From: a virus
Length of the DNA stretch: 26,650 nt
IMG/VR virus record: IMGVR_UViG_3300030385_001328
Coordinates: 1 to 26,650 of that record
Reading direction: 5' to 3' (one strand)
Shown: positions 1 to 26,650 of the stretch, in pieces
Position numbering within the stretch: position 1 is the stretch's first letter
Layout of the letters: every line of letters begins with the position of its first letter
The notes under the pieces: model-generated
Seen by the model: only the letters and a program-made list of their open reading frames with translations
The model's database searches: none
Told to the model about the DNA's origin: nothing
Translations under genes and position numbers: made by a program

Positions 1-16
1 TAGATTTATATTCATA

Positions 17-40
17 CCCGAAATTAGCTATCGGGGGGGG
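17..40 (+). other. Small hairpin with a G8 run
   Basis: CCCGA (17-21) can pair with TCGGG (31-35) around a 9-base loop, and the 3' arm runs on into eight consecutive G. It lies upstream of the first small gene and of the terminase genes. If the genome is circular or opened near a packaging site, this is the gap between the HNH gene and the small terminase. The role is unknown. Confidence 0.35.
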
Positions 41-76
41 ATACAGTTTTAGTTCAGCAAACTTAAACCAAACACA

Positions 77-298
77 ATGGAAATATTTTTAATTTCAATC
101 TTAGTTTTTTTTATCTTAAACTTTTTAGGAAAGCAACTTCTTAAAACAATTAAAAAAAATGAAACACAAAAAAGACACCCTTATTTTTTAAAGGATGATA
201 TAGATTACAACTATAAACCAAAATGCAAATGTGATGGCTCAAGGACGAAAAAAATTACCGACAAAATTAAAGAAACTTCAGGGAACACTGAAAGCTGA
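77..298 (+). CDS. Small membrane-anchored protein of unknown function
   Basis: The 73-residue product begins with a hydrophobic helix (about residues 3-20, rich in I, L, V and F), followed by a basic and polar tail with a C-K-C motif near residues 49-51. This looks like a single-pass or anchored membrane protein with a cytoplasmic tail. I recognise no family. The last 65 bases overlap the small terminase gene in another frame, so the C-terminal part is compositionally constrained. The ATG follows an A-rich leader, as in neighbouring genes. It could be spurious. The clean membrane segment followed by a soluble tail argues that it is real. Confidence 0.45.
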   Translation: MEIFLISILVFFILNFLGKQLLKTIKKNETQKRHPYFLKDDIDYNYKPKCKCDGSRTKKITDKIKETSGNTES

Positions 299-710
299 GC
301 GGGTTTTAAACAATGAAATGGAAGTGGCGCTAGTGGTAAATATACCGCCAGCACCGCGCTGGCTTACAAAAATCGCTGCGCAAGAGTGGAAAAATGTTTG
401 CTTTGAATTATTTAATAAACAAATGCTACACAAAATTGACTTGCGATTCATAGAAGCTTACTGCAATGCAATGGCCTTACATATTGAAACGGAAATGATG
501 CTACGCAAAGAAGGGAGAATTCAAGTGTTTAAAAATGCTGATGGCACTATTAAGCACACGCAAAGCACCCCGTATCAAAAAATTGCAAACGATGCACTAG
601 ACAAAGCGTTAAAAATAGCCGCGCAGTTTGGCCTTACTCCGTGCGCCCGCACTAATATAAGCCAGCCAACACTGATCCAAACCAATAATGAATTCAACTT
701 CTTTGAATAA
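234..710 (+). CDS. terS: Terminase small subunit, P27 family
   Basis: The small terminase recognises phage DNA and recruits the large subunit for packaging. The 158-residue product starts MAQGRKKLPTKLKKLQGT, and the basic N-terminus with K-LQGT is typical of P27-family small terminases. A central helical segment follows (about residues 50-100, with AAQEWKNVC), then the usual C-terminal part (KIANDALDKALKIAAQFGLTP). I chose ATG 234 over an in-frame GTG at 231. The 3' end overlaps the large terminase start by 23 bases, the normal terS-terL arrangement. Confidence 0.88.
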   Translation: MAQGRKKLPTKLKKLQGTLKAERVLNNEMEVALVVNIPPAPRWLTKIAAQEWKNVCFELFNKQMLHKIDLRFIEAYCNAMALHIETEMMLRKEGRIQVFKNADGTIKHTQSTPYQKIANDALDKALKIAAQFGLTPCARTNISQPTLIQTNNEFNFFE

Positions 711-2265
711 AAAATATACTTTTGATAAAAAAGCGGCCGATCGTGCTGTGGCTTTTATAGAAACCCATATCCGCCACTGCAAAGGCGACTTGACTGGACA
801 GAAATTTATACTTGAAAAGTGGCAAAAGGATGAAATTATCAGGCCACTTTTTGGATGTAAGTTTAAAAAAACTGGCTTGCGTAGATACCGAACTTGCTAT
901 GTAGAAATTCCACGCAAGAACGGGAAGAGCAGCTTAGGCGCAGCCCTTGCTTTGTTTATGTTATTTGCAGATAGCGAACGCGGTGCGGAAATCTTTAGCT
1001 GCGCAGCCGATCGCAACCAAGCCAGTATCATTTTTAACATTGCAAAAACTATGGTAGAACTTTCTCCAGAATTATCAGCACGCGGAAAAGTATATAGAAA
1101 CAGCATAGTGAATCCAGTAAAAGGAAACACTTATAAAGTATTAAGTGCGGATGCAAAATTAGCGCACGGACATAATTCACACGGAATTTTTTTTGACGAA
1201 TTACACACGCAAAGGGATAGAACTTTGTTTGATGCTATGCAAACCAGCACGGGCGCGCGTAGCCAAAGCTTGATGATGTGTATTACTACGGCTGGCGCAA
1301 GCAAAACCGATGGAAATATTTGCTGGGAAATGCACGATTATGCTTCCAAAGTAAAAGAGGGGATAATAAAAGATGAAAGCTTTTTGCCCGTTATTTATGC
1401 AGCTGAGGAAAATGATGATATCCAACTTGTAAGCACTTGGAAAAAAGCAAACCCAAACTTCGATATCAGCATAAAAAAAGATTATTTTAAACGCGAAAGC
1501 GCAAAGGCGCGCGAGCTAGTTAGTTATGAAAATACTTTTAAGCGGCTGCATCTCAACATCTGGACAACCAATATAACGAAATGGATAGCCGATGATGTAT
1601 GGTGCGAAAACGCCAGCAAAATAAATCTAAAAGATTTGGAGGGGCGCGATTGCTGGGGCGGCTTAGATTTGGCCAGCACCCGCGATCTGAGTAGTTTGGT
1701 TTTACTATTCCCGATGGATGATGAAAAGTATATTGCTTTGCCTTTTTTTTGGCTACCGCGTGAAACAATTTACAACCGCGTTATGAAGGATAAAGTGCTT
1801 TATAATAAGTGGGTGGATCAAGGATTTATTTTTGCAAGCGAGGGCGATGTTCAAGATTATGAATTTATCCGTAAACAAATAAATGATCTAGGCGGAAAAT
1901 ACAATATAAAAAGCATCGCTTTTGACCGCTGGAACAGTTCGCAGCTGGTGGTAAATTTAGCAAATGATGGATGCACCCTTAGCCCCTTTGGACAAGGATT
2001 TGCCAGTATGAGCGCACCGACAAAAGAACTTGAAAAGATTATATTAAAAAGAAATTTGAACCACTTAGAAAACCCAGTGCTGCGCTGGCAGTGCTCCAAT
2101 GTTAGCTTACGAACAGATCCCGCTTTAAATATAAAAATTGACAAAGCCAAAAGCAGTGAAAAAGTGGATGGGATGGTGGCCTTAGTTATGGCACTGGGCG
2201 AATATTTAACTGATGAAACTGAAGGAAATAGCGTTTACGATGAACGCGGAATTTTAACATTATGA
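688..2265 (+). CDS. terL: Terminase large subunit (ATPase and nuclease)
   Basis: This is the packaging motor that pumps and cuts phage DNA. The 525-residue protein has a Walker A-type motif PRKNGKSS (75-82), Walker B GIFFDELHT (166-174), the coupling motif ITTAGAS (199-205), and a linker LHLNIWTT (287-294). An RNase H-like nuclease domain follows, with acidic residues in GGLDLASTRD (D327), AFDRWNSSQL (D412) and near the end in KVDGMVAL. This is the Terminase_1 family at its usual length. It starts inside the terS gene, and its stop overlaps the next ATG (ATGA at 2262). Confidence 0.96.
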   Translation: MNSTSLNKKYTFDKKAADRAVAFIETHIRHCKGDLTGQKFILEKWQKDEIIRPLFGCKFKKTGLRRYRTCYVEIPRKNGKSSLGAALALFMLFADSERGAEIFSCAADRNQASIIFNIAKTMVELSPELSARGKVYRNSIVNPVKGNTYKVLSADAKLAHGHNSHGIFFDELHTQRDRTLFDAMQTSTGARSQSLMMCITTAGASKTDGNICWEMHDYASKVKEGIIKDESFLPVIYAAEENDDIQLVSTWKKANPNFDISIKKDYFKRESAKARELVSYENTFKRLHLNIWTTNITKWIADDVWCENASKINLKDLEGRDCWGGLDLASTRDLSSLVLLFPMDDEKYIALPFFWLPRETIYNRVMKDKVLYNKWVDQGFIFASEGDVQDYEFIRKQINDLGGKYNIKSIAFDRWNSSQLVVNLANDGCTLSPFGQGFASMSAPTKELEKIILKRNLNHLENPVLRWQCSNVSLRTDPALNIKIDKAKSSEKVDGMVALVMALGEYLTDETEGNSVYDERGILTL

Positions 2266-2465
2266 AACAACTACCTTTTGAAATACTTGCGTTATTATCC
2301 CCTACGGGTTTTAATGATAGATTCCATACGAATTGCAAATCTACTAAAACCTATGTGGAAGCATACGAAAAAACAGATAGCGAATATGAACAAATTTTCG
2401 GCAAAAGAAAATATAGTTCTTATGAAAGTTTTCGGGTGTGTTTACATAGGCGCTTAAAAAAGTAA
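2262..2465 (+). CDS. Small hypothetical protein between terL and portal
   Basis: The 67-residue product has a charged, basic C-terminus (EQIFGKRKYSSYESFRVCLHRRLKK). It begins by ATGA overlap with the large terminase stop, which suggests translational coupling. I recognise no domain. The part EAYEKTDSEYEQIFG-KRKYSSYESF looks like a helical fold, as in other tiny proteins that sit between terminase and portal in phages of Bacteroidota. Its position suggests an accessory packaging or regulatory role, but nothing in the sequence shows this. Confidence 0.65.
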   Translation: MKQLPFEILALLSPTGFNDRFHTNCKSTKTYVEAYEKTDSEYEQIFGKRKYSSYESFRVCLHRRLKK

Positions 2466-2479
2466 CAATGTTACATTGT
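2462..2479. promoter_or_regulatory. Two overlapping short palindromes before the portal gene
   Basis: GTAAC-AAT-GTTAC (2462-2474) and ACAATG-TTA-CATTGT (2465-2479) are both perfect inverted repeats and share bases. They span the stop codon of the upstream small gene and the start of the 58-base gap before the portal ATG. They could be an operator or a weak RNA hairpin switch, or chance in AT-rich DNA. Confidence 0.3.
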
Positions 2480-2523
2480 AGAACTTTGGGCTTTGCGTAA
2501 ACTTGCAAAAAACCCTTGTTTTT

Positions 2524-3801
2524 ATGGCCATCTTTGATTATCTCCGCAACTTTTTTACACCAAATAAAACCCAAGAAAAACGCGGATTCTTAGAACAGAT
2601 GAGCCGTTATGGAAACAGTAGTGCCATTACAGTTAGCACAGATTCGGCAATGTCTTTTGCCGCTGTATTTGCAGCAATTAGAATTCTATCTGAAAGTGTA
2701 GCGCAGCTTCCGATACAACTTTGTGAGCGCGATGCCAACGGGGATAAAACTATTCGCACTGATCACCCGCTTTACAACTTAATTCACCGCAAGCCAAACG
2801 GATATATGACCACTTTTATTTTTATGCAAAAGATAATTACAGATCTTTGCACCAATGGAAATAGCTATGTTCAAATAGTAAGAAGCAATTCCGCGCAGCC
2901 GATAGAATTACTACCATTGCAAGTGGACAAAATGGATGTGAAGAAAATAGATGGAAAATATTTTTACCAATATACTGGCAATTCTAATGGAAATAATATG
3001 TTCGAGCCAGATGATATCCTACATTTTAAAGGCCTTACAACTGATGGCGTGATAGGATTAAGTCCGATTGATACTTGCGCCAATAGTATCGGGTGGGGAT
3101 TAAGCTTGGAAAGATACGGAAATACTTATTTTCAAAATGGCGCAAAGGTGAGCGGGGTTTTGCAAACCGATCGCAGTTTAAGCACGGAAGCAGTGGATAG
3201 ATTACGGAATTCATTCAATGCAAATTATAGTAAAATCGGGGATAGTAATAAAACCCTAATCCTAGAAGAGGGATTAAAATTTAATACCATCAGCTTATCC
3301 AATGAAGCCAGCCAGTTTCTAGTGAGCCGACAATTTAGCATTGAAGAAATTGCCCGCATCTTTAATTTGCCGCCCCACTTGCTGCGCGATTTAAGCAAAT
3401 CAAGCTTTTCAAATATCCAAGAACAAAGCCGCGAGTTTGTGCAATATAGTTTAATGCCTTACTTAAAAATGATAGAAAGCGAAATAAACGGAAAGCTATT
3501 TAAGAAAAATGAAATTGGTAAAATGTTTGTGGAATTTAATGTGAACGCGCTTTTGCGCGGTAACCCAAAAGATAGGAGCGAATATTATAGAACGATGCTT
3601 AATATAGGCGCAATGTCAATAAATGAAATCCGCCAAAAAGAAAATTTAAACGCAATAGAAGAAGGCGAAAATATGTTTATGCAAATGAATATGACAACGC
3701 TTACAAATATAGTAGAAGGACAACCAGCTGCAGAAGCACCAGCGCAGCCAGAAGTAGATGAAGAACTTTTGGAAGAAGAAATTACAAATGGAACAACTTA
3801 A
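2524..3801 (+). CDS. Portal protein, HK97 type
   Basis: The portal is a dodecameric ring at one capsid vertex through which DNA enters and leaves. From ATG 2524 the product is 425 residues. The HK97-type portal family is recognised from AAIRILSESVAQLPIQL near the N-terminus, a stretch with LLPLQVDKM, DILHFKGL and GVIGLSPIDTC, then ERYGNTYFQNGAKVSGVL and the C-terminal ARIFNLPPHLLRDL. The acidic C-terminal tail (EEEITNGTT) is usual. An in-frame TTG at 2503 would add seven residues. I prefer the ATG because MAIFDYLRNFF is the usual kind of start. Confidence 0.94.
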   Translation: MAIFDYLRNFFTPNKTQEKRGFLEQMSRYGNSSAITVSTDSAMSFAAVFAAIRILSESVAQLPIQLCERDANGDKTIRTDHPLYNLIHRKPNGYMTTFIFMQKIITDLCTNGNSYVQIVRSNSAQPIELLPLQVDKMDVKKIDGKYFYQYTGNSNGNNMFEPDDILHFKGLTTDGVIGLSPIDTCANSIGWGLSLERYGNTYFQNGAKVSGVLQTDRSLSTEAVDRLRNSFNANYSKIGDSNKTLILEEGLKFNTISLSNEASQFLVSRQFSIEEIARIFNLPPHLLRDLSKSSFSNIQEQSREFVQYSLMPYLKMIESEINGKLFKKNEIGKMFVEFNVNALLRGNPKDRSEYYRTMLNIGAMSINEIRQKENLNAIEEGENMFMQMNMTTLTNIVEGQPAAEAPAQPEVDEELLEEEITNGTT

Positions 3802-3810
3802 AAAATAAAA

Positions 3811-4782
3811 ATGCCAATACCTAAGCCAAACGAAAACGAAACCGAACAAGATTTTTTGGATAGGTGTATGTCCGATGATACAATGCAAGAATATGAAAAC
3901 GATGAACGGCTGGCAATATGTAAAACCCAAATTGAAAATAAAAATACCAATGCTATGGCAACAAAAAGACACATAAAAGAAGTAATAGAGGACAACGAAA
4001 CTATCACAATAGTTTACGAAAAGGACGAAAATTTTGAGGGCTTAAAATTAAAAGATGAAGATATGCCAGATGAGGGAGATGAAGAAACAATAGGGGAAGA
4101 TGAAGAAACAGATGGCGAGGAAGAAGAAGAATATAACAGCTTCCACCCTACCGAAATAAAATCAGTATGGGATAATAACATTACAACTGAAAAACGCTTT
4201 TACAATGTAGCCACACGCATCACCAAGCGCAATGGTAAACAAGTAATTGAAGGACACGCTGCAATTTACGATAGCCCTAGTGAAGATCTGGGTGGATTTA
4301 CCGAGCGCATAAAAAAAGGCGCTTTTGATAATGTTTTAGATAATGATGTGCGGGCTTATTTTAACCACGATCCAAATTTTATCTTAGGGCGCACAACCAG
4401 CGGAACGCTACGAATAAGCGCTGATGATACTGGCTTAAAATATGAATTTGATGTGCCTGATACAACTGCTGGACGCGATTTGGTAGTTAGTATGAAGCGC
4501 GGGGATATAACACAAAGCAGCTTTGCGTTCACTGTGGAAGAAGATTCTTGGGAACAAATTGAGGGCAAAGATATTAGAACAATAAACAAAGTAAAAAGAT
4601 TATATGATGTGAGCCCAGTTTCCATTCCAGCATATCCTTCCGCAAATGATTTAGCACTGGCGCAGCGTAGCAAAATGATTTATATAGATAAGCAAAAAAT
4701 GCAAGAAGAAACAGATGATGAGATTAATAGAAGTATTGAAAAATTGAAATTAAAAATTAACATATTAAAAAGAAAAAAATGA
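3811..4782 (+). CDS. Prohead maturation protease with an N-terminal Cys-motif extension and acidic linker
   Basis: This is the HK97-type prohead serine protease that trims capsid proteins during head maturation. The protease core is about residues 125-285: GHAAIYDSPSEDLGGFTERI, the catalytic His in FNHDPNFILGR (H186) and the catalytic Ser in ITQSSFAF (S236/S237), followed by VSPVSIPAYP. Two extra parts precede it. Residues 1-42 carry a phage motif (PIPKPNENETEQDF, RCM, RLAICKTQ) with cysteines C19 and C37. Residues 84-108 are almost entirely acidic. The C-terminus is a charged helix. The stop overlaps the capsid start (ATGA at 4779). An internal ATG at 3955 would remove the Cys motif. Confidence 0.92.
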   Translation: MPIPKPNENETEQDFLDRCMSDDTMQEYENDERLAICKTQIENKNTNAMATKRHIKEVIEDNETITIVYEKDENFEGLKLKDEDMPDEGDEETIGEDEETDGEEEEEYNSFHPTEIKSVWDNNITTEKRFYNVATRITKRNGKQVIEGHAAIYDSPSEDLGGFTERIKKGAFDNVLDNDVRAYFNHDPNFILGRTTSGTLRISADDTGLKYEFDVPDTTAGRDLVVSMKRGDITQSSFAFTVEEDSWEQIEGKDIRTINKVKRLYDVSPVSIPAYPSANDLALAQRSKMIYIDKQKMQEETDDEINRSIEKLKLKINILKRKK

Positions 4783-5999
4783 AAAAAAGTATAGAACTTA
4801 AAGAGCAGCGCTCTGATGTTATTTCTAAACTGGAAGCAATTAGCACTGCTGCTGATGCCGTAAAGGAAGAACTAACAACTGAGCAAACTGCTGAAATAGA
4901 TACGCTTTTAAAAGAAGCCGATGAAATTGAAGCAAAAATTTCAAGGGCTGAAAAATTAGAAGCCAATCTAAGAACAGCTGCGGCTGTTAGTGGCACTAAA
5001 ATAGAGCCACAAAATGATAAAGATCTTAATAAATTTACTTTTCAAGCTGCAATGCGTGCTGCTTTAACTGGTAAAGTTGAGGGGATAGTAAAAGAAATGG
5101 ATCAAGAAGCAAGAAACGAAGCTAGATACACTGGCCAAACTTACAAAGGGATTGCTATTCCAGCTTCTATTTTAACTAGAACTTGGCTTACTGCTGAATC
5201 CAATTCAGTTGATACGCAAAGCTGGACAGATCAATTAGAATCGAATCTTGTGCTTGCGAGCGCGGGCGCTAATTTTTACGGGGGTGTAAATGATTTAAAA
5301 TTCCCAATTTTTAGTGACATTGCTTCTACTTGGGTTAGTGAAGACGGATCTTCTGGTGCTGCGGCTGCGGCTGGAAACACCACTTCCGTAACGCTATCGC
5401 CAAAGAAATTGATTTCGGTAGTAAATATGACGCAAGAAAGTATCGTTCAAAATGCTTCCTTAGAATCAGCACTGCAAGCCAATATGGCTAGACAAATGGC
5501 TGGGGCTTTGGAATTTGCTTTACTTGATACTGCTGATGTTAGTAATGCACCGCTATCAATTTTCGCTGATGCAACGGCTGGACCGACTACTGTTCTAGCA
5601 GCTGATTGGATAGAAATGGAAACTGATACTTTGGCTGCTGGCGTTCAATTAGAAGGCGCGCGAATGGCTTACTTATTGGATATGGATGCTTATAAAATTG
5701 TAAAAACTTTGGCAACCGCACAAGTGGGGATTTTCCCAATTTGGGATAATGCTGATAAACGCTTAAACGGCTATTATGCTTTTGCTTCTGCTAATGTTGC
5801 TAATGCTGGCACAAGTGCAAAAGGACACGCTTTATTCGGAGATTTTGGAAAAGTTCATATCGCTCAGTTTGGCGGATTGGATCTCCTTTTTGATCCATAC
5901 ACCACAGCGACAACGGGAATTCCACGAATGATTGTTACTGGGCTTTTTGATGGTGATGCAGTTCAAAATGCGTCTTTTACAAAATTGATTGAAGCGTAA
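4779..5999 (+). CDS. Major capsid protein, HK97 fold
   Basis: This is the main shell protein of the head. The 406-residue product begins with a charged coiled-coil region (about residues 3-65), corresponding to the delta or scaffolding domain that the upstream protease would remove. The shell domain follows, with recognisable stretches YKGIAIPASILTRTW, LKFPIFSDIASTWVSEDG, TQESIVQNASLESALQ and IPRMIVTGLFDGDAV near the C-terminus. The length fits the family. A 240-base non-coding gap follows it, unusual in this tightly packed genome, so capsid expression may be set apart from the next genes. Confidence 0.95.
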   Translation: MKKSIELKEQRSDVISKLEAISTAADAVKEELTTEQTAEIDTLLKEADEIEAKISRAEKLEANLRTAAAVSGTKIEPQNDKDLNKFTFQAAMRAALTGKVEGIVKEMDQEARNEARYTGQTYKGIAIPASILTRTWLTAESNSVDTQSWTDQLESNLVLASAGANFYGGVNDLKFPIFSDIASTWVSEDGSSGAAAAAGNTTSVTLSPKKLISVVNMTQESIVQNASLESALQANMARQMAGALEFALLDTADVSNAPLSIFADATAGPTTVLAADWIEMETDTLAAGVQLEGARMAYLLDMDAYKIVKTLATAQVGIFPIWDNADKRLNGYYAFASANVANAGTSAKGHALFGDFGKVHIAQFGGLDLLFDPYTTATTGIPRMIVTGLFDGDAVQNASFTKLIEA

Positions 6000-6036
6000 A
6001 AGTTGCAAAATTTTTGCTTTGTTTTCGGGCGTTTTT

Positions 6037-6053
6037 GGCGTAATTTTTACGCC
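6037..6053 (+). terminator. Hairpin after the capsid gene
   Basis: GGCGTAA (6037-6043) pairs perfectly with TTACGCC (6047-6053) around a TTT loop. No T-tract follows, so it is a weak intrinsic terminator candidate. It may instead protect the capsid mRNA 3' end or be an RNA processing site. Confidence 0.4.
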
Positions 6054-6077
6054 TTAAACACCCCAAACAAGCAGAAA

Positions 6078-6108
6078 GCTTAAATGCCGCTGATGGTGGT
6101 TTTTAAGC
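6078..6108 (+). terminator. Larger hairpin after the capsid gene
   Basis: GCTTAAA (6078-6084) pairs with TTTAAGC (6102-6108). After one T-T mismatch the stem goes on as G-CCGC (6086-6090) against GTGG-T (6096-6100), with two G-T pairs, closing on a TGATG loop. A short T stretch (GTTTT) follows. It may be a terminator or a structured leader for the connector genes. Confidence 0.45.
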
Positions 6109-6166
6109 GTTTTAAGGGACTTAGGGCTTTGGCCACTGCTAGTATATGTAAAACAAAAGATGTGCG

Positions 6167-6184
6167 TTTTACTAGGTTAAAAGC
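6167..6184 (-). repeat. 18-bp operator-like element, copy 1 (minus orientation)
   Basis: On the minus strand this reads GCTTTTAACCTAGTAAAA, an exact match to 18226-18243 on the plus strand. The core TTTTA-ACCTAG-TAAAA is an interrupted palindrome. It sits 56 bases upstream of the connector gene, in the gap after the capsid gene. Both exact copies are non-coding, which suggests a protein binding site. Confidence 0.6.
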
Positions 6185-6239
6185 AAAAAGAAAAAAAATA
6201 TTATGTTAAATAGAAAACACCTAAAAAAAGCGTTAAAAA

Positions 6240-6869
6240 ATGGCTAGAAGTTTAAGAATAAACACACCAAACACGACGGCAATAAATTCGCTGGTGGAGT
6301 GCAAAGCGCACCTAAGAATTGAAGTTTCGGACGATGATGCTTACATCAATTCTTTGGCACTGGTGGCAAAACAAACGATAGAAAGTTATTGTAATATTTT
6401 TATAATGGAAACCGAATGCACGCAACTTTGCGATACTTGGGTAGATACTTATCAGCTTTATTATGGAGCGCCTAAAAATTTAATGAATGGAACCTCTTCT
6501 TACATAGATGTAATAAAGTTCCAATATTTTGATACCGCTGGGGTGATACAAAATTGGGCGACCACGGACTACATTGTAGATGATACTTCTATGCCCGCAA
6601 GAATAGGGCTAGATCCTAGCGGGGATGGGTATCCAAATATTGAAAATAGATTAAACGCCATTGAAATTACCTATGATGTGGGGATGGCAGAAACAGATGA
6701 TGTGCCAGAAGCTTTAAAGCAAGCCGCTTTAATTTTAGTCGGCCAATGGTATGAAAACCGCCAAGAAGCTGTGGTGGGGCGTTCCGTAGGAATTATCCCA
6801 TTAACTGCGCGTTATTTAATGGATCCTTATAAGATTCAAACTATGGGGCTTCCCACTTGCGTATTATGA
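6240..6869 (+). CDS. Head-tail connector (gp6-like adaptor)
   Basis: This protein docks under the portal as the first adaptor ring. The 209-residue product shows the gp6-like pattern: an N-terminal helix pair, VECKAHLRIEVSDDDAYINSLALVAKQTIESYC, a beta-rich middle, and a C-terminal helical part with PEALKQAALILVGQWYENRQEAV. Family members are usually somewhat shorter. The middle insert (about residues 60-130) accounts for the extra length. It opens the connector operon after the long gap, and its stop overlaps the next start (ATGA at 6866). Confidence 0.85.
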   Translation: MARSLRINTPNTTAINSLVECKAHLRIEVSDDDAYINSLALVAKQTIESYCNIFIMETECTQLCDTWVDTYQLYYGAPKNLMNGTSSYIDVIKFQYFDTAGVIQNWATTDYIVDDTSMPARIGLDPSGDGYPNIENRLNAIEITYDVGMAETDDVPEALKQAALILVGQWYENRQEAVVGRSVGIIPLTARYLMDPYKIQTMGLPTCVL

Positions 6870-7261
6870 TTACAATAGGCCAACTTGATAGGAAAGTGCT
6901 AATACAACATAAAGATATATCGCGGGATGCTATTGGTGGAAACACTGTAGAATGGGTAGATCTTGGAGATGATGGGCTGATGCTTTCGTCTTTTATAGAA
7001 TTCAAAAGCGGCAAAGAAACTGATGGGAGTGAACGCTTAAACGAAAAGGAAGTAGTGATTTTTTATATAAGGAATATCGGGGGTGATATTAAAAAAATAA
7101 ATGCTTACGAGTATAGAATAGCTTATCCCGTAACTGCTAGCGCAGTAATAACAGCAACAACGGAATTTTATTATGTTTCAGCGGTGCAAGAATATGAAGG
7201 AAGAAATAGATTTTTAAAAATACTAACAGAAAAACGCACCAGCGAACTAACGCGATTATGA
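6866..7261 (+). CDS. Head-tail adaptor / head closure protein
   Basis: This is probably the second connector ring (head closure, phage_H_T_join-like). The 131-residue product starts MITIGQLDRKVLIQHK, followed by a polar loop and WVDLGD, a pattern common to this small beta-barrel family. ATG 6866 is chosen over an in-frame TTG at 6857 because it overlaps the upstream stop as ATGA. Its own stop overlaps the next ATG (7258). The neighbours on both sides are connector proteins, which supports the call. Confidence 0.8.
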   Translation: MITIGQLDRKVLIQHKDISRDAIGGNTVEWVDLGDDGLMLSSFIEFKSGKETDGSERLNEKEVVIFYIRNIGGDIKKINAYEYRIAYPVTASAVITATTEFYYVSAVQEYEGRNRFLKILTEKRTSELTRL

Positions 7262-7803
7262 TACGAGTAGATATGCTAGGAGATGAACAAACCCGCAAAG
7301 CTTTTTTAAGAATTGCCAAAGCACTGGGGAACGATAATGAATTAATCAAGAAAGTTATTAAGCCCGCAGCAAAGCCCTTAGTAAAAGCGATGCGTGAATT
7401 AGCGCCAGAACTACAAAGCGCGCCCGTCTTTAAAGTTTACCGCACACCTAAAAAATCAAGGAAATTAAAAGCACCCAAAGGAATGGGGAAAGTAGTTTAC
7501 ACCATTAAAAGCGGAACACTAAAAAAATCGATTGGAATTTTTACAACGCCAAACAGCCGCAAGATGCCCGCTATTTATGTCGGACCGAGATATAAATTTG
7601 CAAGCTGGAAAGCTCCAGAAAAGGGTGGATGGTTTTGGCCTTTTGTGCAATTTGGAACTGATCTGGTGAAAGCAAATACTTTTATTTTAAAAGCGGCAAT
7701 GGCCACGCGCAGCAATGTTTTAGGAATAGCCAAAAGCTTGGCGAAAAAAAGAGTTGTGGAAGTAGTTAATAAGAACGGAAGAAAAGGAATAACTTTGCAA
7801 TGA
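7258..7803 (+). CDS. HK97 gp10-like neck/tail-completion protein
   Basis: The 181-residue product has the pattern of HK97 gp10-like proteins, which act at the head-tail joint. It has an N-terminal amphipathic helix, IKPAAKPLVKAMRELAP, a long basic stretch (RTPKKSRKLKAPKGMGK), TLKKSIGIFTT, and the aromatic motif GWFWPFVQFGT followed by a C-terminal helix. It is strongly basic overall. It lies between the head closure gene and a DUF3168-type gene, the usual order in siphophages, and is coupled to both by overlapping start and stop codons. Confidence 0.82.
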   Translation: MIRVDMLGDEQTRKAFLRIAKALGNDNELIKKVIKPAAKPLVKAMRELAPELQSAPVFKVYRTPKKSRKLKAPKGMGKVVYTIKSGTLKKSIGIFTTPNSRKMPAIYVGPRYKFASWKAPEKGGWFWPFVQFGTDLVKANTFILKAAMATRSNVLGIAKSLAKKRVVEVVNKNGRKGITLQ

Positions 7804-8210
7804 TAGGGAAAGCGATATATAATATTTTAACAACTGACGCCACAGTATCGGCTAAAATAGGATTACGCTGCTATCCAAATATAAATACAGAACGCGCAAA
7901 TAGTTTTCCTTATATAGTTTATACCCACGCGGGAGAAGATCCACACGATACAAAAAACGGAGTTTCTACATTAAATACAGCTTTAATTGATGTTAGTATT
8001 TATACGAATGATATGCTAGTAAACGAAATACTAGCGGAAGAGGTGCGCCAAGCGCTTGATCGTAAAAGCGGAACTTATAATACGATCGTAGTGCAAAGCG
8101 TTCAATATACAAACCAATCAAACCAATTTGAATTTGATGGAACAGATGATGATGACGGGCTTTTTTTAATAAGCCAAACTTATAAAATTAGATATGAACC
8201 AGTAAATTAA
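7800..8210 (+). CDS. Tail completion/terminator protein, DUF3168-like
   Basis: The 136-residue product fits the DUF3168 family of tail terminator or completion proteins, which cap the tail tube at the head side. Visible family features are a short N-terminal helix (IGKAIYNILTTDATVSAKIG), RCYPNINTERANSFPYIVYT, a middle strand STLNTALIDVSIYTND, a helix VNEILAEEVRQALD, and a C-terminal strand FLISQTYKIRYE. The start overlaps the upstream stop by four bases. Confidence 0.82.
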   Translation: MIGKAIYNILTTDATVSAKIGLRCYPNINTERANSFPYIVYTHAGEDPHDTKNGVSTLNTALIDVSIYTNDMLVNEILAEEVRQALDRKSGTYNTIVVQSVQYTNQSNQFEFDGTDDDDGLFLISQTYKIRYEPVN

Positions 8211-8220
8211 AAAAAAAATT

Positions 8221-8424
8221 ATGCCTTATTATATACTGATAAAAAAATGGACAGAACACAATGGCAAAGAATATCCAAAGGGATGCACGATCGGCCTAAG
8301 CGAACAGCAAGCGGAAGCTTTTGCTGCGGACGGATATATTTTAATTGAGCCAAGTGAAAAAGTAAAAAAAGTAAAAACCAAAAAAATTAAAGAAGATGGC
8401 CACACTGACAGTTCAAACGATTAA
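8221..8424 (+). CDS. Small hypothetical protein with a basic tail
   Basis: The 67-residue product has a compact N-terminal part (YYILIKKWTEHNGKEYPKGCTIGLSEQQAEAFAADGYI) that looks like a tiny beta-helix fold seen in many structural operons of phages, then a lysine-rich tail. I cannot name the function. Ten bases separate it from the previous stop, and its last 29 bases overlap the next gene. It sits between tail completion and decoration-like proteins, so a minor structural role is possible. Confidence 0.65.
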   Translation: MPYYILIKKWTEHNGKEYPKGCTIGLSEQQAEAFAADGYILIEPSEKVKKVKTKKIKEDGHTDSSND

Positions 8425-8755
8425 TGATGCTGGAAGTTCGCCAACTTTTACAGCTGCATCTCCGAGTGGAGATCAATTTATAAATTCGGGGAATCAGGTA
8501 TTTGTAATTGATAACACTGGGGGCGGCGACGCTTGCATAGTTACAATTACAGCGGAAGTAACCAGTATTGATTTAACGCAATTTGGAACAGTAACAAAAG
8601 CGAACACCATCTTAACAGTTGACGCGGGATCGATTGGAACTATTGGCGGACTTTACACGGCTATTTTTAATGATGGCAGTAACTATGCACAAATAACTTA
8701 CGATCAAGTAGATGAAGTATTAGTAGCAGTTTTAATAAATCAAACACAAATATAA
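8396..8755 (+). CDS. Beta-rich decoration/fibre-like structural protein
   Basis: The 119-residue product begins MATLTVQTINDAGSSPTFTA and is almost all beta strand, with Gly, Thr and Val repeats. This resembles a common siphophage protein type found among head genes and generally thought to be a small beta-sandwich decoration or head-fibre protein. A stretch GDQFINSGNQVFVIDNTGGGDACIVTIT supports this. The start lies inside the previous gene (29-base overlap). No enzyme motif is visible. The structural role is inference from fold type and position. Confidence 0.65.
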   Translation: MATLTVQTINDAGSSPTFTAASPSGDQFINSGNQVFVIDNTGGGDACIVTITAEVTSIDLTQFGTVTKANTILTVDAGSIGTIGGLYTAIFNDGSNYAQITYDQVDEVLVAVLINQTQI

Positions 8756-8775
8756 ACCAATAAAATTAAAAAATT

Positions 8776-9213
8776 ATGCCGAGCAATGTATTAAATGGAA
8801 CTAGTATTATCGTGAAAACGGGAGCAGCTGGTGCAGAAACAGAAATTTTGTTTTCCACAAACGCCAGCTTGACGCTGAGTATGGATACAAGAGATATTTC
8901 AAACAAAGGAAGCGCTGGATGGCGCGAATTATTAGAAGCGCAAATGAGTTGGAGCGTATCAACTGAAGGGCTTTTAGCTTTTAAAGATTCTGCTGGCGCA
9001 GCAGTTAAAAACTATGATGATCTAGTTACTGATTTGGTAGCCAGAACAGCTTTTCAAATCATAGTAACGCCATCAACAACTACTTCTGGTGATTACACTT
9101 GGACGGGGCAGTGCTTTATTACAAGCGTAGAACAAAGCCAGCCGCTAGAAGATTCAGCGACTTGGAGTGCTACCTTTGAAGGAACTGGCGCGCTTACGCA
9201 AGCAGTGATTTAA
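8776..9213 (+). CDS. Major tail (tube) protein
   Basis: The 145-residue product fits the TP901-1/phi13-type major tail protein, which stacks in rings to form the tail tube. It shows an N-terminal beta hairpin (GTSIIVKTGAAGAETEILFST), the family-typical middle MDTRDISNKGSAGWRELLEAQMSWSVS, and a C-terminal strand set SATWSATFEGTGALT. Its position before the tail chaperone and tape measure genes is the standard order. It is followed by an 87-base gap with a promoter-like element and a hairpin. Confidence 0.88.
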   Translation: MPSNVLNGTSIIVKTGAAGAETEILFSTNASLTLSMDTRDISNKGSAGWRELLEAQMSWSVSTEGLLAFKDSAGAAVKNYDDLVTDLVARTAFQIIVTPSTTTSGDYTWTGQCFITSVEQSQPLEDSATWSATFEGTGALTQAVI

Positions 9214-9230
9214 TAGTTAGAAAAAAGTTG

Positions 9231-9238
9231 TATATTTG
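9231..9238 (+). promoter_or_regulatory. Promoter -7 element, Bacteroidota type
   Basis: TATATTTG matches the TAnnTTTG -7 consensus of primary promoters in Bacteroidota. It is intergenic, 63 bases before the tail chaperone ATG. The upstream -33 TTG is not clear, so the promoter call is moderate. Confidence 0.45.
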
Positions 9239-9242
9239 GGCG

Positions 9243-9272
9243 GAAATAATTCAGCGAGGGCTTTGTTATTTC
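9243..9272 (+). promoter_or_regulatory. Hairpin at the expected 5' end of the tail transcript
   Basis: GAAATAA (9243-9249) pairs with TTATTTC (9266-9272), and AGC (9253-9255) with GCT (9260-9262) around a GAGG loop. It begins about five bases after the -7 element, so it would form the first structure of an mRNA started there. It could stabilise that mRNA. No T-tract follows, so it is a poor terminator. Confidence 0.4.
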
Positions 9273-9300
9273 TACCTAAATAAACACAAAAATTTTAACT

Positions 9301-9654
9301 ATGTATGAAGTTTTAGAAATTAACAAAAAAAAGCTAGAATGTAAATTTGGATTTAATGCGCTTAGGCGTTTCAGCCGAATTACAAAAATGCCAATTTCCC
9401 AGCTGGAAATTCTAGGGGATAAAATGACGCTTGATGAAGCCGTTATTTTAATTCACTGCGGAATTGCCGATGGCCACCGAGCAGCAAAAAAAGAATTAGA
9501 TTACACTGTGGATGATTTAGCAGATGATCTTGATTTTGATATGGATGCAATAGGGCGCGCGATGGATATTTTTGCCAGCCAAATGGGAAAAGATAGAATG
9601 GCGGGGGGCGACAAAGTAGCTAGCAACAAAAAAAAAGCAAAGCCCAAAAAGTAA
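9301..9654 (+). CDS. Tail assembly chaperone, short form (lambda G-like)
   Basis: The 117-residue product binds tape measure protein and guides tail tube assembly; it is not in the virion. It has an N-terminal beta strand start (MYEVLEINKKKLECKFGFNALRRFSR), a helical core with LDEAVILIHCGIADG and DDLADDLDFDMDAIGRAMDIFASQM, and ends in a lysine-rich tail encoded by an A-run. Position between major tail protein and tape measure is diagnostic. A -1 slip at 9630-9636 extends it into the downstream frame. Confidence 0.8.
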   Translation: MYEVLEINKKKLECKFGFNALRRFSRITKMPISQLEILGDKMTLDEAVILIHCGIADGHRAAKKELDYTVDDLADDLDFDMDAIGRAMDIFASQMGKDRMAGGDKVASNKKKAKPKK

Positions 9655-9977
9655 GGGAAACCACTTTTGACTACTTGGAGGAAATTGCACTAGGACAATT
9701 AAATATGAGCTATGAGCAATTCTACGATATGATACCGCGCACCTTTTATAACGCGCTTGATGGATATATGGCTAAAAGGGAACAGCAAGATAGGAGCGAG
9801 TGGGAACGATGCCGCTGGCAAACTTGCTTGCTATTAAATATCCACTTGCCAAAACGCAGCCAAATACAAAACCCGCAGCGCTTACTGAAATTTGAGTGGG
9901 AAAAACAAATAGGCCAGATGACTAGCTATGCGGAAGAACTTAAAAAAATAGAAACCATCAAAAACAAACATAGATAA
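9624..9977 (+). CDS. Tail assembly chaperone, frameshift extension (lambda T-like)
   Basis: This frame is open from just after a TAG at 9621-9623 to the stop at 9975-9977 and has no ATG near its start. Read through a -1 slip at 9630-9636 it adds about 113 residues to the upstream chaperone, giving a G-T type fusion of about 225 residues. The added part contains ETTFDYLEEIALGQLNMSYE and MIPRTFYNALDGYM, typical of the T domain, and this homology begins before the first possible TTG start (9675). It ends with TAATG overlap onto the tape measure gene. Confidence 0.8.
   Translation, partial: QQKKSKAQKVRETTFDYLEEIALGQLNMSYEQFYDMIPRTFYNALDGYMAKREQQDRSEWERCRWQTCLLLNIHLPKRSQIQNPQRLLKFEWEKQIGQMTSYAEELKKIETIKNKHR
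9630..9636 (+). promoter_or_regulatory. Programmed -1 frameshift site
   Basis: In the frame of the upstream chaperone the sequence reads A-AAA-AAA, a canonical X-XXY-YYZ slippery heptamer within a run of nine A (9628-9636). The two frames overlap only from 9624 to 9654, and this heptamer lies inside that window. I see no strong downstream hairpin. Confidence 0.75.
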
Positions 9978-12808
9978 TGGATGCCGCAATGAATGTAAGA
10001 GTAGGCGCTAAAACGCAGCAATTTGAAAAGGCAATGAAAAGAATGTCTATGCGCGTTAAAAGATTTGGCGGCCAAGTTAAAAAGATGGGTGCTAGTATGA
10101 CGCGGAACTTTACGATGCCGCTGGCTTTGGCGGCCGTAGCTAGTGTAAAATTCGCGCTTGATTTTGAAAAGTCAATGACTAAAATTCAAACGCTGGTAGG
10201 CGTATCGGCTAAGGATGTTGGCGAACTAAAAAAACAAGTGCTGGAATTAGCTGGTAAAACAGCGCAAGCCCCCGTCGAATTAGCTGAGGGGCTTTACTTT
10301 TTAACTAGCGCGGGATTAAGCACTACGGGCGCGATGAAAGCTTTGGCACAAGTTAGTAAGGGCGCAGCTGCGGGCTTAGGCGAACAAGCCGATCTGGCAC
10401 TGGTGGCAGCCGCAGCACAGAACGCTTACGGAGAAGGAACGCTGGATGCCACCGCTGCGCTTGATGGTTTTGGGATGATGGTAAAAACGGGAATGTTTGA
10501 TGCCGCAGAATTATCCAAAGTGTTGGGCGTTCAATTGGGATTGGCTGCTAATTTAGGCGTAAAATTTGATGATGTTGGCGCTTTTATTTCTACCTATACA
10601 AGAACAACTGGTGATGCTACTGGCGCATCTGTTGGCTTTGGGGCGGTTATGATGTCGTTCGCTAAAATTGCACCAGTTCAAGAAAAAGCACTTACTAAAA
10701 TCCATATGAGTGCGGGAAGCTTGCGTGATATGTTAAGTAAAAAAGGACTGCAAAAAACTTTACTTCATTTGCAAACAGAATTCAAAAAGAACGGAATGGA
10801 AATGTCCGAATTCTTTACAAAAAGCAGCGCCTTAAAAGGAGTGATGGGGGTGCTTGGCGAATCTACGGAAAGTTATATAAGTATTTTAGAGCAAATGCAG
10901 ACAAGTCAGGGATTTGTGAATAATGCTTTTGAAGAAACCGCCAAAACAAGCGCCTTTAAAATGGAGCAAGCCCTTAACAGCTTAAAAGTTGCCGCCACTG
11001 ATTTGGGAACTATGCTTTTCCCCGTAGTTCAAAAGATAGCAGCAAAGATAAAATCGCTAACAGATTGGTGGACAGGATTAGATGAAGCGGGCAAGCAAAA
11101 TGTTTTGACTTGGGCGAAGTGGGTTATGTTAGCTGGACCGATGCTTTCGATAGTGGGGAGTATGATTATAAATATTGGAGCACTTATTCCTATTTTAATA
11201 AATGTAGCCAAAGGATTTAAACTGGTGACACTAGCAATGTATGCTAATCCTTATCTTGCAGTGGGGGCGTTAGTGGCGGGATTTATTATTTATATGTCCA
11301 CGCTAGGCAGAAAAACCCGCGAACTAACAAAGGATCAAAAAGCTTTTAATAAAAAGCTAAGAGAAACCAAAGCAATTATGGCACAAGTTGCGGGATTACA
11401 AAAAGAAGTTAAAAATATTGACTTACTTTCAAAAGAACAACGCCAGCAACTTTTATCAAAATTAAAATTACAAAAAGCAGACGCAGCGAATACTCTGAAA
11501 AATATGAAAATATTTGCCAGAGAAAATGCAATGTTTCAGGCCTTAGATCAAACAATATTAAAACTAAAAAAATCCTTAAAAGGAAAAGGATCGCTGGAAC
11601 AAGCAGGAATTTGGCGACAGATAAATAGCTTAACAGAAGAATCCAATAAATTAGTGAAATCAAGATTTGGCGACAGCTTCCAGAATGTAGCAAAAAGAGC
11701 CAATCAATTAGCAAGAGATATTAAAAAAGTTGCTGGATCAATAAGCACTTCCACTTCTGAATTAGCTTCTGATGATCCTACCAGTGAACTTGAAACTGAT
11801 ACATCAACAGCAGAAGCAGAAGCGGCGGCCAAAGCAAAAGAAGAAGCGCTTGCAGCATCGCTAGAAAATATGCGAAAATTAAAGCAAGAATTTAATGTAT
11901 TAACCGCAAAAGATGAACAAGCCGCTGCGCTTATTTCTTTAAATAATGCAGAAACGAACGCTTTGCTAGGCGTAGCTGATACAGAAAATGCAGCCGATGA
12001 AAAACTAGCAATAGAAGAAAACTTTACAGAAAAAAGAAAAAAGCTTTTAGCCGATCAAGCAGCCGACACAAAAAAGAACTTAGATGCGCAAGAAACCGAA
12101 TGGGAAAAAATGTTTTCCAAAATCAGCAAAGGATATAAACAAATTGCTGATGTCGTAAATCAAGTGCTTGGCGCAATAGGTGGAATGCTAAGCGCTGAAG
12201 CTGAAATGGAAAGCGCCTTATTAGAAGAAAAACACGCTACCGAATTGGAAGATTATGATATTTGGCTAGAACGGGAACAAGCAAAATTGGAAGGAACAGT
12301 TGGAAACAAAGCAATAGAAGAAGCGGCACTGGCAGAGCTAGAAAAAAAGGCAGCTGATAAGAAAAAAAAGTTGGAAATGAAGCAAGAACGCGAAGCAAAA
12401 GCCCTAAGAATAAAAGCAGCCAGAAGTGAAAAGAATATGAAAATTGCGAGCGCAATAATGGGAACAGCGCAAGCCGTAGTTAATGCGCTAGGATCTGCTC
12501 CACCGCCCTTCAATTTCTTCTTAGCTGGATTGGTGGGTGCTTTGGGTGCTGCGCAAATATCAATGATTGCAAGCACGCCAATTCCAACAATGGCTCAGGG
12601 AGGATTGGCGATGGGAGATACACTCGCGAGGGTGGGAGATTACGCTGGTGCGCAAAGCAATCCAGAAGTAATAGCCCCGCTTAGCAAATTAACCAGTTTA
12701 CTGGGCGGCAATGGCGCAATGGATATAAATATCACGGGCGAATTAAGCGGCAATGATTTAATATTAACCGAACAGCAAAGCGCGATAAATCGCGCTAGAT
12801 TTGCATAG
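9977..12808 (+). CDS. Tail tape measure protein
   Basis: The longest helical protein of the tail sets tail length and is ejected with DNA. At 943 residues and about 1.5 angstroms per residue, a tail near 140 nm is expected. The N-terminal third is the PhageMin_Tail/TP901 core (KFALDFEKSMTKIQTLVGV, LAEGLYFLTSAGLS). Hydrophobic segments lie near residues 380-445 and 843-865, and long Ala/Glu/Lys coiled coils fill residues 600-830. The C-terminus has PTMAQGGLAMGDTLARVGD, common in tape measures. The start overlaps the chaperone stop by one base. Confidence 0.95.
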   Translation: MDAAMNVRVGAKTQQFEKAMKRMSMRVKRFGGQVKKMGASMTRNFTMPLALAAVASVKFALDFEKSMTKIQTLVGVSAKDVGELKKQVLELAGKTAQAPVELAEGLYFLTSAGLSTTGAMKALAQVSKGAAAGLGEQADLALVAAAAQNAYGEGTLDATAALDGFGMMVKTGMFDAAELSKVLGVQLGLAANLGVKFDDVGAFISTYTRTTGDATGASVGFGAVMMSFAKIAPVQEKALTKIHMSAGSLRDMLSKKGLQKTLLHLQTEFKKNGMEMSEFFTKSSALKGVMGVLGESTESYISILEQMQTSQGFVNNAFEETAKTSAFKMEQALNSLKVAATDLGTMLFPVVQKIAAKIKSLTDWWTGLDEAGKQNVLTWAKWVMLAGPMLSIVGSMIINIGALIPILINVAKGFKLVTLAMYANPYLAVGALVAGFIIYMSTLGRKTRELTKDQKAFNKKLRETKAIMAQVAGLQKEVKNIDLLSKEQRQQLLSKLKLQKADAANTLKNMKIFARENAMFQALDQTILKLKKSLKGKGSLEQAGIWRQINSLTEESNKLVKSRFGDSFQNVAKRANQLARDIKKVAGSISTSTSELASDDPTSELETDTSTAEAEAAAKAKEEALAASLENMRKLKQEFNVLTAKDEQAAALISLNNAETNALLGVADTENAADEKLAIEENFTEKRKKLLADQAADTKKNLDAQETEWEKMFSKISKGYKQIADVVNQVLGAIGGMLSAEAEMESALLEEKHATELEDYDIWLEREQAKLEGTVGNKAIEEAALAELEKKAADKKKKLEMKQEREAKALRIKAARSEKNMKIASAIMGTAQAVVNALGSAPPPFNFFLAGLVGALGAAQISMIASTPIPTMAQGGLAMGDTLARVGDYAGAQSNPEVIAPLSKLTSLLGGNGAMDINITGELSGNDLILTEQQSAINRARFA

Positions 12809-12821
12809 AACAAATAACTAA

Positions 12822-15800
12822 ATGCCGAACACTACTAGATTTTCCCAAACTTTTAAAAGTGATACAAAGGACTGGTTTATGGTGGCGATTCACGATGTAA
12901 ATTGGGATCATTTCCCCAGATCATTTATACTTGGGAAAAACCCAGTAACAATAAAATGGGATGGAAAAGGGGAAGATAGATTTTCGCCAATGATTGCATC
13001 GAGCGCAGTGGTGGAATTTGTTATTACTAATGATATGGAACGCCTTTATTGGCGGGGCGTTTTTGAAGCTTATCAAGAACAAACAGTGTTTTTAAGAATA
13101 ACTATGATTCCACAAGATGCCGATGTGCAGCCCGTGGATTTATGGAGCGGCTGGATGTTAGGGGATTTAGCTTCCGAGGAGCAAGACGATTTTCCTTGGC
13201 TTTTGAAATTAAAATTTACGGATTCAATGGCACTGCTAAAAGATCACCCATTTTGCAAGGATGATACAACTGATCCAATAACAAACTACGAAGATAACTA
13301 TGCTTCTTTTATGTATTGGATGGTAGATAGTTTGCAAAAAATAAATGTGGGTGGATTTGATCCTTCTTATAGAGATATTACGCCAATGGGTAATCAAAAG
13401 CCATTAAAAACTTTTGTCCACTGGTATAATATCACAGTCGGACTTACAATGGCTTACGATCCTATCCACGCTTTTGGATGCCGCCCGCGCCCGTTCTGGG
13501 ATGTTGCAGATAATGGGGCAATAAAACCGAAAAACTGCTATGAAGCGATAGAAATGTTTTGCAAAGTTTGGGGCGCGCGTTTTGTGTTTTTTAATAATAA
13601 ATTTCACTTCATACAGTTAAACTATTATTTTCATTCCAGCTTTGATGTAACAAATGATCCACAAATTGGATTGGGTTATATTTATGATTGGGATTTTTCA
13701 GCATCGCAAGAAATCTTTGCAAGCGAAACGAATTTAGAATATGTAACCAAAATCCGCCCTAGTAGTTTTAAAACAGTAAACACTTTAATGGGTGGAAAAC
13801 AAACATTTTATCCGCCACTGAAAAGAGTGATTTCAACTTACGGGCGCTGGATGGGGATTAATCTTTTAACTACTTGTCCAGCTACCGCTTCCACTAGTAA
13901 TGTAGATGGCTGGCGGGGGAATATAGATATGGGCGAAAGCTATGATTTAGGAACTTTTGAAGAAGATAGTAAAATGGTTTTCCGTTTTAAGTGGCTTACC
14001 AAAGTAACAGCGCAAGGTGAAGGGTATAATTCACACGATAATATGCAGCAGCCCAACTGGCCAATCGGATCAATGTTTGGATATGCTGGCGCACCCTACA
14101 ATCCACAAACCCCGTGCGTAGAAATGGAATGTTTCCCCGAAATGCGATTCACTTTACAGCTTACAAATATCACAACGGGGGATGCTCACGCAGTTGGATT
14201 CTGGACTAGTTCGGGGGGCGGTGGCTATTTTCAAAATCCTGGCGCTAATAGTTGGACTACTTATTTGGCAAATCCTTTTCCCACTTGCAAAGTAGATGGG
14301 AGTGATCCAATTAATTCTGGCTGGCTCAGTGGAAGTTGGCCAACTGTTTTAACACCAAACTGGCTGGCCGATATGAACTTTGAGATGGATTTAAACCCCG
14401 CGGGAATAGCTGGGATTGATCCTTCTGCGGGTGGCTATTCTTTAAGCATCCATTTTTTTGATGTGTTTTCAGCGGGTGGTGGTGGGCAAGCCACTTTTGT
14501 TTCGGGCGGTGCAACCTATGGCAATAGCTGGGGATCACCTCCTTGGCCTACGGGAAGCACCTTTGGGGGACATGGAGTAGCAAATGCTGGAAACGCTTGG
14601 CTAGGAAGGATGAATGAAAAATTAGATTTGTGGTGCGTAGCACAAAATGCAAATTTCACTGGTGCATATATTGATGTAAAAGGAATAAACACGGGAACGC
14701 TTGGCGCAGATATAACTTATGATCCCGCGCTGCAAGGATCGGCCTTATATCCAAGCGGCTTAGAAGCTGGCATATTTCATATTGACGCGAATGGCCAATA
14801 CACTGGCGCGCCTTTTACTTGGATAATAGATAACAATGGAACGGGCGCAACAGTTGTAGCTTCCACGCTGGAATATAAAACGGGTGCTTTATTATTTGGT
14901 GATGGCCGCCAGCCGCATAGCTTTGGTGCAATTAAGTGGGATAATTCGGGAAGCTGGGATGAGCCATTATATACGGGATGGAATAGGGATCTTCCTTCTG
15001 GTGGAAGTTACATTACAGAACTACTTGGAAAAGAAATACTATTAGGGCAAATGAACTTGACTTCCAAATTTGATTTAACAGTAACCCGTTCCACGCAATT
15101 AATACAATTTGTAGATAGAGTTTCACCGATCACCCTGTTGCGATATCGTGGAATGCACATACTACCTTTGCGCTGCGCTTGGAATTTAAGGACTGATGAA
15201 TGGAAAGGAAAATGGTTTGAAGTAAAAGAATCAGCCGATGATTATGCCAACAATAACGATGCGCTTGAAGCGGGAAGTGCGGATATTGATGGCGTTCCCG
15301 CTGGCGGAACTTTACAAAAGCGCGCACCAACGCGGAGCGGGGGTGGATTATTTCTTACGCGCACATCAGCAGAAATAAGCGCAGCCACAGTAACTTCTAT
15401 TCCTATTAATCCAATAACAATAGGCCAACTAGAACCAAACACAGATCAAGGATTATCAGGTATTTCTTTATTAAAAACGGGGGATCGCGTTTTATTCTTT
15501 GCACGGCTAACGGGAACACCCGCCCAAATGGAAGGCACAAATGTATCAAACAAAATTTTTATGTTAATACTTGCAGCCGATCAAAAATACAATGATACTA
15601 CATTAACAGTTGAAAGCGTGACATTTGATTTAAATGTGGATGAAGGAAGCGCCTTATATTTACAGCAAAGCGAAATTGCACAAAAGGCGCTTGGCGCAAG
15701 AAATATAAATATAAATGAACTGAGCGATTTGCCAGCTTGCTGGTATGATCCAAGCGATACCGATACGCTTACAGTAACGAACGCAAATATAGTTTCAACA

Positions 15801-16406
15801 ATTACAAGCAAAGCAACGGACAGCAATGATTTAACCGCAGTGGGTGCGGGCGCACAGTATGATCTGGCAACTTTAAAACTAGCGAGCGTAAGATTAAATG
15901 GGGAAGATGATTACTACACACTAGCAACTGATTTGGAAGATATAGAGGAATTCGATTTCTTTATGGTAATCCGCCCAGATCCCGATCAAGCAACGCTTAA
16001 ACCATATCAAACTTTTTTGGGTTTTAATAATGGAAATAATTGGATTAGACAAAACAATTCGCAAAATAATTACAGTTTCAAATTGGGGGGTGATAATAAT
16101 ACTAGTGGAAATTTGCCCGTAGCAGTAGTGGCTGGCCAATCGCAAGTGATACGATTTTCTAGGAGCGTAAATTCGGATGATGGAACTTACGCGGATAGCG
16201 TAGAAATAAATGGAATAGGCGATAGTGATGTTGTTACTGCAATTGCTCCGACGAACGGGGCTTTTAATCGTATAGGCGCACGGAATAATCTGGTGGATAA
16301 TACAATGTATATGGGAAATCTTGGGGAAATACTTTTATATAAAAAAGCCATCACCGATAACAATGCTGCAAAAATATTAATTTACTTAAAAAATAAATGG
16401 CTATAA
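12822..16406 (+). CDS. Large tail-tip protein with C-terminal LamG-like lectin domain
   Basis: The 1194-residue protein follows the tape measure directly, where distal tail, tail-tip and receptor-binding proteins lie. The N-terminal region (about 1-330) is beta-rich, with TIKWDGKGEDRFSPMIASSA and LWSGWMLGDL. The middle is rich in Gly, Trp and Asn. From about residue 970 it has a concanavalin/LamG-like domain, starting LPACWYDPSDTDTLT and ending GNLGEILLYKKAITDNNAAK, the usual last strand and helix. I infer that one chain combines baseplate hub and carbohydrate binding, because no separate distal tail, hub or fibre genes are present. Confidence 0.75.
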   Translation: MPNTTRFSQTFKSDTKDWFMVAIHDVNWDHFPRSFILGKNPVTIKWDGKGEDRFSPMIASSAVVEFVITNDMERLYWRGVFEAYQEQTVFLRITMIPQDADVQPVDLWSGWMLGDLASEEQDDFPWLLKLKFTDSMALLKDHPFCKDDTTDPITNYEDNYASFMYWMVDSLQKINVGGFDPSYRDITPMGNQKPLKTFVHWYNITVGLTMAYDPIHAFGCRPRPFWDVADNGAIKPKNCYEAIEMFCKVWGARFVFFNNKFHFIQLNYYFHSSFDVTNDPQIGLGYIYDWDFSASQEIFASETNLEYVTKIRPSSFKTVNTLMGGKQTFYPPLKRVISTYGRWMGINLLTTCPATASTSNVDGWRGNIDMGESYDLGTFEEDSKMVFRFKWLTKVTAQGEGYNSHDNMQQPNWPIGSMFGYAGAPYNPQTPCVEMECFPEMRFTLQLTNITTGDAHAVGFWTSSGGGGYFQNPGANSWTTYLANPFPTCKVDGSDPINSGWLSGSWPTVLTPNWLADMNFEMDLNPAGIAGIDPSAGGYSLSIHFFDVFSAGGGGQATFVSGGATYGNSWGSPPWPTGSTFGGHGVANAGNAWLGRMNEKLDLWCVAQNANFTGAYIDVKGINTGTLGADITYDPALQGSALYPSGLEAGIFHIDANGQYTGAPFTWIIDNNGTGATVVASTLEYKTGALLFGDGRQPHSFGAIKWDNSGSWDEPLYTGWNRDLPSGGSYITELLGKEILLGQMNLTSKFDLTVTRSTQLIQFVDRVSPITLLRYRGMHILPLRCAWNLRTDEWKGKWFEVKESADDYANNNDALEAGSADIDGVPAGGTLQKRAPTRSGGGLFLTRTSAEISAATVTSIPINPITIGQLEPNTDQGLSGISLLKTGDRVLFFARLTGTPAQMEGTNVSNKIFMLILAADQKYNDTTLTVESVTFDLNVDEGSALYLQQSEIAQKALGARNININELSDLPACWYDPSDTDTLTVTNANIVSTITSKATDSNDLTAVGAGAQYDLATLKLASVRLNGEDDYYTLATDLEDIEEFDFFMVIRPDPDQATLKPYQTFLGFNNGNNWIRQNNSQNNYSFKLGGDNNTSGNLPVAVVAGQSQVIRFSRSVNSDDGTYADSVEINGIGDSDVVTAIAPTNGAFNRIGARNNLVDNTMYMGNLGEILLYKKAITDNNAAKILIYLKNKWL

Positions 16407-16409
16407 ATT

Positions 16410-16577
16410 ATGAAAACAGATATAAAAGACACAGTGGAAATGATAGCCGTAAACGGCACGGGAATAGGAATTAGCTTAACTGATATAGATTCCATTCTAA
16501 GAACTTTAATTTTATTGGCGACGCTAGTTTATACCATTATAAAAGTGCGGCACTATATTAAGAGCGGCAAAAAATGA
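16410..16577 (+). CDS. Small single-span membrane protein, holin-like
   Basis: The 55-residue product (start MKTDIKDTVEMIAVNGTGIG) has one hydrophobic segment, RTLILLATLVYTIIKV (about residues 31-46), then a short basic tail RHYIKSGKK. It lies just before a lysin candidate and overlaps its start (ATG 16574, stop 16575-16577). Similar small proteins with an N-terminal polar part, ISLTDID-like linker and one span are common before lysis genes in phages of Bacteroidota. It may be a holin or a holin partner. Confidence 0.65.
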   Translation: MKTDIKDTVEMIAVNGTGIGISLTDIDSILRTLILLATLVYTIIKVRHYIKSGKK

Positions 16578-17047
16578 AGTGGGTAATAAACTTTTTTAAA
16601 AGCTTATTCATAAAAATTAAAAACTTTATGGAAGAAAATAAAAACACCAGCGCAAATCTACTTTTGATCCGTGATACTTTTACAACTAAAAGCACACTGG
16701 GAAAGCTTTACTTAAATGGTGGAATTTACTGGCAAACCTTAGAACTTCCGTATAAAGATAATCAGCGATCCGTATCTTGCATCCCAGCTGGCACTTATAA
16801 AGTGCGCAAGCGCACGGCAGAAGAAAGCACCACGCGAAAATATGAACACCTATTAATCCAAGATGTGCCACAGCGTAGCTACATCTTATTCCACATCGGG
16901 AATTATCCAAGCAATACGCTGGGATGCGTTTTAGTGGGAAACACCCGCGCCACTGATTTTATTGGCGACAGTAAAAAAGCTTTTACCAAACTGATGGCGG
17001 AATTAAAACATTTTAATCAACTAGAATTAACAATTAAAAACCAATAG
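16574..17047 (+). CDS. Putative lysin, DUF5675-like, with L,D-transpeptidase-type motif
   Basis: The 157-residue product resembles DUF5675 proteins of phage lysis regions. The core begins LLLIRDTFTTKSTLGKLYLN, has TLELPYKDNQRSVSCIPAGTY, and the motif FHIGNYPSNTLGCVLVG. The spacing of His107 and Cys118 with GC is like the catalytic H...GC motif of YkuD-type L,D-transpeptidases, so a peptidoglycan-acting Cys enzyme is a fair guess. The first 18 residues are amphipathic and hydrophobic and could direct export or membrane association; an internal ATG at 16628 would remove them. Small membrane proteins flank it on both sides. Confidence 0.7.
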   Translation: MKWVINFFKSLFIKIKNFMEENKNTSANLLLIRDTFTTKSTLGKLYLNGGIYWQTLELPYKDNQRSVSCIPAGTYKVRKRTAEESTTRKYEHLLIQDVPQRSYILFHIGNYPSNTLGCVLVGNTRATDFIGDSKKAFTKLMAELKHFNQLELTIKNQ

Positions 17048-17051
17048 AATT

Positions 17052-17246
17052 ATGAAGAATTTCATTATAAGCAAATTACTTACATCAAAAAAAGTATGGA
17101 TCGGCCTAGCTAGTATCATCGTGCCTTTTATAGCCAAAGCTTTTGACTGCGATCCAGCAGATGTTTCTAGAATCTTCTGGAGTTTGCTGGCAATACTTGG
17201 CGGACAAGCGATGGCGGATTTTGGCAAATCAGCAAAGAAAAAATAA
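17052..17246 (+). CDS. Small membrane protein, second holin candidate
   Basis: The 64-residue product has two hydrophobic stretches, KVWIGLASIIVPFIAKAF (about 14-31) and IFWSLLAILGGQAMADFG (about 41-58), separated by DCDPADVS, and a lysine-rich end. This layout resembles short two-span holins. It lies five bases after the lysin stop. The following phosphoesterase frame could overlap it, but is more likely to start just after its stop. Confidence 0.7.
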   Translation: MKNFIISKLLTSKKVWIGLASIIVPFIAKAFDCDPADVSRIFWSLLAILGGQAMADFGKSAKKK

Positions 17247-17247
17247 A

Positions 17248-17997
17248 TTGCAATTTCGCCCAAGATTAACACGGAGCGAATATGATATTATAAGAACACA
17301 CCGCAGCGCTAAAAATGTGGGAATTATCGGAGACACTCACGAGCCGTTTTGCGTAGCGGGCTATCGCGAATTCTGCTATGATTTATTTGATCGTTTTGCT
17401 TGCACGGAAATCATTCACATCGGAGACGAGGTGGATAACCACGCGCTAAGCTATCACGAAAACGCAGAAGGTAGTTTAGATGCTTTGCGTGAAGCAGAAC
17501 TGGCGCAAGCTGCGATGGATAAATGGTATAGAACTTTTCCAGATGTGCGCGTATGTGTTGGCAATCATTCGGCTTTGCCATTCCGTAAGGCGACAACGCA
17601 CGGGATTCCTAAGCGTTTTTTAAAAAGCTATGAACAAATCTGGAAAGCACCAAAGGGCTGGACTTGGGCTATGCAATACGAAATTGATGGGGTGCTTTAT
17701 GAACACGGCACGGGGAGCAGTGGTATAAATGGCGCAAGAAATAGAGCAATCGCCAACCGCCAAAGCACTGTGATTGGACACTTGCATTCCGCTGGGGGAA
17801 TAAGTTATATGGCCAGCCGCAATGATATTATCTTTGGATTAAATGTAGGATGCGGCTTTGATGTTAGTAGTTACGCTGCAAGCTATGGAAGGCACTTCCC
17901 ACGCAAGCCAACGATCGGAGCTGGGGTGGTTTTAGATAGTGGAAAAATTGGCTTATTTGTGCCAATGAATTTAGGAAGTAAAATTTTAAGAAAATAG
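17248..17997 (+). CDS. Calcineurin-like metallophosphoesterase
   Basis: From TTG 17248 the product is 249 residues. All metal-binding motifs of the family are present: GDTHEPF (D29, H31), HIGDEVDNH (D60, D63), GNHS (N106, H107), a His in YEHGTG (H153) and GHLH (H178, H180). It should be a two-metal phosphoesterase acting on a nucleotide, phosphoprotein or DNA end; the substrate cannot be read from sequence. No in-frame ATG lies near the domain start. ATG 17161 would add 29 residues of overlap with the holin gene, so TTG two bases after the upstream stop is preferred. It is the last gene before a strong terminator. Confidence 0.88.
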   Translation: MQFRPRLTRSEYDIIRTHRSAKNVGIIGDTHEPFCVAGYREFCYDLFDRFACTEIIHIGDEVDNHALSYHENAEGSLDALREAELAQAAMDKWYRTFPDVRVCVGNHSALPFRKATTHGIPKRFLKSYEQIWKAPKGWTWAMQYEIDGVLYEHGTGSSGINGARNRAIANRQSTVIGHLHSAGGISYMASRNDIIFGLNVGCGFDVSSYAASYGRHFPRKPTIGAGVVLDSGKIGLFVPMNLGSKILRK

Positions 17998-18109
17998 TGT
18001 TTAAAAAATAATCCTTTTATTTGCTTTGTGTTTGGAATGGTTTGTTATTTTAGCGCACTTGTTTTTAGTTAATAATAAATAGAAGAATCTTGTTTTCTTT
18101 GTTTTGTTG

Positions 18110-18152
18110 AAAACCCTAGCTTTGCGGGCTACCCGTTTAGCTGGGGTTTTTT
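18110..18152 (+). terminator. Strong intrinsic terminator closing the late block
   Basis: AAAACCCTAGCT (18110-18121) pairs with AGCTGGGGTTTT (18139-18150) over 12 bp with one G-T pair. The loop contains a second stem, CGGG-CTA-CCCG (18125-18135). Six T (18147-18152) complete the 3' arm. The A-run on the 5' side would give weaker termination in the other direction. Confidence 0.85.
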
Positions 18153-18225
18153 CAGTTGGCACAGCACCCCCGCTAAAAATCGCCGAAATATTGCCCTTAT
18201 TTTTATGCTAATTGCAAAAAAAAAC

Positions 18226-18243
18226 GCTTTTAACCTAGTAAAA
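18226..18243 (+). repeat. 18-bp operator-like element, copy 2
   Basis: GCTTTTAACCTAGTAAAA matches the reverse complement of 6167-6184 exactly. It is 75 bases upstream of the first early gene. The interrupted palindrome TTTTA...TAAAA suggests binding of a dimeric regulator or an origin-binding protein. Confidence 0.6.
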
Positions 18244-18318
18244 AAAGTTAATAAAGTGTAGCTATTAACATTGTTTTGCGTATTATTGCAGTATTATTAA
18301 TCAATTAAAACAAAGAAA

Positions 18319-18693
18319 ATGAAAGCAACAAAACAAACAGCAAGCGGAACATCTTTTCACGGTGTTACAATCAAAACAAGGCCAATAGATTTAATCAGTT
18401 TGGCAAACAAATTAGGAGCAGAATATTACGATTCTAATGATGGCAATGATAAATGTAATTTCGATTTTGAATTTGAAACTTCAAAAGGAGATGTTTTTAC
18501 TATTTACGATTGGAAGAAATACCGCGTTTTAGAAGAAGATGAAAAAGTTATTTTTAACATTGGGGCAGCTGATCGTAGTATTTCGCAAACCGCTGCGCAG
18601 GAATTAAAATTAACTATAATAGAAACCGAAAAAAAATCAAAATTCAAACAAGCGGGAGAAAGCGCGGGTTTTGATATGCGCGGAATAAACTAA
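18319..18693 (+). CDS. Hypothetical early protein sharing a C-terminal motif with the gene at 19188
   Basis: The 124-residue product is acidic in its middle (YYDSNDGNDKCNFDFEFETSKGDVFTIYDWKKY), likely beta-rich, then has FNIGAADRSISQTAAQELKLTIIE. The last part, AAQELKLTIIE, recurs as AARELKLTIIE in the protein at 19188-19448, and the DNA encoding it is nearly identical (31 of 32 bases). Function is unknown; small early proteins often modify host processes. The leader AACAAAGAAA before the ATG is shared with the 19188 gene. Confidence 0.75.
   Translation: MKATKQTASGTSFHGVTIKTRPIDLISLANKLGAEYYDSNDGNDKCNFDFEFETSKGDVFTIYDWKKYRVLEEDEKVIFNIGAADRSISQTAAQELKLTIIETEKKSKFKQAGESAGFDMRGIN
18592..18623 (+). 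repeat. 32-bp intragenic repeat, copy 1
   Basis: This starts GCTGCGCAGGAATTAAAATT and differs from 19353-19384 at one position. It encodes AAQELKLTIIE. The flanking DNA is not similar between the two genes, so the repeat has sharp borders. Confidence 0.75.
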
Positions 18694-18700
18694 AAACAAT

Positions 18701-18745
18701 AACGGCAAAAGCCCCAGCCAACTAATAAGGGCAAACAAAACAATG
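18701..18745 (+). repeat. Start-associated leader repeat, copy 1
   Basis: This 45-base unit runs from AACGGCAAAAGCCCCAGCC through AACTAATAAGGGC to the ATG of the next gene (18743-18745). It is identical to 19457-19501 and differs by one base from 19694-19738. GGC-AAAA-GCC can form a small hairpin, and GCCC could instead pair with the later GGGC. It begins just after the stop of the upstream gene. Confidence 0.85.
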
Positions 18746-19147
18746 GAACTAGCAACAAAACAACAACTTGACAGAATTAATACAGCAAGCGCCAGCAAGG
18801 GCTACATCAAGCGTCGCGGGCTTTTAAGCTTACAACAGCAGATGCAAGATTGCATTTCAACTTGCGAATGTGAGGGGGAAAATTCAAGCAATACGGAAAT
18901 CGGTTGCTCTTGGACTTATGGTGACCAGCTTGCTTACATTGTGGACAAGCTATATTTTAAATTATTTCCTAAAACCAAACCTTATGAAGTAGGAGTTGAG
19001 GTGAAAGAAAATCCAAGCAAATCAGAAAAATTAACTTGGGTGGAATACAAAGTAGAAGCAGCATCAGAACAAGAAGCAAGAAGAAAAGCATCTGATTTAT
19101 GTGGTGAGGAATTTGGACATAATCCTTGGACAACTGAAATAATATAA
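18743..19147 (+). CDS. Hypothetical early protein behind leader repeat 1
   Basis: The 134-residue product starts MELATKQQLDRINTASASKG, a helical segment, followed by a Cys-containing part (DCISTCECEGENSS) and a C-terminal half with KLTWVEYKVEAASEQEARRKASDLCGEEFG, which looks like a small alpha-beta domain. I recognise no family. The ATG is the last codon of a 45-base leader repeat, which fixes the start. Four cysteines in the middle (DC, TC, EC, GC) could bind metal, but spacing is not classical. Confidence 0.75.
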   Translation: MELATKQQLDRINTASASKGYIKRRGLLSLQQQMQDCISTCECEGENSSNTEIGCSWTYGDQLAYIVDKLYFKLFPKTKPYEVGVEVKENPSKSEKLTWVEYKVEAASEQEARRKASDLCGEEFGHNPWTTEII

Positions 19148-19153
19148 CAATCA

Positions 19154-19171
19154 GGGGGGCGAAAGCCCCCC
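19154..19171 (+). promoter_or_regulatory. GNRA-loop hairpin, divergent form of the leader repeat
   Basis: GGGGGGC-GAAA-GCCCCCC is a perfect 7-bp stem closed by a GAAA tetraloop, seven bases after the upstream stop and 16 bases before ATG 19188. GGC-GAAA-GCCCC and the later ACTAA align with GGC-AAAA-GCCCC and ACTAA of the 45-base repeats, so it is probably a diverged member of the same leader family. Confidence 0.7.
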
Positions 19172-19187
19172 ACTAAAAACAAAGAAA

Positions 19188-19448
19188 ATGACAAGATTTG
19201 CAAAGCACACACAAAATTTAAAACGAGAAGGAAACTTTATTATTTCCTATTCTACAAAAGTAGCTGAAATAATTGGCAGCGAATTACACAAATTGGATTG
19301 GAATGTAGATGGCAAAACAAGCAGCCCGACAACTACTAGGCATATTAACTATGCTGCGCGGGAATTAAAATTAACTATAATAGAGCCAAAATTAGCTACT
19401 GATTATGGCTGTGAATACGGGGATATAAATGGATACCCAAATTTATAA
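19188..19448 (+). CDS. Hypothetical early protein with HINYAARELKL motif
   Basis: The 86-residue product has a strand-rich N-terminal half (GNFIISYSTKVAEIIGSEL), then SSPTTTRHINYAARELKLTIIE. Small proteins with a T-T-x-H-I-N-Y-A-x-E-L motif are, as I recall, widespread in marine phages without known function. The C-terminal motif is shared with the gene at 18319. The start follows a stable hairpin and an A-rich leader. Confidence 0.75.
   Translation: MTRFAKHTQNLKREGNFIISYSTKVAEIIGSELHKLDWNVDGKTSSPTTTRHINYAARELKLTIIEPKLATDYGCEYGDINGYPNL
19353..19384 (+). repeat. 32-bp intragenic repeat, copy 2
   Basis: This matches 18592-18623 at 31 of 32 positions (A to G at base 8). It encodes AARELKLTIIE in the same reading frame as copy 1. 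Confidence 0.75.
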
Positions 19449-19456
19449 AAACAACT

Positions 19457-19501
19457 AACGGCAAAAGCCCCAGCCAACTAATAAGGGCAAACAAAACAAT
19501 G
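19457..19501 (+). repeat. Start-associated leader repeat, copy 2
   Basis: This 45-base copy is identical to 18701-18745 and ends in the ATG of the next gene (19499-19501). It begins nine bases after the upstream stop codon. Confidence 0.85.
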
Positions 19502-19687
19502 GGAACACTACAAGAACAAAGAACACTGCTAAGAATTAAAGATTTAAAATCAGCTGCAACACTTGATGCAGAAGAAACAGCCAAAGAAAAAAAGCGTGAA
19601 GAAATGAAAAAAGCGCTGCAAGTATTACAGAAACTAGCGATGGATAAAAACTTTCAGGGCTGGATAAATAAAATAGCAAATAAATAA
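19499..19687 (+). CDS. Small charged helical protein behind leader repeat 2
   Basis: The 62-residue product is almost entirely helical and highly charged (ETAKEKKREEMKKALQVLQKLAMDK), ending NFQGWINKIANK. It could be a coiled-coil partner protein. I recognise no family. The start codon is fixed by the leader repeat, and the stop is six bases before the next repeat copy. Confidence 0.68.
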   Translation: MGTLQEQRTLLRIKDLKSAATLDAEETAKEKKREEMKKALQVLQKLAMDKNFQGWINKIANK

Positions 19688-19693
19688 AACAAT

Positions 19694-19738
19694 AACGGCA
19701 AAAGCCCCAGCCAACTAATAAGGGCAAACAAAATAATG
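19694..19738 (+). repeat. Start-associated leader repeat, copy 3
   Basis: This 45-base copy differs from copies 1 and 2 at one base (T for C three bases before the ATG). It ends in the ATG of the next gene (19736-19738). Confidence 0.85.
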
Positions 19739-19924
19739 ATTGAACACTCAATGCCAAGCAACTTAGCAAACAAAAAAACCACGACGGAATTCCTAAACGA
19801 TCTAAGAGAAAGCGGAATAACTAATATGTGGGGCGCGGGTAAATACATAGAAAATGAATTCGGAGTTAGCAAAAACCAAGCAAAAGAAATATTACTGAGC
19901 TGGATGAAGAACTTTAAAAAATAA
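19736..19924 (+). CDS. Small helical protein behind leader repeat 3
   Basis: The 62-residue product contains TTEFLNDLRESGITNMWGAG, then KYIENEFGVSKNQAKEILLSWM. This pattern (FLxDLRESGxTNM...G...L..W) occurs in many small phage proteins of unknown function and looks like a compact three-helix or helix-turn-helix fold. DNA binding is possible but not shown. The ATG is the end of leader repeat 3. Confidence 0.72.
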   Translation: MIEHSMPSNLANKKTTTEFLNDLRESGITNMWGAGKYIENEFGVSKNQAKEILLSWMKNFKK

Positions 19925-19929
19925 ATAAA

Positions 19930-20241
19930 ATGGAAATGACTATACAAAGCACGCGCGTATTTACTGCGCTCAATGATTTAGCAACTAAATGGGAACGCGA
20001 TTTAGAGCAGCTAAAAAAACGGGAAAAGGAACTTAAAAAAAAGGACGATCAGCTTACAAGCTTGGCTGTTTCAATGGTGGCCGATAATACCTTAGAGCAT
20101 ATCATAGCCATACGGCAAGCCATAAGCGATTTACAACGCTTAGATGAACACGAAAAAACAATAACGAACAAACTGCTTGAAACTATGTTAAATCAAACCA
20201 ATTCTATTAACTTTAAAAAACCAAAAAAAGATGATAATTAA
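19930..20241 (+). CDS. Coiled-coil protein upstream of the SSB-like gene
   Basis: The 103-residue product has a long heptad-like region (WERDLEQLKKREKELKKKDDQ), then another helix (EHIIAIRQAISDLQRLDEHEKTITNKLLETML), and a basic end KKPKKDD. It should be an elongated helical protein, perhaps an oligomeric partner in replication. No named family is recognised. Its 3' end overlaps the SSB-like gene by 11 bases, suggesting coupled expression. Confidence 0.7.
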   Translation: MEMTIQSTRVFTALNDLATKWERDLEQLKKREKELKKKDDQLTSLAVSMVADNTLEHIIAIRQAISDLQRLDEHEKTITNKLLETMLNQTNSINFKKPKKDDN

Positions 20242-20707
20242 AACCAGCAAAGTAGTAAGCGTGCAATTCCTTAAAACTTGGGAAAGCCGCAAAGGAGATA
20301 CATTTTACGCACACCAAATCCAAATGGAAAACGGGGATTGCGGGGAATATTCCAGCAAAACAGAACAGCAAACCAAGTTTGTTGAAGGAGAACAAACGGA
20401 ATACGAATACCATCCGCACGACAGCTTCCCAAAAATAAAGCCGCACTATGCGCGGCCGCAATTTACGGGCAATGCTATGCAGAACGAAAATACAATGATT
20501 CCAAGCGTAGCAATAAAAGCAAGCGCTGTATTTAATGCGGGGCGTAGCGCCACTGCGCAGCAAGTTGTAAAAGACGCAAGAGTTTTTGCCGCTTTTATTA
20601 ACGAACAGCCAGCCGAAACCGCACCGCCAGCTAAAACCATTGCACAGTTAAAAAAAGATGATAGCCCTGAAATTGTAATTACGGATTCCGAAGACTCCCC
20701 TTTTTAA
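20231..20707 (+). CDS. Putative single-stranded DNA-binding protein
   Basis: The 158-residue product has the outline of an SSB. It has an N-terminal beta-rich region of about 65 residues (KVVSVQFLKTWESRKGDTFY, then IQMENGDCGEYSSKTEQQ), which could be a compact OB fold. A low-complexity linker with many Ala, Pro and Gln follows, and the acidic tail ends DSEDSPF, like the DxPF tip that SSBs use to recruit replication proteins. The next gene is a DnaA-like DNA-binding protein. The call rests on the tail and context, not on a clear family match. Confidence 0.6.
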   Translation: MIIKTSKVVSVQFLKTWESRKGDTFYAHQIQMENGDCGEYSSKTEQQTKFVEGEQTEYEYHPHDSFPKIKPHYARPQFTGNAMQNENTMIPSVAIKASAVFNAGRSATAQQVVKDARVFAAFINEQPAETAPPAKTIAQLKKDDSPEIVITDSEDSPF

Positions 20708-21097
20708 ATGGAAAACACTATACTAAAAGCGAAGCTTATTTTAGCGCAGATGTTTGGTATTGGTGTATCGCACTTTGCAAAACATAAAAGCCGAAAAAAA
20801 AATGTTATTGAAGCACGCAGATTTTTGATTTATTTTTTGCGTAAGGAATTGAAAATAACTTTTGTGGAAATTTGCAAATACATTCCCGCACTAACAAACC
20901 ACGCCACAGCAATACACCACTATAAAAGGATGAAGGAGCTGCAAACAGTTGAAGCGCCAATCCAACGCAAATACGAGGAATTTAAGAACACCCTTTTAAG
21001 TGATGAAACGCTATCTATCCAGCGTGAAATAATTGGCTTGGCAAATATGCGCACCCACTTATCCACACAAATAAACCAACTAAAAAAACTGTTATGA
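20708..21097 (+). CDS. DnaA domain IV-like DNA-binding protein
   Basis: The 129-residue product carries a region (about 28-80) like the C-terminal DNA-binding domain of DnaA: SRKKNVIEARRFLIYFLRKE, then TFVEICKYIP and the signature-like NHATAIHHYKRMKEL (compare DHTTVLHA in bacterial DnaA). It lacks the AAA+ ATPase domain. It may bind DnaA boxes to open the phage origin or titrate host sites. A perfect DnaA box lies in its own 3' end. The start directly abuts the SSB-like stop, and the stop overlaps the next ATG. Confidence 0.75.
   Translation: MENTILKAKLILAQMFGIGVSHFAKHKSRKKNVIEARRFLIYFLRKELKITFVEICKYIPALTNHATAIHHYKRMKELQTVEAPIQRKYEEFKNTLLSDETLSIQREIIGLANMRTHLSTQINQLKKLL
21059..21067 (+). other. 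Consensus DnaA box inside the DnaA-like gene
   Basis: TTATCCACA is a perfect match to the bacterial DnaA box. It lies in codons for H-L-S-T of the DnaA domain IV-like protein, near its 3' end. It is the only perfect copy I noticed by eye. It may mark part of a replication origin. Confidence 0.5.
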
Positions 21098-21369
21098 AAT
21101 TACAAATTACAAGTTTCAAGAATACGCCTAGCAAATACGGGGGATTTTTTTACTATGTATTTTTTAAGGACGATGCTGGCAAAAATTACAAAAGCTGCAT
21201 CTATCCAAATTGTAGGAACTTTAATAAGTGGCGCAGTGTTTTAAAACGCGGTGCTGTCTTGGATAATTTAATACTAAAAAGTGCGGGCTTAGTTGATGCC
21301 GATAGCAATTTTACTTTTTTAGGTATTAAGCAAAGCAAGCCAAAACCGCACCAGCCAAAACTATTTTGA
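21094..21369 (+). CDS. Small beta-rich hypothetical protein in the replication cluster
   Basis: The 91-residue product is beta-rich (KYGGFFYYVFFKDDAGKNY), then SCIYPNCRNFNKWRSVLKRG and a lysine/proline tail. The layout of short strands with a glycine turn is compatible with a small OB-like fold, so a nucleic-acid role is possible. The two cysteines in SCIYPNC do not form a standard zinc site. It is coupled by ATGA overlap to the DnaA-like gene. Confidence 0.68.
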   Translation: MKLQITSFKNTPSKYGGFFYYVFFKDDAGKNYKSCIYPNCRNFNKWRSVLKRGAVLDNLILKSAGLVDADSNFTFLGIKQSKPKPHQPKLF

Positions 21370-21370
21370 T

Positions 21371-21643
21371 ATGAAATTATTTGAAGATGATTTTGGTATT
21401 GATACCAGCGCACCAGATGCAACTGAAATAACTACAACGATTCTTTATTTTAGCAAAGAAGAAATGAAACTATTTAAACAGCTTTGCAAAAAAGGAATGC
21501 AAAAGGAAATGCTAAATTTAAGCACTGCAAATATATCCGATTTTTTATTACTAATATTAAAACAAAAATATGAGAATTTACAAATTAAAGAAACACCTGA
21601 CAGCAAGCCAATCAGCGAAACTCAAGGGAACTTTTTTGGATGA
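21371..21643 (+). CDS. Small hypothetical protein overlapping the TET/JBP gene
   Basis: The 90-residue product has an acidic N-terminus (LFEDDFGIDTSAPD), a helical middle (FSKEEMKLFKQLCKKGMQK, then ANISDFLLLILKQKYENL) and a polar tail. I recognise no family. The helical middle looks like a ribbon-helix-helix or small DNA-associated domain, but no motif decides it. Its last 74 bases overlap the dioxygenase gene in another frame, an unusually long overlap, suggesting that the two are linked. Confidence 0.65.
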   Translation: MKLFEDDFGIDTSAPDATEITTTILYFSKEEMKLFKQLCKKGMQKEMLNLSTANISDFLLLILKQKYENLQIKETPDSKPISETQGNFFG

Positions 21644-22433
21644 TAATAGTTATGATTTTATAATAGATCACGATGCTGATGGGTTTGATTTATACGGGAA
21701 TTTATTATTTAGATTTCGCAAAGGTGCTTTGCCTTATAATGTATTAAAGAACGGATATGATAGTTTTAAGGACAGCATAGAACTGACTGAGGGGCGCGGT
21801 ATAGCCAGCGGGAGCAGCCACAAAAGAATCTTAAAAGATGGAACAGTAAGTAAAATAACTGTGGGAAATAAAGTGCTAAGCGGGAATGTAGGTTTTATGG
21901 ATAGAAATTCAATGATACATTATTGCCGAAAAACCGCCTTTGCACGCAGATATTTTGATAAGTTTAAAGCTGGAATTCCTTTTGTAGAATTTATAGATAA
22001 AAAATATCAAGAACTTTGCCCCGCTTTTTATAAAAAACAAAAGGCCATTGCAGCTGGCACAAATAGAAACTATGTAATAGGAGACACCAGCTTTACAACC
22101 ATAACAGTAAACAAGAATTTTAGAACTGCGGTGCATAAGGACAGCGGTGATTTTGGTGAGGGATTTGGAAACCTTATTGTCTATCGCGAGGGGGATGTAA
22201 AGGGTGGCCTTTTTGTTTTGCCAGAATATAGGGTGGCCGTAGATATGCAGAACTGCGATATTCTTTTTGTTGATGTGCATAAATGGCACGGCAATACTGA
22301 AATCATTACCAGCTTGCAAAGCTTCCGCGTCGCTTTTGTTTTATATTATCGGGAATATATGTATAAATGCAAGCAACCGCGTGAAGAATTGCAAAGTGTA
22401 AAAATTAACAAAACTGGATATCTAACATTATGA
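21570..22433 (+). CDS. TET/JBP-family 2-oxoglutarate/Fe(II) DNA dioxygenase
   Basis: This enzyme should oxidise the methyl group of a 5-methylpyrimidine in DNA (5-methylcytosine or thymine) to hydroxymethyl, using Fe(II) and 2-oxoglutarate. The 287-residue product shows the TET/JBP pattern: an N-terminal FRKGALP and GRGIASG (75-81), then the iron-binding HxD in AVHKDSGD (H189, D191), the strand GGLFVLPEYRV, the distal His in DVHKWHGNT (H240), and the 2-oxoglutarate-binding Arg in SFRVAFVLYY (R253). Its stop overlaps the glycosyltransferase start (ATGA). ATG 21570 lies inside the upstream gene; no later ATG precedes the conserved core. Confidence 0.9.
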   Translation: MRIYKLKKHLTASQSAKLKGTFLDDNSYDFIIDHDADGFDLYGNLLFRFRKGALPYNVLKNGYDSFKDSIELTEGRGIASGSSHKRILKDGTVSKITVGNKVLSGNVGFMDRNSMIHYCRKTAFARRYFDKFKAGIPFVEFIDKKYQELCPAFYKKQKAIAAGTNRNYVIGDTSFTTITVNKNFRTAVHKDSGDFGEGFGNLIVYREGDVKGGLFVLPEYRVAVDMQNCDILFVDVHKWHGNTEIITSLQSFRVAFVLYYREYMYKCKQPREELQSVKINKTGYLTL

Positions 22434-23245
22434 AAATATTTATTTTTACTTACGATAGATTCAATGAAATAACAACTAGCAGATATTTTGCTCAGCAAGA
22501 TCATTTTGTTTTGTGCCATTCAAAACACGCAAAAGATAAATTCTTACAAAGTGGAAATATTTTTGGAGAAATTATTGCAACTGAAAATCCAAAAGGGCTA
22601 AGCTATAATAGAAACGCGGCACTTGATATGATGCAACCAAATGAATGGGCGCTATTTTTTGTAGATGATTTAATTAAACTTACAATTCTGCAAAGTTATT
22701 ACAAGCAACCAACAAATGAGCTAGATATTGATTTTGACAATGTTCCTAAATATAGGGAAGAATTTAAGACAGAATGTAGTGCAGCTTCTTTTTTACAACT
22801 ATGCCAAGAAACTATATTACACGCAGAAAAAAAAGGTTTTAATTTATGCGGTTTTAGCTTAACAGATAACCCACTTTTTAGAGCCAAGAAATATGGATAT
22901 TGGAGTTTATCAGATGGGCGGTGCTGGCTAATTAAAAAAACGCACTTACGATTTGATGAGAATATACAGCTTATAGATGATACTTGTTTTACCGCAATGA
23001 ACTTAAAAGAATTCGGTGGAGTTGTGAATAATAATTGGATATTGCCGAATTGCCAAAGATACACCGCTGGGGCTTTTGGTAGTATAAAGAAACGATTAGA
23101 ACAAAAGATAAAAGAATGTAAATATCTTACAGAAAAATATCCGCAATTTATTTCTTATGCTGAAAAAAGCGGTTGGCCACTTGGCTCTCATATTAAGATA
23201 AGGCAAAACAGAACATATAATAAAAATCAAAAAACTTTATTCTAA
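22430..23245 (+). CDS. TET-associated glycosyltransferase (TAGT-like, GT-A fold)
   Basis: The 271-residue product looks like the glycosyltransferases found next to phage TET/JBP enzymes. It begins with a GT-A type strand (MKIFIFTYDRF), has GLSYNRNAALDMM (56-68) and the metal/sugar-nucleotide site FFVDDLIKL (D79, D80). Later come the acceptor-side pattern WLIKKTHLRFDENIQLIDDT (D183, D184) and NLKEFGGVVNN. It should transfer a sugar to the hydroxymethyl base made by the neighbouring dioxygenase. The sugar cannot be read from the sequence. It is coupled to the dioxygenase by ATGA and to the replication initiator by TAATG. Confidence 0.82.
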   Translation: MKIFIFTYDRFNEITTSRYFAQQDHFVLCHSKHAKDKFLQSGNIFGEIIATENPKGLSYNRNAALDMMQPNEWALFFVDDLIKLTILQSYYKQPTNELDIDFDNVPKYREEFKTECSAASFLQLCQETILHAEKKGFNLCGFSLTDNPLFRAKKYGYWSLSDGRCWLIKKTHLRFDENIQLIDDTCFTAMNLKEFGGVVNNNWILPNCQRYTAGAFGSIKKRLEQKIKECKYLTEKYPQFISYAEKSGWPLGSHIKIRQNRTYNKNQKTLF

Positions 23246-23907
23246 TGCAAGTTTTCCGCGTAATAAAGAATAAGAATTACACTACTATTTGCAATGGTAT
23301 TTATAAAGACAAAGGCCTAAGCTTAAAAGCAAAAGGTTTATTAAGTATGATTTTGAGTTTACCAGCTGGCTGGGATTTAACTATTAACGGGCTGGCAAAA
23401 ATATGCAAAGAAGGAAAGCGCGCCCTTAATTCAACAGCCGCAGAACTTATTGCAGCGGGTTATATAACGCGCCAGCAAGTGCGGGAGAATGGAAGCTTTG
23501 CTGGTTATGATTACTGCGTCTATGAACAGCCGCAATGCTTAAACGCGCAAACGCAAGACGCGCAAACGCAACAAAGCAACCAATTAAGTAATAAAGAAAT
23601 AAATACCTTATCTAATAAAGATAATATAAATATATTAGCTTTTAGAAAAATGAAATTTGGAACAGAAGTAAGCCAACTAAGTGCAGAAAATGGGATGGAT
23701 ATAAATGAAGCAAATAAGTTCCTAGATTACTGGACGGAAACCAATAACAGCGGAAAAAAAATGCTGTTTGAAATGCAGCGAACTTTTGATATTAATCTGC
23801 GCCTTAAACGCTGGGCGGCTAACAATAAAAACTGGAATAATAAAGGGCGTTCTAAATTAGAAGCGCAGCTTAGTGAATACAATAAAGGAAAAGAACTATT
23901 AAAATGA
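23245..23907 (+). CDS. Winged-helix replication initiator (DnaD/replisome organizer-like)
   Basis: The 220-residue product starts MQVFRVIKNKNYTTICNGIY, followed by KGLSLKAKGLLSMILSLPAGW and GLAKICKEGKRALNSTAAEL, the standard winged-helix start of phage replisome organizers. A Gln/Asn-rich linker (about 100-130) follows, then a C-terminal part NEANKFLDYWTETNNSGKKM with LRLKRWAANNKNW, typical of these proteins. It should bind the phage origin and recruit a helicase loader. The start overlaps the glycosyltransferase stop, and its stop overlaps the next gene. Confidence 0.82.
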   Translation: MQVFRVIKNKNYTTICNGIYKDKGLSLKAKGLLSMILSLPAGWDLTINGLAKICKEGKRALNSTAAELIAAGYITRQQVRENGSFAGYDYCVYEQPQCLNAQTQDAQTQQSNQLSNKEINTLSNKDNINILAFRKMKFGTEVSQLSAENGMDINEANKFLDYWTETNNSGKKMLFEMQRTFDINLRLKRWAANNKNWNNKGRSKLEAQLSEYNKGKELLK

Positions 23908-24236
23908 CAGTGGAAAAAGTTTATGATTTAATCGCGAAAACCAGCTTAGAACTTGGCTACAATACAGACGGGGAAACAATGGCTGCGCTGGCAAAAATAT
24001 TTGCCAACGATTTGCAAACAGATAAGCGCCTTAAACGATTAAGCTTTGCGGATGTTGAAATGGCGTTCCGCTTGGGCGTGCGTTATAGTAAAGAACAGCA
24101 ATTCCTTAATATTACTACATTCTATCGCTGGTGCTTTGTTATGAAAAAAAGAATAGATGAAGCAATTTATGCAGTTGAATGCCAAAACCAAAACCCAAAC
24201 GAAATAGAATATTATCCTAAAAATTTATTGAAATGA
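23904..24236 (+). CDS. Hypothetical protein next to the replication initiator, possible helicase-loader role
   Basis: The 110-residue product is mostly helical (VEKVYDLIAKTSLELGYN, LAKIFANDLQTDKRLKRLSF) with MAFRLGVRYSKEQQFLNITT and an end rich in Asn. It overlaps the initiator by ATGA. The position fits a small helicase loader or adaptor, and the helical layout does not argue against it. No family motif is seen, so this role is inference from position only. Confidence 0.7.
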   Translation: MTVEKVYDLIAKTSLELGYNTDGETMAALAKIFANDLQTDKRLKRLSFADVEMAFRLGVRYSKEQQFLNITTFYRWCFVMKKRIDEAIYAVECQNQNPNEIEYYPKNLLK

Positions 24237-24403
24237 AAATACTTTTACTAATCTATTTAGTAGTGCTGTTTCTTTGTATATTGGAAGCTTACTTTTGCAC
24301 CATAACAATAGAAGAAGAAACGGAATATACTTGTTGCAATATAGAAATCACACAAGAAATAAAAGATAACGGGATTTGCCCTAAATGTTTAGAACACTTA
24401 TAA
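24233..24403 (+). CDS. Small membrane protein with Cys-rich tail
   Basis: The 56-residue product has an N-terminal hydrophobic helix (MKILLLIYLVVLFLCILEAY), then a soluble acidic part with EYTCCNIEIT and a final CPKC (about residues 49-52). The Cys pairs could bind zinc, giving a membrane-tethered zinc-ribbon-like tail. Alternatively the first helix is a signal peptide and the Cys form disulfides outside the membrane. It starts by ATGA overlap with the previous gene, which supports it. Confidence 0.62.
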   Translation: MKILLLIYLVVLFLCILEAYFCTITIEEETEYTCCNIEITQEIKDNGICPKCLEHL

Positions 24404-24405
24404 AA

Positions 24406-24603
24406 ATGGCTTTATTTATCTGCAAACATTGTAAAAAGGAAAAGGAATTAAAAAAGCAAACGCTTATATTGATAGAGAGTAATACGCTTCAATCAAGATG
24501 GATAGTAAAAGAATCGCTTTGCAAGTGCGGAAACTATATGCAAACAAAAACTGAAAAAGGGATGCCTTATATAATTAGAAATGAAAATCCTATAAAAAAA
24601 TAA
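24406..24603 (+). CDS. Small zinc-ribbon-like protein
   Basis: From ATG 24406 the product is 65 residues, with CKHC near the start and CKC about 35 residues later (SLCKCGNYM), a zinc-ribbon-like arrangement. It then has TKTEKGMPYIIRNENP. An in-frame ATG at 24385 would add seven residues but lies inside the previous gene. ATG 24406, two bases after the upstream stop, is preferred. Function unknown; small zinc ribbons in phages often bind nucleic acid or host polymerase. Confidence 0.65.
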   Translation: MALFICKHCKKEKELKKQTLILIESNTLQSRWIVKESLCKCGNYMQTKTEKGMPYIIRNENPIKK

Positions 24604-24607
24604 TAAA

Positions 24608-25084
24608 ATGACAAAGCACTTAATAAACGGAAAACCTTATAGCCACTATGAAACAAAAAAGAAAACGGAATTGCAAAACATAGTAAAAGGAATGGGCGTA
24701 AAACTTGAAAAGATTATTGTAATAACTTCAAAACCTTTTGAAGTAGCAGCCAGTAAATTAGATCCCGCGACTGATAGCTACTATTCGGACACAGAAACTA
24801 CAACGGGAAAGCTGGTATTTATAGGCCACAAAGATAAACTTGATGCTTGCTTGGAATGGCTTAAAGAAGTAGGACAATATGATAAGATAGATGAATTATA
24901 TATATTTGATCGCTATCATATTAGCGGGGAAGATATGATAGAAAGCTACTATGAAAAAATGCACGAATACAATTTAGAAATAACCATAAAAGATAAATTC
25001 AAAGAATGCTGGTGGAATGGCAATCCAAAAGGATGCCAGCTGTTTAAGGAATACGCGCTAGATCCAAACAACGAACGATGGTAA
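24608..25084 (+). CDS. Hypothetical protein, possible alpha/beta fold
   Basis: The 158-residue product has an N-terminal helical part (HYETKKKTELQNIVKGMGVK), then strand-helix alternation (KIIVITSKPFEVAASKL, KLVFIGHKDKLDACLEWLKE, ELYIFDRYHISGEDMIESYY), and ends CWWNGNPKGCQLFKEYALD. It looks like a small alpha/beta domain. No catalytic motif or family is recognised. The start is four bases after the upstream stop and the stop overlaps the next gene. Confidence 0.75.
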   Translation: MTKHLINGKPYSHYETKKKTELQNIVKGMGVKLEKIIVITSKPFEVAASKLDPATDSYYSDTETTTGKLVFIGHKDKLDACLEWLKEVGQYDKIDELYIFDRYHISGEDMIESYYEKMHEYNLEITIKDKFKECWWNGNPKGCQLFKEYALDPNNERW

Positions 25085-25263
25085 AAGTAAGCGCCAATAC
25101 AAGAGCAACCAATAAAGGAAAGCTGATACATTGCCCGCAATGTGATTATCCCGTTAAAGTTTATAACTTTGCGTTCAGTAAATTAAAGTGCTGGCACTGC
25201 AAAAAAGAAATAAAGAAAACTGATTACTATTTAAAAAGCCATTATGAACGAAAGAACTTATAG
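25078..25263 (+). CDS. Zinc-ribbon protein of a type common in marine phages
   Basis: The 61-residue product starts MVKVSANTRATNKGKLIHCP and has CPQC and, about 16 residues later, CWHC, a classical four-Cys zinc ribbon, then KKTDYYL. As I recall, proteins starting KVS-TR-TN-GK and carrying this ribbon are widespread in marine phages, with no known function. Start and stop overlap both neighbouring genes. A DNA- or RNA-binding or transcription-modulating role is a reasonable guess. Confidence 0.8.
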   Translation: MVKVSANTRATNKGKLIHCPQCDYPVKVYNFAFSKLKCWHCKKEIKKTDYYLKSHYERKNL

Positions 25264-25432
25264 AACAATTAAATGGGTGCTTAAATACCAAATAGACAAA
25301 GGAAGGAATTTAGTTTGGTATTACAAAAACAATAATTTCACTTGCGTTTATAATAAACAACCGAACGGAATTAAAGTTTACACTGCAAAGCAATTACTAA
25401 AAAAACTAAATGAAAGCCCTGATTCAATTTGA
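25244..25432 (+). CDS. Small basic hypothetical protein
   Basis: The 62-residue product is basic and aromatic (RTIKWVLKYQIDKGRNLVWY, YKNNNFTCVYNKQPNGIKVY) and ends KQLLKKLNESPDSI. A short beta-hairpin followed by a helix is plausible. No family recognised. It overlaps the genes on both sides (20 and 23 bases), as real genes of this cluster do. Confidence 0.6.
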   Translation: MNERTYRTIKWVLKYQIDKGRNLVWYYKNNNFTCVYNKQPNGIKVYTAKQLLKKLNESPDSI

Positions 25433-25607
25433 AATTAATAGCCAGCAACTTAATGATGAGCAATTAAAAGATCGCCTTATAAATACAATGGTAAACCTGT
25501 GCGAACAATGGCTAAAAGGAGATGCAGCGCTTTACATTGATTTTATTAAAACAATAAAAGATGAAGATATTAAATATTATAGGAATAACGATAAGAACAT
25601 TAATTGA
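25410..25607 (+). CDS. Small acidic helical hypothetical protein
   Basis: The 65-residue product begins MKALIQFEINSQQLNDEQLK, followed by NTMVNLCEQWLKGDAALYID and a charged end. It is probably helical and perhaps an interaction partner of another early protein. No family recognised. Both ends overlap neighbouring genes; the 3' end overlaps a small membrane protein gene by 47 bases. Confidence 0.58.
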   Translation: MKALIQFEINSQQLNDEQLKDRLINTMVNLCEQWLKGDAALYIDFIKTIKDEDIKYYRNNDKNIN

Positions 25608-25725
25608 ATTAGTAATAACGCTCAGCTTTGTGCTGGCTGTTAGTGCATTGAGTTTTGTATTAACATTTGCTTTAAATACCATAAGAGTAATGTATTTAAA
25701 GTATAAACAAGATATAAACGATTAA
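25561..25725 (+). CDS. Small membrane protein
   Basis: The 54-residue product (start MKILNIIGITIRTLIELVIT) is dominated by one or two hydrophobic segments (about residues 4-40, with LSFVLAVSALSFVLTFAL) and ends in a basic, polar tail (RVMYLKYKQDIND). By the positive-inside rule the tail should be cytoplasmic. Function unknown. It overlaps the previous gene by 47 bases and is the last gene before a promoter-like element. Confidence 0.5.
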   Translation: MKILNIIGITIRTLIELVITLSFVLAVSALSFVLTFALNTIRVMYLKYKQDIND

Positions 25726-25798
25726 CGGCTTCAATAGGTGCGTTCTAAGGAACTTATAACGATTATAGGTGATATGCCTTACAATTAAAATAAAATGC

Positions 25799-25806
25799 TA
25801 TATTTG
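25799..25806 (+). promoter_or_regulatory. Promoter -7 element before the nuclease genes
   Basis: TATATTTG matches the Bacteroidota TAnnTTTG -7 consensus and is identical to 9231-9238. A TTA at 25779-25781 is a poor stand-in for the -33 TTG. It lies 26 bases before ATG 25832 in a 106-base gap, so it could drive the VRR-NUC and HNH genes and, if the genome is circular, the terminase block. Confidence 0.5.
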
Positions 25807-25831
25807 CCACTTATTAAGAATATCCTAGATA

Positions 25832-26209
25832 ATGTCAGAAAGTAAACTGCAAACCAGCATCGTGAAATACTTACAATGGCAGCACCCGCATATTAAATAC
25901 TGTGCCAGCTTAGGCGGCCAGTATCAACGCTATCAATCACAACGGAATAAAGCTAAGGCGACTGGCTATGTAAAAGGATTCCCCGACTTACAAATAACAG
26001 AAGCGCGCGGTGGATACTTTGGAATGTTCATTGAGATAAAAGAAAAGGGTTATGCAACCAAAGATCAAACCCACTGGCTTAAAGAATTAAGGGAGCGCGG
26101 CTATTATGCAGAATGCTTAAAGGGCTTTGATAATATAAAAAAAGAAATTGATTTATACCTAAGCGCACCGCTAACAGTGGGCGTCCCGTATATACTAGAC
26201 AACGCCTAG
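25832..26209 (+). CDS. VRR-NUC domain nuclease
   Basis: The 125-residue product is a stand-alone VRR-NUC nuclease of the PD-(D/E)xK superfamily, a type that acts on branched DNA or junctions. It begins SESKLQTSIVKYLQWQHP, has ASLGGQ, then GYVKGFPDLQI (D52), FIEIKEKG (E68, K70) and Q79 in DQTHWLKELRERGY, then the last helix before YL. In a phage it probably resolves replication or recombination junctions before packaging. It lies directly upstream of the HNH gene and near the packaging genes if the genome is circular. Confidence 0.87.
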   Translation: MSESKLQTSIVKYLQWQHPHIKYCASLGGQYQRYQSQRNKAKATGYVKGFPDLQITEARGGYFGMFIEIKEKGYATKDQTHWLKELRERGYYAECLKGFDNIKKEIDLYLSAPLTVGVPYILDNA

Positions 26210-26240
26210 GAATTAAAACAAAAGAAATAAATATAAACTG

Positions 26241-26579
26241 ATGCCAACCTTCCCAAAGAAAAAAAAACGCCCGTGGATTCCCACACGCCAGCCCGCACCA
26301 ATAGGAAACACCAGCAGAAGCAAAACACCGAGTGATATCATTAAGTTTTATAATAGTAAACGCTGGCGCAGTTTAAGGGGCTACTACTTACAAATGAATC
26401 CGCTGTGTGAAATGTGTAAACGGGCTGGCTATATTACACCAGCCGAGGAGATAGATCACCGCACGCCAATAAGATTGGGAGGAAACCGCACCACACTGGA
26501 CAACCTTCAAAGCTTGTGCAAGCCGTGCCACGCCCGCAAAAGCGGACGCGAAGCCCATAGCTACAAAAATAAAAAATAA
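26241..26579 (+). CDS. HNH endonuclease, packaging-associated type
   Basis: The 112-residue product has a basic N-terminus (PTFPKKKKRPWIPTRQPAP), then YNSKRWRSLRGYYLQMNPLC. The zinc-binding cysteines are in LCEMC (C56, C59) and LCKPC (C93, C96). The catalytic motif is EIDHRTPIRLGG (D72, H73), N88 in DNLQ, and H97 in CHARKSG. HNH proteins of this size next to terminase genes assist cos cleavage in HK97-like phages. Here it ends 71 bases before the window edge, while terS is at the other edge. Confidence 0.9.
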   Translation: MPTFPKKKKRPWIPTRQPAPIGNTSRSKTPSDIIKFYNSKRWRSLRGYYLQMNPLCEMCKRAGYITPAEEIDHRTPIRLGGNRTTLDNLQSLCKPCHARKSGREAHSYKNKK

Positions 26580-26616
26580 AATAAAAATAAAATATATATA
26601 TAAACGAATAAGGGGT

Positions 26617-26634
26617 GCTTTTAACCTTAAAAAC
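26617..26634 (+). repeat. Partial operator-like element near the right end
   Basis: GCTTTTAACCT at the start is identical to the first 11 bases of the 18-bp element at 18226, followed by TAAAAAC instead of AGTAAAA. It lies after the HNH gene in non-coding DNA. This copy is weaker evidence than the two exact ones. Confidence 0.4.
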
Positions 26635-26650
26635 AATTTTTTTACAACAA

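Follow-up and report, generated by a model that had tools for sequence, protein, structure and literature searches.

Small early genes of phages turn over rapidly, which raises the question of how a newcomer can be expressed correctly as soon as it arrives. The question bears on a locus where three small genes begin directly behind nearly the same sequence. The locus comes from one small uncultured phage, recorded in IMG/VR as a virus contig of 26,650 nt; the whole of this stretch was analysed and is called the window here, and its relevant features are listed in Table 1. The original prediction had described three near-identical 45-nt repeats, each placed between a stop codon and the next ATG and each followed by an unrelated gene, and in all these respects it was borne out. 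The copies at 18701–18745 and 19457–19501 were identical, and that at 19694–19738 was one base off (C to T at 19734). The repeat was slightly longer than originally given, each copy filling the complete gap between a TAA and an ATG; these gaps measured 49, 50 and 48 nt for W1, W2 and W3 respectively, whereas most other gaps in the record were overlaps or shorter than 20 nt. The copies numbered exactly three and shared the + strand; no fourth or degenerate copy was found on either strand of the whole record with up to three mismatches. A chance repeat was rejected, since the expected number of exact 44-nt repeats in the window was about 4e-17. An assembly artefact is unlikely, since a relative assembled in two other metagenomes has two variant copies in front of ATGs.

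Table 1. Coordinates of the leader copies, neighbouring genes and associated elements in the window
Feature	Coordinates	Strand	Description
Terminator-like hairpin and T run	18104–18155	+	Closes upstream operon; read by eye
ORF A	18319–18693	+	124 aa; first gene after terminator-like hairpin
Segment J	18592–18623	+	32 nt, inside ORF A; repeated at 19353–19384 inside ORF A' (97%)
Leader copy W1	18694–18742	+	Entire gap from stop of ORF A to ATG (18743) of ORF B
28-nt core TAACGGCAAAAGCCCCAGCCAACTAATA of W1	18701–18728 (also 19457–19484, 19694–19721)	+	From alignment of five copies
ORF B	18743–19147	+	134 aa; behind W1
Hairpin GGGGGGC-GAAA-GCCCCCC	19154–19171	+	7 bp; upstream of ORF A'; also in the related phage, with loop changed
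ORF A'	19188–19448	+	86 aa
Leader copy W2	19449–19498	+	Entire gap from stop of ORF A' to ATG (19499) of ORF C
ORF C	19499–19687	+	62 aa; behind W2
Leader copy W3	19688–19735	+	Entire gap from stop of ORF C to ATG (19736) of ORF D
ORF D	19736–19924	+	62 aa; behind W3

The proteins encoded behind the three copies (B, C and D) showed no similarity to one another. No relative was found for ORF B, which is regarded as a real gene on account of its length and codon-position composition. The N-terminal part of ORF C was related to positions 5667–6056 of the related phage described below, where it likewise stands behind a leader copy, while ORF D weakly resembled a hypothetical Synechococcus phage S-CBWM1 protein (38% over 42 aa, E = 7e-4). 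Upstream of the first copy, residues 2–97 of ORF A matched a Flavobacterium phage immuto protein at 48% identity. ORFs A and A', which precede copies W1 and W2, were otherwise different genes, but are not independent, because segment J is common to both. The terminator-like hairpin follows genes in the usual late positions, and the leader genes are the first ones after it. That they are early, as originally described, was retained as probable from this position only.

Elsewhere in the window, a terminase was located at 688–2265 and an HNH gene at the right end (26241–26579). A TET/JBP-family oxygenase (21570–23245) adjoined a weakly matching TET-associated glycosyltransferase, a pair that suggests hypermodified cytosine in the phage DNA; the TET gene recurred in 33 IMG/VR loci. 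The 129-aa product of 20708–21097 resembled, below threshold, the C-terminal DNA-binding domain of DnaA (E = 2e-6) and may serve in replication or in origin binding. By its TET protein, the nearest named phage was Nonlabens phage P12024L (68%), which, together with the resemblance of ORF A to the immuto protein, makes a flavobacterial host likely.

When the IMG/VR, phage, plasmid and GTDB genome collections were scanned, the leader was found outside the window in one related phage lineage only. This lineage, L004, comprised two contigs from different metagenomes that were 99.9% identical over 8.7 kb, and two independent leader-bearing phages are known. In L004 the leader was present twice, as La, which leads into the ATG of an A' gene, and as Lb, which does so for a C gene. 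Hence, all five known copies ended at an ATG and were oriented in the direction of the gene, and the linkage to start codons was confirmed in a relative. Exact and relaxed DNA patterns applied to IMG/VR recovered the same two contigs, the remainder being unrelated and mostly G+C-rich contigs in which the relaxed-pattern matches did not look like leaders. No leader was found in the GTDB genomes, short BLAST against phages and plasmids returned chance-level matches only, and protein scans with 20231–20704 and 21094–21366 added no contigs to the same two. A scan of the GTDB genomes with the TET protein gave no relative, and self-comparison of the TET-related IMG/VR loci revealed no comparable leader repeat.

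Alignment of the five copies divided the leader into two parts. A core, TAACGGCAAAAGCCCYAGCCAAYTAATA, was nearly invariant, with 2 of 28 columns variable, while 8 of the 16 ATG-proximal columns varied across the same copies (Fisher p = 0.002, for few, related and non-independent sequences and computed post hoc, with the alignment already seen). The stronger conservation of the core is suggestive only. The core had a G+C content of 46%, against 38% for the genome, and a fixed internal spacing; it ended in TAATA and was followed by a stretch varying in sequence and length, such that the conserved part lay about 15 nt upstream of the ATG at a variable distance. The stretch directly before the ATG was A-rich and predicted to be unpaired, and the region from -25 to +17 around the starts behind W1, W2 and W3 gave folding energies of 0, 0 and -2.2 kcal/mol. 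In Flavobacterium, translation is raised by adenines ahead of the start, and Shine-Dalgarno (SD) sequences are not used (PMC6847099); the A-rich, SD-free starts predicted here would fit such translation.

Comparison of the window with L004 by BLAST showed that gene content changes at the leader. Most long blocks shared by the two phages had 75–86% nucleotide identity, while three shorter blocks stood out: 206 nt covering the 5' part of A' (95.6%), 145 nt covering the 3' part of A plus the leader W1/Lb (96.6%), and 185 nt at 18138–18322 that ended at the first ATG (90%). The window has the order A-J-leader-B-hairpin-A'-J-leader-C-leader-D, and L004 the order X-hairpin-leader-A'/A-leader-C-F. 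The 3' end of A is joined through the leader to B in the window but to C in L004, and a leader before A' is present in L004 only; the leader is therefore a place of gene-content change. This accords with the earlier suggestion that such repeats let gene cassettes be swapped, since both the genes and the presence of the leader differ between the two phages, and a role for the leader as a recombination joint is favoured by these alignments. Segment J is a further recombination joint between the two arrangements. Within L004, an identical 22-nt segment occurred at 5703–5724, in the C gene, and at 3803–3824, in a small holin-like gene; compared with the window, it lengthens C by in-frame residues.

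Folding of W1, W2 and W3 was no better than that of shuffled sequences (z = -0.06, -0.04 and -1.40), the predicted structure consisting of two 3-bp hairpins with stability no greater than shuffles. The best consensus fold of five similar copies contained no covariation, and in an alternative helix one pair was compensated in La (C-G to U-A), a result that 106 of 500 shuffles equalled. No Rfam 15 family was matched at the gathering score, and other matches were at chance level, none of them over the leaders. An antisense terminator was rejected, given that the minus strand of the leader folded no better than shuffles. ORF A' was preceded in both phages by a leader with a stronger hairpin than those in the repeat leaders; the one in the window aligned with W1, and only 3 of 2000 shuffles did as well. 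In L004, the hairpin before A' is followed by a repeat copy, while in the window it stands without one. A shared translational or RNA-binding role, as originally proposed, is possible for the leader.

The explanation preferred here, tentatively and at somewhat short of an even chance, is that the repeat is a portable 5' leader of small, probably early genes, which acts on the mRNA and doubles as a recombination joint. It would serve as a start module before several such genes of one co-directional operon. The A-rich stretch would provide an ordinary flavobacterial translation start without an SD sequence, while the GC-containing core may work at the mRNA level, as a small element that is structured or bound by protein, thereby isolating or regulating initiation separately for each cistron. 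The same 50 bp or so at each gene border would present a natural homology tract for gene gain, loss and exchange, a role supported by the differing arrangements of the two known phages. Support for a portable leader comes from the five copies in two phages that end at an ATG, before ORFs that are unrelated within the window; an action on RNA is favoured by three points: no promoter could be recognised, the core contains G+C, and a hairpin variant stands before A'. The same explanation is weakened by the failure of the leader to fold better than shuffles or to show covariation in its consensus fold, by the small sample of two independent phages, whose similarity is partly due to recent recombination, and by the resemblance of start-associated repeats in other flavobacterial phages to promoters. 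Moreover, a core about 15 nt upstream with variable spacing to the ATG fits a promoter at least as well.

It is rather unlikely, but consistent with part of this evidence, that the leader functions as DNA, being a phage-specific promoter or a protein-bound operator that serves each small gene separately, with the core at approximately -35 to -10 and a short 5' UTR. A 28-nt core of fixed internal spacing that ends in TAATA and precedes a stretch variable in sequence and length is what such an element might look like, and the precedents in the flavobacterial phages immuto 3-5A and P12024L raise the standing of this reading. Against it, the sigma-A promoter consensus of flavobacteria, taken from PMC9723704 as TTG/TAnnTTTG, had no match on the + strand of the leaders; a search of the coding strand inside W1–W3 for TTG-N16/21-TAnnTTTG found no strict or one-mismatch site. 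The leaders also lacked the CGT box reported for ECF-type promoters (PMC9723704) and matched neither the immuto nor the P12024L motif. Furthermore, the core is richer in G+C than the genome around it, and none of the window proteins scanned, which were part of the set, was seen to be a sigma factor.

A passive origin, which we consider unlikely, would require no sequence-specific function at all. The leader would be an ordinary spacer with an adequate start, copied along with genes and homogenised by duplication, gene conversion and short-homology recombination. The near-identity of the window copies is what recent duplication predicts, and W1 is situated within the 145-nt tract shared with L004, in which the leader is conserved to about the same degree as the gene; segment J, which is intragenic and no leader, behaves likewise, and it is at the leader and J joints that gene order differs. 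One simple duplication nevertheless fails to explain W1 and W2 together, because unrelated sequence lies between J and the leader. Also against a mere spacer are a core so much more conserved than the ATG-proximal part, albeit in few and non-independent sequences, and the retention of the leader at gene starts by both phages despite the divergence of most long blocks. The selected function suggested originally stands in part: the near-invariant core speaks for it, while the copies in the window have the appearance of recent duplication or conversion and W1 belongs to the tract almost identical to L004. The change of gene content at the leader means that the near-identity of copies partly reflects recent ancestry; since some of the similarity is due to recent recombination, long-term selection is only partly shown.

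Highly improbable is an antisense target, in which a phage RNA acting in trans, such as a transcript that stops at the late terminator, would bind the leader so that late transcription silences the genes: the late terminator does resemble the reverse complement of the leader (that of L004 shares AAAAGCCCCAGC with it, and its duplex with Lb, at -38.5 kcal/mol, was the strongest of any non-leader site in the part of L004 searched), but this was rejected because the pairing was not distinctive in the window, where several unrelated sites gave duplexes of equal or greater strength (-33.3 and -32.4 kcal/mol, against -31.6); the pairing of La was weaker, and a likeness of this sort is general among G+C-rich terminators.

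A more far-reaching proposal, which is quite doubtful, is that the leader is a novel control element, of RNA or DNA, that a phage or host factor reads; it would co-regulate swappable small genes and provide homology for plugging genes in, with correct expression of whichever gene ends up behind it. If true, the combination of expression signal and recombination homology in one leader would answer how acquired genes come to be expressed.

The closest analogy proposed originally was with the start-associated sequences (SAS) of mycobacteriophages. In cluster K these are 13-bp sequences, GGGATAGGAGCCC, that contain an SD core, lie 3–7 bp from the start and occur in 11–19 copies per genome (PMC3203893). 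Like SAS, the leader is a short repeat found in a single orientation at the starts of unrelated, non-structural genes in one phage group, and a putative role in translation initiation has been proposed for both. In contrast, the leader is about 50 nt long, fills the whole gap, lacks an SD sequence and occurs in two to three copies per phage. Membership of SAS was rejected, as the consensus GGGATAGGAGCCC was neither present in the window with up to two mismatches nor enriched there; the single three-mismatch match, on the other strand at 12904, was fewer than expected by chance. The comparison is fair as an analogy, but the sequence is not SAS.

A second comparison is with the repeats of Flavobacterium phage vB_FspM_immuto_3-5A. 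In 35 kb of this genome (MW353176, 55000–90000) there were 24 motifs of the form TTG-N17/20-TATNTTTAG, 20 of which sat 53–62 nt before annotated starts, mostly of small genes, and most were followed by a conserved leader; we infer that these repeats combine a sigma-A-like promoter with a 5' UTR. As in the window, near-identical leaders precede consecutive small genes and end in an A-rich stretch and the ATG, and one of them precedes a relative of ORF A. The sigma-A-like promoter of the immuto leaders is not found in the window leaders, and the immuto motif profile had no match in the window.

P12024L (NC_018272) likewise has repeats running up to the ATG of several genes; there, AAAACAA-N16/17-CGTTAATA-ATG had six strict copies (ATGs at 179, 3031, 5412, 24771, 26011 and 27612) and a weaker seventh (22090). 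Its CGT box, together with the annotation of gp35 with sigma-70 region 2, suggests an ECF-like promoter. It differs from the window leader in that several elements precede genes of the structural region and in that the motif is absent from the window; AAAACAA-N14/18-CGTTAWTA placed 2–6 bases from an ATG was found in neither the window nor L004. The window leader has the placement of the immuto and P12024L elements and the motif of neither. The occurrence of start-associated repeats with unrelated sequences in several flavobacterial phages suggests that the arrangement may be convergent. The leader has the look of a portable module for starting genes, similar in kind to those of other phages and distinct in sequence.

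Follow-up and report, generated by a model that had tools for sequence, protein, structure and literature searches.

The idea that some phage TET/JBP enzymes act on thymine reportedly belongs to Iyer (2013), who probably has priority for it. In phages such as ViI, hypermodified thymidines derive from 5hmdU, with a 5hmdU kinase and subsequent transferases acting in the pathway (PMC6449724), and the ParB, TET-like, aGPT-PPlase2 and kinase set of Rhodococcus phage Tonitrus has been described as probably serving thymidine hypermodification (PMC11955845). Cytosine-acting phage TETs accompanied by glycosyltransferases also exist, according to PMC12730594, which cites Burke 2021. The TAGT of phage T6 acts on glucosylated hydroxymethylcytosine, which indicates that the TAGT family is not thymine-specific, and the alpha-glucosyltransferase (alpha-GT) of T4 co-purifies with the sliding clamp gp45 (both PMC13216743). 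In bacteria, the consensus for binding to the sliding clamp is QL(S/D)LF (PMC9690074).

The window analysed here is an entire virus record of 26,650 bases, classed as linear and lacking a terminal repeat. The interval 20708-26579, on which the initial annotation had commented, is the right-hand part of this genome and holds a TET/JBP-family dioxygenase followed by a TAGT-like glycosyltransferase, whose start codon overlaps the TET stop in an operon-like manner (Table 1). Genes around the TET were called in 111 loci and then clustered, the records being those with a TET of the window's clade or of neighbours of that clade. The small ORF s72 lies directly upstream of the TET in 68 of these loci, and a ParB-like gene occupies that place in 21 others. 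Between the replication-initiation-like gene and the VRR-NUC gene, the window contains small ORFs.

Table 1. Features of the window discussed in the text; G001 and G002 are relatives with about 80% DNA identity to it.
Feature	Position	Strand	Evidence or remark
Left contig end with G-run	1..60	+	Homology to the starts of G001 and G002; resembles the starts of many TerL relatives
Terminase small subunit	231-710	+	phrog_83 3.1e-30
Terminase large subunit (TerL)	688-2265	+	phrog_9 2.5e-157
DnaA C-terminal (domain IV)-like protein	20708..21097	+	PF08299 2.3e-6, slightly below cut-off
91-aa ORF ending HQPKLF	21094..21369	+	No family assigned; homologues in G001 and G002 only
Small ORF s72, overlapping the TET start	21371..21643	+	90 aa in the window and about 72 aa elsewhere
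TET/JBP-family Fe(II)/2OG dioxygenase, 287 aa	21570..22433	+	PF12851, phrog_24024, model fold
TAGT-like GT-A glycosyltransferase, 271 aa, ending NQKTLF	22430..23245	+	phrog_842, phmmer, model fold
Replication-initiation-like HTH protein	23245..23907	+	phrog_428 3.3e-18
VRR-NUC nuclease	25832..26209	+	PF08774 7.7e-7
HNH endonuclease, right genome end	26241..26579	+	PF01844 1.1e-11

The dioxygenase passes the curated PF12851 cut-off (E = 8.2e-19; 67.9 bits against 34.9) and matches phrog_24024 at 4.9e-99. Its AlphaFold model (pLDDT 89) is closest to TET2 (Z 21.4), CMD1 (19.9), NgTET1 (18.0) and CcTet (17.8), with lower scores against AlkB/FTO-like folds (Z 13-15, compared with 17-21 for the TET folds). 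The metal ligands H189, D191 and H240 and the 2OG residue R253 are invariant among 32 TET sequences. The TET of the isolated Nonlabens phage P12024L is 68% identical to it over its full length, and a genome scan for the host returned only distant TETs, in MAGs. Since 2OG dioxygenases have varied substrates, this one could act on something besides DNA pyrimidines and its glycosyltransferase neighbour could be unrelated. However, the fold is nearest to that of DNA-acting TETs, the two genes overlap as in an operon, and a TAGT or AADT/kinase gene stands behind the TET in nearly all loci, which makes this explanation scarcely credible. Reading the substrate from active-site residues was also considered and set aside. 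D194 and R261 align with N1387 and H1904 of TET2, and the TET of Gordonia phage Wooper has N and L at these positions, so that no rule emerged from this comparison of TETs.

The adjoining glycosyltransferase scores 13.6 bits against the TAGT family PF20691, under the cut-off of 27.5, and is linked to the family through intermediates: by phmmer it matches the TAGTs of loci L003 (2e-12) and L016 (2e-10), both of which exceed that cut-off. For this reason it is named only TAGT-like. It also matches phrog_842 (2.7e-6), its model adopts a GT-A fold (Z about 13-14), and D79 and D80 of the acidic metal motif are invariant. Together with L022 and L201, it falls in a divergent TAGT subtype, and a tblastn search with it against isolated phages gave no match.

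According to the initial annotation, neither a C5-methyltransferase nor a thymidylate synthase-like gene accompanies this pair. Profile searches of the entire record bear out both absences, with no match to PF00145 (C5-methyltransferase; METHYLTRANSFERASE) or PF00303 (thymidylate synthase), nor to PF01555 (N4/N6 methyltransferase). The premise that a phage methyltransferase usually lies near such TETs does not hold for this clade, as PF00145 occurs in 12 of the 111 TET records, and in 1 of 24 among those of at least 26 kb. It was not found in the complete isolated phages P12024L, HTVC112P, Cr30, DLP6, S-CBWM1, C48C1 and Wooper. P12024L, HTVC112P, Cr30 and Wooper, together with the apparently near-complete state of the record, also make it unlikely that the methyl group depends on a gene outside the window, as had been proposed.

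An HNH gene is commonly found ahead of the terminase genes, and here the right end of the window is such a gene. The left end is probably a packaging end: G001 and G002 start at the base homologous to the first base of the window, and the contigs of many relatives start by the terminase, about 820 bases before TerL and beside a short G-run. Because the contig ends resemble packaging ends, the genome looks near complete and few genes can be missing. A C5-methyltransferase gene could still lie in a small missing part, given that the record is linear with no terminal repeat and that its right end is less firmly fixed than the left (G001 stops earlier relative to the HNH gene). This is very improbable, however, since the left end coincides with those of both relatives, the HNH-then-terminase order is kept across the join, and G001 (27.4 kb) likewise has no PF00145.

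Evidence on the substrate comes from the genes behind the TET. A TAGT occupies this slot in 63 of the 111 loci, the alternative content being AADT (31 loci) and/or a 5hmU-kinase-like P-loop protein (39 loci). TAGT is mutually exclusive with the kinase (p = 3e-19) and with AADT (p = 8e-12), and the kinase co-occurs with AADT (p = 3e-14). AADT (PF18724) and kinase (PF18751) genes are absent beside the window TET and present beside its near relatives. In G001, two other genes replace the glycosyltransferase. Among the isolated phages without PF00145, Cr30 has TET, AADT, TAGT and a kinase homologue all present.

Two pairings are especially informative. Between loci L157 and L159, DNA identity is 92% up to the TET, through it and through the next gene, and the two TETs agree at 287 of 288 residues; beyond the shared stretch, L157 continues with AADT and kinase, and L159 with TAGT. 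The same kind of swap, at 98% TET identity, separates L010 (kinase) from L006, L014 and L031 (TAGT), and no swap behind near-identical TETs involves the TAGT subtype of the window. On the TET tree, a quick tree with support by SH-aLRT only, the tailoring type changes 15 times by parsimony, with 8 changes forced by well-supported branches. In L230, a MAG locus that also contains AADT, the TET and kinase domains are fused in one frame of 1006 aa.

The AADTs of L220 (E = 3e-23), L175 (4e-21) and L202 (2e-19) match PF18724, the amino acid:DNA transferase family, formerly named aGPT-PPlase2. The AADTs nearest to the window TET (L156 and L157) are below Pfam detection and were assigned by clustering and pairwise similarity, as were the kinases near the window. 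That of L156 matches proteins of 376 phages, some annotated as aGPT-PPlase2, including the ViI-like Cba120 and PhaxI (7e-29), and it also resembles mycobacteriophage proteins. The match of the kinase family to PF18751 is marginal (best score 27.1 bits, the others 23.7 or less), and its two subgroups align with each other as profiles. It is akin to PF18751, the family of the protein annotated as '5-hmU DNA kinase' in Wooper, a phage that combines ParB, TET/JBP, AADT and this kinase and has no PF00145.

TETs that differ at one residue would hardly change their base, and hence the oxidised base would be the same for both tailoring types. AADT and kinase belong to thymidine hypermodification, which points to 5-hydroxymethyluracil (5hmU) as the product of oxidation and thymine as the substrate. 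The pairing of near-identical TETs with AADT and kinase genes thus supports thymine, one of the options left by the initial annotation. The other option was that a host C5-methyltransferase supplies 5-methylcytosine, which the TET oxidises and the glycosyltransferase modifies as 5hmC at host-methylated motifs. Phage TETs that act on cytosine and occur together with glycosyltransferases are known (PMC12730594), the T6 TAGT works on hmC-derived bases (PMC13216743), and the methyltransferase searches covered phage records only. Nevertheless, the AADT and kinase genes beside near-identical TETs are not explained by this option, nor is a host enzyme needed. The relatives, which lack PF00145, infect hosts as different as Nonlabens, Pelagibacter, Caulobacter and Gordonia, and a host methyltransferase would have to supply TETs across many hosts. 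We consider this explanation rather unlikely.

Among the points against the thymine reading are that the presence of a TAGT does not in itself indicate thymine and that a dozen TET records do carry a C5-methyltransferase. In some of the latter the gene is within a few kb of the TET, and L177 combines AADT, kinase and C5-methyltransferase. A promiscuous TET, acting on thymine and 5-methylcytosine and also making 5hmC in phages with a C5-methyltransferase, could account for this. However, the carriage of the methyltransferase does not follow tailoring type, as expected for independent restriction-evading methyltransferases, and the product in the window, which has no such gene, would be unchanged; promiscuity is accordingly an improbable explanation. 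C5-methyltransferases may be mildly enriched near the TET, the background being 0 of 50 TerL-related records, fragments mainly of the structural-gene end and so not a matched control.

Base composition was rejected as a guide to the substrate. GpC stands at 1.79x expectation, and ACGT, CCGG and GTAC are absent from the window, and this was initially read as a sign of GpC-directed modification of cytosine. This profile is common to the closest relatives and differs in other TET phages, and P12024L, with the TET cassette, has the same profile as P12024S, without it. For these reasons, the composition probably reflects the hosts and not the TET.

Taken from gene content, the likely mechanism is oxidation of thymine followed by base-J-like glycosylation of 5hmU, with the tail of the glycosyltransferase probably anchoring that enzyme at the replication fork. 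The TET/JBP enzyme would convert thymine of the phage DNA to 5hmU by hydroxylating its methyl group; as this group is the ordinary C5-methyl of the base, no methyltransferase would be needed. The adjoining TAGT-like enzyme would then glycosylate 5hmU, and the resulting glycosyl-5hmU would probably protect the DNA against host nucleases. The C-terminal QKTLF tail probably keeps the glycosyltransferase at the fork.

This tail (NQKTLF) is disordered in the model (pLDDT < 50), and QKTLF fits the clamp-binding consensus at positions 1, 4 and 5, the L at position 2 being missing. Exact QxxLF ends occur in 91 of 166 tailoring proteins (55%) and in 11 of 1716 other ORFs of the same loci (0.6%); the p value of 4e-95 is overstated, as the set was chosen after the tail had been noticed in an alignment and related proteins are non-independent. 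The tail is found in TAGTs (51/64), kinases (16/37) and a 151-aa nuclease-like neighbour (24/36), and in no AADT (0/29) or TET (0/111). Nine of the 11 other ORFs are DNA modifiers or modification-slot genes: some are N4/N6 or C5 methyltransferases, and the others are the pair of genes that stand in place of the glycosyltransferase in G001. Furthermore, P12024S has a GNAT/ATPase protein in place of the TET cassette, and both this protein and an N4/N6 methyltransferase bear the tail. In TerL-region ORFs of relatives, it was found in 1 of 922. The recurrence of the tail in several unrelated families suggests that DNA modification is coupled to replication via predicted clamp binding.

Many small phages may share this arrangement, in which a TET/JBP enzyme oxidises thymine in DNA on the way to a base-J-like glycosylated 5hmU, modifiers of several unrelated families bear clamp-binding tails that link modification to the replication fork of the host, and tailoring genes are swapped behind a conserved oxidase; we give this generalization about an even chance. 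The clade offers a testable answer as to the role of some solitary TAGTs, and the QxxLF tail provides an easy marker when such phages are searched for unknown DNA-modifying enzymes. P12024L and P12024S, which share one isolation host and differ in the cassette, are a natural test pair.

Compared with known systems, the putative base-J-like mark of the window would be new as a variant and not as a kind. The base J pathway (JBP1/JBP2 and JGT) is similar in having a TET/JBP enzyme that acts on thymine, as proposed here, and then a glycosyltransferase that acts on 5hmU; it is kinetoplastid, whereas the window genes are phage-borne and the TAGT-like enzyme has a clamp-type tail. The TET, C5-methyltransferase and glycosyltransferase system of Burke et al. 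2021, which makes glycosylated cytosine according to PMC12730594, likewise has TET and glycosyltransferase in one operon, but the window has no C5-methyltransferase and its relatives carry thymidine-type tailoring enzymes. The T4 alpha-glucosyltransferase is also a DNA glycosyltransferase and provides a precedent for clamp coupling, although it has a GT-B fold and its hmC is made at the nucleotide level. The T6 TAGT is a DNA glycosyltransferase of the same family, PF20691, but the hmC on which it acts likewise arises at the nucleotide level. In the thymidine hypermodification of Wooper and Tonitrus, the same enzyme family opens the pathway, and in relatives of the window TET the slot is filled by AADT and kinase; the window has the glycosyltransferase in place of these two, and a small ORF in place of ParB. 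Finally, gp26-gp27 of P12024L (with gp25 and gp28) encode a TET and then a TAGT, and the genome, which is complete, has no PF00145; they differ from the window in belonging to another phage group, in an additional N4/N6 methyltransferase and in the TAGT subtype.

The glycosyltransferase adjoining the window's TET/JBP dioxygenase (TET) ends in a C-terminal QxxLF tail, a pentapeptide that reads like a bacterial sliding-clamp-binding motif, and such tails also occur at the loci L001, L034, L049 and L159, among others. In these phages they are carried by DNA-modifying enzymes from unrelated families and are seldom found elsewhere. In the closest relative (L001, genome G001), whose TET is 85% identical to that of the window, two other genes stand in the glycosyltransferase position: one for a radical SAM/SPASM protein, the other for a protein of 309 aa without a known family. 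Both replacements end in QxxLF, and the pair possibly makes a new DNA modification.

Features in the window and at the compared loci
Feature	Position	Remarks
Small ORF preceding TET	window 21371-21643	such an ORF in 68 of 111 loci
Cluster 4 nuclease-like protein	gene +1, loci L007-L031 and others	~151 aa, no known family
Genes replacing the glycosyltransferase	L001:10861-12739 (G001 22221-24099)	closest relative
QxxLF tail	window 23229-23245	
Modification cassette, P12024L	L034:16207-18674	primase-helicase interval
Modification cassette, P12024S	L049:16313-17634	primase-helicase interval
TET-kinase fusion	L230:7587-10607	single 1006-aa frame, Gammaproteobacteria MAG
158-aa protein	window 20231-20707	acidic tip DSEDSPF at end

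In 21 loci a ParB-like gene takes the place of the small ORF preceding TET; the two may be alternative partners of TET or factors that set its specificity. In 36 loci the cluster 4 protein separates TET from the tailoring gene; the window has none.

The Nonlabens phages P12024L and P12024S share an isolation host, but the former carries TET, a TAGT glycosyltransferase and an N4/N6 methyltransferase, whereas the latter carries a GNAT/ATPase protein and small ORFs.

TET (residues 11-336) and a 5hmU-kinase-like domain (817-999) are fused at L230, alongside an amino acid:DNA transferase. Kinase homologues at NC_025422.1:51788-52333 and in mycobacteriophages near position 2875 are publicly labelled 'terminase small subunit' or 'adenylate kinase', probably through misannotation.

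The window (1-26650) contains no copy of the four-base palindromes ACGT, CCGG or GTAC and a single CATG, where 41-60 would be expected; GpC reaches 1.79 times expectation. Other TET phages avoid different palindromes (CATG, GATC or CTAG), and the avoidance probably reflects host restriction pressure.

The 158-aa protein had no PHROG match; its DSEDSPF end resembles the C-terminal tip of single-stranded-DNA-binding proteins.

Follow-up and report, generated by a model that had tools for sequence, protein, structure and literature searches.

How a phage could place hypermodified bases on its own freshly copied DNA, and on which base, is the question raised by two overlapping genes in a 26,650-nucleotide stretch of viral DNA (IMG/VR record IMGVR_UViG_3300030385_001328), which is referred to here, in its entirety, as the window. 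The original prediction, made from the letters alone, was that the pair encodes a TET/JBP dioxygenase and a TET-associated glycosyltransferase (TAGT) that modify the phage's own DNA. Both family assignments held, and the prediction missed a C-terminal tag of the clamp-binding type on the glycosyltransferase. The reading we prefer, at a probability of roughly 0.6, is that the TET would hydroxylate thymine and that a TAGT tethered to the host sliding clamp would glycosylate the product, giving a post-replicative, base-J-like mark. The pairing of phage TETs with glycosyltransferases and the clamp contact of T4 alpha-GT are already known; what appears new here is the clamp tagging, which recurs across many related viruses and is barely described, and the thymine assignment. 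In a partial literature search, no paper described clamp motifs as something that base-modifying enzymes of phages generally share. Such tags would provide a directly testable answer to how phages limit base hypermodification to the DNA that they have just copied. The features concerned are the following.

231-710, plus strand: terminase small subunit (TerS) at the left end (PF05119, 4.3e-18; PHROG 83).
21094-21369, plus strand: 91-aa open reading frame (ORF) with the C-terminus HQPKLF; no window protein besides this one and the glycosyltransferase has a QxxLF end.
21371-21643, plus strand: small ORF of 90 aa overlapping the TET start (homologue cluster, 31 loci).
21570-22433, plus strand: TET/JBP-family 2OG-Fe(II) dioxygenase, 287 aa (Pfam Tet_JBP, residues, model).
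22430-23245, plus strand: divergent TET-associated GT-A glycosyltransferase (TAGT), 271 aa (PHROG 842, profile links, fold).
23228-23242, plus strand: QKTLF codons at the glycosyltransferase C-terminus, a beta-clamp-binding-type motif (conservation, consensus).
23245-23907, plus strand: replication-initiation-like HTH protein (PHROG 428, 3.3e-18).
26241-26579, plus strand: HNH endonuclease at the right end (PF01844, 1.1e-11).

Profile searches recognised terminase, portal, protease, capsid and tail genes in the window. The ends of two independent contigs from related phages (27,367 and 28,489 bases) almost coincide with those of the window, lying just before the small terminase gene on the left and just after the HNH endonuclease gene on the right. 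Because these three co-terminal contigs show a cos-phage layout, with TerS at the left and HNH at the right, the window is probably an entire linear cos genome. Its host would be a marine Bacteroidota, since one relative is the Nonlabens phage P12024L and the only relative in a genome scan lies on a contig of a Winogradskyella metagenome-assembled genome; with that single contig there is therefore no prophage context. The phage would also depend on the host replisome, because no polymerase gene was recognised in the window and a profile search found no beta clamp (PF00712) there. The N6/N4 methyltransferase family PF01555 is likewise absent from the window. Short repeats at about 18689-18745, 19446-19501 and 19686-19733 match several places in a related contig; they lie between early genes and may have a regulatory or promoter role.

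The first gene of the pair matches Pfam Tet_JBP (PF12851) at E 8.2e-19 and 67.9 bits, against a curated cut-off of 34.9. The residues named in the prediction, H189, D191, H240 and R253, sit where it placed them; they form an HxD...H iron triad and a 2OG-binding arginine, are invariant in 36 aligned relatives and persist in T4-like phage homologues that are about 30-40% identical. The predicted structure (pLDDT 80, pTM 0.81) has human TET2 as its best match (Z 20.6 over 249 residues, rmsd 3.3); CMD1, Naegleria TET1 and CcTet come next, and AlkB-type enzymes score clearly below these. This TET-type fold, together with the above-cut-off match, bears out the TET/JBP assignment. Searching the PDB with single sequences returned no relative of either protein, and the TET profile picked up TET2 weakly. 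Both predicted ORFs were recovered at their coordinates (287 and 271 aa), and they share an ATGA at 22430-22433; the two had been called fused, which they are not, being separate overlapping ORFs. Such an overlap suggests that TET and TAGT are probably translationally coupled.

The glycosyltransferase is far more divergent. It matches PHROG 842 at E 2.7e-6, and the L023 homologue, at 3.7e-8 over its length, adds to the TAGT profile evidence; PHROG 842, the T2/T6 beta-glucosyl-HMC-alpha-glucosyltransferase, was equated with Pfam TAGT in a 2026 paper (PMC13216743). Against Pfam TAGT itself (PF20691) the window copy reaches 13.6 bits (E 0.063), under the cut-off of 27.5. Relatives in the same slot exceed that cut-off, the P12024L counterpart at E 4e-21, and intermediate sequences bridge the window protein to it. 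The model (pLDDT 83.5) matches GT-A/GT2 folds at Z 13-14.6, and R10, R61, N62, D79, D80 and D184 are invariant in an alignment of 32 sequences, with D79, D80 and D184 as the acidic metal/nucleotide motif. The TAGT assignment is secure because same-slot counterparts match TAGT and the fold is GT-A; profile search and structure prediction thus left neither protein outside its predicted family. The GT-B enzymes T4 alpha-GT and beta-GT were considered as relatives and ruled out by the GT-A fold. Direct searches of annotated phages and viral contigs returned no close relatives, because the sequence is so divergent, and relatives were gathered through synteny with TET; about 190 related loci were compared in all. 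A TAGT-profile gene is present in 57 of 82 unique TET loci, which with the profile matches puts the pair beyond chance. That the pairing is conserved supports the view that the phage modifies its own DNA, and we hold it very probable that the two proteins are a TET/JBP and a TAGT acting on DNA.

Base J in kinetoplastids is made by JBP1/JBP2 and a glucosyltransferase, thymine being hydroxylated in DNA and then glycosylated. The window cassette shares this two-step logic and the dioxygenase superfamily; it differs in belonging to a prokaryotic virus, in using a TAGT-family glycosyltransferase, in having no J-binding domain that we could see and in that thymine is a putative substrate here. In the first step, the dioxygenase, with its family and catalytic residues in place, would act on a pyrimidine of the phage DNA and hydroxylate its 5-methyl group, the likeliest reaction being thymine to 5-hydroxymethyluracil (5hmU). 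The TAGT, judged by family and fold, would then add a sugar to the hydroxymethyl group, yielding a base-J-like glycosylated hydroxymethyluracil. The beta-glucosyl-HMC-alpha-glucosyltransferase of T6, also a TAGT, belongs to the same GT-A family, but its acceptor is glucosyl-5hmC, whereas the acceptor here is probably the bare hydroxymethyl base. In the third step, QKTLF would dock the glycosyltransferase on the host beta sliding clamp, and new phage DNA would be coated near or behind the fork. The likely benefit would be resistance to DNA-targeting host defences.

The choice of base has a competing reading. The same cassette could instead act on 5-methylcytosine (5mC) supplied by a host or unrecognised phage methyltransferase, giving glycosylated 5hmC at a methylated motif. 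Characterised phage TETs, in work by Burke et al. (PNAS, 2021), reportedly act on 5mC and co-occur with C5-methyltransferases. The same association has been summarised elsewhere (PMC12730594). The closest solved structures to the window TET model are 5mC enzymes, D194 sits at the position of TET2 N1387 and would also suit cytosine, and some relatives carry a C5-methyltransferase near the cassette, which in L006, L068 and L083 is a short version with a QxxLF tail of its own. Against this, no C5-methyltransferase (PF00145) was found in the apparently complete window or in the complete P12024L, HTVC112P, DLP6, Cr30 and C48C1, and the co-terminal contigs make a methyltransferase encoded beyond the window unlikely. 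Among 85 related records, 10 carry such a gene and 75, many of them fragments, do not; the 80 long-TET loci described below gave no match to a home-made C5 profile, a weaker test than Pfam.

The partners of TET point the same way. TAGT alone accompanies it in 57 loci and a P-loop kinase and/or an amino-acid:DNA transferase (ADDT, PF18724; matches at E 5e-18 to 6e-25) in 34, with both in 1 and neither in 13, an exclusivity with a Fisher P of 9e-16 as computed over related loci. The two decorations alternate on one TET family, which suggests that they are probably placed on the same hydroxymethyl base, most simply 5hmU. Lee et al. are said to have described in 2022 the role of ADDT on 5-hydroxymethyluracil in DNA. 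Kinase/ADDT-type enzymes use 5hmdU, or 5-hydroxymethyluracil in DNA, in known systems (PMC6449724), and the Rhodococcus phage Tonitrus is annotated with a TET-like protein and a 5-hmU kinase (PMC11955845). ViI, M6, phiW-14 and Tonitrus are thymidine hypermodification systems, to which the P-loop kinase and ADDT of the cassette's relatives form a parallel; ViI, M6 and phiW-14 take 5hmdU from the nucleotide pool (PMC6449724), whereas the hydroxymethyl group here would arise on DNA through TET. Hydroxymethylation at the nucleotide level was rejected for the window, which has no thymidylate-synthase-type hydroxymethylase (PF00303). Burke-type cytosine hypermodification clusters of TET, C5-methyltransferase and glycosyltransferase are similar in placing TET beside glycosyltransferases and in modifying DNA after replication, but the window lacks the C5-methyltransferase, the alternative partners among its relatives are 5hmU-type kinase/ADDT, and clamp-type C-terminal tags are present.

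Because a C5-methyltransferase is missing and kinase/ADDT are the alternative partners, we favour thymine over 5mC with moderate confidence, and regard the 5mC version as rather unlikely. The position of TET2 H1904 is occupied by an invariant arginine (R261) in the window TET, a change in the base pocket; as a discriminator between 5mC and thymine this position was discarded, with arginine found in every readable phage TET, with or without a C5-methyltransferase. Known phage TETs favour GpC sites. GpC is strongly over-represented over the window (positions 1-26650; 1.79 relative to expectation, CpG 1.05), and this lack of depletion is weak evidence against 5mC; dinucleotide composition was otherwise uninformative on the base. 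Should thymine be the base, phages possess a pathway resembling that of base J, and dioxygenases for thymine in DNA can be drawn from this TET clade.

The window glycosyltransferase terminates in NKNQKTLF. In the alignment of 32 glycosyltransferases, the most distant at 14% identity, only ten columns are invariant, Q267 and F271 among them, and L270 is nearly so, the entropy of the tag columns being near 0 against an average of 1.5; in the model this tail has low confidence (pLDDT 51-57). The bacterial beta-clamp-binding consensus is a C-terminal QL(S/D)LF (PMC9690074), of which QKTLF keeps Q, L and F and lacks the leucine at the second position. Flavobacterial Pol IV ends in QLKFxF or similar, a host counterpart of the tag. 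In the window's family, QxxLF ends 59 of 61 TAGTs and 17 of 18 P-loop kinases, as well as a radical-SAM/SPASM protein and some DNA methyltransferases near TET, and LxxFF ends none; TET itself never carries QxxLF (0/75). The tag as a part of the glycosyltransferase fold was ruled out, as unrelated folds carry it and TAGTs elsewhere either lack it (PTm1, phiAS5, two Vibrio phages and locus L117) or end in LxxFF. Over 78 unique loci of this family, the 1.7 kb downstream of TET hold 251 complete ORFs, 107 of which end in Q..[LIM]F; of 982 other ORFs 4 do, three of these four being DNA methyltransferases. Counting by protein family gives 6/33 versus 3/243 (P about 1e-4), a fairer comparison, since the loci share ancestry and the locus-level P is inflated.

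A search with distant TETs added 80 loci with long TETs, related to the T4-like phages DLP6, Cr30 and C48C1; DLP6 and Cr30 have annotated sliding clamps of their own. In this group LxxFF ends 69 of 71 unique TETs and all TAGTs (14/14), and none has QxxLF. Its B-family DNA polymerases also lack QxxLF and end strictly in LxxFF in 12 of 14 cases, the other two in IEDFF. The polymerase tails of C48C1 and DLP6 are ATLEDFFG and ATLDSFFA, and the corresponding TET tails SLEEFFV and TLGDFFV. Kinases of the long-TET loci have no clamp-type tail (0/32). Since gp43 and gp55 are established gp45 clients, the DNA polymerase serves as a positive control for the LxxFF tail. Both gp55 and gp33 have been described as gp45 clients (PMC9690074). 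T4 alpha-GT also binds gp45, although alpha-glucosylation in T4 is not governed chiefly by that contact (PMC13216743). That enzyme is thus a clamp-binding DNA glucosyltransferase, but of the GT-B type and on the phage's own gp45, while the window motif is of the host beta-clamp type.

These patterns make it likely that the window glycosyltransferase is tethered to a sliding clamp by its tail. They also bear on the idea that QxxLF and LxxFF tails dock some other partner, for example another cassette enzyme, with modification uncoupled from replication. In favour of this idea, motifs so short and linear are sometimes misleading, the enzymes that bear tags cluster in one cassette, and tag enrichment was measured over related loci. 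We nevertheless consider such docking improbable: QxxLF fits the beta-clamp consensus, the tag type follows the phage's own clamp, the DNA polymerase of gp45-type phages has the same tail, and DNA methyltransferases outside the cassette are tagged too. The clamp reading may extend to TETs, glycosyltransferases, kinases, amino-acid transferases and methyltransferases, with QxxLF directed to the host beta clamp and LxxFF to gp45. We give about even odds to the general proposition that unrelated hypermodification enzymes gained clamp tags independently, of a type matched to the phage's replisome, and that the TET clade makes 5-hydroxymethyluracil. The C-terminal tag is, moreover, a simple marker by which unknown DNA-modifying enzymes of phages can be picked out from sequence. 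That the targets of the two enzymes are RNA, nucleosides or a surface glycan is highly improbable, for although GT2 enzymes mostly act on glycans, the best Foldseek match of the glycosyltransferase (AvpGT) was crystallised with the nucleoside Ara-A, and the dioxygenase has a weaker PHROG match annotated as queuine tRNA-ribosyltransferase, the folds nearest to the dioxygenase are DNA-acting TETs, the cassette partners modify DNA and replication-clamp-type tails suit DNA.

Several neighbouring genes deserve mention. Homologues of the 90-aa ORF at 21371-21643, 71-90 aa long, immediately precede TET in almost every relative; it has no Pfam or PHROG match, and its product is a candidate accessory protein. 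A 129-aa protein (20708-21097) just ahead of the cassette matches the HTH-like C-terminal domain of DnaA (PF08299) at 2.3e-6, which is under the cut-off. A 158-aa protein (20231-20707) is a possible phage SSB, since its end, ITDSEDSPF, looks like the acidic tip at the C-terminus of single-stranded-DNA-binding proteins.

Among the relatives, N6/N4 or short C5 methyltransferases ending in QxxLF occur at L035 18039-18674, L022 9900-11093, L009 1917-2546, L006 5767-6438, L068 1883-2536 and L083 1954-2595. A 151-aa protein lies between TET and the glycosyltransferase in L008 (2652-3107), with homologues in about 39 loci; it has a GxEIKND motif, PD-(D/E)XK-like by eye, and mostly ends in QxxLF or a near variant. 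In L123, a GNAT acetyltransferase (1310-1951; PF00583, 1.4e-6) beside a long TET and ADDT ends in NTLESFF, like the polymerases, and may acetylate the added amino acid. In the closest relative, L002, whose TET is 85% identical, two proteins stand in place of TAGT (8861-10739), one of the radical-SAM/SPASM type and one of 309 aa that has no Pfam match; both end in QxxLF, and the pair is possibly a new type of base decoration.
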